Notes: generated from the sequence alone by a model not told the origin. A DNA stretch of 64,000 nt from Cetobacterium somerae (GCF_022430525.1 NZ_CP092520.1:124001-188000), one strand, 5' to 3'. Positions 1-64,000 are shown, counted from the stretch's first letter. Program-made: numbers and translations.

Positions 1-1743
1 ATTTTAAGATATATTTGGAAAGAGGAAGATATAGAAGAGTTAAAAACAAATGAAGAAAATATTTTTTTAATGAAGTGTTTAAACTATTTAGATTTAGGTG
101 AAAATAAAGATAAAATATTTTTAGAATGTTTCTTTGATTATTTAAAAGTAAAAAATGTTTATTTTAAAATTATGGTTCAAGGAAATAAAGTTAAAGGTTT
201 AGATATTTTTACTAATTATTTTAAAAGGTCAACAAAAATAGGTGCTGATGAAGATGAATATTGGTGGGAGCATAGAATTAGAACTCAATTTAAAGATTCT
301 AATTTAAAAAAAGTTGAATTTAGAATTTCACCAAGTACATCATTTGACATTATGAAAAAAGAGTTATTAGCTATTTTTCAGAGTTATAAAAAAGTTTTAG
401 AAAGTGAGTTTTTTGACGGAGATATAGATTTTCCAAAAATAGGTATAATATACCATTTTATTAAAAGTAGAGATCAATCAAAACTTCAAAAATGTTGGTA
501 TAAAAAGTGTAAAAATAAGTCAGAGCACGGATTATTAAATTTTAATAAAAATATAATTCAATATGAAAAAGAAAAAAAGAATATTTTAGAATTAAGAAAA
601 ATTAGAAATCTATCAAAATATATTGTAGGAGTAGATGGTGCAAGCATTGAGAACAATACAGAGCCTTGGGTATTTACATCTATTTATGATGGGATAAGAG
701 ATAGTGATAATGGTTATAGATGTGATAGTGGACGAGGAATAAAAAGTTTAGGTTTTTCTTTTCATGCAGGAGAGGATTTTAGACATATTATAACAGGCAT
801 AAGAAGAATAGATGAAACTATGAAATATTTTAAATATCATTCAGGTGATAGAATAGGTCATGGGATAGCCTTAGGTGTAGATATGAAAAGATGGTGTGAA
901 CATCATCCAGTAATAATACTTCCTAGAGTAGAATATTTTGAAAATTTAATTTGGATGTGGGGAAAAAGTCGAGAACGTATCTTAGAAATGAATCTTACTT
1001 ATTTGGAGAAATTAATTTTTGACACAGGAAAAGATATATATGGGAAAATGGATGGGATAACAATATTTAATTTATGGGAGATGTATTGTAAGAAGTTTGA
1101 AAAATTTCATGTAGAAGATATTAGCACAAAAGGTTATAGTCCATGTTTAATATCAGTAGATTCAAATATTGAAGAGTTAGGAAGAGAGAGGTTTGAAAGA
1201 GTTTTGTGCTTTAAAGATAAAAATCAAATATGGACACTAGAAAGTCTATTAAAAGCATATCACTGTGAAAAATATTTGTGTAGAATGAATGAACCTATTC
1301 AAATAAGAATAAAAAAAGAGGAGATAGAGATATTTGAAAAGCTTCAAAAATTAGTTTTGAAAAAAATATCTGAAGATGGGATAATAATAGAAACTAATCC
1401 AACGTCAAATATGGCAATAGGGGAGTTAAAAAGTATTTTTGAACACTATATAACTAATTTAAATAGATTAGAGTATGAAAAAGATGATGAAAATTATAAA
1501 TATTTAATGGTTAGTATAAATAGTGATGATCCATCTGTTTTTAATTCTATATTAAGTAATGAGTTTGCTTATATATATTATTCTTTGATAAATGAGGGGT
1601 ATCCAAAAGAGGTAGTTTTGAGATGGATAGATAAGGTAAGAGAGTATGGTATGAATAGTAGTTTTATAGATGATAAAAAGCAAAATTTAGATAAAACTAT
1701 AATTGAGTTATGCGAAATAATAGAGACTTTAAATAAATATTAA
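1..1743 (+). CDS. Divergent adenosine deaminase, RdrB-like (5' end outside window)
   Basis: The frame is open from base 1. The first ATG (70) has no ribosome site, so the gene starts upstream of the window and about 580 residues are visible. Counting from base 70, it has metal/catalytic motifs of the adenosine deaminase fold: HAGED at 232-236, RIGHG at 261-265, ETNPTSN at 441-447 and SDDPS with D486-D487. The N-terminal HxH pair must lie upstream. Ordinary adenosine deaminases have only about 20 residues between RIGHG and the PTSN motif; here there are about 175, a large inserted domain. Size and insertion resemble RdrB, the deaminase of the RADAR phage-defence system, which acts with the ATPase RdrA. 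The deaminase fold is secure; the RdrB assignment is inference, because rdrA would lie left of the window. A hairpin terminator follows. Confidence 0.72.
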   Translation: MLRYIWKEEDIEELKTNEENIFLMKCLNYLDLGENKDKIFLECFFDYLKVKNVYFKIMVQGNKVKGLDIFTNYFKRSTKIGADEDEYWWEHRIRTQFKDSNLKKVEFRISPSTSFDIMKKELLAIFQSYKKVLESEFFDGDIDFPKIGIIYHFIKSRDQSKLQKCWYKKCKNKSEHGLLNFNKNIIQYEKEKKNILELRKIRNLSKYIVGVDGASIENNTEPWVFTSIYDGIRDSDNGYRCDSGRGIKSLGFSFHAGEDFRHIITGIRRIDETMKYFKYHSGDRIGHGIALGVDMKRWCEHHPVIILPRVEYFENLIWMWGKSRERILEMNLTYLEKLIFDTGKDIYGKMDGITIFNLWEMYCKKFEKFHVEDISTKGYSPCLISVDSNIEELGRERFERVLCFKDKNQIWTLESLLKAYHCEKYLCRMNEPIQIRIKKEEIEIFEKLQKLVLKKISEDGIIIETNPTSNMAIGELKSIFEHYITNLNRLEYEKDDENYKYLMVSINSDDPSVFNSILSNEFAYIYYSLINEGYPKEVVLRWIDKVREYGMNSSFIDDKKQNLDKTIIELCEIIETLNKY

Positions 1744-1765
1744 TAAATTATAAAATTATAGTTAG

Positions 1766-1791
1766 AGGTAGAGTTTGATGCTCTGCCTTTT
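1766..1791 (+). terminator. Hairpin terminator after the deaminase gene
   Basis: An 8-bp stem (1766-1773 with 1781-1788, one G-T pair), 7-nt loop and a short T run lie between the deaminase stop and the vanZ-like start. Confidence 0.55.
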
Positions 1792-1815
1792 GACATAAAT
1801 AAAGGAGATGAGTAA

Positions 1816-2247
1816 ATGAAAAAAGAGAAAGTTTTTAAATTTTTATCTATAGCTGTAATGCTTTCTATATTTTGGTTTTCTCATCAAGATGCCAAAGAGT
1901 CAGCTAGACAATCAACATATGTAAAAAAACAAGTAAATAAAGTTATAGGTAAAGGAATAAAATATAATATTAGAAAAAATGCTCACTTTTTTATATATAT
2001 GGTTTTAGGAATGAGTTTACTACTAAGTAGAGAAAAAGCAGGAAAAAGAGAGATTTTAGAAATAGTGGGATTTGTAATACTATATGCTATTAGTGACGAG
2101 TTTCATCAAAGTTTTATACCTGGAAGAGGGACTTCTTTTAAAGATGTATGTATAGATACTTTAGGTGGAACAAGTGGAATTTTAGTAGTAAAAACGACCG
2201 CTTATACTAGAAATATATACTTTTATAATGAAAGTATTGTAAAATAA
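1816..2247 (+). CDS. VanZ-like membrane protein
   Basis: This 143-aa protein has the VanZ pattern: an N-terminal hydrophobic segment, FSHQ, then RKNAHFFIYMVLG, SDEFHQSFIPGR and DVCIDTLGG, a conserved polar framework in a small multi-helix membrane protein. VanZ homologues are linked to teicoplanin resistance in enterococci and are otherwise uncharacterised. The ATG at 1816 follows a good AAGGAGATGA site. The last 20 residues (after GILVVK) are polar and look unlike the usual final membrane helix, so the C-terminus may be altered. It is separated from the deaminase by a terminator and is probably not functionally linked to it. Confidence 0.8.
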   Translation: MKKEKVFKFLSIAVMLSIFWFSHQDAKESARQSTYVKKQVNKVIGKGIKYNIRKNAHFFIYMVLGMSLLLSREKAGKREILEIVGFVILYAISDEFHQSFIPGRGTSFKDVCIDTLGGTSGILVVKTTAYTRNIYFYNESIVK

Positions 2248-2440
2248 GGCTGAAAAGTTGATGGTACTATTTTATACACAAAAGTCCATAAAAATGACTC
2301 TTTAATTTGAGATTTAAGGCGTTCGTTTGAAATTGGCCTAATTAGTAGTCATAGAGTTAAAAAATAGTATACAAGAGTATAAAAAGCCGAATAAGGACAT
2401 GTTCTAAAAATGTATTACAAATATAGAATATTTTGTTAAA

Positions 2441-2470
2441 AAAATTGCAGAATAATAATTCTGCAATTTT
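2441..2470. terminator. Bidirectional terminator
   Basis: A perfect 13-bp stem (2441-2453 with 2458-2470) has core TTGCAGAAT and loop AATA, with T runs on both strands. It ends the vanZ-like gene on + and the GntR gene on -. The 2248-2440 stretch before it shows no gene. Confidence 0.85.
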
Positions 2471-2473
2471 TTT

Positions 2474-3157
2474 TTATTCAAAATAATTAGGAAATTTCTC
2501 TTTAAATAACTCTAGTTGAGGGCAGATATTTCTAAGATGTTCAGAAATTATCTGATTAAACAACTCTTCATTTTTTGTTTCGAGAGCTTCTATAATCTGA
2601 CTGTGTTGCTCAATTACTTTAGTAGCGTTTATTTTAGAGATTGTGTCTAAAAAACGAAATCTATTATAATCTTGGCTAATATTTTCAATAGAGTTCCAGA
2701 TACTTGAAAATCCACATTTATTAAAAATAGTAGCATGAAATTGATTATCTAAATAAAAAAATTCTTTAATATCACTTCCAAACTCTAAAATTCCATCTTG
2801 AAATTTAACTAATTTTTTTAACTCAATTATATCTTCTGGTGTTAATTTTTCTTGTGCAACTTTAAATACAGATTTCTCAAGAGATTCTCTCATAAACATA
2901 GCCTCATCTAATCGAGAGGTACTAATTTTAGATATAAAAGTTCCTTTTTGAGGATAGATATTTACCAAGTTATCTTCAGATAACTTAATAAAAGCTTCTC
3001 TAATAGGAGTTCTACTCATATTAAAAAGTGAACAAATCTCAGGCTCACTAATCATATCTCCTGGAACATAAGAAAAATTTATAATATTTTCTTTTAAAGT
3101 TCTATAAACATATTCACGGTTACTTTCTTTTAAATTTTTTAAAGCGAATTTCATCAT
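2474..3157 (-). CDS. GntR-family (FCD subfamily) regulator of the uxu/TRAP operon
   Basis: A winged-helix GntR domain comes first, with recognition segment MSRTPIREAF near residues 47-56, followed by an all-helical FCD ligand domain to the C-terminus. FCD regulators usually bind organic acids or sugar acids. A longer frame starts at 3205, but GGGAGGA at 3165-3171 lies 7 nt before the ATG at 3157 (a second ATG follows at 3154), so 3157 is chosen, giving 227 aa. It is divergent from the TRAP/uxuAB operon. Two 14-nt inverted operator copies lie in the shared intergenic region, one at each promoter, which suggests it represses both itself and the operon. The role fits UxuR-like control, but the ligand is inferred. 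Confidence 0.88.
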   Translation of the reverse strand: MMKFALKNLKESNREYVYRTLKENIINFSYVPGDMISEPEICSLFNMSRTPIREAFIKLSEDNLVNIYPQKGTFISKISTSRLDEAMFMRESLEKSVFKVAQEKLTPEDIIELKKLVKFQDGILEFGSDIKEFFYLDNQFHATIFNKCGFSSIWNSIENISQDYNRFRFLDTISKINATKVIEQHSQIIEALETKNEELFNQIISEHLRNICPQLELFKEKFPNYFE

Positions 3158-3187
3158 AAAAAAATCCTCCCAAAATTTCGTATTTCT

Positions 3188-3224
3188 CAACTTGTATATT
3201 AGCATTTTTGTAAAAAATAAGCAA
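3188..3224 (-). promoter_or_regulatory. Promoter and operator of the GntR gene
   Basis: On the minus strand TTGCTT (3219-3224) and TAATAT (3196-3201) are spaced 17 bp. The -10 overlaps CAACTTGTATATTA (3188-3201, plus-strand reading), which is the exact reverse complement of 3326-3339 in front of dctP. The placement fits autorepression. Confidence 0.6.
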
Positions 3225-3293
3225 TGTTAGAACTATATTTATATTTTAAATGGGTTAATTTCAAAATATAAATATAAAAAACGAACAAAAAAT

Positions 3294-3339
3294 TTGACAA
3301 AAAAACAAATAAGAAGTATATATATTAATATACAAGTTG
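3294..3339 (+). promoter_or_regulatory. Promoter and operator of the dctPQM-uxuAB operon
   Basis: TTGACA (3294-3299) and TATATA (3317-3322) are spaced 17 bp. TAATATACAAGTTG (3326-3339) sits over the expected transcription start, an ideal repressor position. It matches the site at the GntR promoter exactly in inverted orientation. Confidence 0.68.
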
Positions 3340-3370
3340 AAAGTAAAGTAAAAATGGAGGTTATAAAGTT

Positions 3371-4348
3371 ATGAGAAAATTTTTTAATTTAGTTTTATTT
3401 TTATTTATAGCAACAGTTAGTTTTTCTTTTTTTGGTAGTAAAGAGAAAACAGTGGAGTGGAAGTTAGGGCACAATGCAAATACAGATCATATTTGGCATG
3501 AAACAGCAGTTAAATTTTCTGAAGCTGTAGAAACTAAAACAAATGGAAAGGTAAAAGTTAAAATTTTTCCAAATGGTCAATTAGGATCAGAAACAGATAT
3601 GATTAATAGCGTAAGATTAGGAACTTTAGATATGGTTTTAACTGGAGAAACATTACAAAACTGGGCACCAAAAGCAGCACTAATGGCTGTTCCATATGCT
3701 TTTAGAGATTTAAATCATATGAATACAGTACTAAATGGTGAGATAGGGCAGGAGATAAAAGAAAATATTCAAACAAATGCAGGATTAATTCCACTTTATT
3801 ATCATGAGAGAGCGCCAAGAAACCTTACAACGAATAGAGAGATAAAATCTGTTGGAGATTTAAAAGGAATGATTATTAGAGTTCCAGATGTTCCAATCTT
3901 TGTAAAAACTTGGGAAAAGTTAGAAGCTAAACCAACTCCAATGTCATTACAAGAGGTATTTACATCTCTTCAACAAAATACAATACATGCACAAGAAAAT
4001 CCATATGATTTAATATATAGTTTAGGATTTTATGAAGTTCAAAAGTATGCTTATGAAACAGAACATGTAATCCAATGGATATATGCAACAGTTGGTGAAA
4101 AGCAGTTTAATAAACTAACACCAGAGCAACAAACTGCAGTTTTAGAAGCAGCGGAAGAAGCTCAACTGTTTGCACAAGGTAAGTTCCAAGAGTTTGTAAC
4201 TACATCTAGACAGAACTTATTAGATAAAGGAATGAAAATTGTATCAGTAAACAAAGAGGAGTATCAGAATAAAATAATGCCAGAGATGCAAAATATTTTA
4301 ACACCAGAGCAGTATGAGCTATATTTAAAAATAGTTAATACAAAATAA
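3371..4348 (+). CDS. dctP: TRAP transporter substrate-binding protein (DctP family)
   Basis: A signal peptide (about residues 1-20) precedes a DctP-type binding protein of normal length (325 aa). Family hallmarks include LGHNANTDHIWH near the mature N-terminus, FPNGQLGSETD, the ligand-pocket region with RNLTTNR and IRVPDVP, and EVFTSLQQN. It captures an organic or sugar acid in the periplasm and passes it to DctQM. Being the first gene of an operon with uxuA and uxuB, its ligand is probably a hexuronate or aldonate. A ribosome site (TGGAGG) precedes the ATG. The dctQ start follows 14 nt after its stop. Confidence 0.92.
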   Translation: MRKFFNLVLFLFIATVSFSFFGSKEKTVEWKLGHNANTDHIWHETAVKFSEAVETKTNGKVKVKIFPNGQLGSETDMINSVRLGTLDMVLTGETLQNWAPKAALMAVPYAFRDLNHMNTVLNGEIGQEIKENIQTNAGLIPLYYHERAPRNLTTNREIKSVGDLKGMIIRVPDVPIFVKTWEKLEAKPTPMSLQEVFTSLQQNTIHAQENPYDLIYSLGFYEVQKYAYETEHVIQWIYATVGEKQFNKLTPEQQTAVLEAAEEAQLFAQGKFQEFVTTSRQNLLDKGMKIVSVNKEEYQNKIMPEMQNILTPEQYELYLKIVNTK

Positions 4349-4362
4349 GAAAGGATGGGATT

Positions 4363-4875
4363 ATGAAAAAAGGATATATAGAAAAAACATTGGAATGTAT
4401 GGTTATTATTAGTTTTTTAATGCTGATATTAGTTGTGTTTTTACAAGTATTTGCTAGATTTTTTTTACCAAAAGCACCCTCTTGGACAGAGGAGCTTTCT
4501 AGATTTTTATTTATATATTCGATTATGACAGCAGCACCCTTAGCTTTAAAAAGAAATGAATTTGTTAGAGTAGATATTTTATTAGTTAAACTAAATAAAA
4601 AACTACAACATGTATTAGAAATAATAACATATGTTTTATTAAATATTTTTTTCCTAATAATAGCTTATGAAGGATTTACATTTGGTGAGTTAGGATTAAA
4701 ACAAACATCACCAGCTATGGGAATTCCAATGTATCTATCTTATGGAACAATCTGTTATTCAGGAGTATTCTTATTAATATATGGATTACAGATTCTTAAA
4801 GATAAAATTACTAAAAAGTCAGATATAAAAATAAGTGCAATTAATTTAGAAGAAGGGAGAGTAGAATGGAATTAA
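4363..4875 (+). CDS. dctQ: TRAP transporter small membrane subunit (DctQ family)
   Basis: This 170-aa protein has four predicted membrane helices and the DctQ signature region around FARFFLPKAPSWTEELSRFLF in the first third. It pairs with the large subunit DctM to form the sodium-driven permease. It ends inside dctM (10-nt overlap), which points to coupled translation. The position between dctP and dctM is the standard order. The assignment is secure at family level; the substrate is inferred from uxuAB downstream. Confidence 0.9.
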   Translation: MKKGYIEKTLECMVIISFLMLILVVFLQVFARFFLPKAPSWTEELSRFLFIYSIMTAAPLALKRNEFVRVDILLVKLNKKLQHVLEIITYVLLNIFFLIIAYEGFTFGELGLKQTSPAMGIPMYLSYGTICYSGVFLLIYGLQILKDKITKKSDIKISAINLEEGRVEWN

Positions 4876-6140
4876 TGTTATTTGGAGTATTTTTTATACT
4901 TTTATTCATAGGAGTTCCAGTAGCTTTTTGCTTAGGATTATCATCTTTTGTTTATCTTTTGCTGAGCGATATACCTTTAGTTGTAATACCTCAAAAGATG
5001 TATGCTGGAATAGATTCATTCACTCTACTTTGTATTCCAGGGTTTGTATTGGCTGGAAATCTTATGAATGGTGGAGGAATAACTGAAAGAATTATAAAAT
5101 TTTGTAACGCCTTTGTCGGACATATTAGAGGAGGATTAGGATTAGCAAATATTGGATCATCGATGGTTTTTGCAGGAATATCAGGAACAGCTTTAGCTGA
5201 TACAGCTAGTATTGGTGGAATAATGATTCCAGCTATGAAAAAAGAAGGATATAATCCTGACTATGCAGTAGCAGTAACAGCAGCATCCTCAACAATTGGA
5301 CCAATAATCCCGCCAAGCTTACCAATGATTATAGTTGGAACTCTAACAGGGATATCAGTATCAAAAATGTTTTTAGCAGGAGCTATTCCAGGATTACTTT
5401 TAGGTCTAGGGATGATGGCAGTTTCTTATAGAATATCTATAAAGAAAAATCATCCTCAAGGAGTTAAAGTAACCTTAAAAGAAAAAATTAACTGTTTTAA
5501 AGATGCTTTTTGGGCAATTATGCTTACAGTTTTAATTCTATTTGGAATTTTAGGAGGAGTCTTTACTCCAACAGAAGCATCGATAGCAGCTGTGTTATAT
5601 GCTGTTATAGTTGGAAAGTTTATATATAAGGAGTTGAAATTTAAAGATTTACCAAAAATACTTTTAGATTCAATGGTTGGAACATCAGCTATTATGTTAT
5701 TAGTGGGATTTGCAAATATATTTGCATGGATTTTAACAAGCCAACAAGTTCCTCAAGCCATAGCAGAAGGGGTTTTAGGAATATCTCAAAATAAATATAT
5801 TGTTTTAATACTTATAAATCTACTTCTTTTATTTGTGGGAACATTTATGGAAACAATAGCTGCATTAGTTATACTATTTCCAGTTTTACTTGGAATAGTT
5901 ATACCTTTAGGAGTGAATCCAATTCAGTTTGGAGTTATGGTTGTTTTAAATTTAATAATAGGACTTACAACACCACCAGTAGGGGTATGTTTATTTGTAG
6001 CTTCTAGTATTGGAAAAATATCTATGGGCGAAGCAATAAAAGCGATAGTTCCATTTTTATTAATTAGTTTAGTGGTATTAGGAATGGTAACATTTATTCC
6101 TGCAATAAGTTTATATTTACCAAATTTAATATTAGGATAA
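4866..6140 (+). CDS. dctM: TRAP transporter large permease subunit (DctM family)
   Basis: This 424-aa protein has about 12 hydrophobic segments and typical DctM motifs: SGTALADTASIGGIMIPAM, SSTIGPIIPPSLPMI and the C-terminal LTTPPVGVCLFVASSIGK. It is the transporting subunit that uses the sodium gradient to import the acid delivered by DctP. The start overlaps the dctQ end by 10 nt, and the dehydrogenase gene follows after 12 nt, so the operon continues. Length and topology are normal for the family. Confidence 0.93.
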   Translation: MELMLFGVFFILLFIGVPVAFCLGLSSFVYLLLSDIPLVVIPQKMYAGIDSFTLLCIPGFVLAGNLMNGGGITERIIKFCNAFVGHIRGGLGLANIGSSMVFAGISGTALADTASIGGIMIPAMKKEGYNPDYAVAVTAASSTIGPIIPPSLPMIIVGTLTGISVSKMFLAGAIPGLLLGLGMMAVSYRISIKKNHPQGVKVTLKEKINCFKDAFWAIMLTVLILFGILGGVFTPTEASIAAVLYAVIVGKFIYKELKFKDLPKILLDSMVGTSAIMLLVGFANIFAWILTSQQVPQAIAEGVLGISQNKYIVLILINLLLLFVGTFMETIAALVILFPVLLGIVIPLGVNPIQFGVMVVLNLIIGLTTPPVGVCLFVASSIGKISMGEAIKAIVPFLLISLVVLGMVTFIPAISLYLPNLILG

Positions 6141-6152
6141 AAAGGAGTTCAA

Positions 6153-7169
6153 ATGAAAGCGATAATAGTATCTAAACCAAAAGAATTACAGATTGTAGAA
6201 AGAGAAATACCTAAAATATCTGAGGCAACAGACGTACTAGTAAAAATAAAGGCAGCAGGAATATGTGGTTCTGATGTTCATATTTATCATGGAACTTCTC
6301 CAGTGGCAACTTATCCAAGAGTAATAGGACATGAAATGGTTGGAGAGGTTATAGGTGTTGGAGAGGGTGTAAAAGATTTAGAGATTGGAGATAAAGTCGT
6401 TGTTGAACCGATGATTGCATGTGGTGAATGTTATGCATGTAAGTCAGGAAGACCAAATGCATGTTCATCTCTTAAAGTTAGAGGATGTCATGTAGATGGA
6501 GGATTTCAAGAATATTACGTAGCTCCTAGAAAAAATATATTTAAATTTGACAGTTCAATCTCTTGGGAAGAAGCAGCTATGATAGAACCATACACAATAG
6601 CTGATCAAATAACTTGGAGAGCAGATATAAGAAAAGGAGATTATGTTTTTATAATTGGTGCAGGACCAATAGGACTATGTGTTTTAGAGATGGCTAAATT
6701 AAAAGGTGGAATTTGTATAATTTCAGACTTTAATGAAAAAAGATTAAAAGTAGCTAAAGAGTTAGGTGCTGATTATGTAATTAATCCAAATTTAGAAGAC
6801 CCTTTAACTAAAGTTAGAGAGATAACTAATGGAATGGGGTCAAATGTAACAATAGATGCAGTTTGTTTACCAAAAACATTTGAGCAGGCTATTGAAATAA
6901 CATCTGTAGCTGGAAGAGTTATGTGTTTAGGATTTTCTAAAGACACTTCAGAAATTGCTCAGTTAGGTATAACTATAAAAGAGTTAGATGTTAGAGGTTC
7001 AAGACATCAGACATATAAATTTGCAAATGTTGTAGAGCTATTTAATGATAGGAAATTACAAGCTAAAAAATTAGTATCAAATGTTATCCCTTTTAAAGAG
7101 GTAGATAAAGCGATGGATTTAATAGAAAATAAACCAAATGAAATTTGTAAAATAGTACTTACATTTTAA
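6153..7169 (+). CDS. Zinc-dependent sugar-acid/polyol dehydrogenase (MDR family)
   Basis: The protein is a 338-aa medium-chain dehydrogenase. It shows the catalytic-zinc region AGICGSDVH and GHEMVGEV, the structural-zinc four-Cys loop CGECYACKSGRPNAC, and the NAD-binding IGAGPIG motif near residue 170. It sits between the TRAP genes and uxuA. Related enzymes next to mannonate dehydratases (RspB, LgoD types) oxidise L-gulonate or L-galactonate at C5. In this operon an L-gulonate to D-fructuronate step would feed UxuB and UxuA. The enzyme class is secure and the substrate is inference. Confidence 0.85.
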   Translation: MKAIIVSKPKELQIVEREIPKISEATDVLVKIKAAGICGSDVHIYHGTSPVATYPRVIGHEMVGEVIGVGEGVKDLEIGDKVVVEPMIACGECYACKSGRPNACSSLKVRGCHVDGGFQEYYVAPRKNIFKFDSSISWEEAAMIEPYTIADQITWRADIRKGDYVFIIGAGPIGLCVLEMAKLKGGICIISDFNEKRLKVAKELGADYVINPNLEDPLTKVREITNGMGSNVTIDAVCLPKTFEQAIEITSVAGRVMCLGFSKDTSEIAQLGITIKELDVRGSRHQTYKFANVVELFNDRKLQAKKLVSNVIPFKEVDKAMDLIENKPNEICKIVLTF

Positions 7170-7188
7170 ATAAAAGGAGAAAGACAAC

Positions 7189-8262
7189 ATGAAAATGACA
7201 TTTAGATGGTATGGAGAGGGAAATGATAGTGTAGAGTTATCTCAAATTAAACAAATTCCTGGAGTGGAAGGGATAGTTTGGGCACTACATGATGTTCCAG
7301 TTGGGGATGTTTGGCCAATGGATAGAATATTAGAGATAAAAGAACAAGCTGAAAAAGCAGGATTACATATAGATGTAGTTGAAAGTGTAAATGTTCATGA
7401 GGATATAAAATTAGGATTACCAACAAGGGACCAATATATTGAAAATTATAAAAAAACAATTGAAAATTTAGCCAAAGTTGGAGTAAAAGTAATTTGTTAT
7501 AACTTTATGCCAGTATTTGACTGGACAAGAACAGATCTTTTTAAAGAGTTAGAAGATGGATCAACAGCACTGTTTTATGAAAATGCAAAAGTAAAAGATG
7601 TAGATCCTATGGAACTTATAAAAAGTGTAAGTAAAGGAAGTGAAGGATATACAATGCCAGGTTGGGAACCTGAAAAATTTGCAAGATTAGAAAGTCTATT
7701 TGAAGCATACAAGGAAGTTGACGAAGAGAAGTTATGGGAAAATTTAAGATATTTCTTAGAGCAGATAGTACCTGTAGCAGAGATAAATGGTATAAAAATG
7801 GCGATTCATCCAGATGATCCACCTTGGTCAATATTTGGGTTACCAAGACTTATGACGTCAGGGAAGAATTTGAAAAGATTATTAGAGTTAGTTGATAGTC
7901 CATCAAATGGATTAACTCTTTGTTCAGGTTCATTAGGTGCAAGTCCAGAGAATGATATCCCATCTATAGTAAGAGAGTTTTCTGATAGAATACCTTTTAC
8001 TCATATAAGAAATGTAAAGATATATGAAAATGGAGATTTTATAGAAACTTCACATAGAACATGTGATGGATCTATAGATATATATGATGTTGTAAAGGCT
8101 TATCATGAAGCTGGATTTGAGGGGTATGCAAGACCAGACCACGGAAGACATATTTGGGGAGAGAAGTGTAGACCAGGATATGGATTATATGATAGAGCTC
8201 TTGGAATAATGTACATGTGGGGAATATGGGATAGTTTAAATAGACAAGAGAAGAGAGGGTAA
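7189..8262 (+). CDS. uxuA: Mannonate dehydratase
   Basis: UxuA dehydrates D-mannonate to 2-keto-3-deoxygluconate. The 357-aa protein has the expected opening MTFRWYGEGNDSV, the IHPDDPPWSIFGLPR segment with metal ligands, TLCSGSLGAS, FTHIRNVK and the C-terminal RPDHGRHIWGE. It is a xylose-isomerase-like TIM barrel in the cytoplasm. Length matches the shorter non-enterobacterial UxuA proteins (E. coli UxuA is longer). Its stop overlaps the start of uxuB by one base (TAATG). KDG kinase and aldolase are not in this window. Confidence 0.95.
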   Translation: MKMTFRWYGEGNDSVELSQIKQIPGVEGIVWALHDVPVGDVWPMDRILEIKEQAEKAGLHIDVVESVNVHEDIKLGLPTRDQYIENYKKTIENLAKVGVKVICYNFMPVFDWTRTDLFKELEDGSTALFYENAKVKDVDPMELIKSVSKGSEGYTMPGWEPEKFARLESLFEAYKEVDEEKLWENLRYFLEQIVPVAEINGIKMAIHPDDPPWSIFGLPRLMTSGKNLKRLLELVDSPSNGLTLCSGSLGASPENDIPSIVREFSDRIPFTHIRNVKIYENGDFIETSHRTCDGSIDIYDVVKAYHEAGFEGYARPDHGRHIWGEKCRPGYGLYDRALGIMYMWGIWDSLNRQEKRG

Positions 8263-9752
8263 TGCTTATGGAAAAAGACAGTATATCTCAAAAAAATCCT
8301 AAGTGGTTACACTTTGGAGCAGGGAATATATTTAGAGGATATATGGGAAAAGTTCAACAAACTTTAATTGAAAAAGGATTAGAGAGTACAGGTATTGTTG
8401 TAGCTGAAACTTATGATGGTGAAATTATTGAAAAGGTATTTAAGCCATATAACAATGAAACGATTCTAGTTACTTTAGATAAAGAGGGAAAATTTAAGCC
8501 AGAAGTAATAACGAGTATAGTTGAAAGTATTGATGCAACAGCTGAAAATTGTGAAAGATTAGAAGAGATCTGCACAAGTAAAGATTTACAAATCATAAGC
8601 TTTACAATAACTGAAAAAGGGTATAATTTAAAAAATGGAGTAATAGATCCAAATCATTTAATGGCAAAAATAACATCTTTACTATATTTACGTTATAAGA
8701 AAAATAAGGCTCCAATAGCTCTCTTGAGTATGGATAACTGTTCTGCTAATGGTGATAAAATAAAAGAGGCTGTAAAAACAGTAGCCAATGAATGGCTAAA
8801 AAATGGTTTAGTGGAGAAAGAGTTTTTAAATTACTTAGAGGATGAGAAAAAAGTAAGTTATCCAATAACGATGATAGATAAAATTACACCTAGACCATCA
8901 CCAGAGATTAAAGAGTTTTTAGAAAATTTAGGATTCTCAAATATGGATATAATAGTGACTAAAAAAAATAGTTATACAGCACCATTTGTAAATGCAGAGG
9001 TACCAGAGTATTTTGTTGTAGAAGATAAATTTCCAAATGGAAGACCGAAGTTCGAAGAAGCAGGGGTTATATTAACTGATAGAGAATCTGTTGAAAAAGT
9101 TGAACGAATGAAAGTTACAACTTGTTTAAATCCTTTACATACGACGTTAGCTATATTTGGATGTTTATTAAATAAGAAGACTATATCTGATTGTATGAAA
9201 GATTCTTTATTAAATACTTTAGTGAGAAGGTTAGGATATGAAGAATCTTTGATAGTTGTAGAAGACCCTAAAATAATTAATCCTAAAGAGTTTTTAGAAG
9301 AGGTTTTAGATGAGCGTTTTTCAAATCCGTTTATACCAGATCAACCACAAAGGATAGCAACAGATACATCTCAAAAAGTTGGCATTAGATTTGGAGAGAC
9401 TATAAAAGCGTATTTGAAAGATGAGAAGTTAGATGTGAAAAAAATGAGATTTATTCCTTTAGTTATAGCAGGATGGATGAGATACTTAATGGGTGTTGAT
9501 GACAATGGAGCTGAGATGGCTTTAAGTAGTGATCCACTGTTAGAAGAATTAAGAGAAAACTTAAAAGGGATAGAATATTTAAATTTAAGTAGTTATAAAA
9601 AAGGAAGTTTAAATAAAATTCTATCTAATGAGAGTATATTCGGAGTGGATTTAGTTGCTGTTGGTTTATCAGAAATAATCGAAGAATACTTTTTAGGTAT
9701 GGTTGGAGAGGTAGGAGGAGTTAGAAAAACTTTAGAAAGAGTTGTAGAGTAA
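8262..9752 (+). CDS. uxuB: Fructuronate reductase / mannonate oxidoreductase
   Basis: UxuB interconverts D-fructuronate and D-mannonate with NAD(H). The 496-aa protein belongs to the polyol/mannitol dehydrogenase family: HFGAGNIFRGY nucleotide-binding motif near the N-terminus, LLSMDNCSANGDK, and the SYPITMIDKITPRP catalytic region around residues 200-215. The first ATG (8262) overlaps the uxuA stop; a second in-frame ATG at 8268 is possible. It is the last gene of the operon; its 3' end forms part of a terminator hairpin. Confidence 0.93.
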   Translation: MLMEKDSISQKNPKWLHFGAGNIFRGYMGKVQQTLIEKGLESTGIVVAETYDGEIIEKVFKPYNNETILVTLDKEGKFKPEVITSIVESIDATAENCERLEEICTSKDLQIISFTITEKGYNLKNGVIDPNHLMAKITSLLYLRYKKNKAPIALLSMDNCSANGDKIKEAVKTVANEWLKNGLVEKEFLNYLEDEKKVSYPITMIDKITPRPSPEIKEFLENLGFSNMDIIVTKKNSYTAPFVNAEVPEYFVVEDKFPNGRPKFEEAGVILTDRESVEKVERMKVTTCLNPLHTTLAIFGCLLNKKTISDCMKDSLLNTLVRRLGYEESLIVVEDPKIINPKEFLEEVLDERFSNPFIPDQPQRIATDTSQKVGIRFGETIKAYLKDEKLDVKKMRFIPLVIAGWMRYLMGVDDNGAEMALSSDPLLEELRENLKGIEYLNLSSYKKGSLNKILSNESIFGVDLVAVGLSEIIEEYFLGMVGEVGGVRKTLERVVE

Positions 9753-9768
9753 TCTACAGCTCTTTCCT
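9738..9768 (+). terminator. Terminator of the uxu operon
   Basis: An 11-bp stem (9738-9748 with 9753-9763, one G-T pair) with loop GTAA is followed by a T-rich tract. It contains the uxuB stop codon. Confidence 0.75.
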
Positions 9769-9889
9769 TTTTCAAATTAGTTATTCAATATATAAACCTT
9801 ATTATATTCTTATATAAGACAATTGTATAAAAATATGTTATCATTATCCTTAAAAATAAAAAAAGTTTTTTAAAAAGTGGGAGGGGATT

Positions 9890-11401
9890 ATGATTAAAAA
9901 AATATTTTTATTAATTATTGGGATACTTACTCTTTTAGGATGTGAAAAAAAGGAGGAGAAGAAAGAGGAAAAACCTCTTGTTATAGTTCAAGGGTCAGAT
10001 GCAAGAACAATGGATCCACAAAAAGCTATTGATACTCCAACGGTAAGAGTTTATAATCAAATTTATGATGGACTGTTAAAAAAAGATAAGGATATGAATA
10101 TTGTTCCTGGGTTAGCAGAGAGTTGGGAAAAAATTGATGAAAGAAAAACTATTTTTAATTTAAGAAAAAATGTGAAGTTTCATAATGGAGAGACGCTAAC
10201 AGCGAAAGATGTTAAATTCACATTAGATAGAATGAAAAATCAGCCAACTGTTTCATTTCTTATAAGTGAGATAGAGGCAGTAAATGTTATTGATGATTAT
10301 ACAGTGGAGATAGTAACGAAAGATGGTTTTGGACCACTTCTTAGTCACTTATCCCATCCTGGAGCTGTTATATTAAATGAAAAAGCAGTAACAAATTCTA
10401 GTGAAAAATATGACCAAAACCCAGTTGGAACAGGACCATATATTTTTGATAAATGGCTAGCAGGAGATAGAATATTTTTAAAAGCTAACCCTGACTATTA
10501 TTTGGGAAAAACACCAATAGAAAGTGTTATAATAAAGTCTATTCCAGAAGGAACAAATCGTACAATAGCCTTAGAGACTGGTGAAGCTGATATAGTTTAC
10601 GATGTTGAACCAGTTGACATAGATAAGATAAAAAGTAATGAGAGTTTAAAGTTTTTAATGGAACAATCTTTAGGAAATGCTTACTTAGGATTAAATACTC
10701 AGCATAAACCTTTTGATGACGTAAGAGTAAGACAAGCTATTGCTCATGCTATAAATGTTGATGATATAATAGAGGTTGCATATAAAAATACTGCAGTTCC
10801 AGGGAATTCACCATTGAGTCCAAAAATTCCAGGGTATAATAAAGATGTTAAAAATTATGAGTATAATGTAGAAAAAGCTAAAAATCTTTTAGCAGAAGCA
10901 GGATACCCAAATGGATTTAAAACTTCTATTTGGATAAGTGATAATACAATTAGAAAAGATATAGCAACAATTTTACAAGACCAATTTAAAACAATTGGAA
11001 TTGATGCAACTATTGAAACTCTTGAATGGGGAGCGTATATAGATAGAACTGCTGCAGGAGAACACGATATGTATATTTTAGGATGGATAACTGTAACAGG
11101 AGATCCTGATTATGGTCTGTACCCAGTATTCCATAGTTCAGCTCATGGAAGACCAGGAAATAGATCTTTCTATTCAAATGCTACTGTGGATAAACTTCTT
11201 GATGAAGCAAGAGTTTCAACAGATCAAGAGAAAAGAATGGCTAACTATAAAGAGGCTCAAAGAATAATTCAAGAGGAGATACCATCTGTAACTATGGTTT
11301 ATAACAATCAAAATGTTGCAACTCAAAAATATGTAGAAAATTTTGTTCTACATCCTACAGGATATTTTGATTTATATAATGTAGAATTTTCTAATAAATA
11401 A
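9890..11401 (+). CDS. Peptide/nickel-type ABC substrate-binding lipoprotein (SBP family 5)
   Basis: This 503-aa protein has a lipoprotein signal ending in LTLLGC (Cys18), a charged linker, then the SBP_5 fold: DARTMDPQ, VYNQIYDGLL, GLAESWEKID, VKFHNGETLTAKDVKFTLDR, and NPVGTGPYIF. These proteins bind oligopeptides, glutathione or small cationic compounds for ABC import. No permease or ATPase is adjacent, so it must rely on a transporter elsewhere. It is 12 nt upstream of a creatininase-family gene, hinting that the ligand carries a cyclic or substituted amide. The start follows a GGGAGGGG site. Confidence 0.9.
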   Translation: MIKKIFLLIIGILTLLGCEKKEEKKEEKPLVIVQGSDARTMDPQKAIDTPTVRVYNQIYDGLLKKDKDMNIVPGLAESWEKIDERKTIFNLRKNVKFHNGETLTAKDVKFTLDRMKNQPTVSFLISEIEAVNVIDDYTVEIVTKDGFGPLLSHLSHPGAVILNEKAVTNSSEKYDQNPVGTGPYIFDKWLAGDRIFLKANPDYYLGKTPIESVIIKSIPEGTNRTIALETGEADIVYDVEPVDIDKIKSNESLKFLMEQSLGNAYLGLNTQHKPFDDVRVRQAIAHAINVDDIIEVAYKNTAVPGNSPLSPKIPGYNKDVKNYEYNVEKAKNLLAEAGYPNGFKTSIWISDNTIRKDIATILQDQFKTIGIDATIETLEWGAYIDRTAAGEHDMYILGWITVTGDPDYGLYPVFHSSAHGRPGNRSFYSNATVDKLLDEARVSTDQEKRMANYKEAQRIIQEEIPSVTMVYNNQNVATQKYVENFVLHPTGYFDLYNVEFSNK

Positions 11402-11413
11402 AAGAGGTGAACT

Positions 11414-12166
11414 ATGAATATATCAAATACTCCAGCTAAAGATGTTGTAAACTTTATGAAGAAATCTCCAATAGCTATAATAGCCATTGGAAGTATTGAG
11501 TATCATGGAGCTCAAGCTCCCCTTGGAACAGATTACATAATACCAGATTATATAGTATCAAAACTATCTTATAGAGATGATGTTTTAACTCTTCCTCCAA
11601 TACCTTATGGGAACTGTCAATCAATTAAAGATTTTCCAGGAACTATAAATATAGGAAGTACTAATCTTATAAATATTCTAAATTCTATTGTGGACTCTTT
11701 ATTAAATAGTGGATTAAAGAAATTTATATTTGTTAACGGTCATGGCGGAAATATATCAGCTTTAGATCAAGTGGGACTAGACACTTTTGAAAAAGGTGGG
11801 TTAGTAGCAACTATTGATTGGTGGAATTTAGCCAAACTTTTAAATCCAGATTATGATGGTGGTCATGGAGATATCCAAGAAACTAGCACAGTTATGGCAA
11901 TAGATAGAGGTTCTGTAAATTTAGAATATTGTGAACCATTAGTAATAAATGAGTTATCAGATGAAATAACTAATAAGTACATAACACTTCATAACTATAA
12001 AAATGGAAATGTTAAAATAATGAGAAGTTTTAAAAGCGTTGTTCCGAATGGTTGGATAGGACCTTATGATCCTAAAAATTCAACAGTAGATCTTGGAGAG
12101 CGAATACTTGTAGATGTGATAGGTTATATCGAGGAGTTTATTGAAAGTTTTAAAAAAGCAGAATAA
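11414..12166 (+). CDS. Creatininase-family amidohydrolase
   Basis: The 250-aa sequence shows the metal-binding pattern of the creatininase/formamidase family: SIEYHGAQAPLGTD (residues 27-40), the FVNGHGGN turn, and DGGHGDIQETS in place of the common GHAGExETS. Enzymes of this family hydrolyse cyclic or linear C-N amide bonds with Zn or Mn in the cytoplasm. It is in a two-gene operon with the upstream binding protein. The actual substrate is not predictable; creatinine itself is only one of several options. Confidence 0.88.
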   Translation: MNISNTPAKDVVNFMKKSPIAIIAIGSIEYHGAQAPLGTDYIIPDYIVSKLSYRDDVLTLPPIPYGNCQSIKDFPGTINIGSTNLINILNSIVDSLLNSGLKKFIFVNGHGGNISALDQVGLDTFEKGGLVATIDWWNLAKLLNPDYDGGHGDIQETSTVMAIDRGSVNLEYCEPLVINELSDEITNKYITLHNYKNGNVKIMRSFKSVVPNGWIGPYDPKNSTVDLGERILVDVIGYIEEFIESFKKAE

Positions 12167-12179
12167 ATTTAAATAAATT

Positions 12180-12207
12180 AAAGTAGTGTGAACGCACTAC
12201 TTTTTTT
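12180..12207 (+). terminator. Rho-independent terminator
   Basis: A 9-bp stem AAAGTAGTG/CACTACTTT with loop TGAACG and a T run follows the creatininase-family gene. Confidence 0.85.
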
Positions 12208-12219
12208 GTTTAAAAATAT

Positions 12220-12246
12220 AAGGTATGGTATAATATAAGAAAAATA
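12220..12246 (+). repeat. 27-bp promoter repeat, copy 1
   Basis: Bases 12220-12246 are identical to 15042-15068. The repeat carries a TATAAT -10 (12229-12234); TTGTTT at 12206-12211 is a possible -35 with 17-bp spacing. Copy 1 drives the AAA/nuclease gene and copy 2 precedes the Fic gene. Confidence 0.75.
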
Positions 12247-12263
12247 TATGGTGAGGTGAAAGC

Positions 12264-13868
12264 ATGATTAAGAAAAGTTTGCCAGTGGGAATAGATGATT
12301 TTAAAGAGATAATAGAAAGTAATTGTTATTTTGTAGATAAATCTTTATTAATAAATGAACTATTAAGTAAAAAATCAAAAGTGACGCTATTATCAAGACC
12401 AAGAAGATTTGGAAAAACTTTAAATATGTCAATGCTGAACTATTTTTTTAATATAGATGATAAAGATAACAATAAAAAGTTATTTGAAGGACTAGCTATT
12501 TCAAATACAGATAAAATGAAATATATGGGAGAGTATCCAGTAATATATATAAGTTTGAAAGAGATAAAAGTTAATAATTGGGATCTTTGCTTAAATAAGT
12601 TGCATCTTTTATTGCAAAATGAATATGATAAATACAATTTAACTTTGGAGAAGAAAAGAGAAAATCAAGAAAATGCGATTTTAGATTTATCAAAATTTTT
12701 ATATGAAAAATATAAGAAGAAAGTGATAATACTAATAGATGAATACGATACACCATTAGTTACAGCACACTCACAAGGATATTACGATGAGGCAATATTT
12801 TTCTTTCGAAACTTTTTAAGTGCAGCATTAAAAGGGAATCCATATTTAGAGTTTTCAGTACTTACAGGTATATTAAGAGTAGCTAAAGAAAGTATATTTT
12901 CAGGACTAAACAATCTTGCAGTATCAACAATTTTAGATAGAGATTTTAATCATTTTGGTTTAACTGAAGAGGAAGTAGAAGAGTTGTTAAAATACTATGA
13001 ATTAGAGTATGAATTAGAAGAGGTTAAAAAATGGTATAACGGATATAAGTTTGGAAATAAGTTAGTTTATAATCCATGGTCATTAATTAATTTTGCTAGT
13101 AAAAATGAGTTAAATCCTTATTGGGTAAATACAAGTGATAATACCTTGATAAAACAATTATTGACTAAAAACGATGAAAAGGTATTTGAAGAGTTAGAGC
13201 TAGTATTTAAAGGTGAAACAATATGGGAAACAATTTCGGAGAATATAATTTTTGATGATTTAGATAATATAAATACTATTTGGTCTTTAATGTTATTTTC
13301 AGGATATTTAACATATGAAGATATAAGAATTTCTACAATAACTGGACTTAAATCATATTCATTAAAAATACCTAACCAAGAGATTAAAAGTTTCTTTAGA
13401 CAAAGTTTTATAGAAACGTATACAAAAGGAGATGTACATTTTTATGGTCTTATGATGGAAGATCTGTTTTTGGGGAATCTAACTTCATTTGTGAATAGAT
13501 TTAAAAAAATGTATGCCTCAGCTATAAGTTATCATGATACAGGGGATAGTGAAAAGTACTATCATCACTTTATGCTAGGTTTACTTTTAACATTAGGAGA
13601 CAAATATATAATAACTTCTAATAGAGAAAGTGGATATGGAAGATATGATATAGCTTTAGAACCTAAAGATAAAAGAAATTATGGGTTAATATTTGAATTT
13701 AAAATAGGGGACAAAAACTCTATTGAAGAGAAAGCTAAGGAAGCTTTAACTCAAATAAATGAAAAGAAATATGATACATCTATGAAAAATAATGGAGTAT
13801 CAAAAGTTATAAAGATAGGAATGGCTTTTAGTGGCAAAGATGTAGCTATTGAAAGTGAAGTTGAGTAA
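12264..13868 (+). CDS. AAA-ATPase-like protein with C-terminal PD-(D/E)XK nuclease domain
   Basis: This 534-aa member of the AAA-ATPase-like/DUF1703 family has the opening LPVGIDDFKEIIE, a P-loop variant LSRPRRFGKTLNMS (about residues 43-56), the Walker B-like VIILIDEYDTPL and a C-terminal segment with a restriction-nuclease-like core (YGRYDIALEPKDKRNYGLIFEFK reduced to D...EFK). These proteins occur in many copies in Fusobacteriota, Bacteroidota and Clostridia. Their function is unproven, with DNA processing or defence suggested. Intact copy here; a decayed paralogue lies at 14165-15021. It is flanked by a repeat promoter and a strong bidirectional terminator. Confidence 0.87.
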   Translation: MIKKSLPVGIDDFKEIIESNCYFVDKSLLINELLSKKSKVTLLSRPRRFGKTLNMSMLNYFFNIDDKDNNKKLFEGLAISNTDKMKYMGEYPVIYISLKEIKVNNWDLCLNKLHLLLQNEYDKYNLTLEKKRENQENAILDLSKFLYEKYKKKVIILIDEYDTPLVTAHSQGYYDEAIFFFRNFLSAALKGNPYLEFSVLTGILRVAKESIFSGLNNLAVSTILDRDFNHFGLTEEEVEELLKYYELEYELEEVKKWYNGYKFGNKLVYNPWSLINFASKNELNPYWVNTSDNTLIKQLLTKNDEKVFEELELVFKGETIWETISENIIFDDLDNINTIWSLMLFSGYLTYEDIRISTITGLKSYSLKIPNQEIKSFFRQSFIETYTKGDVHFYGLMMEDLFLGNLTSFVNRFKKMYASAISYHDTGDSEKYYHHFMLGLLLTLGDKYIITSNRESGYGRYDIALEPKDKRNYGLIFEFKIGDKNSIEEKAKEALTQINEKKYDTSMKNNGVSKVIKIGMAFSGKDVAIESEVE

Positions 13869-13870
13869 AT

Positions 13871-13906
13871 AAAAAAGTTGTAGAGTGAAAATCTACAACT
13901 TTTTTC
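13871..13906. terminator. Bidirectional terminator
   Basis: The stem AAAAAAGTTGTAGA/TCTACAACTTTTTT with a 7-nt loop lies between the convergent AAA/nuclease and XRE genes. Confidence 0.9.
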
Positions 13907-13912
13907 AATTTT

Positions 13913-14119
13913 TTAAAATTTAAATAGTTCAACAATGTTAATATCTAAAGCTTTTGCAAGTTGATCTATTTTTTCTAGAGATACACTTTTTACTCCTCTT
14001 TCAATATCACTAATATAACTTCTATCAATATTAGCAAGTTCTGAAAGTTTTTCTTGGGTTACTTTTTTTTGGTTTCTAATTTCCTTTAAACGTTTTCCAA
14101 ATTTTATTTTTATATTCAT
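13913..14119 (-). CDS. Small XRE-family (Cro/C1-type) regulator
   Basis: The 68-aa protein is almost only a helix-turn-helix: FGKRLKEIRNQKKVTQEKLS, then SYISDIERG as recognition turn, and a helix ending VELFKF. The size and style match C-proteins or phage-type repressors. It is divergent from the AAA pseudogene. An 8-bp inverted repeat in the 45-bp intergenic region contains a minus-strand TATAAT, so autoregulation is likely. It may once have controlled the AAA-type gene that is now broken. Confidence 0.88.
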   Translation of the reverse strand: MNIKIKFGKRLKEIRNQKKVTQEKLSELANIDRSYISDIERGVKSVSLEKIDQLAKALDINIVELFKF

Positions 14120-14127
14120 TTTTTAAT

Positions 14128-14149
14128 TTTATGTTATTATAAACATAAA
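14128..14149. promoter_or_regulatory. Candidate XRE operator
   Basis: The inverted repeat TTTATGTT (14128-14135) / AACATAAA (14142-14149) has a 6-nt centre that reads TATAAT on the minus strand, the likely -10 of the XRE gene. Confidence 0.55.
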
Positions 14150-14164
14150 AAAGGAGAGAGTATA

Positions 14165-15021
14165 ATGAAGAAAAAACTTCCAATAAATATAGATGATTTT
14201 AAAGAAATAATTGAAAGAAACTACTATTATGTAGATAAGACAGACTTCATAGATGAAATTTTAGAAAAAAGAGTGGCTGTAGAATTAATAGCAAAACCTA
14301 AAAAATTTGGAAAAACTCTAAATTTAAGTACATTAAGATATTTTTTAGATAAAAAAGATGCTGAGTATAATAAAAAACTATTTACAGGATTAAATATAGA
14401 AGCATCACGAAATATGAGTGAACAAGGAAAATATCCAGTAATATATATTTCTATGAAAAATATTATGGAGAAAAAGCTGTTATTTTAATAGATGAATATG
14501 ATGCTCCAATGTTAGATGCATTTGGAAAGGAATCTTTAGGAGATATAAAAAGTTTTTTAATGAGTTTGTATGGAAGTGGATTAAAGGATAGCCCATGTAA
14601 ATTTGCAGTTATTACAGGAACAACAAGGATTATAATGGATGAAGTTAATAACTTAGCTGCATCTACAATTTTTGATAAAAACTTAAAATATTTTGGAATT
14701 TCAGAAAAAGAGTTGAACGAAATTTTGAAAGAGTATGATTTAACAGACAATTTAGAAGAGATTAAAAAATATTATTCAGGATATGTTATTTCAGGAGAGA
14801 TAGTGTATAATCCATTAGAGATATTTAGATACTGTTTAATTCCTCAAGTTGGAGATATGTATGACACTGGTCTTGAAAAACTTTTAAAAAATTTAATAAA
14901 AAAAGAGTTGGAATTAGATCTACATGGATTTAGTTTTAGAGAGTTTATTGTAACAAATGAAAAAACTAAAAAAGATCTATTGAAAATATTTCGTGAGGAA
15001 CTCTTCACCTGTAGAATCTGA
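14165..15021 (+). pseudogene. Decayed AAA-ATPase-like gene
   Basis: Two reading frames together match the N-terminal half of the gene at 12264. Frame one (14165-14488) keeps LPINIDDFKEIIE, a P-loop-like AKPKKFGKTLN with both arginines changed to lysine, and PVIYISMKN. Then about 55-60 residues are missing and the frame shifts. The second frame (about 14467-15021) resumes at AVILIDEYDAP and runs through NNLAASTIFDKN to an early stop. The C-terminal nuclease domain is absent. A ribosome site (AAGGAGAG) is still present, so a short peptide may be made. Deletion plus frameshift plus truncation marks it as a pseudogene. Confidence 0.85.
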
Positions 15022-15041
15022 AAAAATAGAAATGGATTTTA

Positions 15042-15068
15042 AAGGTATGGTATAATATAAGAAAAATA
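15042..15068 (+). repeat. 27-bp promoter repeat, copy 2
   Basis: Identical to 12220-12246, with TATAAT at 15051-15056. It directly precedes the Fic gene and follows the AAA pseudogene. Recombination between the two copies would remove 2.8 kb with the AAA gene, XRE gene and pseudogene. Confidence 0.75.
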
Positions 15069-15095
15069 GATATGAAAAAAGAATAAAAGATTGAG

Positions 15096-15689
15096 GTGAA
15101 ATTAAATATTAAAAATCAGATAGAACTTTCAAAAGTAGAGGAGAAGATTAGTAAACAAAAAGCTAAACAACTTTTTGACTCTGGAGATATTAAAGCAGTG
15201 CAAATAGGAACTTTTGAGGGACTTCAGTATATTCACAAATATTTATTTGAAGATATATATGATTTTGCAGGAAAGTTAAGAACAGTTAATATAGCTAAAG
15301 GAAATTTTCGTTTTGCACCTTTAATGTATCTTGAACACTCGTTAAAATATATAGACACTATGCCTGAAACAACATTTGAAGAGATTGTTGAGAAATATGT
15401 TGAAATGAATATTGCTCATCCTTTTCGTGAAGGAAATGGAAGAGCAACTCGTATATGGCTTGATTTGATATTAAAACAAAATATCAAGCAAGTAATTGAT
15501 TGGAATCTTGTTGATAAGGATGAATATTTATCAGCTATGGAAAGAAGTGTTATTAAAGATATTGAAATTAAATACCTTTTAAAAGCAGCATTGACTACTG
15601 AAATTAATGACCGTAATCTATTCATGAAAGGAATAGATATCAGTTACTACTACGAAGGTTACAGTGAATTTACTACAGAAGAGTTATAA
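15096..15689 (+). CDS. Class III Fic protein (putative AMP transferase)
   Basis: This compact 197-aa Fic protein has the full catalytic loop HPFREGNGR (H108-R116) and the flap region around NIAKGNFRFAP. Near the C-terminus SYYYEGY (S183-G188) matches the [S/T]xxxE[G/N] inhibitory helix of class III Fic enzymes such as NmFic, so it is probably self-inhibited and needs no antitoxin. Fic enzymes transfer AMP to protein targets. The start is GTG (15096), which overlaps the only SD-like sequence (GAGGTGA). An in-frame stop lies just upstream and homologues share the KLNIKNQ opening, so GTG is preferred. Confidence 0.9.
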   Translation: MKLNIKNQIELSKVEEKISKQKAKQLFDSGDIKAVQIGTFEGLQYIHKYLFEDIYDFAGKLRTVNIAKGNFRFAPLMYLEHSLKYIDTMPETTFEEIVEKYVEMNIAHPFREGNGRATRIWLDLILKQNIKQVIDWNLVDKDEYLSAMERSVIKDIEIKYLLKAALTTEINDRNLFMKGIDISYYYEGYSEFTTEEL

Positions 15690-15701
15690 ATTAGAGTAAA
15701 T

Positions 15702-15736
15702 AAAAAAGTTGCAGAAAAAAATCTGCAACTTTTTTT
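15702..15736 (+). terminator. Rho-independent terminator
   Basis: A long AAAAAAGTTGCAGA/TCTGCAACTTTTTT stem and T run follow the Fic gene. Confidence 0.88.
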
Positions 15737-15805
15737 AATACACAAAAAATACACAAAGCTAAAGTAAAATAGTATAAAAAATTTATATAGATTCAGGAGG
15801 AGTAA

Positions 15806-17092
15806 ATGAAAAAGTTATTAGGTTTAGTAGTTTTGTTTTCAACAGTAGCATTTTCAAGGGAGTTAACACTAGAAAGTGCAATTGACTTAGCTTTAGAAAA
15901 TGGAAAAACTATTAAAACATCTGAACTTTCTAAAGAGAATGCAGAGTTAAATGTAAAAAGAGCTTTTAAAACAGCTTTGCCAAAGGTTACTTATAACGGT
16001 CAATTTCAAAGAGCGGAACATACTACACGTAGTATGATAGATATATTAGATTCAGATGGAACAATAGGTAGAGGAGAAAAAAGTGGTTACTCACAAAGTG
16101 TTGGACTTTATCAACCACTATTTAGAGGTGGAGCTATAACAGGTGGTGTTTTAGGTGCTAAAGCATCTAAAAATATAGCTGATTTATACTTTTGGGCTGA
16201 AAAAAGAGATGTGAGACTAGATATCATATCTTTATATTCAAGTATAATAAATTTTGAAAAAAACTTAACAGTTTTAGAAAGCTCTAGAAAAGAGTTGCAA
16301 GCTAGATATGATAAACAAAATGAGCAATTAAATTTAAAGTTAGTTACAAAAGCTGATCTATTGAAAACTGAGTACTCTATTTTAGATTTAGAGGCTCAAA
16401 TAACTGGAACTAAAACAAATTTAGAAATAGCTAAAAAGGATTTAAAATTAAAGTTAATGATTCCAAATAACGAAGATATTACTTTAAAAGATTTCCAAGT
16501 ACCAGAAAATCTAACTTCAGGAATTGATTTTGGAAAAGATTTAGACGAAGCACTAACAAATAGTTTATCTGCTAAATTGGCGGTGAATAAAGTGGATTAT
16601 GCTCAAGCTGAAAAGATGGTTGCAAGATCGAGTTTATTACCACAAGTTGATGCATTTGCAACATATGGAACTTCAAAAGAGAGTCATAACTTTGAAAATA
16701 GTTTCGATAATGCCGAGTGGAGAGGTGGAGTTTCTGTGAAATGGGATGTATTTTCATTTGGAAGTGGAATTGATGAATATAATGTTGCTAAGAACAATGA
16801 GAGTATAGAATCTTTAAATAAAGAGCTAACATCAGATAGTATAAAACTGTCTGTTACAAAAAATTATAGAGAGTTGATACGTTTACAACAACTGAAAAAC
16901 TCTAGAAGTAAAGCTTTAGAAGCAGCAACAGAAAACTTTAATATAGATACAGAAAGATACAATGCGGGGCTTATTTCAACTGTAGATTTCTTATTATCTG
17001 AAAGTCAATATAGACAGGCAACTGTAGATTATAACTCAGCAGTATTAGATTATTATGTAGCATTTGAAACATATAGATCGTCGCTTATATAG
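15806..17092 (+). CDS. TolC-family outer-membrane efflux protein
   Basis: A signal peptide ending near AFSRE precedes a 428-aa TolC-type protein with two long helical repeats, each opening with an ALENG/ALTNS-type helix, and the conserved NVDF-like STVDFLLSESQYRQA segment near the C-terminus. It would form the trimeric outer-membrane channel for the adaptor and RND pump that follow. The ATG at 15806 has an AGGAGGAG site. The adaptor gene starts 30 nt downstream. This full tripartite set implies a diderm envelope. Confidence 0.93.
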   Translation: MKKLLGLVVLFSTVAFSRELTLESAIDLALENGKTIKTSELSKENAELNVKRAFKTALPKVTYNGQFQRAEHTTRSMIDILDSDGTIGRGEKSGYSQSVGLYQPLFRGGAITGGVLGAKASKNIADLYFWAEKRDVRLDIISLYSSIINFEKNLTVLESSRKELQARYDKQNEQLNLKLVTKADLLKTEYSILDLEAQITGTKTNLEIAKKDLKLKLMIPNNEDITLKDFQVPENLTSGIDFGKDLDEALTNSLSAKLAVNKVDYAQAEKMVARSSLLPQVDAFATYGTSKESHNFENSFDNAEWRGGVSVKWDVFSFGSGIDEYNVAKNNESIESLNKELTSDSIKLSVTKNYRELIRLQQLKNSRSKALEAATENFNIDTERYNAGLISTVDFLLSESQYRQATVDYNSAVLDYYVAFETYRSSLI

Positions 17093-17122
17093 TATAGAAA
17101 ACAATAATTGGAGGGAGAAATA

Positions 17123-18184
17123 GTGAAAAAATTACTAGGAATATTAATATCATTAATACTAATTGGATGTGGTAATGGTAGTGCAAAACAAAACTCAAAA
17201 GAAAAGCTAGGAAAAAATATTAAAATATCTGAAGTAAAACCAGAGTTAATAACAAGACTAAATATATCAAGTGGAGTGACGGAACCTTTAAATGAGGTTA
17301 AAGTTGTAACTAAAACAGGTGGAACAGTTAAAGAAATAAACTTTAAAAATGGTGATAAAGTAAAAAAAGGTCAAATTATATTAGTCTTAGAGGATCAAGA
17401 AGTGCAATCAGCTTATTTAAAAGCTCAAGCAACATATGTTTCTAATAAAGCAGACTTTGAAATAAAAAGAAAAAACTATGAAAAGTTTAAACAACTTTAC
17501 GATAAAAACCTTATATCAGAGGATGAATACCTAGCTAAGAAGACTGGGTATTTGCAAGGTGAAAGTGATTTGAAAAGTTCAGAAGCGACGTATTTATCAG
17601 CTAAAAAAGATTTTGAAGACTTAGTTGTGAAATCTAAATTAGATGGAGTTATTACAGATTTAAATCTGAAACTATATGAAAAAATAGCTGCAAATACTGA
17701 TTTAGTAACAGTTGTAGATATTAGTAAAATTCTTGTAAAAACAGGAGTTTCTGTTCATGAGATAAGTCAACTATCTGTTGGAAATAAAGCAGAGATAGAT
17801 TTAGAAGGAATTGAAAATAACTATTTTGGTAGTGTGTATGAAATAAATCCCGTAGCTAATAAAGATAATAAAAAATATCAGATAAAAGTAGAGATTGAAA
17901 ATTTAGAAGGAAAAATAAAAAAAGGAATGTACTCTAAGGTTTTAGTTGAAACTGGTAAACAAAATGGATATTTAGTTCCTAAAAATGCTATTGTCATAAA
18001 GGAGTTATACTCATATATCTTTGTTGTAGAAAATGATGAAGCTAGAAGAATAAAGATTGAAAGAGGATATTCTAACGGAGACAAGCAAGAGATAATAAGT
18101 GATGAACTTTATTCGAATATGAAGCTTGTAACAGAGGGACAATTTTTATTAGAAGATAGAGATAAAGTTAATATTATAGAATAG
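17123..18184 (+). CDS. RND efflux periplasmic adaptor (membrane fusion lipoprotein)
   Basis: The frame opens at TTG 17108, but GGAGGGA (17110-17116) points to the GTG at 17123, giving a 353-aa lipoprotein with signal ending LILIGC. The adaptor order is clear: the first lipoyl half (VKEINFKNGDKVKKGQIIL), a coiled-coil hairpin with YDKNLISEDEY, the second lipoyl half (VVKSKLDGVITDLN), a beta-barrel and the membrane-proximal domain. It links the inner-membrane pump to the TolC-like channel. The pump gene follows 9 nt after the stop. Confidence 0.92.
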   Translation: MKKLLGILISLILIGCGNGSAKQNSKEKLGKNIKISEVKPELITRLNISSGVTEPLNEVKVVTKTGGTVKEINFKNGDKVKKGQIILVLEDQEVQSAYLKAQATYVSNKADFEIKRKNYEKFKQLYDKNLISEDEYLAKKTGYLQGESDLKSSEATYLSAKKDFEDLVVKSKLDGVITDLNLKLYEKIAANTDLVTVVDISKILVKTGVSVHEISQLSVGNKAEIDLEGIENNYFGSVYEINPVANKDNKKYQIKVEIENLEGKIKKGMYSKVLVETGKQNGYLVPKNAIVIKELYSYIFVVENDEARRIKIERGYSNGDKQEIISDELYSNMKLVTEGQFLLEDRDKVNIIE

Positions 18185-18193
18185 GGGGAACAG

Positions 18194-21100
18194 ATGAATA
18201 TAGTACAGTTTTCAATAAAGCGTCCTGTTGTTACTATGATGATAATAATATCAATGGTTATACTGGGAATATTAACGTTAGTTAATTTAAAAACACAACT
18301 TATGCCAAATTATAATATGCCAATGGCTGCAATTAGAGTGAGTTGGAAAGGGGCCTCTCCAGATGATATGGAGAAGCTAGTTACAAAAGAAGTAGAAAAA
18401 GGATTAACAAGTGTAGAAGGAATTAAAAGAATAACAACAAAATCTACCATGGGAAAATCAGCATTAACAGTTGAGTTTGAATATGGTGTTATTATAGATA
18501 ATAAAGTAAACGATTTAGTGACGGCAGTTAGTAGAATAAGAAATAATCTACCTGACGATATAGACGAACCTGTTATAAGAAAAACTTCATCTTCTGGAGA
18601 CAGAGTAATGCTTATTGGATTACGAGGTGAAGATCTAATAAATCTAAAAAGTTTTGCAGATAATGTTGTTATACCAAGGTTGGAAAGAATAGAAGGTGTC
18701 GGAACTGTAAGTGTTTTTGGTGGTTTAGAAAAGGAAATAAGTATAAATATTGATCCGGAGAAATTAGAGGCATATAATCTTACAGTAACAGATTTATATA
18801 GTACTTTAAAAAGTTCAAGTTTAAACTTCCCATCTGGATATATAAGAGAGGGAGATAAAGAGTACTTAGTAAAAGTTTCAGGAGAAGCTAAGACTTTAGA
18901 GGATATAAAAGAGATTATTTTAGAAAATGCCAACGGTCAAACACTATATTTAACAGATGTTGCTAACGTAGAGTTAAGTATAAAAGATAGAGACAGTTAT
19001 GGTAGAACTGATGGAATTGATAACATAATAATAAATATAGAGAAAAGTGATGTTGGAAACACTGTTGAAATTTCTAAAATAGCAAAAGAGGAATTAAAAA
19101 AGATGGAACCTCTTTTACCTAAGGGAGCTTCTTTTACTATAAATAGAGATTCTGCAGTAGATATAACAACATCTATAAATACAGTAAAAAGTAATGCTGT
19201 TACAGGACTTGTGCTAGCTGGAATAATACTGTTTATTTTCTTAAGAGACTGGAGAGCAACTTTAGTTGTAACAGTAGCTATACCAGTTTCTATAATTGCA
19301 ACATTTGGATTCTTTGGAGCAAAAGGAATGACCCTAAATATAATATCGTTAATGGGATTATCTTTAGGAGTGGGAATGCTAGTTGATAACTCTATAGTTG
19401 TTTTAGATAATATCTTTAGACATTTAACAGAGCTAGGTCAAGATAGGATGGAAGCATCTGAAAACGGAGCTTCAGAAGTTATCATCCCAATAATAGCTTC
19501 AACAGCAACGACTATAGCAGTATTTATCCCAATAGTTATAAGAGAGGGAAGAGCAAAAGAGATGTATAAAGATATGGCTTTTTCAATCACATTCTCTTTA
19601 TTAGCCTCTTTAATAATAGCAATAACATTTGTTCCTATGATATGTAGTAGAATTTTAAAATCTAAAAACACAGTTCATGAAGAGGGAAAGATTTTAAAAA
19701 CTATAAAGAAGTATTACTCTAAAGTTTTAGTGTTATCACTAAAATATAAAGGAATAGTTTTAGGAGCTATGGTTGTTTTATTCATAGTTGTTGTTGGGTA
19801 TGGATCTAAGAAAATTGGTGGAGAGTTTATGCCAACAACTGATGATGGTGTTTATACTATTATAGCTGAACTTCCAAGTGGTATGGAGATTGAAAAATCA
19901 AATAGAATTACAAAAGAGTTAGAAGGGATTGTTGGAAAAGATCCTCAAACGAAAAAGTTCATATCTTCAGTTAGTAAAGAAGCAGTTTCTGTTATGGTAG
20001 ACATTGGTCCTAAAAGTGATAGAGATAAAAAAGTTCAAGAGATTATGAACGAAACAAGAAAAAAGATATCACATATTCCAGATGTAAAGTTAAATTTAGT
20101 TCCTAGAATGGCTTTTGGAAGAGGAACAGGAAGAGATGTATCTCTAATTTTAAAATCTGATGATTTGAATCAATTAAGTTATGTTTCTAAAGTGATTTCA
20201 GAAAAAATGGCAGCAAATCCAGGTTTTACAGATATAAATAACTCTATGGTTAATGGAAATCCAGAAGTGAGAATAATTTTAGATAGAAAAAAAATGGAGT
20301 ATTATGGAGTTAAGGTTAACGATTTAACGCTTTCGGTGAGTTATCAAATATTAGGTGGAGCGCCAATAAAGATAAAGACAGCAAATGAAGAGGTAGATGT
20401 AAGTTTAAGACTTGCTGAAGAGTTTAGAAACTCTCCTGAAAAGATTCAAGAGTTAAGAATAAAATCAAAAGATGGAGGAGTTGTAAAACTTAAAGATATA
20501 GCCACTTTTGAAATTGGAGAGGGAGCTTACGGAATAGATAAAGAGGATAAAATCACAATGGTGACAATTGATGCTAATACTACAAATGGGTTAGATTTAG
20601 TGACAGGTCAAAAATATATAAAAGAGATTTTAGATGAGGTTGGGTTACCTAAAACAATAACATATTCTTTTGGTGGAAGTGGAAGAAATATGGCTGAAGT
20701 GAACGAACAACTAAAGGCTGCCTTTGTAGTGGCGATGTTTTTAGTTTACTTTATACTTGCAGCACAATTTGAATCATATATTTTACCAGTTATTGTTATG
20801 GGAACAGTTCCTCTTTCAGTTATAGGAGTTTATAGCGGACTTTTATTAACTGGGCAAAAAACAAATACGATGGTTTTTGTTGGAATCATTATGCTAGCAG
20901 GAATAGTTGTAAACAACGCAATAGTTTTAATTGATTACATAAAGATTCTTTTAGAAAGAGAGATTCCTTTAAAAGAAGCCATATTAGAGGCTGGAAGAAC
21001 AAGACTAAGACCAATTTTTATGACAACAATGACAACGGTATTTGGAATGATTCCGTTATCTTTAGGAATTGGGCAAGGTAGTGAGATGTATAAAGGAATG

Positions 21101-21211
21101 GCTATAGCAGTTATTTTCGGACTTATATTTTCAACGCTATTGACATTAATTTTAATTCCTATATTGTTTTACATTTACGAGGTTGTAAAAAATAAAATTT
21201 CAAAGAGATAG
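18194..21211 (+). CDS. RND multidrug efflux pump, AcrB/HAE1 type
   Basis: The 1005-aa protein has 12 membrane helices and two large periplasmic loops. Diagnostic segments are the N-terminal FSIKRPVVTMM, the pore-domain SWKGASPDDME, the TM4 segment with VDNSIVVLDNIF, the FIPI loop, and the duplicated half with AAQFESYILPVIVMG and GIVVNNAIVLIDY. The TM4 proton-relay pair is D-N rather than the D-D of E. coli AcrB, as in many Firmicute and Fusobacterial pumps. It exports drugs, bile-like compounds or lipids; the substrate cannot be read. No local regulator gene is adjacent. Confidence 0.94.
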   Translation: MNIVQFSIKRPVVTMMIIISMVILGILTLVNLKTQLMPNYNMPMAAIRVSWKGASPDDMEKLVTKEVEKGLTSVEGIKRITTKSTMGKSALTVEFEYGVIIDNKVNDLVTAVSRIRNNLPDDIDEPVIRKTSSSGDRVMLIGLRGEDLINLKSFADNVVIPRLERIEGVGTVSVFGGLEKEISINIDPEKLEAYNLTVTDLYSTLKSSSLNFPSGYIREGDKEYLVKVSGEAKTLEDIKEIILENANGQTLYLTDVANVELSIKDRDSYGRTDGIDNIIINIEKSDVGNTVEISKIAKEELKKMEPLLPKGASFTINRDSAVDITTSINTVKSNAVTGLVLAGIILFIFLRDWRATLVVTVAIPVSIIATFGFFGAKGMTLNIISLMGLSLGVGMLVDNSIVVLDNIFRHLTELGQDRMEASENGASEVIIPIIASTATTIAVFIPIVIREGRAKEMYKDMAFSITFSLLASLIIAITFVPMICSRILKSKNTVHEEGKILKTIKKYYSKVLVLSLKYKGIVLGAMVVLFIVVVGYGSKKIGGEFMPTTDDGVYTIIAELPSGMEIEKSNRITKELEGIVGKDPQTKKFISSVSKEAVSVMVDIGPKSDRDKKVQEIMNETRKKISHIPDVKLNLVPRMAFGRGTGRDVSLILKSDDLNQLSYVSKVISEKMAANPGFTDINNSMVNGNPEVRIILDRKKMEYYGVKVNDLTLSVSYQILGGAPIKIKTANEEVDVSLRLAEEFRNSPEKIQELRIKSKDGGVVKLKDIATFEIGEGAYGIDKEDKITMVTIDANTTNGLDLVTGQKYIKEILDEVGLPKTITYSFGGSGRNMAEVNEQLKAAFVVAMFLVYFILAAQFESYILPVIVMGTVPLSVIGVYSGLLLTGQKTNTMVFVGIIMLAGIVVNNAIVLIDYIKILLEREIPLKEAILEAGRTRLRPIFMTTMTTVFGMIPLSLGIGQGSEMYKGMAIAVIFGLIFSTLLTLILIPILFYIYEVVKNKISKR

Positions 21212-21225
21212 TATATAGATAAATA

Positions 21226-21262
21226 GGGTATATTTGTAGTTTTTATTACAAATATACCCTTT
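21226..21262 (+). terminator. Terminator of the efflux operon
   Basis: A 13-bp perfect stem GGGTATATTTGTA/TACAAATATACCC is followed by a short T-rich tract. Confidence 0.8.
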
Positions 21263-21274
21263 AATTTTTAGAAG

Positions 21275-21433
21275 TTAAAATATTTTTTGTAATTTAGACC
21301 CGCCACTAATTTGTACATCTGCTACAACTTTTGATATTTCATTAGAAAGATTTTCCATATTTATATCATATTTAAAAAACCAGTAAAAGTTGTATCCAGG
21401 AGAAGAAGTTATACATATCCTTTTTAGAATAAT
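21275..21433 (-). pseudogene. Possible C-terminal remnant of an unrecognised gene
   Basis: A minus-strand frame of about 50 codons without start or ribosome site reads as a plausible protein tail, with ITSSPGYNFYWFFKYDI and VVADVQISGGSKLQKIF ending at TAA (21275). Upstream the frame is closed by stops. I do not recognise the family. It could be chance coding; the ordered, non-repetitive composition in otherwise empty DNA is the only support. Confidence 0.25.
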
Positions 21434-21630
21434 ATTTTAGTAGTTAGTTAGAAACTTGTTAGTGTTAGAGGCGATAGATTGTAGTTTATGATAGGGAATA
21501 GTTCCTTTAGCAATTATGATTGAAAAAAAATAAAAAATAATATATAATTTATTAGAAATAAAAAAATAATTTAATATTTAATTTAGTAGATTATTTGTAA
21601 TAGTTAATTTAATAAGCTAGGGGGAATGAA
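21434..21630. other. Gene-free AT-rich stretch
   Basis: No convincing gene or structured RNA is seen between the possible remnant and the 57-aa gene. There are only A/T-rich runs and the GGGG ribosome site just before 21631. Confidence 0.5.
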
Positions 21631-21804
21631 ATGAAATTAAGTATTATATTGAACGATGAAGAGATCGTAACTGAAATTGATGGAACAGATGTAAAAGAAC
21701 TTCTTTCGTTATATGAATATTTAGGAAAAGAAATTTGCAAAACTTATGAGTTTGATTATTCAAAATTATTAGAAATAATGATAAAAAGAGAGTTACAAAA
21801 ATAA
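21631..21804 (+). CDS. Small hypothetical protein (57 aa)
   Basis: An ATG preceded by AGGGGGAA opens a 57-codon gene. The product is acidic and probably cytoplasmic, beginning MKLSIILNDEEIVTEIDG, with helix-forming segments VKELLSLYEYLGKEI and YSKLLEIMIKRELQ. There is no signal peptide or membrane segment. It is followed at 21852 by a strong terminator, supporting a real transcription unit. No family was recognised. Confidence 0.6.
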   Translation: MKLSIILNDEEIVTEIDGTDVKELLSLYEYLGKEICKTYEFDYSKLLEIMIKRELQK

Positions 21805-21851
21805 ATTTAATGCTCTGAGAGTTAATAGAGTAAATAAATAATTGAATATAG

Positions 21852-21886
21852 AAAGCATTCTTTTATTAAATTAAAAGAATGCTTTT
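21852..21886 (+). terminator. Rho-independent terminator
   Basis: The stem AAAGCATTCTTTTA/TAAAAGAATGCTTT with 6-nt loop and a T run ends the unit with the 57-aa gene. Confidence 0.85.
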
Positions 21887-22063
21887 TTATTAAACTATGG
21901 AAGTGTTTTATTGTTGTGTTCGATATTAGACATTGCATTAATAATATACAAAAAAAACACTAATTTTTCAAATCGTTTGACAGGTATTATTTTTTAATAT
22001 AAAATTATAAATAATATAATTTTTTAGTGTTGATTTGTTATTTTAACTGAGGGGGAAAGAATT

Positions 22064-22231
22064 ATGAAGTATACTATTAAAATGCGAGATGAAATTACAG
22101 TGATTTGTAAAAATAATAATGTAACAATATTAGGGAAAAACTCACAATTAGATAATAAACTTATCAAAAAGTGGACTGATGATGAAATAATTTATATAAA
22201 AGATGAGAATTTAAAAATAAATAAAAAGTAA
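22064..22231 (+). CDS. Small hypothetical protein (55 aa)
   Basis: The ATG at 22064 follows a GAGGGGGAAAG ribosome site. The 55-aa product is basic and contains KWTDDEIIYIKDE near the C-terminus, which resembles the opening of the Myb/SANT-like repeat in the protein encoded at 22722 (NWTDEEISFLK). The match is short and may be chance. A TTGACA with a TATAAA-like -10 lies upstream (21977-22003, 15-bp spacing). A bidirectional terminator follows. The function is unknown. Confidence 0.55.
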   Translation: MKYTIKMRDEITVICKNNNVTILGKNSQLDNKLIKKWTDDEIIYIKDENLKINKK

Positions 22232-22232
22232 T

Positions 22233-22265
22233 AAAAAACCATTGATTTTTTCAGTGGTTTTTTTT
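22233..22265. terminator. Bidirectional terminator
   Basis: The hairpin ACCATTGA/TCAGTGGT with loop TTTTT has A and T runs on the two sides. It sits between the 55-aa gene and the convergent winged-helix gene. Confidence 0.75.
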
Positions 22266-22512
22266 ATTTTATTTTTTCTAAAAGCTCTAATTTTTTGTTT
22301 AAATATAGTTTTTTTCCTTGATTTGTTGGATGAATTTTAAAAATTTTTAAATTATTGTGAAATGGATATTTTTTTATAAAATTATTAAGTTCTAATTTTT
22401 TTAGGTGCATTGATAGAGTTGATTTTGTTAAATTTAAAAGAAAAGACAATTCGGATATTGTTATTCCAGGATTTTGATTTATTTTAAATAATATTTTCTC
22501 CATTGTTTTCAT
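22264..22512 (-). CDS. Small winged-helix DNA-binding protein (MarR-like)
   Basis: The 82-aa product is essentially one winged helix: INQNPGITISELSFLLNLTK, then STLSMHLKKLELNNFIKK as the recognition helix, and a short wing followed by NQGKKLYLNKKLELL. It lacks the dimerisation helices of full MarR proteins. An AGGAG site lies 10 nt before the start. It is divergent from the Myb-like gene, with a 209-bp intergenic region containing a 14-bp hairpin, and may regulate it. The target is unknown. Confidence 0.75.
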   Translation of the reverse strand: MKTMEKILFKINQNPGITISELSFLLNLTKSTLSMHLKKLELNNFIKKYPFHNNLKIFKIHPTNQGKKLYLNKKLELLEKIK

Positions 22513-22585
22513 CTGAATAATTCTCCTATTTTAGTTAGATGTTAAAGTTTCTTGTAATTACTCTAATATAGCACCACTGAATTTA

Positions 22586-22617
22586 AATCTGCAATTTTTA
22601 ATAAAAAATTGCGGATT
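22586..22617. repeat. 14-bp inverted repeat in divergent intergenic region
   Basis: AATCTGCAATTTTT (22586-22599) pairs with 22604-22617 (one G-T pair) around a 4-nt loop. It lacks a T run on +. It could be an operator, an mRNA hairpin or a relic terminator. Confidence 0.5.
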
Positions 22618-22721
22618 ATTAAATAAATTTAATAAAATATATAAATTGAATTAGAGACATGAAAGAGACATGTACATGATATTTTTATTAGAATAACAAT
22701 TTTAACATAAAGGGGATGTTA

Positions 22722-23234
22722 ATGATTAAAAAATTTATAAAATTATTAAAACTTTCTAATGAGAAGGAGCTATATATTTTAAATATTTTTATAAGTAGTT
22801 TGCCAAAAAGTTTTCATAAGATAAATGACGATTTGTACATAAATTTTGAAAATGAGAAAGTTATTATTTTTAGAAATATTTCAGAAGAAATTTATGAAAA
22901 GTTTATCAGGCTTTATGGGGAATTAAAGTTTAAAAAATCTAAGCAAAGATTATCAGTATCCAATTGGACAGATGAAGAGATTAGTTTTTTAAAAACAAAT
23001 TATACAAAAGTTTCTGTTGAAGAAATTGCAAAATATTTGAAAAAAAGTCCGTATCAAGTACATGAAAAAATCACAAAATTAAAATTAGTAGGTGTTAAAC
23101 CTTGGACAAATGAAGAGATTGAATATTTACAAAAAAATATATATAAAAAAAATATTGAATTGGCTCAAGATCTTCAACGCCCCTTGACATCTATAAAGTC
23201 AAAAAAAAGAGTGATTTTGAATAAAAATTTATAA
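22722..23234 (+). CDS. Protein with two Myb/SANT-like helix-turn-helix repeats
   Basis: The 170-aa protein has an N-terminal region with no recognised domain (about 1-80), followed by two homeodomain-like repeats. The first has NWTDEEISFLKTNY then VSVEEIAKYLKKSPYQVHEKI; the second has PWTNEEIEYLQKNIY then IELAQDLQRPLTSIKSKK. The spaced Trp plus acidic EE pattern is that of bacterial SANT/Myb-like DNA-binding modules. ATG 22716 abuts the AGGGG ribosome site, so ATG 22722 is preferred. The autotransporter gene starts 22 nt after the stop, so this may be its regulator in the same operon. Confidence 0.7.
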   Translation: MIKKFIKLLKLSNEKELYILNIFISSLPKSFHKINDDLYINFENEKVIIFRNISEEIYEKFIRLYGELKFKKSKQRLSVSNWTDEEISFLKTNYTKVSVEEIAKYLKKSPYQVHEKITKLKLVGVKPWTNEEIEYLQKNIYKKNIELAQDLQRPLTSIKSKKRVILNKNL

Positions 23235-23256
23235 AAGTTAAAAGGAGAATGGAACA

Positions 23257-26200
23257 GTGAAAGAAATTAATGTACTAAAACACCAATTAAAAAAAAAGAT
23301 CAAAATTAGTCAATCTTTAATCGTAGTTTTTTTAATAACAGGAAGTATAACTTATGCAATAGATATAGCTGACAGCTATATTAATGATGGCCATTTAAAC
23401 GAAGTAATAAATTTTACTGAAACGACCTCAAAACTCATAAATAACGGATTAATAGATTCTTCAACTTTTAATAGTAGTGTAGATGGTGGGGAGATTATGA
23501 ATAATGGAATTATTTATAATAGTCAATTTAATTTAAGCAAAGGTATGAAAAATTTCTTAAATTTAGGAACTGTTTTTGGAAGATATAATTCTATTCTATT
23601 AAAAAATAATGGAAATATTGTAAATAATGGAGTTATAGATACTAATATTGGAAATTATACAGCATCAACAGCTTTGCGTGTAAGTTTAGATGAAGTAGTT
23701 GATTCGAAACTAAATAGTATTGTTAATACAGGTTTTATACACGGAGTGCAAGGAGGAATTTCATTTTCAGGAAGTAAAAATTTAAAAAAAACATCTGGTG
23801 ATTTAAAGGAGTTTATTAATAAAGGAACTATTTCAACATTTGTAATTGGTAGAAAAGATTTTATGAGTTATCGAGGAGTTCAATTAAATTTATCTAAGAA
23901 AACTTTAAGTGGAATTAGTAATATTGAGAACATTAATAACTCGGGATTAATTAGTTCTGTTGTTGAGGGTGTAGGAAGTACCGTAGGGTTTTATATGGAT
24001 GGAAGTAAAGAAAATGCAAATGCAGTTTTTATAGAAAAATTTTTAAATAATGGAGTTATTTCTGGATATGCTGATGAAGGGAGTGGAAAGGGATTGTTTA
24101 TAAGCAACTCTACTCCATATCAAAATATTCAAGATGCTATTAAAACTATAATAAATAATGGTCTTATTAAAGGGAATGAAACAGGTATATTTACTTCTCA
24201 ACTTAATCCATCTAATATTTATTTAAATAATGGAATATTAGCTGGTAAAACACCAAGTGATGGAGTTAATTTTACGAATAATGGTCTTAAAATATTTTTA
24301 GATTCTAATGGAGGAATTAATAAAATAGAAGTTGGAAATGGTGGAAATGTAGATGGTAAAGAGATTGTAAATGGTACCCTTTCAGGAAATGATAGTTTTA
24401 CATTAGCTTCACAACTAAAAATAAATGATAATATTATTATAAATGGTGCTGGAACTTTAAAGGGATCTTTAGTAGTTGATAATGATAGTACACTTTATAA
24501 TACTATAATCAATGGATATAATACAGCTTTATTTTTAGAGGATAATACAAATTTTGTTGGATCTAATATCATTATAAATGGTGGAGGAGTAAAAAATAAT
24601 GTCGCAGTTGTTAAAGGAAGTGATGGTGAAAACTCTTTAAAATTATTAGGAGATTCAATAGTTAATGGAAACTTAGAATTGGAGAATGGAAATGATAATT
24701 TAGTAGTTTCAAATACTGTGCAACTAAATGGTAGTTTAGATGGAGGACTAGGAGAAGATAATTTAAATTTAGGAGAAAAAAAAGTTACGAATACTAAATT
24801 AAATATATTTCAAAAAATTAATAACTTTGAAAATATACTAACTAATGGAAGTGTTGTATTATTTGAAACTTCTAAAATAACAGGAGCAAAGGATATAGTT
24901 TTAGAAACTGGAGATTTAACACTAAGAATTGATCCAACAAAAACTTTGAATGGAAAAATAATAGGGCATGCGCTATATGAAAATGAAGGTACTTTATCTA
25001 GTACTGGAGGAGATTTAATAATAGGATTAAATGGGTTAGGAGAAAATGTAACTATTTCAATGGGAAAACTTTCCCTAAAGCCAGATATAAATAATAAATG
25101 GTGGAGAGAATCAGATCGTTTAAAAACTAACTCATTAGTTTTGGATGCTCAGTTAAAAGATGGAGATGTTTTTATAACAACTAAAAAAAATTTAGATTCA
25201 CTTTTATGGAAAAGTGGGAATACTTGGAATATTACTCAAGAAGATTTAAATAATTTACTATCTAATAATGAGGCTTTATTAAAAGATGGACACTATATAG
25301 GATTAGACTATGAAAATGCAATTTATCATACTATAAAAATATGGACAATTAATCAATCGCAAGAAGTATATCAAAAAGAGTTTGATATTTTAAAAAAAGA
25401 TGGAAAAATTGTAGAATTTGAGGGTAAAACATATGTAGTTAATAATAAAAATAACACAGCGTATGAAGTAGCAGTAAAACCATGGGTAGTGGCAGGAAAA
25501 TACGACATTTCAACAAGTAAGTTGGATGAACTAATAGCTTCAGGTGTAGAGATAGAAAATAAAAATGGAAAAATGTATGCAGTAGATAGAACAACAAATA
25601 AAGCATATGAAATAACAAACTGGACAGAAAAGCCATTTAAGGAGCTAACACAAAAAGAGTACGATAGTCTAAAAGCTGCAGGAGAAATAAAAATATATAA
25701 AGATAGAGAGTATGTTGTGGATAGTAAAAATAATACAGCGTATGAAGTAGCAGTAAAACCATGGGTAGTGGCGGGAAAATATGATATTTCAACAAGTAAG
25801 TTGGATGAATTAATAGCTTCAGGTGTAGAGATAGAAAATAAAAATGGAAAAATGTATGCAGTAGATAGAACAACAAATAAAGCATATGAAATAACAAACT
25901 GGACAGAAAAGCCATTTAAAGAACTAACACAAAAAGAGTATGATAGTCTAAAAGCTGCAGGAGAAATAAAAATATATAAAGATAAAGAGTATGTTGTGGA
26001 TAGTAAAAACAATACAGCGTATGAAGTAGTAGTAAAACCATGGGTAGTGGCAGGAAAATATGATATTTCAACAAGTAAGTTGGATGAATTAATAGCTTCA
26101 GGTGTAGAGATAGAAAATAAAAATGGAAAAATGTATGCAGTAGATAGAACAACAAATAAAGCATATGAAATAACAAACTGGACAGAAAAGCCATTTAAGG

Positions 26201-27618
26201 AGCTAACACAAAAAGAGTATGATAGTCTAAAAGCTGCAGGAGAAATAAAAACATATAAAGATAAAGAGTATGTTGTAGATAGTAAAAATAATACAGCGTA
26301 TGAAGTAGCAGTAAAACCATGGGTAGTGGCAGGAAAATATGATATTTCAACAAGTAAGTTAGATGAACTAATAGCTTCAGGTGTAGAGATAGAAAATAAA
26401 AATGGAAAAATGTATGCAGTAGATAGAATAACAAATAAAGCATATGAAATAAGCGTTGTAAAATCTCCAGAAGAACCAACTTTGAATATAGATAAAGTTT
26501 TATATAGAAAATTGAATAAAGTATATGAGTCAATAGTGATAGCGGGAGAAGTTGGAGAATTATCTCAAACAACTTTAATAGAAGGTAAAACATATAATGA
26601 ATCTTTAAGTGAATTACTAACAATTTTAGATCAAATATACGCAAATAATCCTTATGCTTATACTTTGAAATCATCAAGAGATAGTTTGAAATTATTTGAA
26701 GATAATCTGTCATATCTAACAATAAAACCTAAAAAAGATGAGATGATAGTTCAAGGTAAATCTATTTATACTGGAGTTAAAAATGATAGTAGTGATTCAG
26801 GAAAAAATTATTATGGTTTTGATACTAGCCATAGAAACTATAAGACAACAACAAATATAGTTGGAGGATTAGCAAGTTTTGAATATGGTTTAAGTGATAA
26901 AACATCTGTTGGAGTTGTTTTAGGTGGAAATAACCAAGATATTAACTTTAAAGGTTCAAGTAAAATAAAAGGAAATTCATTATATTTAGGAACATTTACT
27001 AAAACAGATATTAGTAATTTTAAATTTATGAGTGGGATTGGATATCAATATACATCAGCTGATGCAGAGAGAAAAGTATCAAACAGATATGATTCATTCT
27101 CAACAGGAGATAAATATGATATTAATTCATTAAATGCTTTTGTAGAGGCTAAATATGTTTATAATGCAGAGCAAGATTGGACGGTAGAACCAAAAGTAAG
27201 ATTAAGTTATTTTTATATAGATCAAGATAAAACAAATGAAGGATATACACCTGGACAAATATCAATGAAAACAGATGCAGTAAATAGTAATACAGCTGAT
27301 ATAGAAGTTGGAGTAGATTTTGTTAAGAGTTTATATTTAAATAATGGAAAATTAAAAAATATTTTATCTTTAGGAGTAATAAAGACAATTGGAGATAAAT
27401 CAAAAGAGTTAAGTGGTTATATATTAGGAAAAGAACAAGATGGGAAGAAGTTTGATATTCAAGGAGTAGAACTTCCTAAAACAACTGGAAAAGTTAGTTA
27501 TAACCTAGAGTTAGAACAAATAAATGGAATGATCTATACAGCAGGAGTAGGTTTAGAGTTTGCTAAAGATTATAATAGAAATATAAATGTAACTGTAGGA
27601 GTTGGATATAAATTTTAG
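23257..27618 (+). CDS. Large autotransporter (type Va) with tandem stalk repeats
   Basis: This 1453-aa surface protein starts at GTG 23257 after AAGGAG. It has the Fusobacterial N-terminal motif (HQLKKKIKISQSLIVVFLIT) and a signal ending ITYA. The passenger has Asn/Gly-rich beta-helix-like repeats (NNGLI, NNGVISG) to about residue 620. A block of near-identical 93-aa tandem repeats follows (about 705-1065). The C-terminal about 280 residues form the beta-barrel, ending GVGYKF with terminal Phe for BAM recognition. It is probably an adhesin or surface interaction protein; no protease or other catalytic domain is apparent. It may be co-transcribed with the Myb-like gene. Confidence 0.9.
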   Translation: MKEINVLKHQLKKKIKISQSLIVVFLITGSITYAIDIADSYINDGHLNEVINFTETTSKLINNGLIDSSTFNSSVDGGEIMNNGIIYNSQFNLSKGMKNFLNLGTVFGRYNSILLKNNGNIVNNGVIDTNIGNYTASTALRVSLDEVVDSKLNSIVNTGFIHGVQGGISFSGSKNLKKTSGDLKEFINKGTISTFVIGRKDFMSYRGVQLNLSKKTLSGISNIENINNSGLISSVVEGVGSTVGFYMDGSKENANAVFIEKFLNNGVISGYADEGSGKGLFISNSTPYQNIQDAIKTIINNGLIKGNETGIFTSQLNPSNIYLNNGILAGKTPSDGVNFTNNGLKIFLDSNGGINKIEVGNGGNVDGKEIVNGTLSGNDSFTLASQLKINDNIIINGAGTLKGSLVVDNDSTLYNTIINGYNTALFLEDNTNFVGSNIIINGGGVKNNVAVVKGSDGENSLKLLGDSIVNGNLELENGNDNLVVSNTVQLNGSLDGGLGEDNLNLGEKKVTNTKLNIFQKINNFENILTNGSVVLFETSKITGAKDIVLETGDLTLRIDPTKTLNGKIIGHALYENEGTLSSTGGDLIIGLNGLGENVTISMGKLSLKPDINNKWWRESDRLKTNSLVLDAQLKDGDVFITTKKNLDSLLWKSGNTWNITQEDLNNLLSNNEALLKDGHYIGLDYENAIYHTIKIWTINQSQEVYQKEFDILKKDGKIVEFEGKTYVVNNKNNTAYEVAVKPWVVAGKYDISTSKLDELIASGVEIENKNGKMYAVDRTTNKAYEITNWTEKPFKELTQKEYDSLKAAGEIKIYKDREYVVDSKNNTAYEVAVKPWVVAGKYDISTSKLDELIASGVEIENKNGKMYAVDRTTNKAYEITNWTEKPFKELTQKEYDSLKAAGEIKIYKDKEYVVDSKNNTAYEVVVKPWVVAGKYDISTSKLDELIASGVEIENKNGKMYAVDRTTNKAYEITNWTEKPFKELTQKEYDSLKAAGEIKTYKDKEYVVDSKNNTAYEVAVKPWVVAGKYDISTSKLDELIASGVEIENKNGKMYAVDRITNKAYEISVVKSPEEPTLNIDKVLYRKLNKVYESIVIAGEVGELSQTTLIEGKTYNESLSELLTILDQIYANNPYAYTLKSSRDSLKLFEDNLSYLTIKPKKDEMIVQGKSIYTGVKNDSSDSGKNYYGFDTSHRNYKTTTNIVGGLASFEYGLSDKTSVGVVLGGNNQDINFKGSSKIKGNSLYLGTFTKTDISNFKFMSGIGYQYTSADAERKVSNRYDSFSTGDKYDINSLNAFVEAKYVYNAEQDWTVEPKVRLSYFYIDQDKTNEGYTPGQISMKTDAVNSNTADIEVGVDFVKSLYLNNGKLKNILSLGVIKTIGDKSKELSGYILGKEQDGKKFDIQGVELPKTTGKVSYNLELEQINGMIYTAGVGLEFAKDYNRNINVTVGVGYKF
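25369..26452 (+). repeat. 279-bp tandem repeat inside the autotransporter gene
   Basis: About 3.9 units have an exact period of 279 bp (93 codons). The KPWVVAGKYDIS segment recurs at 25471, 25750, 26029 and 26308. The first half-unit is diverged; the others differ at few bases, implying recent expansion or gene conversion. Each unit is itself two related halves of about 46 residues, each ending AYE(V/I). Confidence 0.95.
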
Positions 27619-27740
27619 TTAAAATGACATATTAATAACAATACTTATAATTCTTAGAAATTAGATATTAAATCCATCTTTTATGAGAAAATTAGGAATG
27701 ACAATTTAATTTAAAAAATAAGATAAATATATATAGAAAA

Positions 27741-27771
27741 TTGACATTAACCTTAGGACATAGTTTATAAT
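27741..27771 (+). promoter_or_regulatory. MerR-type promoter with 19-bp spacer
   Basis: TTGACA (27741-27746) and TATAAT (27766-27771) are separated by 19 bp, the over-long spacing typical of MerR-activated promoters. The spacer holds the dyad-like ATTAACCTTAGG. The operon encodes its own MerR domain, so autoregulation is expected. Confidence 0.75.
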
Positions 27772-27803
27772 GTTATTATAAATAAATATTTATGGAGGCT
27801 ATT

Positions 27804-28787
27804 ATGAAATTTAAAGCATTTTTAGTTACAGAAGAAGATGGAAAATATAACAGAAGTATTGTAGAAAAAAATATTGATGAACTACCTGATTATGATACTT
27901 TAATTAAAATTGAGTATAGTTCACTAAACTATAAAGATGCATTATCAGCAAGTGGAAATAAAGGTGTTACAAAAGTTTATCCTCATACTCCTGGAATTGA
28001 TGGTGCAGGTACAGTTGTAGAAAGTAAAAATCCAAATTTAAAACCTGGAACAGAAGTTATTATCACAGGATATGATTTTGGAATGAACACTTCAGGTGGT
28101 TATCAAGAATATGTAAAAGTTCCTTCTGAGTGGGTTGTACCTCTTCCTAAAAATATGTCATTAAAAGAGAGCATGATTTATGGAACAGCTGGTTTAACTG
28201 CAGCTATTTCAGTTTATAAATTAGTTATTAAAGGAGAGGTTAAACCAGAAGATGGAGAGATTTTAGTGACTGGAGCTACTGGTGGGGTTGGATCAGTTGC
28301 AGTTAAAATCTTAAGTAAATTAGGATATGATGTTGTTGGAGTTACGGGTAAACTTGAGGAAAAAGAGTTTCTATTAAATATTGGTGCTAAGAGAGTTATA
28401 GGAAGAGATGAAGTAAATGACACATCAAGACCTATATTAAAAGGAGTTTACGCAGGAGCTATTGATACTGTTGGTGGAAATATTCTTTCTACAGCTATAA
28501 AATCTTTGAAATATAACGGTGTGGTTACAACTTGTGGAAATGTTGCAGGAGCTTCTTTTGAATCATCTGTTTATCCGTTTATAATAAGAGGAGTGACTCT
28601 TTATGGAGTGGACTCTGTTCAAATAAGTTCTTCTGAAAGAGAGCTTCTATGGAATAAGTTATCTATAGAGTGGAAGATAGATGATTTAGAAAAACTTTCT
28701 ACAGAAGTAACATTAGAAGAGTTAAATGAAAAAATTGAATTAATTTTAAAAGGGGAAAATAAAGGGAGAGTTATTGTTAAGTTATGA
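27804..28787 (+). CDS. YhdH/YhfP-type quinone oxidoreductase (MDR family)
   Basis: This zinc-free medium-chain reductase is 327 aa from ATG 27804; the earlier in-frame ATG at 27792 overlaps the GGAGG site. Motifs include SSLNYKDALSASGNKG, PHTPGIDGAGTV, YGTAGLTAA and the NADP-binding TGATGGVGSVAV. YhdH/AcuI relatives reduce activated enones such as acryloyl-CoA, and others reduce quinones. Its stop overlaps the start of the MerR-flavoprotein gene (ATGA), so the two are translationally coupled. Control by the MerR half suggests a response to an electrophile or quinone-like ligand. Family is secure; substrate is open. Confidence 0.9.
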   Translation: MKFKAFLVTEEDGKYNRSIVEKNIDELPDYDTLIKIEYSSLNYKDALSASGNKGVTKVYPHTPGIDGAGTVVESKNPNLKPGTEVIITGYDFGMNTSGGYQEYVKVPSEWVVPLPKNMSLKESMIYGTAGLTAAISVYKLVIKGEVKPEDGEILVTGATGGVGSVAVKILSKLGYDVVGVTGKLEEKEFLLNIGAKRVIGRDEVNDTSRPILKGVYAGAIDTVGGNILSTAIKSLKYNGVVTTCGNVAGASFESSVYPFIIRGVTLYGVDSVQISSSERELLWNKLSIEWKIDDLEKLSTEVTLEELNEKIELILKGENKGRVIVKL

Positions 28788-31321
28788 AAAAAGATCTGTA
28801 TTTAATAGGTGAAATATCAAAGATAACAGGACTTTCTAATAAAACGTTGAGATACTATGATGAAAATAATATTTTGAAACCAGATTATGTTGATCCAAAT
28901 AACGGTTATAGATATTATAGTGAATATCAAATTTTAAAACTTCAAAATATAATAACTCTTAAAGACAATGGATTCTCTTTAGAAGAGATAAAAAAAAGAT
29001 TTGACCAAGGTGAAACTAGAGAGATAAATAGTTTTTTTGATATATACAAAAAGAAAATTGAAGATATAGATATTCAGATAGAAAATTTAAAAAATAGTAA
29101 GAAGAGACTTGAAAATCTTTTAGATGAATTTTCCTATTTGGAAGTGGATAAAATTATTTTAAAGTGTTTACCTAAAAAGTTTTTATATAACTTAGATGTT
29201 ATCACTAATAAAGATTTAAATAACTCAATCTTTGATATTTATAAAATTATTGAAGCTTCTGTTGAATGTGGAAGCGCTCATTTGGGAAAAAAATTTAGAT
29301 TTTCAAACTTGAGAGATTATACTATAGAAAAAATAAGTGAGTTTTTACTTTTTAAAAATGAAAATTATTTAAAAAGTATAGAAAAAATTGAAAGAAATGA
29401 ATATATAACAATAAGGTATCGATATGGAAACAAAGAGAGTGCACTAAAAAAGATTTTAGACTACATATCTTTAAATAAAATTAGTATTGAACCATTTATT
29501 TATGAAATTGATATTATAAACTCATTTTTATCTCAAAATAAAAACGAATATATAACAGAGATTCAAATTCCAATAAAGACAGTTATATTTAATGAGGAGA
29601 CAAAAATGAAAAATGGAAAATTTATAGGTATAGGAAAAGGATATGGAGGGGATATTTCTGTAGAGGTTGAAATCAATGATAGCTCTATAAAAAATATAGA
29701 AATTCTTTCTCATAATGAAACTAAAATAATTTCTGATCCAGCCTTTGTTCATATACCTAGATTAGTTTTAGAAAGCAATAGTATTTTAGTTCCTAATGTT
29801 TCAGGATGTTCTATGAGTTCAAGAGGAATTAGAGAAGCTATAAAAAATGCTTTAATTCAAGGTGGTGAAAGTTTAGACAAACTTGAAATCCAAATGTTAG
29901 AAGCTGAAAACTTAGTTAAAATAGGAGATGGAGCTAGTAAAAAAATAATTAAACCTGTTGAAAATTTTGACGTTGTCATTGTGGGAGCTGGAGGGGCTGG
30001 ATTATCAGCAGCTATTTCGGCAGCTTCTAAAGGTGCAAAAGTAGTTTTATTAGAAAAAATGTCATCAATTGGTGGGAATACACTTATTTCTATGGGAGGA
30101 ATAAACATTCCTGGAAATGATGCACAAATAGAAAAAGATATTCAAGATTCAGTTGAACTTTATAAAAAAGATATTCTCTTAGGTGGAGATAATGAAAACT
30201 CATTGGAACTTCTGGATATTTTTGTAAATGAAGCTCTACCAACATATAGATGGCTAAAGGATGAGATTAAAGTTTCTTTTAAAAATGAACTTATTCATTT
30301 TGGTGGGCATACAGTACCAAGAGCAGCAGTGTTTTCTGGTAAATATGCAATTGAATTAATTGCAAAATTAAGAGCAAAAGCAGTTTCGTTGGGAGTTGAT
30401 ATTAGAACTGGAGTACGTTCTAAAGAGTTAATAATCGATGGAGATTCAAGAGTGATTGGAGTTTTAGCAACTATTGAAGAGAAAAATGTTAAGTTTATGA
30501 GTAAAAAAGGAGTTATTTTAACTACTGGTGGTTTTAGTGGAAATATTGAATTAAGAAAAAAATATAATCCAAGTTTAGATGAAAGATATAAAACTACAAA
30601 TATAAGTGGGATAACTGGAGATGGGCACTTAATGTGTGAAAAGGTTGGAGCAGATTTTATTCAAATGGAGTATATTCAAACTTTTCCTATTTCTAATCCT
30701 GAAACAGGAGAACTTTCTCATGTTGGAGGAAGTCGATTTGATGGAGCTATACTAGTTAATAAATGTGGAGAGAGATTTGTAGAGGAGCTTGAAAGAAGAG
30801 ATACTGTGTCAGAAGCTATATTGAAACAGGAAAATGGAGTAGGTTATTTAGTTTGGGGACAAGAGATTGAAAAGATAACTAACTATGTTAGTAAAAATAA
30901 AGAGGAAGTTGAGAGATTGAAAAATTCCAATTTAATTGTTGTTTCAGAAACTTTAGAAGATGCTGCTAAATTTATGGGTGTTGATGAAGAAAAGCTTTTA
31001 AGTACAATTGAAAGATATAATGATTTTGTCAAAAACAAAAAAGATTTAGATTTTAATAGAAGAGGAAGTTTAGTTTCAATTTCAGAAGGACCTTATTATA
31101 TTCAAAAAGTTGCTCCAGCAGTACATCATACAATGGGTGGCGTTCGAATTAATAAAGAAAACCAAGTTCTCAATAAAAATGGAGAAGTTATTGAAGGATT
31201 ATTTGCAGCAGGAGAGATTGTCGGAGGTCTTCATGGTACAAATAGATTAGGTGGTAATGCCATAACTGAGATAATTGTTTTTGGAAAAAGAGCAGGAGAA
31301 AATATATTTAAAGAAAATTAA
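28784..31321 (+). CDS. MerR/GyrI-like regulator fused to FMN_bind-FAD fumarate-reductase-like flavoprotein
   Basis: One uninterrupted 845-aa frame joins two complete proteins. Residues 6-75 are a MerR helix-turn-helix (IGEISKITGLSNKTLRYYD), about 80-115 a dimerisation coiled coil, and 120-268 a GyrI/BmrR-like ligand domain ending YITEIQIPIK. From Met275 comes FMN_bind (KGYGGDISVEV; VSGCS 339-343), then FAD_binding_2 from about 374 (VVIVGAGGAGLSAAISAA). Fumarate-reductase residues are present: ERRD with R672, HHTMGG with H781-H782, NRLGG with R821. There is no signal peptide, unlike the paralogues at 55249 and 58022. The flavinylation motif DxxSGAT is degenerate (NVSGCS). An internal ATG with its own ribosome site may also yield the 571-aa flavoprotein alone. 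Confidence 0.9.
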   Translation: MKKDLYLIGEISKITGLSNKTLRYYDENNILKPDYVDPNNGYRYYSEYQILKLQNIITLKDNGFSLEEIKKRFDQGETREINSFFDIYKKKIEDIDIQIENLKNSKKRLENLLDEFSYLEVDKIILKCLPKKFLYNLDVITNKDLNNSIFDIYKIIEASVECGSAHLGKKFRFSNLRDYTIEKISEFLLFKNENYLKSIEKIERNEYITIRYRYGNKESALKKILDYISLNKISIEPFIYEIDIINSFLSQNKNEYITEIQIPIKTVIFNEETKMKNGKFIGIGKGYGGDISVEVEINDSSIKNIEILSHNETKIISDPAFVHIPRLVLESNSILVPNVSGCSMSSRGIREAIKNALIQGGESLDKLEIQMLEAENLVKIGDGASKKIIKPVENFDVVIVGAGGAGLSAAISAASKGAKVVLLEKMSSIGGNTLISMGGINIPGNDAQIEKDIQDSVELYKKDILLGGDNENSLELLDIFVNEALPTYRWLKDEIKVSFKNELIHFGGHTVPRAAVFSGKYAIELIAKLRAKAVSLGVDIRTGVRSKELIIDGDSRVIGVLATIEEKNVKFMSKKGVILTTGGFSGNIELRKKYNPSLDERYKTTNISGITGDGHLMCEKVGADFIQMEYIQTFPISNPETGELSHVGGSRFDGAILVNKCGERFVEELERRDTVSEAILKQENGVGYLVWGQEIEKITNYVSKNKEEVERLKNSNLIVVSETLEDAAKFMGVDEEKLLSTIERYNDFVKNKKDLDFNRRGSLVSISEGPYYIQKVAPAVHHTMGGVRINKENQVLNKNGEVIEGLFAAGEIVGGLHGTNRLGGNAITEIIVFGKRAGENIFKEN
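29593..29608 (+). promoter_or_regulatory. Internal ribosome site and start inside the fusion gene
   Basis: GAGGAGA is followed 5 nt later by an in-frame ATG (29606-29608, Met275), exactly where the flavoprotein homology begins. It looks like the start of a once separate gene. Confidence 0.7.
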
Positions 31322-31330
31322 GAGTTTTAA

Positions 31331-31362
31331 AAAAGTTATAGGTAGCTCTATAACTTTTTTTG
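31331..31362 (+). terminator. Rho-independent terminator
   Basis: An 11-bp stem AAAAGTTATAG/CTATAACTTTT with loop GTAGCT and a T run ends the MerR-flavoprotein operon. Confidence 0.88.
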
Positions 31363-31382
31363 TTTGAAAAAATTTAAAACTG

Positions 31383-31410
31383 TTGACATTATAAAAAAAT
31401 AGGTTATAAT
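31383..31410 (+). promoter_or_regulatory. Promoter of the yhf cluster
   Basis: TTGACA (31383-31388) and TATAAT (31405-31410) with 16-bp spacing, both perfect hexamers, lie about 50 bp before yhfZ. Confidence 0.78.
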
Positions 31411-31461
31411 AAGTACATAAATCTTATTTTCAAAAAAATGAAAATTAGAAAAGAGGTAGAT

Positions 31462-32343
31462 ATGAATAGTAAAACTGGAAAATTACAAAAAGCTATAGTG
31501 GGATTGTCAAAAGATATTTTAGGTAGAGAGATAGATGATAATTTAGATACAATTACAAACTACTCTGAGTATTTAGAACTATCTTTAGGAACAATTCAAA
31601 AAGCTTTGAAAGAACTAACAGATAAAAAAGTAATTGATTTAAAGAAAAAAGGTAAGTATGGAACTGTAATTGAAAATATAGATTACAAAAATCTTTTAAA
31701 AGTTTTAAAGGTAGATTACTTACTATGTGTTATGCCAATAACATATTCACAGAGATATAAAAAAATAATGGATAATATAACAAATAGTTTAAAGATTCCA
31801 ATTCCATTATATTTTTCTCACATGAGAGGTGGATATGTAAGATTAAAACTTATTGAAGAGGGTGTTTATCATTTTGGTGTTGTTTCAAAATTAGCAGCTC
31901 AAAATGCTATTGATTCTGGATTTGATTTGGAGATTATAGAGCAATTTGGACCAAGAACTTATGTTACGAAACATGTTATTTTAAAAAGGAAAAATGGAGA
32001 AGTGGTTAATGTTGGAAAGGATCCTGAGTCTAACGACCATATTTTTTTAACAAATTTTAATTTTCAAAAAAATGAAAATATAAATTTTGTAGATATTAAA
32101 TATTCAGAAGTTATTGAAAATTTAATAGATGGAAAGATTGATGCAGCTATCTGGAACTATGATGATGTTCTAGATAAAATGATACACTTAGAAAAACATG
32201 GGATAGTAATAGAGGAGCTAAATGAAAATGAGGGAAATCTTTTAGCTACTGAATCAGTTATAGTAATAAGAAAAGATAATCAGATTATAAAAAATATATT
32301 TAAAAAATTTTTCGATAAGGAAAAATTTAAACTTATAGATTAA
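31462..32343 (+). CDS. yhfZ: YhfZ-like DNA-binding regulator
   Basis: This protein (293 aa from ATG 31462) matches E. coli YhfZ (301 aa) in size and layout. It has an N-terminal helix-turn-helix region with TITNYSEYLELSLGTIQKALKEL, then a periplasmic-binding-like ligand domain (VMPITYSQRY, LYFSHMRGGYVRLKLIEEG, FGVVSKLAAQNAI, IDAAIWNYDD). The frame opens at ATG 31438, but the AAGAGGT site favours 31462. It heads a cluster with the other yhf genes and is the likely transcriptional regulator. The ligand is unknown. Confidence 0.85.
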   Translation: MNSKTGKLQKAIVGLSKDILGREIDDNLDTITNYSEYLELSLGTIQKALKELTDKKVIDLKKKGKYGTVIENIDYKNLLKVLKVDYLLCVMPITYSQRYKKIMDNITNSLKIPIPLYFSHMRGGYVRLKLIEEGVYHFGVVSKLAAQNAIDSGFDLEIIEQFGPRTYVTKHVILKRKNGEVVNVGKDPESNDHIFLTNFNFQKNENINFVDIKYSEVIENLIDGKIDAAIWNYDDVLDKMIHLEKHGIVIEELNENEGNLLATESVIVIRKDNQIIKNIFKKFFDKEKFKLID

Positions 32344-32361
32344 GTAAAATTTGGAGGGAAG

Positions 32362-32715
32362 ATGGATTTACAAACTAGATTAGAAATTTTAAATGTTTCA
32401 GGAGCAATAACTGATTGTACAAAAGATGTTATGCTAAATGTAATTAATATGTTTAATGAAAAGCATAATATTGAACTTACTGAAGATAATGGTGCGATGA
32501 TGGTAACTCATCTATCAATGGCTATAACAAGAGTGAAAAATGGTGAGCCAGTTAAAACTATAGATGAAGAGGTATTTAAAGAGACTTTAGAAAGTGAGCA
32601 TATTGAAAGAGCTAATCTAATTTATGATGATTTATCAGAGGTTTTAGATGTAACTTTACCAGATGATGAAAAGAAGTATATGCTTGTAAATATCTGTGTA
32701 ATATTAGAAAAATAA
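32362..32715 (+). CDS. yhfY: YhfY-like PRD-domain protein
   Basis: This 117-aa single PRD domain shows the phosphorylatable-His context MVTHLSMAITRVKNGEP (His50). PRD domains are usually phosphorylated by PTS proteins and attached to antiterminators or activators; here the domain stands alone as in E. coli YhfY (120 aa). It probably lets PTS status modulate YhfZ or the transporter. It starts 18 nt after yhfZ and is 33 nt before yhfU. Confidence 0.85.
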   Translation: MDLQTRLEILNVSGAITDCTKDVMLNVINMFNEKHNIELTEDNGAMMVTHLSMAITRVKNGEPVKTIDEEVFKETLESEHIERANLIYDDLSEVLDVTLPDDEKKYMLVNICVILEK

Positions 32716-32748
32716 TTAAAAAATTAAAATAAGAGGGAGTGGATTTTA

Positions 32749-33108
32749 ATGAAAAGAATAGTTATAGGTGGACAGATTGATAAAGAGAGATTAGCTGAAA
32801 CAGTAAGAAAAATATGTGGAGAAAGAGCTGTTATAACAGTGAAAACAGATATTGAAGCGGCTATGGATGTAAAAACAAATATGGCAGATTATTATTTAGG
32901 AGCTTGTAATACTGGTGGAGGTGGAGCTTTAGCTATGGCTATTGCACTTTTAGGAGCAAGTAATTGCGCTACAGTTTCTATGCCAGGAAACATAAAAAGT
33001 GACGAAGAAATAAAATCTGAAATTGCCGCTGGAAAAAAGGCTTTTGGATTTACAGCTCAGCACATAGATGCAGTTGTACCAGTTATTTTAGCAGAGATTT
33101 TAAAATAG
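32749..33108 (+). CDS. yhfU: YhfU-like protein (unknown function)
   Basis: The 119-aa protein corresponds to YhfU (117 aa in E. coli). It opens MKRIVIGGQIDKERLAE and has a glycine-rich stretch GACNTGGGGALAMAIALLG followed by CATVSMPG, suggesting a small Rossmann-like or PTS EIIB-like fold. It is adjacent to the membrane protein YhfT and may be its cytoplasmic partner, which is inference only. The ribosome site is GAGGGAG before the ATG; yhfT follows after 9 nt. Confidence 0.83.
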   Translation: MKRIVIGGQIDKERLAETVRKICGERAVITVKTDIEAAMDVKTNMADYYLGACNTGGGGALAMAIALLGASNCATVSMPGNIKSDEEIKSEIAAGKKAFGFTAQHIDAVVPVILAEILK

Positions 33109-33117
33109 GGGGTAAGA

Positions 33118-34404
33118 ATGAACTATATAGTTGCAGTTTTATTGGGAGGTTTAGCAGCACTTTTAGCAAACAGAGGAGTAGCTATATTCAATGATGGATT
33201 AAGACCTATTGTTCCTGAGTTTTTAGAGGGAAGAATGGATAGAAAATCTTTAGCAGCTACAAGTTTTGCTTTAAGCTTTGGTTTAGTTGTAGGATTTGGA
33301 ATTCCATTTTCCCTTACAACACATATAATTCTTATTCATAGTATTCTTTTGGGAACAGATATAATTGGAACATCTTTTAGTTTTGATAAAAAAGGTGCAA
33401 TTTTATCAACTGTAGCTGGTGGACTTTATGGACTTCTAATAACTCTTGGATTAAAAGTTGTTGTGGAACTATTTGCAAAATTACCAGTGAATTTCTTACC
33501 ATCTTTAGGAAAAGTAGGATCTCCAATTATAGTTGCATTTGCTGCATTCCCAGCATTGGTAGTGGCTTATCAATATGGATTTAAAAAAGGAGCTACAACT
33601 TTTGGATTGACTATAGTTATTAGACAACTTGTTCAAAAGTATGGAACTTTCATGTTTGATGGAAGTAAGGTAGTACTAAATCCAGATGGAATGGCATTAC
33701 TGGTAGCTATGGTAATTATGATTGCTTTTGCTATGAGAGAAAAGGCAGCTACTGATGCTCCTGGATCAAATGCAATGTTACTTAATATATTTGCTGCTAG
33801 AGTTGAAAGAATAAAGAAAAATATTTTAGGATTAGCTCTTATGGGAGGAATAATATCTGCGGCTATAAGCTTACATTTAGTTGCAGGAGATCCAATATCT
33901 TTAAATCTTTTAGCTGATGGAAAAACTTCTGAAGCTGGACTTGCAGCATTAGCAAGAGCTATTGGATTTGTACCATTGGTTGCTACAACTGCTATAGCAA
34001 CTGGAGTTTATGCTCCAGCAGGAATGACTTTTGTATTTGCAATTGGAATTTTCTTAAGAAATCCTTTTATAGCATTTATAGGTGGAGCAGCAGCTATTTG
34101 TTTTGAGATATATGCTCTTGGAGCAATAGCTAAATTCTTAGATAAATTCCCAGGAGTAAAAGGTTGTGGAGATCAGATTAGAACAGCTATGTCTAGAGTT
34201 TTAGAAGTTGCACTTATTGTTGGTGGAATGATTGCAGCTGATGCAATGGCTCCAGGACTTGGTTATCTGTTTGTAGCTGGAGTTTATATTTTAAATAAAA
34301 CAGCTAAGAAACCTCTTGTAGATATGGCAGTGGGACCTGTAGCTGCAATATTCTTTGGAATTTTACTAAATATATTCTCAGTTTTAGGATTATATGGTGC
34401 ATAG
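33118..34404 (+). CDS. yhfT: YhfT-like polytopic membrane protein, probable transporter
   Basis: This 428-aa protein is very hydrophobic with about 11-12 membrane helices. Landmarks are ALLANRGVAIFNDGLRPIVP at the N-terminus, FGIPFSLTTHIILIHS, and the APGSNAMLLN loop in the middle. It matches E. coli YhfT (about 434 aa). No transport substrate is known; with yhfU and the PRD protein it resembles the organisation of PTS-linked permeases but shows no clear phospho-carrier motif. It is followed by a 12-bp perfect hairpin before the amidase-like gene. Confidence 0.85.
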   Translation: MNYIVAVLLGGLAALLANRGVAIFNDGLRPIVPEFLEGRMDRKSLAATSFALSFGLVVGFGIPFSLTTHIILIHSILLGTDIIGTSFSFDKKGAILSTVAGGLYGLLITLGLKVVVELFAKLPVNFLPSLGKVGSPIIVAFAAFPALVVAYQYGFKKGATTFGLTIVIRQLVQKYGTFMFDGSKVVLNPDGMALLVAMVIMIAFAMREKAATDAPGSNAMLLNIFAARVERIKKNILGLALMGGIISAAISLHLVAGDPISLNLLADGKTSEAGLAALARAIGFVPLVATTAIATGVYAPAGMTFVFAIGIFLRNPFIAFIGGAAAICFEIYALGAIAKFLDKFPGVKGCGDQIRTAMSRVLEVALIVGGMIAADAMAPGLGYLFVAGVYILNKTAKKPLVDMAVGPVAAIFFGILLNIFSVLGLYGA

Positions 34405-34415
34405 CATAGATAAAG

Positions 34416-34443
34416 TTTAAGAGGAGTTTTTACTCCTCTTAAA
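34416..34443 (+). repeat. Perfect 12-bp hairpin between yhfT and the amidase-like gene
   Basis: TTTAAGAGGAGT (34416-34427) pairs perfectly with 34432-34443 around TTTT. No T run follows on +, so it is more likely an mRNA-stability or attenuation element than a full terminator. Confidence 0.65.
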
Positions 34444-34461
34444 TTATAGTGAGGTGAAGAA

Positions 34462-35493
34462 ATGGATATAAAAGCTCTTTCTGGAGTACAAAGAACAAAG
34501 GAATTTTTAGGTAAAAGCGTGAAGAAGCAAAATCCAAATATAATTTTAGATATATTTAGAGAAGATTCTAATTATAAAACTTTTGGAGTTAAAGAGACTA
34601 GTGAGATAAGTGATAACATCATAAAAAAGTTATTAAAGAAAGGTTATTCTTGGAACACAATTGATAGTTGTACAGATAGAGGAAGAGCTGTAGATCTAAA
34701 TCTTTTAAATCCAATAACAGGAAAACTTATGATTGGTTCATCTAGTGGAACAGCGATAAATGTTTTATATGGATTAAACACAGTTGGAGTTGGAACTGAT
34801 GGGGGAGGCTCTGTGCTTGGCCCAGCTATAGGCTTAAATCTATATTCAGTTTTACTTTCTGGAGTTGGACTTAAAGGAAGAACAAATAAAAAATCAACAG
34901 ATTCTATAGAATTTACACCAGGAGTTGGATTTATAACTCAAGATTTTACTGAATTAGAAAAAGTTTGTGAGATATTTTTAACTGAACCTCAAGAGATTAT
35001 AAAAAAATGCTGCGTTATAGATTTAGATATTGAATGCTATGGAAAATTAAAAAAAGGTTATGAGATAAATATTTTAGAAAAACAAGAAAAACTTTATGAA
35101 AGAGATATTATGATAGAGTTTTTAAAAAATACTTTTAAATCATATAGTGCGCTTATATATTTAGAAAAAGATGTGGAGCTTTATGGTTTAGGAGACTCTG
35201 TCTTTGGAGTTATGGGAGAGAAAGCTAAAGAGATTCAAAAAAATTCAAATAAAGGATTTTTAAAAGTTTTAAATATGTTAAATTGTTCAGCTATAACTAT
35301 TCCAACAGGAGATATAGGAAGTGCAATTGTTATAGTTGTACCAGAGGGCGAGATATATTTGAAATCTTTACTAGAGATATCTAAAGTTTTAAATGAGGAT
35401 AAAAGGCCAAAACTTTATAGAGAGTATTTTCTAAACTATCCATTAAAAGAGATAGATAATCGAGATTTTAAAATTTGGAGGGAAAATGATTAA
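34462..35493 (+). CDS. Amidase-signature-family protein in the yhf cluster
   Basis: The 343-aa protein is shorter than ordinary amidases (about 450-500 aa). It keeps the signature core: IGSSSGTAINVLYG (candidate cis-Ser S94) and GTDGGGSVLGPAIG (candidate nucleophile S117), spaced 23 residues much as in FAAH (24), then GLKGRTNKKSTDSIEFTPGVG. The upstream catalytic Lys cannot be placed with confidence. It overlaps yhfV by 8 nt, so it is a true operon member although E. coli yhf lacks such a gene. It could open an amide or lactam in the unknown yhf pathway, or be a non-catalytic relative. Confidence 0.72.
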   Translation: MDIKALSGVQRTKEFLGKSVKKQNPNIILDIFREDSNYKTFGVKETSEISDNIIKKLLKKGYSWNTIDSCTDRGRAVDLNLLNPITGKLMIGSSSGTAINVLYGLNTVGVGTDGGGSVLGPAIGLNLYSVLLSGVGLKGRTNKKSTDSIEFTPGVGFITQDFTELEKVCEIFLTEPQEIIKKCCVIDLDIECYGKLKKGYEINILEKQEKLYERDIMIEFLKNTFKSYSALIYLEKDVELYGLGDSVFGVMGEKAKEIQKNSNKGFLKVLNMLNCSAITIPTGDIGSAIVIVVPEGEIYLKSLLEISKVLNEDKRPKLYREYFLNYPLKEIDNRDFKIWREND

Positions 35494-36361
35494 AGATATA
35501 ACATATATGCATGAACATGTAACAATAGATCTCTCTAAGGAGAAAAATAATATAGATTGTAAATTGGATACCTTTGATATAACGAAAGAGGAGTTTTTAA
35601 GATTAAAAGAACTTGGAGTAACTAGAGTTGTAGATGTGAGTAATGTTGGTATTGGTAGAGATGTGGATTATGTTATGAAAATGGAGGAGGCCACAGGACT
35701 AAATATCTATATGTCTACGGGGTATTATAAGGAACCTTTTTTGCCAAAAGAAGTTGAAGAGTTAAGTGTTGAAGAGCTTGCTAAAAAAATGATAGATGAT
35801 ATAAAGATTGGAATAGATGGAAAAACTAAATGTGCAACACTTATAGGAGAGATTGGAACAGGATTTGAAATTATGACTGAGCTTGAAAAAAAAGTTTTCC
35901 ACGCAGCTGCAATTGCTCAAAAAGCCACAGGAGTTTTTATAACAACTCATACAAGTTTGGGGAAATTAGGGCATGAGCAGTTGGATTTTTTAGAAAACTT
36001 AGGTGTAGATTTAAATAAAGTTATTTTAGGACATGTAGCGTTGAGTGGTAATTTAAATTATATAAAATCTCTTTTAAAAAGAGGAGCCTATGTAGAGTTT
36101 GATACTATTGGTAAAAATAACTATCTTCCTGATGAAACTAGGGTTGATTTTATAAAAACACTTTGTGAAGAGGGATGGAGTGAAAAATTATTAATGTCAG
36201 TTGATTTAACAAGAAGATCTCACTTAAAAACAAATGGTGGAATTGGGTATGCATATCTAATTGAAACTTTTGTTCCTATGCTAAAAGAGGTTGGGGTAAA
36301 AGAGAGTGATTTAAAAAATATGTTGGTAGAAAATCCAAAGAGAATTTTAGGAGTTGAATGA
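35486..36361 (+). CDS. php: Phosphotriesterase homology protein (YhfV/Php)
   Basis: This 291-aa TIM-barrel metallohydrolase has the binuclear metal pattern: YMHEHVTID (H9, H11), LIGEIGTG with bridging Glu, TTHTS, LGHVALSGN and SVDLTRRSH with the final Asp. It corresponds to E. coli Php (292 aa), which lacks phosphotriesterase activity; relatives are lactonases. It overlaps the upstream gene by 8 nt and yhfS by 4 nt (ATGA), showing tight translational coupling. Confidence 0.9.
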   Translation: MIKDITYMHEHVTIDLSKEKNNIDCKLDTFDITKEEFLRLKELGVTRVVDVSNVGIGRDVDYVMKMEEATGLNIYMSTGYYKEPFLPKEVEELSVEELAKKMIDDIKIGIDGKTKCATLIGEIGTGFEIMTELEKKVFHAAAIAQKATGVFITTHTSLGKLGHEQLDFLENLGVDLNKVILGHVALSGNLNYIKSLLKRGAYVEFDTIGKNNYLPDETRVDFIKTLCEEGWSEKLLMSVDLTRRSHLKTNGGIGYAYLIETFVPMLKEVGVKESDLKNMLVENPKRILGVE

Positions 36362-37467
36362 AAATGAAAACATATCCATTGGAATCTATAGGAATAGAAG
36401 TAGCAAAAGAGAAGCAATTTAAAATGATAGATATAATAACAAAATATTTTCAAGGCCATGAAGTTTTAACAAGAGGAGATCTTGGAGTTGTAAAGGGATT
36501 AAATAAACCTGTTACTACTGAAAAAGCTGAAAAAGTAATAGCTGAATTTTTCGATTGTGAAGCAGCAGTTCTTGTAAGAGGATCTGGTACTGCAGCTATA
36601 AAATGGGGACTTTATAGTATTTTAGGTGAAAAAAGAGAAAGAAAAGTTTTAGTTCATAAAGCACCTGTTTATCCTACAACAGATGTAACTTTTAAAATGA
36701 TGGGTGTGGAAAAGATAGAGGCTGACTTTAATAATTTAGATGAGCTAAAGGAAGTATTAAAAAATAACAATTTTGATGCAGCTTTAGTTCAATATACTCG
36801 TCAAAAAATTGATGATTCATATGATATAAAAGAGGTTATTACAGAAATAAAAAAATATAATACACCAATTGTGACAGATGATAATTATGCTGTTATGAAA
36901 GTAAATAAAATTGGAAGTGAATTAGGAGCTGATCTTTCAGCATTTTCAACTTTTAAACTACTTGGTCCAGAAGGGATTGGATGCGTAGTTGGTAAAAAAG
37001 AGTTTGTTAATAAAATTATTAGTAGTAACTATTCTGGTGGAGGACAAGTTCAAGGACATGAAGCTCTTGATGTTTTAAGAGGATTAGTTTATGCCCCTGT
37101 TTCACTTGCTATTCAGGGTGAAGTAAATGATAAGTTACATAAAATATTTAATAGTGGAGAGATAGAATTTATTAAGGGTGCTTACCTTGTAAATGCTCAG
37201 TCGAAAGTAATAGTTGTAGAGTTAAAAGAAAATATTGCTGAGGAGATGTTAGTTCATGCTGAAAAACTAGGAGCACTACCAAATCCTGTGGGAGCAGAAT
37301 CAAAGTATGAGTTTTCTCCGCTTTTTTATAGAGTGTCTGGAACATTTAGAGCTACAGATCCAACTTTAGAAAAAAGAATGATAAGAATAAATCCGAATAG
37401 AGCTGGAGTTGAAACGATAGTTAGAATATTAAAAGAGAGTTATAAAATAGCAAAAGAGGTGAAATAG
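36358..37467 (+). CDS. yhfS: YhfS-like PLP-dependent aminotransferase-fold enzyme
   Basis: This 369-aa fold-type I PLP enzyme has AAVLVRGSGTAAIKWG near the N-terminus, PIVTDDNYAVMKVNK as the PLP-ring Asp strand, and STFKLLGPEGIG with the Schiff-base Lys. It corresponds to E. coli YhfS (361 aa), and the reaction is unknown. The first ATG (36358) overlaps the php stop; ATG 36364 is an alternative. Next to the alanine-racemase-like yhfX it implies an amino acid or amino-ketone intermediate. Confidence 0.88.
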   Translation: MKMKTYPLESIGIEVAKEKQFKMIDIITKYFQGHEVLTRGDLGVVKGLNKPVTTEKAEKVIAEFFDCEAAVLVRGSGTAAIKWGLYSILGEKRERKVLVHKAPVYPTTDVTFKMMGVEKIEADFNNLDELKEVLKNNNFDAALVQYTRQKIDDSYDIKEVITEIKKYNTPIVTDDNYAVMKVNKIGSELGADLSAFSTFKLLGPEGIGCVVGKKEFVNKIISSNYSGGGQVQGHEALDVLRGLVYAPVSLAIQGEVNDKLHKIFNSGEIEFIKGAYLVNAQSKVIVVELKENIAEEMLVHAEKLGALPNPVGAESKYEFSPLFYRVSGTFRATDPTLEKRMIRINPNRAGVETIVRILKESYKIAKEVK

Positions 37468-37468
37468 T

Positions 37469-38623
37469 GTGTTTATAGATATTGTTCAGAAAAAAAATCC
37501 AGATTTGATAAAGGTAGCAATAGAGCTTCATCAAAAGGGTGAAATATTACCAGATACATACGTTTTAGATGTGGATGCTATTTTAGAAAACGGAAGAGCT
37601 CTTTGTAAAAAAGCTGAGGAAAATGGCATTAAACTTTATGCTATGACAAAACAATTTGGAAGAGTTCCATACTTAGCTAAAAAATTAGTGGAGATTGGAT
37701 TTGCTGGAGTTGTAACTGTAGATTTTAAAGAAGCTCTAATTATGATGGACAATGGAGTTAAACTTGGGAACGTTGGTCATCTAGTTCAAATCCCATCGTC
37801 ACTTATAGATAAAGTTGTAAGACATAGTCCAGAGATTATAACAGTTTACTCTTTAGAGAAGATAAAAGAAATAGATGAAGCTGCTAAAAAATATGGAAAA
37901 GTTCAAGATATTATGCTAAGAGTTTTAGAAAAAGATAGCAAAATATATTCTGGTCAAAGTGGTGGATTTTATTTAGATGATATAGAAGATGTAGCTAAAG
38001 AGATTTTGAAATTGAACAACGTTAGAATTAATGGTTTAACATCTTTCCCATGTTTTTTATATAATTGTGATAAAAATATAATAGAGGGTACTAAAAATAT
38101 TGAAAGTATAAAAAAGGCAGAGAGAGTATTGAAAGAGTTAGGAATATTTGTAGAGCAACTGAATATGCCTTCAGCAACTTCTTTAGAGAATATTGAAAGT
38201 ATAAAAGCTTATGGAGGAACTCACGGAGAACCAGGGCACGCTTTAACAGGAACAACGCCATTTAATAGCAGAAATTTAGAAGGAGAGATTCCGGCAATTG
38301 TATATGTTTCTGAAATATCTCATAATTTGGACTATAATTCTTATTGTTATGGTGGAGGTCATTATAGAAGATCTGGAATGAATAGTGTTTTAGTAGGTAA
38401 AAATATAAAAAAAATGAGGAGATCACCAGTGGAGGCTCCAACTTTAGAAAGTATAGATTACTATTTTGAATTATGTGGCAATAATAATGTTGGAGAAACA
38501 GTTATTGGAGCATTTAGAACACAGATATTTGTAACGAGAAGTAGTGTGGCATTGGTTGAGGGAGTCAAAAGTAGTAATCCAAAACTTGTAGGTGTGTATG
38601 ATAGTTTAGGAAGAGAGATGTAG
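37469..38623 (+). CDS. yhfX: YhfX-like alanine-racemase-fold PLP enzyme
   Basis: This 384-aa fold-type III PLP protein has the strand YVLDVDAILENG followed by KLYAMTKQFGR with the PLP Lys, VGHLVQIP, and the C-terminal region GTTPFNSRNLEGEIPA. It matches E. coli YhfX (387 aa). The GTG start at 37469 follows AAGAGGTGA. Fold-type III enzymes racemise or decarboxylate amino acids; the substrate is not known. It lies one base after the yhfS stop and 2 nt before yhfW. Confidence 0.87.
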   Translation: MFIDIVQKKNPDLIKVAIELHQKGEILPDTYVLDVDAILENGRALCKKAEENGIKLYAMTKQFGRVPYLAKKLVEIGFAGVVTVDFKEALIMMDNGVKLGNVGHLVQIPSSLIDKVVRHSPEIITVYSLEKIKEIDEAAKKYGKVQDIMLRVLEKDSKIYSGQSGGFYLDDIEDVAKEILKLNNVRINGLTSFPCFLYNCDKNIIEGTKNIESIKKAERVLKELGIFVEQLNMPSATSLENIESIKAYGGTHGEPGHALTGTTPFNSRNLEGEIPAIVYVSEISHNLDYNSYCYGGGHYRRSGMNSVLVGKNIKKMRRSPVEAPTLESIDYYFELCGNNNVGETVIGAFRTQIFVTRSSVALVEGVKSSNPKLVGVYDSLGREM

Positions 38624-38625
38624 AT

Positions 38626-39825
38626 ATGAAAAGATTTGTGGTGTTGGTATTAGATAGTTTTGGTATTGGGGAAATGAATGATGTAAGAGTAGTGCGACCG
38701 CAAGATGTTGGAGCTAATACATATAAAAGTGTTTTAAAATATAATCCAAAGTTAAAGATACCTAATTTAGAAAAGTTAGGTATTGCTAATTCTGCAGAAT
38801 TGGAGATAGGAAATATAAAATTTTCAAAAGAAGCTGTTTATGGAAAAGCAAATCTTAAGCACTTTTGGTGCGATACTTTCTATGGACATCAAGAGCTTAT
38901 GGGGACTTATCCAAAGAAACCTAAAACTGAACCTTTTTATGAGGCTATAGATGAGGTGGAAATAGCTTTAAAAAACTCGGGATATTCAGTAAAAAGATTT
39001 GGGTCACCAAGAGAGGTATTGATAGTAGATGAATGTGCCACTGTTGGAGATAATTTAGAAGCAGATTTGGGACAGGTTTATAATATAACAGGTGCACTAG
39101 ATTTAATAAATTATGAAGATCTTTTAAAGATAGGAAAAGTTGTTAGAAGTGTTGTAAAGGTACCAAGAGTTATAACTTTTGGTGGAAAAAACGTGAGTAT
39201 TGAAGACGTAAAAAATGCGTATGAGTGTAAAGATAATCTTTTTGGTGGAATAAATGCACCAAAATCTGGAGTATATAAGAATGGTTATCAAGTGCAACAT
39301 ATGGGATATGGAATAGATAGTGAAGTGCAGCTACCAAAAATTTTAGAAGGTGTTGCAAAGACAATATTAATAGGAAAAGTTGCAGATATAGTAGAGAATC
39401 CTAAGGGGAAATCTATTTTTGGTGTAGATAGTGATAAGATTATGGATAGGTTGATAGAAGAGATAAAAAATAATAATAATGTTTTCATTTGTGCAAATAT
39501 CCAAGAGACAGATTTAGCAGGACACCAAGAGGATGTAGAAAGATACGGGAATAGACTTGAAGTTGTGGATAGAAAGTTAAAAAAGGTTATGGAGTTATTA
39601 GATGAAGATGATATATTTATTGTGACTGCAGACCATGGAAATGATCCAATGATTGGACACTCTAATCATACAAGAGAAAAAGTACCTATTTTAGTTTATA
39701 AAAAAGGTTTAAGTTCAAGAGAAATAGGAGAGAGAAGTAGTCTTTCTGACATTGGTCAAAGTGTAGCAGAGTACTTTGGGCGGGTATTACCTGATAATGG
39801 AGAATCATTTTTAAAAAAGTTGTAG
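38626..39825 (+). CDS. yhfW: YhfW-like phosphopentomutase-family metalloenzyme
   Basis: This 399-aa alkaline-phosphatase-superfamily protein resembles DeoB. It has VLDSFGIGEMNDV at the N-terminus, CDTFYGHQELMGTYPKKP, ICANIQETDLAGHQED, and the C-terminal metal motif VTADHGNDPMIGHSNHTRE. It matches E. coli YhfW (408 aa). Phosphopentomutases move phosphate between C1 and C5 of pentoses, so the pathway may involve a phosphorylated sugar-like intermediate. It is the last yhf gene; its stop codon lies in the left arm of the terminator. Confidence 0.88.
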   Translation: MKRFVVLVLDSFGIGEMNDVRVVRPQDVGANTYKSVLKYNPKLKIPNLEKLGIANSAELEIGNIKFSKEAVYGKANLKHFWCDTFYGHQELMGTYPKKPKTEPFYEAIDEVEIALKNSGYSVKRFGSPREVLIVDECATVGDNLEADLGQVYNITGALDLINYEDLLKIGKVVRSVVKVPRVITFGGKNVSIEDVKNAYECKDNLFGGINAPKSGVYKNGYQVQHMGYGIDSEVQLPKILEGVAKTILIGKVADIVENPKGKSIFGVDSDKIMDRLIEEIKNNNNVFICANIQETDLAGHQEDVERYGNRLEVVDRKLKKVMELLDEDDIFIVTADHGNDPMIGHSNHTREKVPILVYKKGLSSREIGERSSLSDIGQSVAEYFGRVLPDNGESFLKKL

Positions 39826-39846
39826 AGAGCACTACAACTTTTTTTA
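39814..39846. terminator. Bidirectional terminator
   Basis: The stem AAAAAGTTGTAG/CTACAACTTTTT with loop AGAGCA separates the convergent yhf and ceu operons. Confidence 0.88.
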
Positions 39847-39855
39847 TTTTACTAT

Positions 39856-40785
39856 TTATTTTAATCCAGCTTTAACTTCATCAGCCATTTTCTGTGTAGT
39901 TTTTATTCCACCAGTTGCAGTGTACCAAGTTTCAGCATCTAAGAAAATAATGTTTCCATCTTTATAAGCTTTTGTTGCTTTTATAATGTCATTATCAAAA
40001 GCTTTATTAGCTGATACATCTCCACCGTTTACAGCACTTCTATCTACAACAAAGATATAATCAGGATTTTTTTCTAATAAATACTCAAAGTTTATTTTAC
40101 TTCCGTGAGTTGAAACAGCAACCTCATCAACAGGTTTAAATCCAAAGTGGTCAAAGATTATTCCAAATCTTGATTTTAATCCATATACTGATAATTTTCC
40201 ATTGTTTGATAAAACTACCACAGCATTTAGATTTTTATTACTTACATTTTCTTTGATTTCATTTAAATTGTTTTCGATTACTGTTAACTCTTTTGTTAAC
40301 TCAGTCTCTTTAGAGAATATATCTCCCATAGTTTTAGCATTAGTTTTAAGAGCTTCTAAATAGTCATCACCAGTTGTTGTTAATCCAACTGTTGGAGCTA
40401 TTTTTGATAGTTGCTCATAAAATGGTTCCTGTCTTCCAGAGATAATAATTAAATCTGGTTTCATTTCATAAATTTTTTCTAAGTTAGGGTCTTTTAATCC
40501 ACCAACGTTAATATATTTTTCGTCGCTATATTTTTCTAAGAATTTTGGTAAACTCTCTTTTGGTAATCCTATGATTTCAACACCTGTAGTATCTAACATC
40601 TCAACGATTCCATAATCAAATACGATAACTCTCTTGGGGTTTTTAACAACCTCTGTTGTTCCCATTACATGGTTTATAGTTATTTTTTCTCCAGTTATTG
40701 CCTCTTTATCACTAGATGTTAGGTAGAAAAATGAACCTACACAGATTGCGACTACTACAGCTAATAAACCTAATATTTTTTTCAT
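39856..40785 (-). CDS. ceuE: Iron-siderophore ABC substrate-binding protein (CeuE/YclQ type)
   Basis: This 309-aa periplasmic binding protein of the FeCT family has KNPKRVIVFDYGIVEMLD, a KPDLIIISGRQEP segment and the closing domain with GSKINFEYLLEKNPDYIFVVDR. The N-terminus is a signal peptide or anchor without a good lipobox (VAIC), consistent with a periplasmic protein of a diderm. It is the last gene of the minus-strand operon permease-permease-ATPase-SBP, the ceuBCDE order of Campylobacter and yclNOPQ of Bacillus, which import catecholate/petrobactin-type siderophores. Confidence 0.88.
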   Translation of the reverse strand: MKKILGLLAVVVAICVGSFFYLTSSDKEAITGEKITINHVMGTTEVVKNPKRVIVFDYGIVEMLDTTGVEIIGLPKESLPKFLEKYSDEKYINVGGLKDPNLEKIYEMKPDLIIISGRQEPFYEQLSKIAPTVGLTTTGDDYLEALKTNAKTMGDIFSKETELTKELTVIENNLNEIKENVSNKNLNAVVVLSNNGKLSVYGLKSRFGIIFDHFGFKPVDEVAVSTHGSKINFEYLLEKNPDYIFVVDRSAVNGGDVSANKAFDNDIIKATKAYKDGNIIFLDAETWYTATGGIKTTQKMADEVKAGLK

Positions 40786-40794
40786 TTTCTCCTC

Positions 40795-41550
40795 CTAGAA
40801 GTACACACATATATTTTTTTTATTTATCTCTTCAATATGAAATGGCATCTCATAAAGTTTTTCTAATTTATCTTTTACAACTACATTTTGAGTTTCATCC
40901 ATATGTTTTAATTTTCCATTTTTCATTGCTAATATATAATCTGAATAAACAGATGTAAAGTTTATGTCGTGCATAACTATAACAATGGTTTTATTGAAAT
41001 CTTTTACAAGTTTATGTAAAATTTTCATCATAGCTACTGAACTTTTCATATCTAAATTGTTTAGTGGCTCATCAAGTAGTATATATTTTGTATTTTGAGC
41101 AATTGTCATAGCTATATAAGCTCTTTGTCTTTGACCTCCACTTAACTCATCTAAATACTTATCTCTAAACTCTCCAAGATTCATATATTCAATAGCTTCT
41201 TCAATGACTTTTTTATCTTCACTGTTTAGTCTCCCACCACTATGAGGAAATCTTCCAAAGGATATTAATTCATACACTGTAAGTCTTACATTTGTGGTAT
41301 TCTCTTGTTTTAGTGTCGCAATTGTTTTAGCTAACTCAGCTTTATCCCATTCAGCAATAGCTTTTCCATCTATCTTTATTTCACCAGAATCTAAGGGAGT
41401 TAATCTACTAATCATATTTAACAAAGTACTTTTACCAGCTCCATTTGGTCCTATGATACAAGTTATTTTTCCCTCAGGAATATCTGTTGTAACACTTTCT
41501 ACAACAAACTTTGATCTATATGATTTACTTACATTTTTTATCTCAATCAT
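40795..41550 (-). CDS. ceuD: Iron-siderophore ABC ATPase
   Basis: The 251-aa nucleotide-binding subunit has Walker A IGPNGAGKSTLL (about 30-41), Q-loop TLKQENTT, signature LSGGQRQRAYIAM, Walker B YILLDEPLNNLD and the H-loop VMHDINF. It powers siderophore import with the two membrane permeases encoded upstream. The AAGGAG site and a 9-nt gap to ceuE show operon structure. Confidence 0.93.
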   Translation of the reverse strand: MIEIKNVSKSYRSKFVVESVTTDIPEGKITCIIGPNGAGKSTLLNMISRLTPLDSGEIKIDGKAIAEWDKAELAKTIATLKQENTTNVRLTVYELISFGRFPHSGGRLNSEDKKVIEEAIEYMNLGEFRDKYLDELSGGQRQRAYIAMTIAQNTKYILLDEPLNNLDMKSSVAMMKILHKLVKDFNKTIVIVMHDINFTSVYSDYILAMKNGKLKHMDETQNVVVKDKLEKLYEMPFHIEEINKKNICVYF

Positions 41551-41551
41551 T

Positions 41552-42520
41552 TTATCCTATTCTCCTTTCTTTTAATAAAATCCATAGTAGATACATTCCA
41601 CCAACAAAGTTGATAACTGTTCCTACAGGGAAACTATTATTAAATATTTTTTCTACAATTAGCTGTCCTATAATTAAGGATAAAATACTCATAAAAATAG
41701 AAGCGACAACTAAATATTTATGCTTATAAGTTTTTAATAACTCTTTTGATATATTAACTGTTAAAAGTCCTAAAAATACAACTGGTCCAACAAGAGCTGT
41801 AGATATAGAAACTAATAGTCCTACTATTGTTAGATTTTTTCTTAAAAGTTTTTTATAATCTAATCCTAAATTTATAGATTGACTATATCCTAAGCTCATA
41901 ACGTCTAAAGTTCTCATATCTTTTCTTAACCAGAAAAATACAAGGGTAACAATAAAATAAGCTATTGAAAGTAGTGTTGTATTAACTCTATTGTAACTTG
42001 CAAATAAACTACTTTGTAAAACTAGAAATTCATTTGGATCCATTATCATTTGAATTCCATTAGATAAACTATCTAAGAAAGTTCCCACAATCATTCCGAT
42101 TAAAATCATATAAAGTAGTTTTCCCTTACTTTTACCCCTAAAAAACTTTTGAAGAAAGATACTAACAGCAACCATAAGTCCAACCGTTATAAAAAACTTT
42201 GGAATTGGTGTTGTAAGCAAAGGTACAGTTCTTCTAAATAGAAATATAGTCATTGTTTGTAAAAAAACATACATAGAATCAAGTCCCATAACACTAGGAG
42301 TTAGAATTCTACTATCTGTAACTGTTTGGAAAAGTAGTGTTGATATAGCAACACAGGTTCCACTTAGAACTATTGCTAATATTTTTATACCTCTTGTTGA
42401 TATTAAGTATCTAAAGTTATTTTTGTTAACACCTACTAAGAGAAAAAATGCCGCTGCTATTAACAAGGCTAAGAGAAGACCTAGTAGGATATTTTCCATC
42501 CTTTTTTCATTATTCTTCAA
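41552..42520 (-). CDS. ceuC: Iron-siderophore ABC permease
   Basis: This 322-aa FecCD-family permease has about nine or ten membrane helices; landmarks are GTCVAISTLLFQTVTDSRIL, MGLDSMYVFLQ and the ATPase-contact region GPVVFLGLLTVNISKEL. The frame opens at TTG 42520, 7 nt after AGGAGG that lies inside the end of the upstream permease gene; ATG 42499 is an alternative. The two permease genes overlap by 11 nt. Confidence 0.92.
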   Translation of the reverse strand: MKNNEKRMENILLGLLLALLIAAAFFLLVGVNKNNFRYLISTRGIKILAIVLSGTCVAISTLLFQTVTDSRILTPSVMGLDSMYVFLQTMTIFLFRRTVPLLTTPIPKFFITVGLMVAVSIFLQKFFRGKSKGKLLYMILIGMIVGTFLDSLSNGIQMIMDPNEFLVLQSSLFASYNRVNTTLLSIAYFIVTLVFFWLRKDMRTLDVMSLGYSQSINLGLDYKKLLRKNLTIVGLLVSISTALVGPVVFLGLLTVNISKELLKTYKHKYLVVASIFMSILSLIIGQLIVEKIFNNSFPVGTVINFVGGMYLLWILLKERRIG

Positions 42521-43463
42521 AATTTAACCTCCTAAATATCATAGCTAAGAATATCCCACTTCCGAATACTCCTGTTATCATTCCAATTGGAATCTCATGT
42601 GGATATATAATCACTCTACCTAAAATATCACATAGAAGTAAGAATAAACTTCCTAAAGCTCCAGTTATATAAAGGTTTTTCGATAAGTTATCTCCGAAAA
42701 ATAGAGACACTATATTTGGAATAATTAAACCTAAGAAGGGTATTCCACCAATTGTTATCATAACTAATGAAGATATAAAACATACTAAGATTAATCCTAT
42801 ATTTACAATAGTTTTATAGTTAATTCCTAAATTTACTGCAAACTCCTCTCCCATTCCAGAGATTGTAAATTGTTTTGAATAAAAGAAAGCGATTAAAACT
42901 AAAGGAATTGTGATATATAGAAGTTCGTAGTTACCTTTTAGTACTCCTGAAAAATCACCAAAAAGCCAACTGTTAATACTTTGGATTAAATCTCCTTTAT
43001 ATGCAAAGAACATAGTTATAGAACTAAGTATTCCACTGATCATCATACCAATAAGTGGTACTAAAGCGTTGTCTTTTATTTTTATTTTTCTTACTATTCC
43101 CAGAAAAAGAAATGTTCCTCCCATGGCAAATATCGATGCAATTAGCATCTTAAATATAATTGATTCCCTTGGGAAAAAAAGTAAAGCTATTAAAATCCCT
43201 AATTTTGAGGAGTCAGCAGTTCCAGCAGTTGTTGGAGAAACAAATTTATTCATAGTAAGTTGTTGCATAATTAAACCACAGATGCTCATTCCAAATCCCG
43301 CAGTTATTATACTTATGGTTCTTGGAATCCTACTTAAAAATATTATATTGTTACTATTTGTACCCTGAACAAAAATATCAGAGAGATTTACTGTTGCTAC
43401 GCCTGAAAAAATAGAGATTATTGATAGAAAAATGATAAATGCTGTTATTATAAAGTTTTTCAT
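42510..43463 (-). CDS. ceuB: Iron-siderophore ABC permease, first gene of operon
   Basis: This 317-aa FecCD-family permease has the N-terminal LSRIPRTISIITAGFGMSICG (shortened here to family pattern PR..S....G), the TAGTADSSKLG loop and the GGIPFLGLIIPNIVSLFFG ATPase-contact segment. It pairs with the second permease. ATG 43463 follows AAGGAGA. The promoter and an inverted-repeat operator candidate lie immediately upstream. Confidence 0.92.
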   Translation of the reverse strand: MKNFIITAFIIFLSIISIFSGVATVNLSDIFVQGTNSNNIIFLSRIPRTISIITAGFGMSICGLIMQQLTMNKFVSPTTAGTADSSKLGILIALLFFPRESIIFKMLIASIFAMGGTFLFLGIVRKIKIKDNALVPLIGMMISGILSSITMFFAYKGDLIQSINSWLFGDFSGVLKGNYELLYITIPLVLIAFFYSKQFTISGMGEEFAVNLGINYKTIVNIGLILVCFISSLVMITIGGIPFLGLIIPNIVSLFFGDNLSKNLYITGALGSLFLLLCDILGRVIIYPHEIPIGMITGVFGSGIFLAMIFRRLNFEE

Positions 43464-43478
43464 TTAATCTCCTTGTTC

Positions 43479-43554
43479 AATATTTTGTTTTACAAAATAA
43501 ATTATATCAAAATATTATACTTTGTCAACGATAAACTTTATTTAACAAAATATT
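43479..43554 (-). promoter_or_regulatory. Promoter and candidate operators of the ceu operon
   Basis: Minus strand: TTGACA (43523-43528) and TATAAT (43501-43506), 16-bp spacing. AATATTTTGTT (43479-43489) and its exact reverse complement (43544-43554) flank the promoter, and ATTTTGTTTTACAAAAT (43482-43498) is a local palindrome. It does not read as a classic GATAATGATAAT Fur box. Confidence 0.65.
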
Positions 43555-43591
43555 TATAAGGTTGTAGAAAGTTAGGATGACATTATAGAAG

Positions 43592-43666
43592 GTTTACTAA
43601 ATATGTATAAAAAGGTCTATAAAAAGGTATGTTTGTATATAATTGAATTAAATATGTTTACTAAAC
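43592..43666 (+). promoter_or_regulatory. Candidate ROK operators
   Basis: GTTTACTAAAC (43656-43666) is an 11-nt palindrome. GTTTACTAAAT (43592-43602) is a near copy 64 bp upstream. Both precede the ROK gene at 43750 and are possible autoregulatory sites. Confidence 0.5.
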
Positions 43667-43749
43667 CCCAAAAAATGAGTTAAAATTGAAGAAAACGATA
43701 TTTACTTAAACACGATAAGAAAATATACTTAGGATACAAAGGAGAAAAA

Positions 43750-44865
43750 ATGAATTTAAATAAGAAAAAAATACTAATTACAATTTATAAAAATGGAGCT
43801 AAAAGTAGAAAAGAACTTTCAGATATTTTAGGAGTATCTAAAACTATAATTGGAAGGTATACGAAGCAACTTATAGAAGATAATATTTTAATAGAAGAAA
43901 AGGAAAAAATAAAAGGGGTAGTTGGGAAACCACAAATAAAATTAAACTTTAAAAAAAATTTTGGAAAAATTTTAGGAGTTCATTTGAGTGATAAAGAAAT
44001 AAGAGGTGGAATTGGAAGTTTATCGGGTGAAATATTAGAATTTAGTTCAATAAACTTAGAAAAAATATCGGCAGATTTAGTTTTAGAAAATTTATTGAAA
44101 TTAATTAAAAAATTTATAAAAAGATATAAAGTAGAAGTTATATCATTGGGGATGAATGGAGTTGTAGATAATAAAAATGGGATATCTATTTTATCAGTCT
44201 ACTATAATTGGAAAAATGTAGAATTAAAAAAAATTTTAGAAAAAGAATTTAATATTCCAGTAATTTTAGAGAATGGAACAAACTTAATGGCACTTAGAGA
44301 AAAAAGAAATGGACTAGGAAAAAAATTGAAAAATTTTATAATTTTTAATATAGATGAAGGGGTTGGTGCTGGAATAATTGTAGAAGAAAACTTGTATAGT
44401 GGAACAAAATTTGAAGCTGGAGAAATTGGTCATGCTCCATATGATTATTCTGAAAATGCACCGATATGTAGTTGTGGTAATAAAGGATGTCTTGAAACAT
44501 ATCTTGCTAATTGGCGAGTAATAGAAAGAGTTTATAAAGAGAAGGGAATAGTTCTTAATTATGAAGAGATAATTTACAGAGCAAATAAAGGAGAAACATA
44601 TTTTTATAATTTAATACTATCTTTAGTAAAAGCGATTTCTCATGGAATTTTATGGACAGAATATCTATTAAATCCAGAGGGAATAATAATAACGGGGAAA
44701 ATAACAGAGTGTAAAGATTTCTTTTGGAAAGAAGTAGAAAGAGTTTTAAATAATAATCTTTTAAATAAAGATAAAAAAATCTGTTTATTAAAATCAAAGT
44801 ATGAAAAAAATGCAATTTTAGAAGGAGCAATTTTTTTTGGATTAGACTATTATTTTAATGAATAG
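43750..44865 (+). CDS. ROK-family transcriptional regulator (NagC/XylR type)
   Basis: The 371-aa regulator has an N-terminal winged helix (SRKELSDILGVSKTIIGRYTK) and a ROK sugar-kinase-like domain. It keeps the zinc motif CSCGNKGCLE preceded by GEIGHAPYDY, and the glycine turn FNIDEGVGAGIIVEENL. ROK regulators bind sugars or sugar phosphates and control their uptake genes. It is 17 nt upstream of the symporter gene, with sulfatase beyond, so the ligand is probably a sulfated or amino sugar. Two similar palindromes lie in its upstream region. Confidence 0.9.
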   Translation: MNLNKKKILITIYKNGAKSRKELSDILGVSKTIIGRYTKQLIEDNILIEEKEKIKGVVGKPQIKLNFKKNFGKILGVHLSDKEIRGGIGSLSGEILEFSSINLEKISADLVLENLLKLIKKFIKRYKVEVISLGMNGVVDNKNGISILSVYYNWKNVELKKILEKEFNIPVILENGTNLMALREKRNGLGKKLKNFIIFNIDEGVGAGIIVEENLYSGTKFEAGEIGHAPYDYSENAPICSCGNKGCLETYLANWRVIERVYKEKGIVLNYEEIIYRANKGETYFYNLILSLVKAISHGILWTEYLLNPEGIIITGKITECKDFFWKEVERVLNNNLLNKDKKICLLKSKYEKNAILEGAIFFGLDYYFNE

Positions 44866-44882
44866 ATAAATAAAAGGAGGGT

Positions 44883-46382
44883 ATGATGACAAATTTTAAT
44901 TGGTTTCTTGATGGAGGATTAGTTGGATTTTATATTCTACTAAGTTTAATTGTGGGAATTTTTATCAAAAAATATGTTAGAAATGTCAATGATTTCTTAG
45001 TTGCAGGAAGAAGTGTTGATTTGCATGTGGGGATGGCATCATTAGCAGCAACAGAATTTGGAATAATAACATGTATGGCGGCAAGTCAGTTAGGATATAG
45101 ATATGGATTTGCTGGAGCAACTGTGGGAATAATAATGACAATAGTTATGTTTATCGTGGGAAAAACAGGATTTTGTATTGAACCGTTAAGAAAAGCTGGT
45201 GTTGTGACAATTCCAGAATTTTTTGAAAAAAAGTTTGGGAGTAGAGTTAGATGGGCTTCTGGAGTTGTAATTGTTTTAGGTGGTCTATTAAATATGGGAG
45301 TCTTTTTAAGAACTGGAGGAGAATTTTTAGTTTATGTAGCAGGGTTAAATCCAAAATATTTAGAAATAACAATGACAGTTTTATTAATAATTGTAGCGTT
45401 ATATACAATATTGGGTGGAATGTTATCGGTATTAGTAACAGATTATATGCAATTTTTATTGATGAGTATTGGACTTATATTAACTACATTTACAGTATTT
45501 ATAAAAGTTGGATGGAATAAATTATTTGATACAGTTATAACACAATATGGAGCAGGAGGAATAAATCCGTTTGTACATCCTAAATTAGGGTGGCAATATG
45601 TTTTATATACAACACTAGTGTTAACGGCAACAGTTTTAACTTGGCAAACAATGGTTTCTAGAGTTCTATCAGCAAAAGATGAAAAAGTCGCTAAAAAAAT
45701 GTATACTAAAACAAGTATATTTTATATTGTAAGATCACTAATTCCAGTACTTTGGGGCGTTACAGCATTAGTTTTAGTGAAGTTAGATGCAGTAGGTGGA
45801 AATCCATTATATGCAATGCCAAAAATGTTATCAGTTTTATTACCTAGTGGAATAATAGGACTTTTAGTAGCGGCAATGCTTGCAGCTGACATGTCTACAG
45901 ATTCTTCATATCTTTTAGGATGGGCAAGTGTAATTTATAATGATATTTTAGTAATATTTCATAAAAACTCTTGGTCAGAGAAAAGGGCTATATTTATAAA
46001 TAGAATTTTAATAGGAATAATAGGTGTATTTCTGTTACTGTATGGATTATGGTATCCATTAAAGTCAGACTTATGGATTTATATGACGTTAACAGCAACA
46101 ATTTATTCTGTAAGTGTGTCAACACTTTTAATAGCAGCTTGTTATTGGGAAAAAGCTAATGATTGGGGAGCTTTTGCAACAATAATAATTGGTGCTTTAA
46201 TTCCAGGTGGTTTTTTAGTAGCACAGCAAATTCCAACTCTTAGTCCAATAACAGATGCAATAGGGCCATATTATTCAGGGATAGCATCGTTTGTTTTTGC
46301 TTGGATTGCGATGGTTGCCGGTTCTCTTTTAAAAATAGCAATTAAAGAAAAGGATGGAATTTTAGAGGAGGAGATAGCATGA
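44883..46382 (+). CDS. Sodium:solute symporter (SSS family)
   Basis: The 499-aa inner-membrane protein has about 13 helices and SSS features: DFLVAGRSVDLHVGMASLAA, a GGMLSVLVTDYMQF segment, and AADMSTDSSYLLGWASV, in the sodium-site region. It imports a small solute with Na+. Its stop overlaps the start of a 48-aa membrane protein gene (ATGA), and the sulfatase gene follows. The substrate is inferred to be a sulfated compound from this context. It starts at ATG 44883 or 44886 after GGAGGGT. Confidence 0.9.
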   Translation: MMTNFNWFLDGGLVGFYILLSLIVGIFIKKYVRNVNDFLVAGRSVDLHVGMASLAATEFGIITCMAASQLGYRYGFAGATVGIIMTIVMFIVGKTGFCIEPLRKAGVVTIPEFFEKKFGSRVRWASGVVIVLGGLLNMGVFLRTGGEFLVYVAGLNPKYLEITMTVLLIIVALYTILGGMLSVLVTDYMQFLLMSIGLILTTFTVFIKVGWNKLFDTVITQYGAGGINPFVHPKLGWQYVLYTTLVLTATVLTWQTMVSRVLSAKDEKVAKKMYTKTSIFYIVRSLIPVLWGVTALVLVKLDAVGGNPLYAMPKMLSVLLPSGIIGLLVAAMLAADMSTDSSYLLGWASVIYNDILVIFHKNSWSEKRAIFINRILIGIIGVFLLLYGLWYPLKSDLWIYMTLTATIYSVSVSTLLIAACYWEKANDWGAFATIIIGALIPGGFLVAQQIPTLSPITDAIGPYYSGIASFVFAWIAMVAGSLLKIAIKEKDGILEEEIA

Positions 46383-46525
46383 CAAATATTTTAGTTGGAT
46401 TTTGGAAATTTCTAATATGTTTTGGTTTAGTTTGGTATGTCATAACAATAGGAATTGTGGGAGTAAAAGGATTTAAAAATATAAAAACAATGCTTGGAGG
46501 AATAAATGCTAGGGAAGAAAAGTAA
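46379..46525 (+). CDS. Small symporter-associated membrane protein (48 aa)
   Basis: The ATG overlaps the symporter stop by 4 nt, and the gene runs 20 nt into the sulfatase gene. The product has one hydrophobic helix (FLICFGLVWYVITIGIVGV) followed by a basic amphipathic tail. Several SSS transporters are paired with tiny one-helix or two-helix partner proteins (for example YhdT with PanF). The double overlap makes a chance frame unlikely. It probably stabilises or tunes the symporter. Confidence 0.75.
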   Translation: MTNILVGFWKFLICFGLVWYVITIGIVGVKGFKNIKTMLGGINAREEK

Positions 46526-47990
46526 TGTTATTTTTGTTATAGCAGATGACTTAGGATATTGGGCTTTGGGAAGTTATGGAAATAAAGATGCAATAACTCC
46601 GAATTTAGATAAGTTGGCTCATGATGGAAAGAAATTTGAAAATTTTTTCTGTGCATCTCCAGTTTGTTCACCTGCAAGAGCGTCTATTTTCACAGGGAGA
46701 ATACCATCTCAGCATGGAATACTAGATTGGTTAGATGAATGGGAGAATGGAACAACAACAGAGGAGTATTTAAAAGGTCAAAATACATTTGTAGATATTT
46801 TATCTAAAAATAATTATACTTGTTGTATGAGTGGGAAATGGCATATGGGAGCCGCAGAAAAACCTCAAAGTGGGTTTAAGTATTGGTATTCTCATCAAAA
46901 AGGAGGAGGACCGTATTACAATGCTCCAATGTATAAAGATGGAGAGTTAATTTATGAAGAGGAGTATATAACTGATAAAATAACAGATTACGCACTTGAA
47001 TTTTTAGAAAAACATTCGAACGATGAGAATCCATTTTTTTTAAGTTTGAATTATACTGCTCCTCATTCACCATGGAATTCTAAAAATCATCCAAAAGAGT
47101 TGTTAGATTTATATGAAGGCTGTGAATTTTTATCCTGTCCAAGAGATCCTTATCATCCTTGGAAAATAGTTGAAACATTTGAAGGAAATGAAGAAGAAAG
47201 AAAAGATGTTTTAAAAGGGTATTTTGCAGCATTAACCTCTATGGATTTTAATATAGGTAGAGTCTTGAAGCTTTTAGAAGATAAAAAAATATTGGAGGAT
47301 ACTTTGATAATTTTTACAAGTGATAACGGAATGAATATGGGACATCATGGAATCTTTGGGAAAGGAAATGGAACAAGTCCACTAAATATGTATGATACAT
47401 CGGTAAAAATTCCATTTATAATGTATAAAAAAGGAGAGTTTATTCCAGAAGTTGTAGATAAGTTATTAAGTCACTATGATATAAGGCATACAATTTTAGA
47501 ATATCTAAAATTAAATGATTATTTAGATGTTGGTGTAAAATATCCAGGAAAAAGTTTTAAAAGTATTTTAGAAAATAAAAGCAACGAAGAAAAAGGGCAT
47601 ATTGTGGTTTATGATGAATATGGTCCAACACGAATGATAAGAAATGATAAATTTAAATATATACACAGATATCCTGATGGACCGTATGAATTTTATGACC
47701 TACAAAAAGATCCTGACGAAAAAATAAACAACATAGACGGCGAAGAATATTTGGATACTATAAAAGAGATGAGATATGAATTATTAAGTTGGTATTCTCA
47801 ACATGTAAATCCAGAAATAGATGGAGCTATGTTACCGGTATATGGTGGTGGTCAAAAAAAACTTGCAGGTAAATGGGGAAAGTATGATCAAAATGCTTTT
47901 GGAAGATATAGCTCTAAATATATTTTTACAAGTGATGGAGAATTAAGAGAAAAAGTAAAAGAAATTGAAATAGAAAACAAGATACAATAG
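46506..47990 (+). CDS. Cys-type sulfatase (cytoplasmic)
   Basis: The 494-aa sulfatase has the calcium-site FVIADDLGYWALGSYGN (D14, D15), the formylglycine motif CSPAR (C54-R58), SGKWHMG, and TSDNGMNMGHHG. The modified residue is Cys, so the enzyme needs anSME or FGE maturation; no such gene is in this window. There is no signal peptide, so desulfation would happen after uptake by the adjacent symporter. The sulfated substrate (sugar, amino sugar or small ester) cannot be read from sequence. The operon ends in a strong terminator. Confidence 0.9.
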   Translation: MLGKKSNVIFVIADDLGYWALGSYGNKDAITPNLDKLAHDGKKFENFFCASPVCSPARASIFTGRIPSQHGILDWLDEWENGTTTEEYLKGQNTFVDILSKNNYTCCMSGKWHMGAAEKPQSGFKYWYSHQKGGGPYYNAPMYKDGELIYEEEYITDKITDYALEFLEKHSNDENPFFLSLNYTAPHSPWNSKNHPKELLDLYEGCEFLSCPRDPYHPWKIVETFEGNEEERKDVLKGYFAALTSMDFNIGRVLKLLEDKKILEDTLIIFTSDNGMNMGHHGIFGKGNGTSPLNMYDTSVKIPFIMYKKGEFIPEVVDKLLSHYDIRHTILEYLKLNDYLDVGVKYPGKSFKSILENKSNEEKGHIVVYDEYGPTRMIRNDKFKYIHRYPDGPYEFYDLQKDPDEKINNIDGEEYLDTIKEMRYELLSWYSQHVNPEIDGAMLPVYGGGQKKLAGKWGKYDQNAFGRYSSKYIFTSDGELREKVKEIEIENKIQ

Positions 47991-47993
47991 TAA

Positions 47994-48028
47994 AAAGTTG
48001 CAGGTTATTTTCCTGCAACTTTTATTTT
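47994..48028 (+). terminator. Rho-independent terminator
   Basis: The stem AAAGTTGCAGG/CCTGCAACTTT and a T-rich tail follow the sulfatase gene. Confidence 0.87.
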
Positions 48029-48040
48029 TTAGAGGGAAGT

Positions 48041-48133
48041 ATGTTAAAAGAAATAGTTAAATGGTTTAATAAAGAAAAAGGATTTGGAGTAATAATTTTT
48101 TTAAATACTGTTATTAGCGAGTGGGGAAATTAA
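48041..48133 (+). pseudogene. Cold-shock protein remnant
   Basis: The 30-codon frame after an AGAGGGAAGT ribosome site reads MLKEIVKWFNKEKGFGVI, the unmistakable N-terminus of a CspA-type protein (RNP1 region). It then diverges and stops (ending SEWGN), leaving less than half of the usual 65-70 residues. It is probably a truncated, non-functional copy. Confidence 0.8.
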
Positions 48134-48201
48134 TTGACAAAGAACTGCATACACTATAAAATATAATATAAAAACTAATTATATAACAAAAGGAGAGATT
48201 C

Positions 48202-49215
48202 ATGTCTTGGTGGAAAAATTATAAAGAGGATTTTATACTGATGTTAGAATATATTGAATCTATAAAAAAAAGAAGTGATTTGACTCCTTTCTTTAAGGAT
48301 TATAGAACAGAAACTATGATAAGAATGGTTTTTGAAAGCAATACCATTGAAAATGAAGGGTTAGATCTAACTGGTACAAAAAGATTATTCTCTGAAATAT
48401 TTCAACCATCTTTCATAAAATTTGAAAGTAGTAAACCAACTTATAAAAAAGATATTGATATGACTAAATCTATAATAGAAGATATAAAGAAGTTAACAGA
48501 AAATTTAGATATAACAGATTTTAATGATAATAAATTAGTAATATATAAAGATAAGAAAAAAGAGTTTATAACTACTTTAAATCACCTAACTTTAATTTCT
48601 GCTATAGATATTATCTTTAGAGAAAGTGAGAATAAAGCAATAGACTATAATAATCTATTTAATTCAGAAAATTTAAAAGACTTTCATAATATATTAAGCA
48701 AAGGATTAGATAACAATAATAATGGACTTCCTGGAGAATATAGAGTTGATGGAGCTTGTATAGATATGGATACAATATTTTTACAACCCTCTTTAATTTC
48801 AGAAGCAGTAGAAAAATCAATAAGAGATCTTTTGGTTAAATTAAAAAGTGGAAGTAATATCTATTTAGAAACAATGCTATTTGTTGCTAAATTTATTAAA
48901 ATTCATCCTTTTGGTGACTGTAATGGAAGATTATCTCGAATAATTTTAAATTTATCTTTCTTATATAGTGATGTTCCATTTTACTTAATACTTAGAAGTA
49001 ACTCTAGAGATAAGAAAAAATATATTGAGGCTATGAAAGAGTTTTATCAAAAAAAGAAAATTTCAAAATTTATATCTGTTGTTTCTAGAGCATTTCTAAA
49101 ACAAATAGAGGAAATCAATGATAATTTAGAACTAGCAGGAAAAGATATAATAGAACCTTTAGAATTATCTAAAGAGTTTAAAGAAAAGATAGAAAAAGAG
49201 CTGAGTTTGTATTGA
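48202..49215 (+). CDS. Class II Fic-domain protein with altered catalytic loop
   Basis: The 337-aa protein has an N-terminal inhibitory motif SNTIEN (S46-N51, pattern [S/T]xxxE[G/N]), a central Fic core with GLPGEYRVDGACI, and the loop HPFGDCNGR (H235-R243). The catalytic His, Phe, acidic residue, Asn and Arg are retained but the canonical GNGR Gly is Cys240. Class II Fic proteins of this size often carry a C-terminal DNA-binding helix-turn-helix; none is clear here. It probably modifies a protein target with AMP, possibly with altered activity. Confidence 0.85.
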   Translation: MSWWKNYKEDFILMLEYIESIKKRSDLTPFFKDYRTETMIRMVFESNTIENEGLDLTGTKRLFSEIFQPSFIKFESSKPTYKKDIDMTKSIIEDIKKLTENLDITDFNDNKLVIYKDKKKEFITTLNHLTLISAIDIIFRESENKAIDYNNLFNSENLKDFHNILSKGLDNNNNGLPGEYRVDGACIDMDTIFLQPSLISEAVEKSIRDLLVKLKSGSNIYLETMLFVAKFIKIHPFGDCNGRLSRIILNLSFLYSDVPFYLILRSNSRDKKKYIEAMKEFYQKKKISKFISVVSRAFLKQIEEINDNLELAGKDIIEPLELSKEFKEKIEKELSLY

Positions 49216-49238
49216 ATTATATGCGCCCTTAAAAAAGT

Positions 49239-49270
49239 AAAAGTTGTAGAAATTATTCTACAACTTTTTT
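49239..49270. terminator. Bidirectional terminator
   Basis: The stem AAAAGTTGTAGAA/TTCTACAACTTTT with loop TTAT lies between convergent Fic and treC genes. Confidence 0.9.
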
Positions 49271-49273
49271 AAA

Positions 49274-50920
49274 TTAATTTTTTTTATACAATATAAAAGC
49301 ATCATAAGGCTTTAAATTTAGAGTTCCATTATTGTTGATAAATTCAGTATTTGAAAGAAGACACTTGTATTCATTAATATTTTCATTAGATAAATTAATA
49401 GTTTTTTCCTCACCAAAGTTTGTAATAACAATGATATTTTCATTTTTAAAAATTCTTTTGTAAACATATACATTTTTCTCTTCTAGTAAAAGAGGCTTGA
49501 AATCACCATGAGAGATGACTCTATATTTTTTTCTAATTTGTATAAGTTCTTTATAATAATTTAAAATACTATTTTTATCATCTATTTGGGATTTAACATT
49601 AATATTTTTGTAATTCTTGATAACCTTAATCCAAGGATTAACTTCACTAAAACCAGCGTTTATAGTATCGTCCCACTGAACTGGAGTTCTTCCGTTATCT
49701 CTAGAACGAGCTTGGATTACCTTTAGGGCCTCATCTTCTGTTAGTCCTTTTTCTTTTAAAATTCTATAGTAGTTATGAGACTCAACATCTTTAAAGGTTT
49801 CAATATCTTCAAAGTAAGAGTTGGTCATTCCAATCTCCTCCCCTTGATAGATATAAGGAGTTCCTCTCAGACAATGAGTTAATGTTGCTAACATTTTAGC
49901 TGATTTATTCCAATTTTGTTTGTCATCTCCTAATCTAGAAACAACTCTAGGTTGATCATGATTACACCAGAAAAGTGCTGTCCAAGCTTGATTATTTTGC
50001 ATTCCCAATTGCCATTCATTTAAAATTGATTTTAACTCTTCAAAATCTGGAGCTTGTAAACTCCATTTATCTTTATTTTTATAATCTATTTTTAAATGAT
50101 GAAAATTAAATACCATAGAAAGTTCATTTTCATTTTCACCAGCGTATTTAACACAGTTTTCAAGAGTTGTAGAAGACATTTCTCCTACAGTTATAATATC
50201 TTTATCATCACCAAAAGAGTCAATATTTAATTCTTTTAAATATTCATGTATTTTAGGACCATCAGTATAGAATCTTCTTCCATCTCCCCAATTATCATCT
50301 TCGTATATATATGGTTTAGAAATAAGATTAACAACATCAAATCTAAATCCTTTAACACCTTTATTCATCCAAAATTTAACTATTTTTTTCATTTCATCTC
50401 TAACTTCAGGATTTTCCCAGTTAAGATCTGCTTGAGTTTCATCAAATAAATGGAGATAGTGCATTCCAACTTCTTTAGAGTACTTCCAAGCGTTTCCACC
50501 AAATTTTGACTCCCAATTAGTAGGAGGGATTTCTGGATTTTTACTCTTTTTAAAAATATAATAATCTTGGTATTTTTTTTCTCCTGCTAAAGCTTTTTTA
50601 AACCACTCATGCTCTGTTGAAGTATGGTTAAAAACCATATCTAACATTAATTCTATTCCTCTTTTTTTAGATTCTTTAATTAACATATCAAAGTCATCCA
50701 TAGTACCATAAGTAGGGTCAATATTGTAGTAATCTTCAACATCATATCCATTATCTTTTTGTGGAGAGATAAAAAATGGTGTTATCCATAAATAATCTAC
50801 CCCTAAGTATTTTAAATAGTCTAATTTTTCAATAATTCCTTTTAAATCTCCAATTCCATCATTATTACTGTCTTTAAATGATTTAGGATATATTTGGTAT
50901 ACAACTTTATCTTTAAACAT
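49274..50920 (-). CDS. treC: Trehalose-6-phosphate hydrolase (GH13)
   Basis: The 548-aa GH13 enzyme is very close to TreC along its length: VVYQIYPKSFKDSNNDG at the start, LMLDMVFNHTS, GFRFDVVNLIS with the nucleophile Asp, TVGEMSS with the acid/base Glu, WCNHDQPRVVSR with the stabilising Asp. It cleaves trehalose-6-phosphate to glucose and glucose-6-phosphate in the cytoplasm. It overlaps the PTS gene by 8 nt and so acts on what that PTS imports. Related alpha-glucosidases acting on other phospho-disaccharides cannot be fully excluded. Confidence 0.9.
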   Translation of the reverse strand: MFKDKVVYQIYPKSFKDSNNDGIGDLKGIIEKLDYLKYLGVDYLWITPFFISPQKDNGYDVEDYYNIDPTYGTMDDFDMLIKESKKRGIELMLDMVFNHTSTEHEWFKKALAGEKKYQDYYIFKKSKNPEIPPTNWESKFGGNAWKYSKEVGMHYLHLFDETQADLNWENPEVRDEMKKIVKFWMNKGVKGFRFDVVNLISKPYIYEDDNWGDGRRFYTDGPKIHEYLKELNIDSFGDDKDIITVGEMSSTTLENCVKYAGENENELSMVFNFHHLKIDYKNKDKWSLQAPDFEELKSILNEWQLGMQNNQAWTALFWCNHDQPRVVSRLGDDKQNWNKSAKMLATLTHCLRGTPYIYQGEEIGMTNSYFEDIETFKDVESHNYYRILKEKGLTEDEALKVIQARSRDNGRTPVQWDDTINAGFSEVNPWIKVIKNYKNINVKSQIDDKNSILNYYKELIQIRKKYRVISHGDFKPLLLEEKNVYVYKRIFKNENIIVITNFGEEKTINLSNENINEYKCLLSNTEFINNNGTLNLKPYDAFILYKKN

Positions 50921-52847
50921 TCTCTTTTTTCTCCTCTTTTCTTAAAGAAATATTCATTATTGCTATAAATAATGAACCTATAAATATTGATAAGATGTAA
51001 ATTGGCCAATTTTGAACTGCAAACCATCCATAAAATCCAGATATTGGAAGAGGATTGTTTGCACCTAGGTAAACAGCTAAAGAAGCAGCTAAAGCAGAGC
51101 CTAAAATAGTTGATGAAATAACTTTTATTGGAGATTCAATGGCAAATGGAATTGCCCCCTCTGTAACACCAACTAATCCCATTAAAATAGCTGATTTTCC
51201 AGCTTCTTGTAAAGCTAAACTATATTTCTTTTTAGATAAAATAGTTGCAAATCCTAATCCTAAAGGAGGAACAACAATTCCTATCATTGCAGCAGTATTT
51301 GGAACAGTTATTCCCGAAGCTACTAAAGCTAGGGCTGTTGTAAGAGCAGCTTTGTTAATAGGTCCTCCTAAATCAGCTCCCATCATTCCACCGATAATTG
51401 CAGCTAAAATTAGTCTATTAGAACCATTCATTCCCATTAACCAAATTTCAAGGGATTTATTTAAAGTTGCAACAGGATCTCCAATTACATAGATAATACT
51501 TAATCCAGTTATCAAAACTGCACAGATAGGTGCTATAAATATAGATGTAACACCTGAAGCGAATACCGGTAATTTTACTTTTTTTATTATTATTTTTGTA
51601 GAATAACCAGCTAAAATACCTGCGACAAGAGCTCCTAAAAATCCTGAGTTAGAGTCTGCAGCGAGTAATCCTCCAACAAATCCAGGAGCTATAGCAACTT
51701 TATCACCAATAGCAAAGGCTACATATCCACCGATAAAAGGTAACATTAAACTTAAAGTTTTTCCGCCAAGTTTATCTAAAGTATGAAGTAATCTAACTAA
51801 TGGTTCACTAGATTGAGCATAAGAACCATCCCAAATATTTCCAATTTCAAAGAAAGAAGCTCCAATTCTGGATAATCCCATAATAACAGCTCCAGCAACA
51901 ACTAAAGGAAGCATATAAGAAATCCCTGTTAAACAAGCTCTTTTAATTTCTTGAAGGCTAAACAGTTTATTAGAATTTTCATTTTTATCATCAGTATTAT
52001 TTTCAGATTTTATTTGATTAGCTTCAATAATTCCATCAGGATTATTTAGAGCTTCTAATATAGTTTCTTTACCTTTTTTTAGTGGTGCAGCAACTCTTGT
52101 TTGTATATATTTTTTTCCAATAAATCTTTCTTTTTCTTTAACAGAAACGTCAGTTGCGAATATAATGACATCAGCTTTTATTATAAGCTCTTCAGAATGT
52201 CTTCCCTCAATTCCACGAGCTCCTTGTTTTTCTACACAAATATTTATTTGTAACTCTTTTGCAGCTTTTTCTAATGCCTCAGCAGCTAAGTAAGTGTGAG
52301 CAATTCCAGTAGGACATGCAGTAACAGCTAAAACCAATGGTTTATCTTTAAAATATCTATTTTCATTAGTATTTTCGTTTTTTTCCTCCTCAATAGAATA
52401 AACTATATTTAAAAGTTCTTTAGTAGTTTGAGAATTTTGTAAATCTTGTATAAACCCTTCTTTCATAAAAGAAGTTGTAAGTTTACTTAAAATTTCAATA
52501 TGACTTGATCCCTCTTCTTTTTTAGGAATTGCAATTAAAAAAACTAAATTAACTTCATTATCTTCATCAACTGATTCCCAAGTGGAAATAGGATTTTTCA
52601 ATCTAGCAATGGCAATAGATGCCTCTTTTACACATTCATCTTTTCCGTGAGGAATGGCTAATCCTTCTTCTAATCCTGTAGGTGATGATAGTTCCCTTTC
52701 TATAACTGTTTTATAAAAAATCTCTTTAGAAGTAATTCTTCCGTTATCATAAAGTTTATCAACTAAAACTTTAATGATATCTTTTTTATCTTTTAAATCA
52801 AGATTTAAAAGAACTAAATTTTCGTTTACTAAATTTTTAAAATTCAT
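50913..52847 (-). CDS. PTS fructose-family EIIABC
   Basis: The 644-aa three-domain PTS permease has a fructose-type EIIA with GLAIPHGKDE (His67), an EIIB with AVTACPTGIAHTYLAAEA (Cys178), and a polytopic EIIC from about residue 300. It phosphorylates its sugar during import. Fructose-family EII proteins usually take fructose or mannosylglycerate, whereas trehalose normally enters by glucose-family TreB. Its pairing with treC here suggests a trehalose-like disaccharide. A divergent PRD regulator is adjacent. ATG 52847 follows AAAGGAGA. Confidence 0.92.
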   Translation of the reverse strand: MNFKNLVNENLVLLNLDLKDKKDIIKVLVDKLYDNGRITSKEIFYKTVIERELSSPTGLEEGLAIPHGKDECVKEASIAIARLKNPISTWESVDEDNEVNLVFLIAIPKKEEGSSHIEILSKLTTSFMKEGFIQDLQNSQTTKELLNIVYSIEEEKNENTNENRYFKDKPLVLAVTACPTGIAHTYLAAEALEKAAKELQINICVEKQGARGIEGRHSEELIIKADVIIFATDVSVKEKERFIGKKYIQTRVAAPLKKGKETILEALNNPDGIIEANQIKSENNTDDKNENSNKLFSLQEIKRACLTGISYMLPLVVAGAVIMGLSRIGASFFEIGNIWDGSYAQSSEPLVRLLHTLDKLGGKTLSLMLPFIGGYVAFAIGDKVAIAPGFVGGLLAADSNSGFLGALVAGILAGYSTKIIIKKVKLPVFASGVTSIFIAPICAVLITGLSIIYVIGDPVATLNKSLEIWLMGMNGSNRLILAAIIGGMMGADLGGPINKAALTTALALVASGITVPNTAAMIGIVVPPLGLGFATILSKKKYSLALQEAGKSAILMGLVGVTEGAIPFAIESPIKVISSTILGSALAASLAVYLGANNPLPISGFYGWFAVQNWPIYILSIFIGSLFIAIMNISLRKEEKKENV

Positions 52848-52891
52848 GTGTTTCTCCTTTTAATTAAAACTTTTTGAAAAAATTTGATTTA

Positions 52892-52915
52892 ATACCCTAT
52901 AAATTAGAGTATCAA
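52892..52915. promoter_or_regulatory. Candidate regulator dyad and PTS promoter
   Basis: In the 217-bp divergent region, an imperfect dyad (ATACcCTA/TAGaGTAT, 52892-52912) overlaps a minus-strand TTGATA -35 (52910-52915). A TATAAT (53003-53008) on + probably serves the PRD regulator gene. Confidence 0.4.
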
Positions 52916-53085
52916 TTTTATAGTAATTTGTAAATTTTCTATTTTTTTCAGAAAAAAATGAATTTTTTTGTTATAAAAGTACGTTTTTTGATTCTTTAGT
53001 GTTATAATTAAGTCAGATTGATTTATTTTTATGAAATTAACAAGTTATATTTTTTCATTTTTTTTTGAAAAATAAGGAGGAAAAA

Positions 53086-55167
53086 ATTAATAAAAGAATT
53101 ATTTCTATTTTAGAATTACTAATTAAGCAAGAGAAAGTTATCACTATCAAGGAATTGAGTTTAAAATTAGATGTTAGTGATCGAAGTATCCGTTATGATT
53201 TAGAGACAATAAATGAATATTTAGAAAAAAATAGTTTATCAATCATTAATAAATTGAGCAAAGGTAGTTTAGAATTTCAAAAAACTTCTTTAATGGAATT
53301 ATTAAAAGTATTTAACAACACAAACTCTTTTTCTAAAAGTGAATATCGAGAGGAACTAATTCTTATTAAAATAGTTTTTGAAGAAGAGATTAATATATCT
53401 GATTTATGTGAAGATTTTGATTTGAGTCGTTCTAGTATAAAAATGACTTTAAAAAATAGTGAGGATATATTATCGAATTATAATTTAAAATTAGTTTTAA
53501 ATCCTCAAAAAGGTTTGAGATTAGTTGGAGAAGAAGAATCTATTAGAAAGATACAATTGAAGTTGTTAAATCAATTTAAATATAACTCTGAAATAATAGA
53601 TTTTAAATTAGAATTTTTTAGAAAAAGCTTAAATAAATACTTTAAAAATATAAATATTAATCAAGTTAAAGTGTTTATTAATTATTTAATCAACTCTCTT
53701 AATAAAGTGATTTCTGATGAAGCATACAATATTTTAATTAACTACACATTTGTAATTATTAATAGATTAAAATATAAAAACTGTTTAAATGCTTGTAAAA
53801 ATGAAAATTTTTTTTTGAATACACTAGAGTATCGTCTTGTAAGTAAAGCAGTATCGTTAATTGAAGTTTCGGAAAATATTAGTTTAAATAGATATGAGCT
53901 TATTAAATTTACAGATTATCTTTTAGGAAGTCATAGTTACTCAACAAGTTTTTCGATATATGAAAACTGGATAGAAATAGAGATTTTAGTAAAAAAGATA
54001 ATCAGATATTTTTCTGAGGCGATAGAAATTGATTTAAATAGTGACAATATATTATTAGAAGGGCTTATTAATCATATAAAACCAACTATTTATAGAGCAA
54101 AAAATAATATTGAACTAGAAAATTCGATAGTTAATGAATTTTTAAAAGTTGATAGAGTTATTTTTGAAAAAACTAAACTAGCATTATCTTATCTTGAAGA
54201 TTTTTTAAATAAGGTTATTTCCGATAATGAAATTGCATTTATAGGTGTTCATTTTAAATCAGCTATAGATAGAAATAAGTCTATAAAAAAAGAATTGAAG
54301 AATCTTTTAATAGTTTGCGGATTGGGATTTGGAACATCTAAATTAATTGCTCAACAAATAAAAAATAGATATGATGTCAATATAATTGGAACGATTCCAT
54401 TGAATCAATTAGATAAATATTTGGAAAATAAAAATATAGATATCATTATTACAAATATAAACAATATAGATATAAAATATTTTAAATTCCCAGTTATTGT
54501 AGTAAATACTTTATTAAATGGAGAGGATTTTTTAAATCTTGATAAGTTAGATTTTCCAAAATATGAGAAAAAAATAACTCTAAGTAATCTTATGAAAATT
54601 ATAAAAGAGGAAACAGAGATTAAAAATGAAAAAATTCTTATTAATAAATTAAAAAATGAGTATGATGATTTGATAATTGATGATTTAAAAGAAAGTTATA
54701 AGCCGTTATCCTCATTTTTATTAAAAGAGAGTATTTTCTTAGACTGCAATGTGTATACATGGGAAGAGGCAATTAAAGCTTCTGGAGGATTATTAGAGAA
54801 AAATAATTGTATTTTGTCATCATATACAGAGGACATGATAGAAGCTATAAAAATTAATGGTTCCTACATAGTAATGGATAATTTAGTGGCCTTACCTCAT
54901 GCTAAAAATAAAAATAATGTATTGAAAACAGGGATGTCATTAACTATATGCTCATCACCTGTTGAATTTCCTGGAAAAGTATTTGCGAAATATATACTAG
55001 CTTTTTGTTCATATGATGGAAAAGAGCATCTAGATGCTTTAGTGCAATTTGTAGAGTTATTAAAAAAATATGAATTTGATAAAATTTTATCAACTACACA
55101 ATCTCAAAAGAAAATAATAGATACAATTAAAAAGTATGAGTTTCTAAGTAATTTTGGTAAGAAGTAG
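53086..55167 (+). CDS. PRD-domain PTS-controlled activator (MtlR/ManR type)
   Basis: This activator of about 690 aa has an HTH_11 domain (TIKELSLKLDVSDRSIRYDL), a second helix-turn-helix (LCEDFDLSRSSIKMTL), PRD domains in the middle, an EIIB-like domain with LLIVCGLGFGTSK, and a C-terminal fructose-type EIIA with LVALPHAKNK. Phosphorylation by PTS proteins tunes its activity on the divergent EIIABC-treC operon. Start: the only strong ribosome site, AAGGAGG (53074-53080), is 5 nt before an in-frame ATT (53086). No ATG or GTG is available, and TTG 53065 lies before the ribosome site. An AUU start is therefore proposed. Confidence 0.85.
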   Translation: MNKRIISILELLIKQEKVITIKELSLKLDVSDRSIRYDLETINEYLEKNSLSIINKLSKGSLEFQKTSLMELLKVFNNTNSFSKSEYREELILIKIVFEEEINISDLCEDFDLSRSSIKMTLKNSEDILSNYNLKLVLNPQKGLRLVGEEESIRKIQLKLLNQFKYNSEIIDFKLEFFRKSLNKYFKNININQVKVFINYLINSLNKVISDEAYNILINYTFVIINRLKYKNCLNACKNENFFLNTLEYRLVSKAVSLIEVSENISLNRYELIKFTDYLLGSHSYSTSFSIYENWIEIEILVKKIIRYFSEAIEIDLNSDNILLEGLINHIKPTIYRAKNNIELENSIVNEFLKVDRVIFEKTKLALSYLEDFLNKVISDNEIAFIGVHFKSAIDRNKSIKKELKNLLIVCGLGFGTSKLIAQQIKNRYDVNIIGTIPLNQLDKYLENKNIDIIITNINNIDIKYFKFPVIVVNTLLNGEDFLNLDKLDFPKYEKKITLSNLMKIIKEETEIKNEKILINKLKNEYDDLIIDDLKESYKPLSSFLLKESIFLDCNVYTWEEAIKASGGLLEKNNCILSSYTEDMIEAIKINGSYIVMDNLVALPHAKNKNNVLKTGMSLTICSSPVEFPGKVFAKYILAFCSYDGKEHLDALVQFVELLKKYEFDKILSTTQSQKKIIDTIKKYEFLSNFGKK

Positions 55168-55248
55168 ATTGATGAACTTAAAACTTGTCTTGATGTGAAA
55201 AAAGTGTTATTATATATCGAAAAACACACACAGGGGGATAAAAAATAA

Positions 55249-56931
55249 ATGAATAAAAGAATCATACTACTAGCAGCATCGCTACTAGTTTTAAGTCAAG
55301 CAACACTATCAAAGGAACGTACTTTTTTAACAAAGGCCAATGGGTATTCTGGTGAAATAAAGTTAGAGGTTATAGCAGAGGGACAAGAAGTGAAAGATAT
55401 AAAAGTTGTATCACACAATGAAACAGTTCCTGTTATGACAAGAGCGTTTCCTATGCTAAAAGAGAGAATTTTAGAGGCTCAATCACCAATAGTGGATAGT
55501 GTTTCTGGAGCAACACATACATCTACAGCTATAAAAAGAGCGGTAAATGATGTCTATAAACAACTAGGAAAAGATTATGGAAGAATTACAGCAAGAACAA
55601 AAGGACCTGAGTTACCAGTTGCCTATTTAGAGCCTGTATCTACAGATCTTGTAATTGTAGGAGGAGGACCAGCTGGATTAGCAGCAGCTATATCAGCAAA
55701 AGAGAAGGGTCTAAAAAATGTAATTTTAATTGAAAAAATGGATATGCTGAGTGGTAATGGAAAGTTTGATATGAACTTCTATGATTTAATAAATTCAGAG
55801 GCTCAAAAAGCTAATGGGATGAATGATACAGTAGAAAGTTTAATAAAGGACAACACAAATCCAATGGATACACCAGAGCGTACAAAAGCTCAAGCTGAAG
55901 GAGCCTTTGTTTTAGATAAATGGTTAAGAGAGATGGGGATTAAATTAAATTACCATTATGGAAAAAGAGGGCACATGGCTGAAAAGAATGTGTATGCTGG
56001 TGAAGTTATACAGGATAAAATGGAAGCTAGAGCAAAAGAGTTAGGAGTAGATATTCGTACTTCAACAAAAGGTTTAGATTTAATTATAAATAACGGTGTT
56101 GCAACAGGAGTAAAAGTTCAAAATAAAAATAATTTTTATGATATAAATGCAAAAGCTGTAGTAGTTGCAACAGGTGGATTCTCAGCTAATCCAGAGTTAT
56201 TGGCAAAATATGCTCCAGGAACAGAGAAATTACAGCACTCAAATCAAATTAGTGCGACAGGAGATTTAATTCCAGTATTTGAAAAAAATAATATTCAATT
56301 AGCTAATTTAGAAGTAATGAATCTGATACCATTTATTTTAGGATCAACAAGAGATTTAGCAGGTCCTAATGGTGATGGAATGATGTTAGTTAATATAAAT
56401 GGAGAGAGATTTACAAAGGAACATATAACTAAAGATGAAAGAATGGATATGGCTAAAAAGATGTTAGCTCAACCAGAAGCCAAAGTATTCTATGTATTTG
56501 ATAAAAAGTTATATGATTCAAGCTATCGTTTACAAAAACATACAAAAAAAGGATACCATTTAGTTGCGAACTCAATAGAGGAGTTAGCAGAGAAAATGGG
56601 AGTGCCAGTGACAACATTTAAAGAAACAGTGGTAACTTATAATAAAGGAGTACGTGGAGAGGTAAAAGATCCATTTAGAGAGGCTAAAGCAAAAAGAGAG
56701 TTTGATATGAGTGGACCATTCTATGCAGTTTTAGTTGAACCAGCTGTTCATATGACAAGAGGTGGAGTTGTAGCTAACGAGAAAACTGAGGTTATTCAAA
56801 ATAATGGAGAAATAGTTAAAGGGCTTTTTGCAGCTGGAGAGGTAACAAGTACAAGTGCGGCATATAGTGCTTCTGTAATATTTGGACGTGTAGCTGGAGA
56901 AAATGCAGTAAAGTTTATAAATAAAAAATAG
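55249..56931 (+). CDS. Exported FMN_bind/FAD flavoprotein reductase with divergent active site
   Basis: The 560-aa protein has a signal peptide (about 1-20), FMN_bind with flavinylation motif DSVSGAT (D83-T89), then FAD_binding_2 from about 133 (LVIVGGGPAGLAAAISA). It would reduce a substrate outside the cytoplasm with electrons delivered via covalent FMN. Fumarate-reductase residues seen in the paralogue at 58022 are altered: HHTMGG is HMTRGG (H501), the ETRD segment is missing, and NRxGGNA is replaced by a SAAYSAS segment. A different acceptor is likely. It is separated from the LysR gene by a terminator. Confidence 0.9.
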   Translation: MNKRIILLAASLLVLSQATLSKERTFLTKANGYSGEIKLEVIAEGQEVKDIKVVSHNETVPVMTRAFPMLKERILEAQSPIVDSVSGATHTSTAIKRAVNDVYKQLGKDYGRITARTKGPELPVAYLEPVSTDLVIVGGGPAGLAAAISAKEKGLKNVILIEKMDMLSGNGKFDMNFYDLINSEAQKANGMNDTVESLIKDNTNPMDTPERTKAQAEGAFVLDKWLREMGIKLNYHYGKRGHMAEKNVYAGEVIQDKMEARAKELGVDIRTSTKGLDLIINNGVATGVKVQNKNNFYDINAKAVVVATGGFSANPELLAKYAPGTEKLQHSNQISATGDLIPVFEKNNIQLANLEVMNLIPFILGSTRDLAGPNGDGMMLVNINGERFTKEHITKDERMDMAKKMLAQPEAKVFYVFDKKLYDSSYRLQKHTKKGYHLVANSIEELAEKMGVPVTTFKETVVTYNKGVRGEVKDPFREAKAKREFDMSGPFYAVLVEPAVHMTRGGVVANEKTEVIQNNGEIVKGLFAAGEVTSTSAAYSASVIFGRVAGENAVKFINKK

Positions 56932-56935
56932 AAAT

Positions 56936-56966
56936 AAATAAGAACCACGAAAGTGGTTCTTATTTT
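56936..56966. terminator. Bidirectional terminator with GAAA tetraloop
   Basis: A perfect 13-bp stem AAATAAGAACCAC/GTGGTTCTTATTT with loop GAAA separates the convergent flavoprotein and LysR genes. Confidence 0.9.
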
Positions 56967-57853
56967 ATGTTCTTATGAATAAAATCAATTAGGTGTAGTT
57001 CCATTTCATTTAAAATTTTATCTTGTCTGTAAACTACCGCAAATTTTCTGAAGATTTTTTCCTCTTTTATTGAAAATACATTTAAATCTTTTTTCCAATC
57101 TCTATGATTTAGACTCATTTTTGAAGCAAAACCAATTCCTAAACCAACATTTACAAATGATAAGATGCTTTCTTGTGTTTCAGCTTCTAAAAATATTTGT
57201 GGAAAGAGATGGTTATTATAAAATAATAAATCTATTTTTTCTCGAGCCTTAATTTTTTTAGAAGGAAGTATAAATTGTTCATTTTTTAATTTTTCTAAAG
57301 AAATTTCACCATTTTCTGAAAGATTAGAATAATATTCAGTTTTAGGTGTTATTATGTAAGTTTCTTCGTCATAAAATTCTTTAAAAGAAAGGTTTTTACT
57401 AGTAAAAGGTAATGACATTATTGCGATATCTATATCACCTTTCTCTAAAAGTTTCTCTAACTCTTTAGCATACTTTTCAACTATAAATAATTTGAGATTA
57501 GGATATAGCTTTTTCATTTGAGAAAGAATATTCGGAAGTATATAGGGACTTCTAAAAGGAGAGATTCCTATTTTTAAAGTTCCAGAAAATACTTTAGTAC
57601 TACTATTTATATCTCTTATCATTTTAGCTTTTAAATTTAATAATTCTTTAGCATTTTTTATAAAAATTTCTCCTGCTATTGTTAATTTAATAGGATATTT
57701 ATCTCTATCAAAAATTTTCATATTGAGTTCATTTTCAATAGTTGATACATATTGACTTAGAGCTGGTTGAGATATAAAAAGTTTTTTAGCAGCTTTAGAA
57801 AAACTTTTTTCCTCTGCGATTACTATTATATAGTTCAGTTTATTTAAATCCAT
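56960..57853 (-). CDS. LysR-family transcriptional regulator
   Basis: The 297-aa regulator has a standard LysR winged helix (SFSKAAKKLFISQPALSQYV) at residues 17-36, a linker helix, and a two-lobed substrate-binding domain from about 90. It is divergent from the flavoprotein reductase at 58022, the usual arrangement for a LysR activator and its target, and convergent with the reductase at 55249. Its ATG follows AAGGAGA. Two TTTATATAAA boxes lie just upstream. The inducer is unknown, plausibly the reductase substrate. Confidence 0.9.
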   Translation of the reverse strand: MDLNKLNYIIVIAEEKSFSKAAKKLFISQPALSQYVSTIENELNMKIFDRDKYPIKLTIAGEIFIKNAKELLNLKAKMIRDINSSTKVFSGTLKIGISPFRSPYILPNILSQMKKLYPNLKLFIVEKYAKELEKLLEKGDIDIAIMSLPFTSKNLSFKEFYDEETYIITPKTEYYSNLSENGEISLEKLKNEQFILPSKKIKAREKIDLLFYNNHLFPQIFLEAETQESILSFVNVGLGIGFASKMSLNHRDWKKDLNVFSIKEEKIFRKFAVVYRQDKILNEMELHLIDFIHKNIK

Positions 57854-57870
57854 AAAATCTCCTTTTAAAA

Positions 57871-57895
57871 TTTATATAAAATATTTTTATATAAA
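57871..57895. promoter_or_regulatory. Repeated TTTATATAAA boxes, candidate LysR site
   Basis: Two identical 10-nt palindromes (57871-57880 and 57886-57895) with a 5-nt gap lie in the LysR/reductase intergenic region, close to the LysR start. Confidence 0.4.
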
Positions 57896-57943
57896 CTGTA
57901 AACTTTATTAAAATATCTTATAAAGATTATATAGTATTTCCTA

Positions 57944-57986
57944 TTGGATAATCAATAAAAAAGAAAGTATAATATATTGTATACAA
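57944..57986 (+). promoter_or_regulatory. Promoter with TTGTATACAA operator
   Basis: TTGGAT (57944-57949) and TATAAT (57968-57973) are 18 bp apart. The perfect palindrome TTGTATACAA (57977-57986) covers the expected transcription start. The same palindrome occurs at the hydratase and TctC promoters. Confidence 0.7.
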
Positions 57987-58021
57987 AGTAGAAAATTTAT
58001 AAAAGGAGTGAAATTAAGGGG

Positions 58022-59719
58022 ATGTTTAAAAAGAGTTTAATTATGTTGTCTTTAGTGTCAAGTTTAGTTATGGCGTCTAAAGAGGAGTTTGTAGGAAGTG
58101 GAAAAGGGTATAACGGTGATATTAAGGTTAAAGTTTCTGTAGAGAATAAAAAAATAACTGATATTGAAGTGGTTAAACATGAAGAGTCTGGATTTACAAG
58201 AAGAGCTATGAAAAAAATTAATGACGAGATTTTAAGCTCACAATCATTAGATATTGATAATATAGCAGGTGCAACTTATACAAGTGAGGGAATAAAAGAA
58301 GCTGTGGGAAAAGCGATTGCTTCATCAGGAGTGATATTAAATAAAGTTGCTAAAAAAGCTACGATAAATGAAGAGTTAAAAGACTTGGAAACAGATATTG
58401 TTGTTGTAGGTGGTGGTGGAGCAGGACTTTCAGCTGCTATTGCTGCAAAAGAAAATGGAGCTAGAGTAATTTTATTAGAGAAAATGCCTATGGTTGGAGG
58501 AAATACTAATTATGCTACAGGAGGAATTAATGCAGCAGATACAAGTATTCAGAAAAAATTAGGAATAGAAGATTCAGCTGAATTATATTATAACGATACA
58601 ATGAAGGGTGGTAAAAATCTGAATAATCCATCTCTTTTGAAAAAATTAACAGAAGAATCTAAATATGCTATCGATTGGTTAATTTCTAAGGGAACTGATT
58701 TAACAGAGGTATCATTTTCTGGAGGACAAAGTGTTAAGAGAATACACAGACCTACAGGAGGAAAAGCAGTAGGACCTGTTATAGTTGATGCATTAAATTC
58801 TACTCTTGAAAATATGGGAGTTGAAACTAAAACAAACAATAAAGTAGTAAAAATTTTAATGGAAAATAATAAAGTAAGTGGAGTATTAGTTGAAAATAAT
58901 GGTAAAGAATATAAGATTAATGCAAAAGCCGTTATTATGGCAACTGGTGGATTTGGAGCAAATGCCGATATGGTAAGTGAATATAATCCTAAGTTAAAAG
59001 GATTTGGAACAACAAATAACCCTGCAATTACTGGTGAAGGAATAAAACTTATTCAAGAAGTTGGTGGAGATCTTGTAGATATGGAGCAGATTCAAACTCA
59101 TCCAACTGTTGTACATCAAACTTCTAATATGATTACAGAGAGTGTAAGAGGAGAGGGAGCGATTCTTGTAAATAGAGATGGAAAAAGATTCATAAATGAG
59201 TTAGAAACAAGAGATGTTGTTTCTAAAGCTGAGTTAGAGCAAAAAGGAAAATCAGCTTTTCTTATTTTTGATCAACAAACGAGAGAGAACTTATCTGCTA
59301 TAAATGGTTATGTAAAAAAAGGATTAACTAAAGAAGCTAATAATATTTCAGAATTATCTAAAATTATTGGAGTAGATTCTAAAGAGTTAGAAAAAACAAT
59401 AACTAGATATAATAGTTTTGTTAAAAATGGAAAAGATTCGGATTTTGGAAAAAAAGGACTACCTAGAGAGATAGTAAAAGCACCTTTTTATGCAATAGAA
59501 GTTTCACCAGCAATACACCACACAATGGGTGGAGTTAGAATAAATGAAAATGCAGAAGTATTAGATAAAAATGGAGATAAAATTCAGGGACTTTATGCAG
59601 CAGGAGAGATAACTGGTGGAGTACATGGTGGTAATAGAATTGGAGGAAACGCTGTTACAGATATAATTGTATTTGGAAAAATAGCTGGAGAAAACGCAGC
59701 GAAAGAGGTAAAAAATTAA
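58022..59719 (+). CDS. Exported FMN_bind/FAD fumarate-reductase-like flavoprotein
   Basis: The 565-aa protein has a signal peptide (MFKKSLIMLSLVSSLVMAS), FMN_bind with flavinylation motif DNIAGAT (D79-T85), and FAD_binding_2 from about 126 (IVVVGGGGAGLSAAIAA). The full set of fumarate/urocanate reductase residues is present: ETRD with R397, HHTMGG with H499-H500, and NRIGGNA with R539. It probably reduces an enoate outside the cytoplasm as terminal electron acceptor. An ApbE flavinyl transferase is required but is not in this window. The predicted GntR operator and the divergent LysR gene suggest dual control. Confidence 0.92.
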   Translation: MFKKSLIMLSLVSSLVMASKEEFVGSGKGYNGDIKVKVSVENKKITDIEVVKHEESGFTRRAMKKINDEILSSQSLDIDNIAGATYTSEGIKEAVGKAIASSGVILNKVAKKATINEELKDLETDIVVVGGGGAGLSAAIAAKENGARVILLEKMPMVGGNTNYATGGINAADTSIQKKLGIEDSAELYYNDTMKGGKNLNNPSLLKKLTEESKYAIDWLISKGTDLTEVSFSGGQSVKRIHRPTGGKAVGPVIVDALNSTLENMGVETKTNNKVVKILMENNKVSGVLVENNGKEYKINAKAVIMATGGFGANADMVSEYNPKLKGFGTTNNPAITGEGIKLIQEVGGDLVDMEQIQTHPTVVHQTSNMITESVRGEGAILVNRDGKRFINELETRDVVSKAELEQKGKSAFLIFDQQTRENLSAINGYVKKGLTKEANNISELSKIIGVDSKELEKTITRYNSFVKNGKDSDFGKKGLPREIVKAPFYAIEVSPAIHHTMGGVRINENAEVLDKNGDKIQGLYAAGEITGGVHGGNRIGGNAVTDIIVFGKIAGENAAKEVKN

Positions 59720-59730
59720 CATCTAAAGTA

Positions 59731-59775
59731 AAAGCAATCTAAGCTCAAATAATATGAGTTAGATTGCTTTATTTT
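59731..59775 (+). terminator. Rho-independent terminator
   Basis: The stem AAAGCAATCTAA/TTAGATTGCTTT, extended by GCTCA/TGAGT, has a T run after it. It follows the flavoprotein gene. Confidence 0.85.
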
Positions 59776-59868
59776 TTTATGTTTAGATATAATTTTTTGC
59801 AAAATTATAAAGCGTGAGGTATATAAAGTTATTAGAAAATTAAAATAGAAATAATTGAGGGGGAATAT

Positions 59869-60540
59869 ATGCCAATAGAGAGAAAAAAATCTATTCGTGA
59901 ACAAGTTTATGAATATTTAAAAGAGGAAATTGTAAATGGAAAAATAGAGGAGGAAAGTAGAATCGTAGAGGAAGAATATGCACTAAAGTTAAATGTAAGT
60001 AGAACTCCTTTAAGGGAAGCGATTAGAATGCTTGAATTAGAAGGGTTAATCGAGGGAAGAGAAAAGGGAGGAGTAGTAGTTCCAAAAATAACAAAAAAAG
60101 ATGTGGAAGAGGTAATAAAAATAAGAATGGCCTTGGAAGCTGTTATTTTTGAAGAGATATTTGAAAAAGTTACAGAGCAAGATATAAAAAAATTAGAAAA
60201 AAATATAAATAAAGTGGAGTTAATAATACAGGATGAAAAAGAATGTTTAGAAGTATTTAAGTATTTTTCTGAATTCAATAAAACTCTTTATAATATTGCA
60301 GATTTGCCAAGAGTTGTAAATTTAATTAACAATTTGAATTTATATTTAAAAAAGTTTAGAAAGATTTCTATCGAAAATGGCAATAGAAGATTAAGTGCTC
60401 ACAAGGATCATGTTAAAATGGTAGAGTTTATAAAAAAAAATAGGAAAAAAGAGATAGTAGATTTAAATAAAAAACATTTAACCGAAGCAAAAGAGTTTTT
60501 AATTCAACAACTAGAAATGAGAGATAGAAAGAGTTCTTAA
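59869..60540 (+). CDS. GntR-family (FCD) regulator 1 of tandem pair
   Basis: The 223-aa regulator has a winged helix with LNVSRTPLREAIRMLELEGL and an FCD domain. GAGGGGG precedes ATG 59869. It shares a nearly identical recognition-helix DNA segment with the next gene, indicating duplication. It is a candidate binder of the TTGTATACAA sites at the reductase, hydratase and TctC promoters, since FCD regulators typically use TTGTAnACAA-like palindromes. Which of the two paralogues binds cannot be told from sequence. Confidence 0.88.
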   Translation: MPIERKKSIREQVYEYLKEEIVNGKIEEESRIVEEEYALKLNVSRTPLREAIRMLELEGLIEGREKGGVVVPKITKKDVEEVIKIRMALEAVIFEEIFEKVTEQDIKKLEKNINKVELIIQDEKECLEVFKYFSEFNKTLYNIADLPRVVNLINNLNLYLKKFRKISIENGNRRLSAHKDHVKMVEFIKKNRKKEIVDLNKKHLTEAKEFLIQQLEMRDRKSS

Positions 60541-60613
60541 AATATTTTTCCTTGCTAAAACTCCTAAAAAAAAGTATTATATTACATATAATATAACTAG
60601 GAGATTATAATTC

Positions 60614-61243
60614 ATGAGAAAAAGTAGTAGTGATAACATCTATGAAACAATAAAAAATGATTTATTAGTTGGTGAGATAGATTTTGGAGATAAAATTGTA
60701 GAGATTGACTATGCTAATAAATTAAATGTAAGTAGAACTCCTTTAAGAGAAGCCATAAAAAAACTTGAAATAGAGGGGATAATAGAAAGATTACCTAATG
60801 GTAGGTTAAGAGTTATGGAAATTACTCCACAAAAAATTGACGAGATATTTGAAATTAGAATTTGTTTGGAGGGAATTTTATTTAATTCGATTATAAAAAA
60901 TAAAACAGAGATTGATAGAATCTATCAAAATCTTATTTTAACAAAATATCTAATAGATACAGAAAACTGGAGTGAAGTTAGACGATTGTTTTTAGAGTAT
61001 AATTCTCTTGTTTATTCTGCTTCATCTTTAGAGTATGCTGTGAAAATTTTAAGACATTATGATTTTATTATTTCGGCATTAAAAAGAAAGTCTTTAAAAA
61101 ATGAAAGTAGAATTTTAAAGGCTTATGAGGAGCATTTTGAAATTATAAGTTTATTGAAAGAGAATGAATTAGAAAAAGCAAAAGAAGCGAATAAAATTCA
61201 CTTGTTAAATGCAAAAGAGGGTGTAAAAAATGCTATCAAATAA
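60614..61243 (+). CDS. GntR-family (FCD) regulator 2 of tandem pair
   Basis: The 209-aa paralogue of the preceding gene has LNVSRTPLREAIKKLEIEGI in the winged helix, followed by a more diverged FCD domain, suggesting the same or similar operator but a different ligand. It has its own short upstream region (TATAAT-like 60589-60597) and ends in a terminator whose loop contains the stop codon. It stands directly before the hydratase promoter carrying an 18-nt palindrome. Confidence 0.88.
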   Translation: MRKSSSDNIYETIKNDLLVGEIDFGDKIVEIDYANKLNVSRTPLREAIKKLEIEGIIERLPNGRLRVMEITPQKIDEIFEIRICLEGILFNSIIKNKTEIDRIYQNLILTKYLIDTENWSEVRRLFLEYNSLVYSASSLEYAVKILRHYDFIISALKRKSLKNESRILKAYEEHFEIISLLKENELEKAKEANKIHLLNAKEGVKNAIK

Positions 61244-61262
61244 ATTGGTAGCATTTTTTTTA
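61225..61262 (+). terminator. Rho-independent terminator
   Basis: The stem TGCTATCAA/TTGGTAGCA (one G-T pair), extended by A and T runs, has the GntR stop codon in its loop. Confidence 0.82.
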
Positions 61263-61272
61263 TACAAAAAAT

Positions 61273-61319
61273 TTGACAAATTAAAAAAAAAATAATAAAT
61301 TATAATTGTATACAATTAT
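61273..61319 (+). promoter_or_regulatory. Promoter with 18-nt palindromic operator
   Basis: TTGACA (61273-61278) has a possible -10 TAAATT at 61296 (17-bp spacing). The perfect 18-nt palindrome ATAATTGTATACAATTAT (61302-61319) follows and has the TTGTATACAA core. Confidence 0.72.
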
Positions 61320-61345
61320 TCAAAAAATAAAAAGGGGAGGAATGT

Positions 61346-63589
61346 ATGATAACTTTATATGACAAAGGAGTTTTTTTAATTGATGGAAAAGATATAGTTC
61401 AAAATGAAAGTGTTGTAAAAGATAGTAAAATTGAGGCTAAAAAAGGAACAATAACTTATGAAATACTAAAGGAACATAATACTTCTAATGATATGGAAAA
61501 TTTAAAATTAAAATTTGATTGTTTAGCGTCTCATGATATAACTTACGTTGGAATAATTCAAACTGCAAAAGCTAGTGGATTAAAAAAATTTCCTATTCCA
61601 TATGTATTAACTAATTGTCATAATACTTTATGTGCTGTAGGTGGAACAATAAATGAAGATGATCATATGTTTGGACTATCAGCAGCTAAAAAATATGGTG
61701 GTATATATGTTCCTCCTCATCAGGGAGTAATTCACCAATATATGAGAGAGAATATGGCTGGATGTGGAAAAATGATTTTAGGATCAGATAGTCATACTAG
61801 ATACGGTGCTTTGGGAACAATAGCAATTGGTGAAGGTGGGGGAGAGTTAGTAAAACAAATTTTAAGTAAAAGCTACGATATAAAATATCCAGAAGTTATT
61901 GGGATATATTTAAAAGGTAAACCAAAGAATGGTATAGGTCCACAGGATGTTGCATTAACAATTATTAAAGCTGTTTTTAAGAATGGGTTTGTAAAAAATA
62001 AAGTTATGGAGTTTATTGGAGAGGGAGTTTCGAATTTAAGTGTTGAATTTAGAAATGGAATTGATGTTATGACAACAGAAACAACATGTTTAACTTCAAT
62101 TTGGAAAACAGATAATAAAGTGAAGGAGTATTTAAAAGATCATAATAGAGAAGTTGATTATGAAGAGTTATCGCCTAAAAAAATTGCTTATTATGATGGG
62201 ATGATTGTTATAGAATTAGATAAAATTGAATCGATGATTGCACTTCCTTTTCATCCAAGTAATGTTTATTCTATCAAAGAGTTACAAAATAATTTAGAAG
62301 AAATTTTAACAAAAGTAGAAAAAGAGGCTTTTGAACAGGGAATTAAAATAGATTTAAAAAGTAAAGTAAAAAAGGGGTATCTTTTTGCAGAACAGGGAGT
62401 AATTGCAGGGTGTGCAGGAGGGACTTATGACAATATTGTTGATGTTGCAGATATTTTAAATAATAAGTCAATAGGAGTGGACTTCTCATTAAATATTTAT
62501 CCATCTAGCCAGCCAACATATATTGAATTAAATAAAAATGGATCAATAGAAAAAATAATGGAAAGTGGAACAGTTGTAAGATCCGCTTTTTGTGGACCAT
62601 GTTTTGGTGCAGGAGATACTCCAGCAAATGGACAATTAAGTCTTAGACATACAACAAGAAATTTTCCAAATAGAGAGGGATCAAAACCAGGAGAAGGACA
62701 GATATCTATGGTAGCACTAATGGATGCTAGATCTATAGCAGCAACAGCTATAAATGAAGGTAAGCTAACAGCAGCAACAGAATTGGATATAGAATTTACA
62801 AAACCAAAGTATAGCTTCAGTGATAAAGTTTATAAAAATAAAGTGTATAATGGATTTAAAGAGAGCCGTGAATCAGAATTAATCTACGGGCCGAATATAG
62901 TTGATTGGCCAAAAATGCCAAAACTAACAAAAGATTTATTACTTAAAATTTGTGCAGTAATAAAAGATTCAGTAACTACAACAGATGAACTAATACCTTC
63001 AGGAGAGACATCATCTTATCGTTCAAATCCTATGAGATTAGCTGAATTTACACTTTCAAGAAGAGAACCTAAGTATGTTGAAAGAGCTAAAGAAATTCAA
63101 AAATTTGAAATTCGAAGAGAATTTAATGAAAATCCTTTTGTAGAAGAGTTAAAGGAGATATTTTATAAAATTAAAGAGATTGATAAAGATATTAATCCTC
63201 TAGAGGTAGGAATAGGAAGTACAATATATGCAAATAAACCAGGAGATGGATCGGCAAGAGAACAAGCTGCATCGTGTCAAAAAGTTTTAGGTGGTTGGGC
63301 AAACATAGCTAAAGAGTATGCAACTAAACGTTATAGATCAAATCTTATAAATTGGGGAATAATTCCATTTATTATAGATCAAGATATTAACTTTGAAAGC
63401 GGAGATTATATATATGTAAAAGATATAGAAAAAATTATAAAAAATAAAATTGATAAAGTAGAAAGTTATTTAATTTCAGTTGAATATAATGAAGTGAGAA
63501 AAATTGAATTAAAAATAGATTCATTAACAGATACAGAGAGAGAAATTTTAATAGATGGATGCTTGATAAACTATTATAAAAGGTCATAG
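61346..63589 (+). CDS. Aconitase-family hydratase (YbhJ-like)
   Basis: The 747-aa protein has the aconitase plan: N-terminal domains with [23 protein letters not shown], 4Fe-4S cysteines in [12 protein letters not shown] and in [14 protein letters not shown], and a C-terminal swivel domain. It is close in size to E. coli YbhJ (753 aa), a putative hydratase of unknown substrate. It lies behind a GntR-type operator and before a tricarboxylate-type binding protein. It probably hydrates or dehydrates an imported tricarboxylate or related hydroxy acid in the cytoplasm. Confidence 0.86.
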
Positions 63590-63635
63590 TGTTTTAAAAA
63601 ATAATTTTAACAACGATATATAAACAAAAATAAAA

Positions 63636-63676
63636 TTGACAATAGAAAAAAATGTTGTATACTCTATTGTATACAA
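63636..63676 (+). promoter_or_regulatory. Promoter with two TTGTATAC operators
   Basis: TTGACA (63636-63641) and TATACT (63658-63663) are 16 bp apart. TTGTATAC (63655-63662) overlaps the -10, and the full TTGTATACAA (63667-63676) covers the start region. A leader of about 90 nt follows. Confidence 0.75.
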
Positions 63677-63763
63677 AAAAACATATACAGGATACAGAAT
63701 ACCGGATATAAAATTAAAACTTTGTCTCAGAGTTTTAAAATAACTATAAAAAGGGGAGATATT

Positions 63764-64000
63764 ATGTTAAAGAAAAAAATTTTAGCTGTATTATCAACGA
63801 CGTTTTTACTAGGTGCATGTGGGGATTCATCTGATAAAGTTGCTGTAGATGGGCCTTGGAAATGGGAAAGAAAAGTAGAAATAATTTGCCCTTGGGGAAC
63901 TGGTGGTGGAGCAGACACTACAACAAGAACATTTGCGACAGCTTTAGAAAAAGAATTAGGAGTTCCAGTTGTAGTAAATAATAGATCAGGAGCTGGAGGG
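63764..64000 (+). CDS. TctC/Bug-type tripartite tricarboxylate binding lipoprotein (3' end outside window)
   Basis: Seventy-nine codons are visible. The lipoprotein signal ends in FLLGAC (Cys17), followed by a TctC-type N-terminus: IICPWGTGGGADTTTRTFA, then LGVPVVVNNRSGAGG. Bug proteins bind citrate, tricarballylate or other carboxylates for TctAB permeases, which should lie to the right of the window. AGGGGAG precedes the ATG. Its promoter carries two GntR-type operators, linking it to the hydratase and exported reductase. Confidence 0.88.
   Translation, partial: MLKKKILAVLSTTFLLGACGDSSDKVAVDGPWKWERKVEIICPWGTGGGADTTTRTFATALEKELGVPVVVNNRSGAGG

Follow-up and report, generated by a model that had tools for sequence, protein, structure and literature searches.

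Can a transcription factor and a complete redox enzyme be encoded as one bacterial protein, and if so, does the enzyme serve the regulator or is it only tethered to it? Fusions of a transcription factor to a whole, apparently intact enzyme are uncommon, PutA being the textbook flavoenzyme case. The question is raised here by a 64,000-nucleotide stretch of Cetobacterium somerae DNA (NZ_CP092520.1:124001-188000; "the window", in which positions are counted from the first letter). A first-pass annotation had described one open frame of 845 codons holding a full MerR regulator with ligand domain and a full FMN_bind plus FAD flavoprotein, and our analysis bears this out: positions 28784-31321 (plus strand) form a single open frame for an 845-aa protein, supported by Pfam matches and homologues.

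The N-terminal part comprises a MerR winged-helix DNA-binding domain (aa 6-74, 28799-29005; Pfam MerR_1, E 2e-17, above the curated cut-off; PF13411, 63 bits versus a cut-off of 21.6), a long dimerisation helix predicted by low-confidence structure models (aa 81-117, 29024-29134) and a BmrR/GyrI-like ligand domain (aa 119-266, 29138-29581). Its closest solved structure is BmrR, on whose residues 1-276 fusion residues 1-264 align end to end. A search with a profile built only from the ligand domain also finds BmrR (E 6e-4), the match lying in the C-terminal half of that domain; the Pfam GyrI-like model stays below its cut-off on the window protein, and AlphaFold models of the ligand domain (pLDDT 23-45) are too weak to show domain contacts. 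The C-terminal part consists of an FMN_bind domain (aa 286-357, 29639-29854; E 3e-12, above the curated cut-off) with the atypical motif PNVSGCSMSS and an FAD/clamp flavoprotein domain (aa 394-843, 29963-31312), the latter matched by FAD_binding_2 at 396-826 (E 6e-77, above the curated cut-off) and by NCBIfam flavocyto_c at 396-839 (464 bits versus a cut-off of 285). Urocanate reductase UrdA is its closest solved structure (E 1e-127). Judged by these matches, both partners are complete, the N-terminal half being a BmrR-like MerR regulator and the C-terminal half a predicted cytosolic FMN_bind plus FAD reductase.

The survey covered 98 genomes of the phylum Fusobacteriota and, beyond the phylum, plasmid records and one scan of close-relative contigs. 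Full-length fusions were found in four further Fusobacteriaceae genomes (G010, 89% identity; G004, 69%; G020, 65%; G005, 41%), so that the fusion is intact in five genomes and two genera, G020 belonging to the other genus. A further copy in G008 (L045:6999-9131) has lost residues 222-353 by an in-frame deletion, and with them FMN_bind and the last part of the ligand domain; its HTH and FAD domains remain in frame. These in-frame fusions (G010, G004, G020, G005 and G008) make a frameshift or resequencing artefact very unlikely. A sequencing or assembly error joining two genes, in favour of which only the rarity of the architecture can be cited, can be practically dismissed: the same in-frame junction recurs in five genomes at 89-41% identity, on differing contigs and in differing contexts. 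The scenario in which all homologous genomes carry two separate genes at this spot was also checked, and fused homologues exist. A 1156-codon frame in G006 was considered as an additional fusion and rejected, since it encodes a normal exported protein that has a start of its own. Between the window's genome (G000) and G010 dN/dS is low in all fusion domains (0.04-0.19), and among the copies the linker sequence diverges with the reading frame kept in both genera. No plasmid record gave a match covering 80% of the fusion query, the contig scan matched two Cetobacterium MAGs, and the literature on such architectures or on related cytosolic reductases yielded no such fusion. We have thus found no published description of a MerR, FMN_bind and FAD_binding_2 architecture, and its true spread and novelty beyond Fusobacteriota are uncertain.

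Unfused orthologues of the flavoprotein part (about 570 aa, 60-66% identity, without signal peptide), which had escaped the first-pass annotation, were found in further genera of the Fusobacteriaceae and also on a plasmid of Paraclostridium, where they adjoin a nitroreductase and a MarR gene. In the flavoprotein tree the cytosolic proteins, fused or not, group together (100/99) to the exclusion of the exported UrdA-like and Frd-like ones. In the MerR tree, too, the halves from the fusions make up a single clade (85/91) that leaves out free-standing MerR proteins; the G005 branch is long in both cases, and a single origin shared with the other fusions is compatible with the MerR-half clade. The fusion protein has no signal peptide, whereas the two window paralogues starting at 55249 and 58022 both begin with one (read by eye). 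The absence of an export signal noted earlier is therefore real as an observation; it is probably ancestral, since the closest unfused relatives are also cytosolic. Loss of an export signal through the fusion event is ruled out by the common clade of fused and unfused cytosolic proteins. The simplest origin would be two adjoining genes that merged once the stop codon separating them was lost.

The junction itself fits such an origin. An internal Shine-Dalgarno sequence, GAGGAG (29594-29599, plus strand), lies 6 bases 5' of an in-frame ATG (29606-29608, codon 275), where the unfused enzymes start, a feature that had been missed before. Its predicted pairing with the 16S tail (-8.6 kcal/mol) ranks in the top 1.2% of 332 internal in-frame ATGs of the window and comes close to the first-ATG median of -8.9 kcal/mol. 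At the equivalent internal ATG the values are -8.7 in G010, -11.6 (with long spacing) in G004 and -5.9 in G020, and G005 has none; synonymous conservation in the region of the internal start is not exceptional. The codon-275 start may still function or may be a leftover, and the chance that the fusion gene also yields a free 571-aa reductase from it falls just short of even. A MerR precedent for a working internal start is TipAL/TipAS of Streptomyces, whose MerR-family gene likewise has an internal start in frame that allows the effector part to be made by itself; the TipA effector is a thiopeptide-binding domain, whereas that of the fusion is a flavoenzyme and its internal start is predicted only.

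The retained Shine-Dalgarno sequence and ATG also suit a scenario in which stop codon loss between two operon genes created a mere co-expression device: a BmrR-like regulator that senses through its GyrI-like domain, with the flavoprotein as a tethered enzyme without signalling. The presence and conservation of the BmrR-like ligand domain and the intact catalytic residues of most copies speak for it as well. On the other hand, the in-frame join has been kept across two genera despite the divergence of the linker, the G005 copy without the essential Arg still has both the fusion and the FAD motifs, and in G008 the ligand domain is partly deleted with the HTH and FAD domains staying in frame. 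We regard this scenario as rather unlikely, and yet as the chief rival of the sensing model favoured below.

What the regulator controls is suggested by its surroundings. The fusion is preceded by yhdH (27804-28787, plus strand; acrylyl-CoA reductase family, TIGR02823), whose conserved start is 27804 and not 27792, matching homologues in G010, G005 and G002; further 5', 23257-27618 encodes an autotransporter-like protein of 1453 aa, in which a near-identical repeat of about 90 residues recurs several times. The proposed coupling to the YhdH-type gene is upheld by a 4-bp overlap of the yhdH stop with the fusion start, in G000 as in G010. The two genes adjoin in only one sub-lineage, and G002 has yhdH without the fusion. 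A MerR-type promoter/operator, TTGACA-19 bp-TATAAT, lies 5' of yhdH at 27741-27771 (plus strand), the position for which an operator had been proposed. The same arrangement is found 5' of yhdH in G010 and at a second locus of G005, where yhdH is followed by a twice-deleted, in-frame fusion remnant of 85 codons (L056:4756-5013) with the operator intact, and directly 5' of the fusion in G008, G004 and G020. The spacer of the top promoter-like pair measures 19 bp in all six close copies, remnant included, and 17 or 16 bp in the regions 5' of five unfused orthologues; no clear 19-bp promoter was seen in the intergenic region of the divergent G005 fusion. Just past the -10 box, the unfused orthologues L046, L047, L048 and L049 have GTACGAnATCGTAC-like palindromes, which suggests a different regulator for the unfused enzymes. 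A spacer dyad, CCCTAAGGG/CCCTAGGG, is visible in G004 and G020 and does not exceed shuffled sequences.

Allowing up to two mismatches, the operator consensus occurs exactly once in each of 4 of the 12 genus genomes and in none of the other 8 (reversed control, 0), so the pattern indicates no further targets in these genomes. At the 3' end, an AT-rich hairpin followed by a T run (AAAAAGTTATAG-loop-CTATAACTTTTTTT, 31330-31361, plus strand; read by eye) is a probable terminator, missed by a terminator scan that demands 3 GC pairs. The unit of a YhfZ-type regulator 3' of the hairpin has its own promoter at 31383; past the regulator this unit (31438-36361) continues with genes similar to those of the E. 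coli yhf/php operon. Given an operator pattern confined to these sites, a hairpin at the end of the unit and a separate promoter for the operon that follows, the fusion probably acts as a local MerR-type autoregulator. Its likeness to BmrR of B. subtilis covers the winged helix, the predicted long helix, the GyrI-like domain and the 19-bp-spacer promoter; what BmrR lacks is the complete flavoprotein, about 575 extra C-terminal residues.

Is this flavoprotein still an enzyme, and for which substrate? The FAD motif and the Arg411/His520/Arg560 set of the fumarate/urocanate-reductase superfamily are present, and all six UrdA positions R411, H520, H521, R560, G563 and R390 are kept (fusion positions 672, 781, 782, 821, 824 and 651), in agreement with the earlier reading that the catalytic Arg and His residues are retained. 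In UrdA, R560A abolishes activity, and Tyr373 and Asp388 are needed for urocanate recognition (PMC7921117). The latter two correspond to Phe634 and Gly649 in the fusion, a Phe/Gly pair common to the unfused clade, and the same Phe/Gly replaces His365/Glu378 of fumarate reductase (Fcc3 type) in the alignment. Identification as a urocanate reductase or as a fumarate reductase is thereby ruled out, and fumarate-like acids, previously put forward as ligands, are unlikely. With the clamp kept and the polar residues lost, the predicted pocket has one carboxylate clamp and no polar groups at its other end. The fusion thus shares with UrdA and flavocytochrome c3 fumarate reductase the FAD/clamp fold, the FAD motif and the R411/H520/R560 set, and with UrdA the FMN_bind domain as well; it differs from them in being cytosolic and joined to a MerR protein and in its Phe/Gly pocket and atypical FMN motif.

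Several exported relatives were annotated alongside. L053 of the same genome (G000:C1:1063481-1065163), with an apparent signal peptide and the UrdA signature Tyr373, Asp388, Glu177 and Phe243, is a probable exported urocanate reductase. Within the window, the exported paralogue at 58022-59719 shows His and Glu where fumarate reductases have them, and the exported FMN_bind/FAD paralogue at 55249-56931 is possibly not a reductase of UrdA type (Arg411 is Lys, His521 is Met, Arg560 falls in a gap). An exported FMN_bind/FAD flavoprotein of G021 (L032:979-3276) ends, by eye, in an OmpA-like domain.

The FMN domain itself is unusual, which the first-pass annotation had overlooked together with the location of ApbE. 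The motif reads [SA]GATx[ST] in those exported paralogues for which one was matched, GCSx[ST]S in the cytosolic clade and SGCSMSS in the fusion. The sole ApbE of the genome is a lipoprotein (lipobox LLGC), and the ApbE proteins found in ten other, related genomes are all lipoproteins likewise; a cytosolic fumarate reductase of Klebsiella needed a cytosolic ApbE (review PMC12052999). Because the motif is atypical and ApbE is exported rather than cytosolic, the FMN domain of the fusion probably lacks covalent flavinylation.

The G005 fusion, also unrecorded in the first-pass annotation, is catalytically degenerate (R560 to Cys, R390 to Ile, H521 to Tyr; FAD motifs kept) and looks like an enzyme turned sensor, decay being possible as well. 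It faces an acyl-CoA dehydrogenase-EtfBA-MFS-acyl-CoA dehydrogenase-CoA-transferase operon, whose chemistry is likewise that of enoates and enoyl-CoA. Taken together, the pocket residues, the YhdH family and this CoA-ester operon suggest, tentatively, a 2-enoate-type acid as ligand (acrylate- or cinnamate-like, with one carboxylate and an apolar tail). BmrR relatives are multidrug sensors, and a switch for electrophiles or xenobiotics (reactive alpha,beta-unsaturated carbonyls, quinones), in which induced YhdH serves detoxification as a medium-chain reductase with help from the flavoprotein, would accord with this background and with YhdH scoring above the broad acrylyl-CoA reductase family cut-off and below the AcuI equivalog cut-off. 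The strictly kept carboxylate-binding R411/H520/R560 set points to an acid instead, and the CoA-ester metabolism of the G005 neighbourhood also argues against such a switch, which we consider improbable.

We infer regulation, ligand and internal start alike from sequence. The model of an autoregulatory MerR protein that induces yhdH along with its own gene, and whose conformation depends on ligand or redox state at the fused FAD site, has an even chance of being correct, and the balance tips slightly towards the flavoprotein as the sensor. As a counterpoint, the MerR half already carries its own BmrR-like ligand domain, and the flavoprotein therefore need not be the sensor. If it is, a MerR dimer would sit on the promoter and keep it poorly active; binding or reduction of an enoate at the FAD site, or the resulting FAD redox state, would change the dimer, and the changed dimer would realign the over-long promoter for more yhdH and own expression. 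Less certain still, one mRNA would give YhdH, the sensor-regulator and the free enzyme. The full combination, in which the MerR protein reads from the active site of its own flavoenzyme whether substrate is bound or which redox state the FAD is in, realigns the promoter and is accompanied by free reductase from the internal start, is doubtful and somewhat less probable than the tethered-enzyme scenario.

Enzyme folds as effector domains of transcription factors are known from MocR/GabR proteins, in which an HTH is fused to an aminotransferase-like fold; there the fold is of the PLP type and the HTH of the GntR type, whereas the enzyme residues of the fusion are mostly intact. Closer in principle is trifunctional PutA, in which an RHH DNA-binding domain is joined to a proline dehydrogenase flavoenzyme under presumed autogenous operon control (PMC5293562). 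PutA works by RHH repression, and the fusion, built from other families, would act by MerR activation via promoter geometry; PutA indicates that the regulator-flavoenzyme principle works, here with other parts, and our best reading of the fusion is PutA-like in this sense, an autoregulatory MerR protein with an enoate-reductase-like flavoprotein as its putative sensor. A MerR version would make promoter activation, substrate turnover and flavin redox state measurable on one protein, with natural variants for comparison (unfused orthologues, G008 without the FMN domain, G005 without the essential Arg). If the MerR protein does read its own flavoenzyme, it would represent a new class of flavin-based one-component regulator, and the G005 protein would be its catalytically dead relative, a pure sensor.
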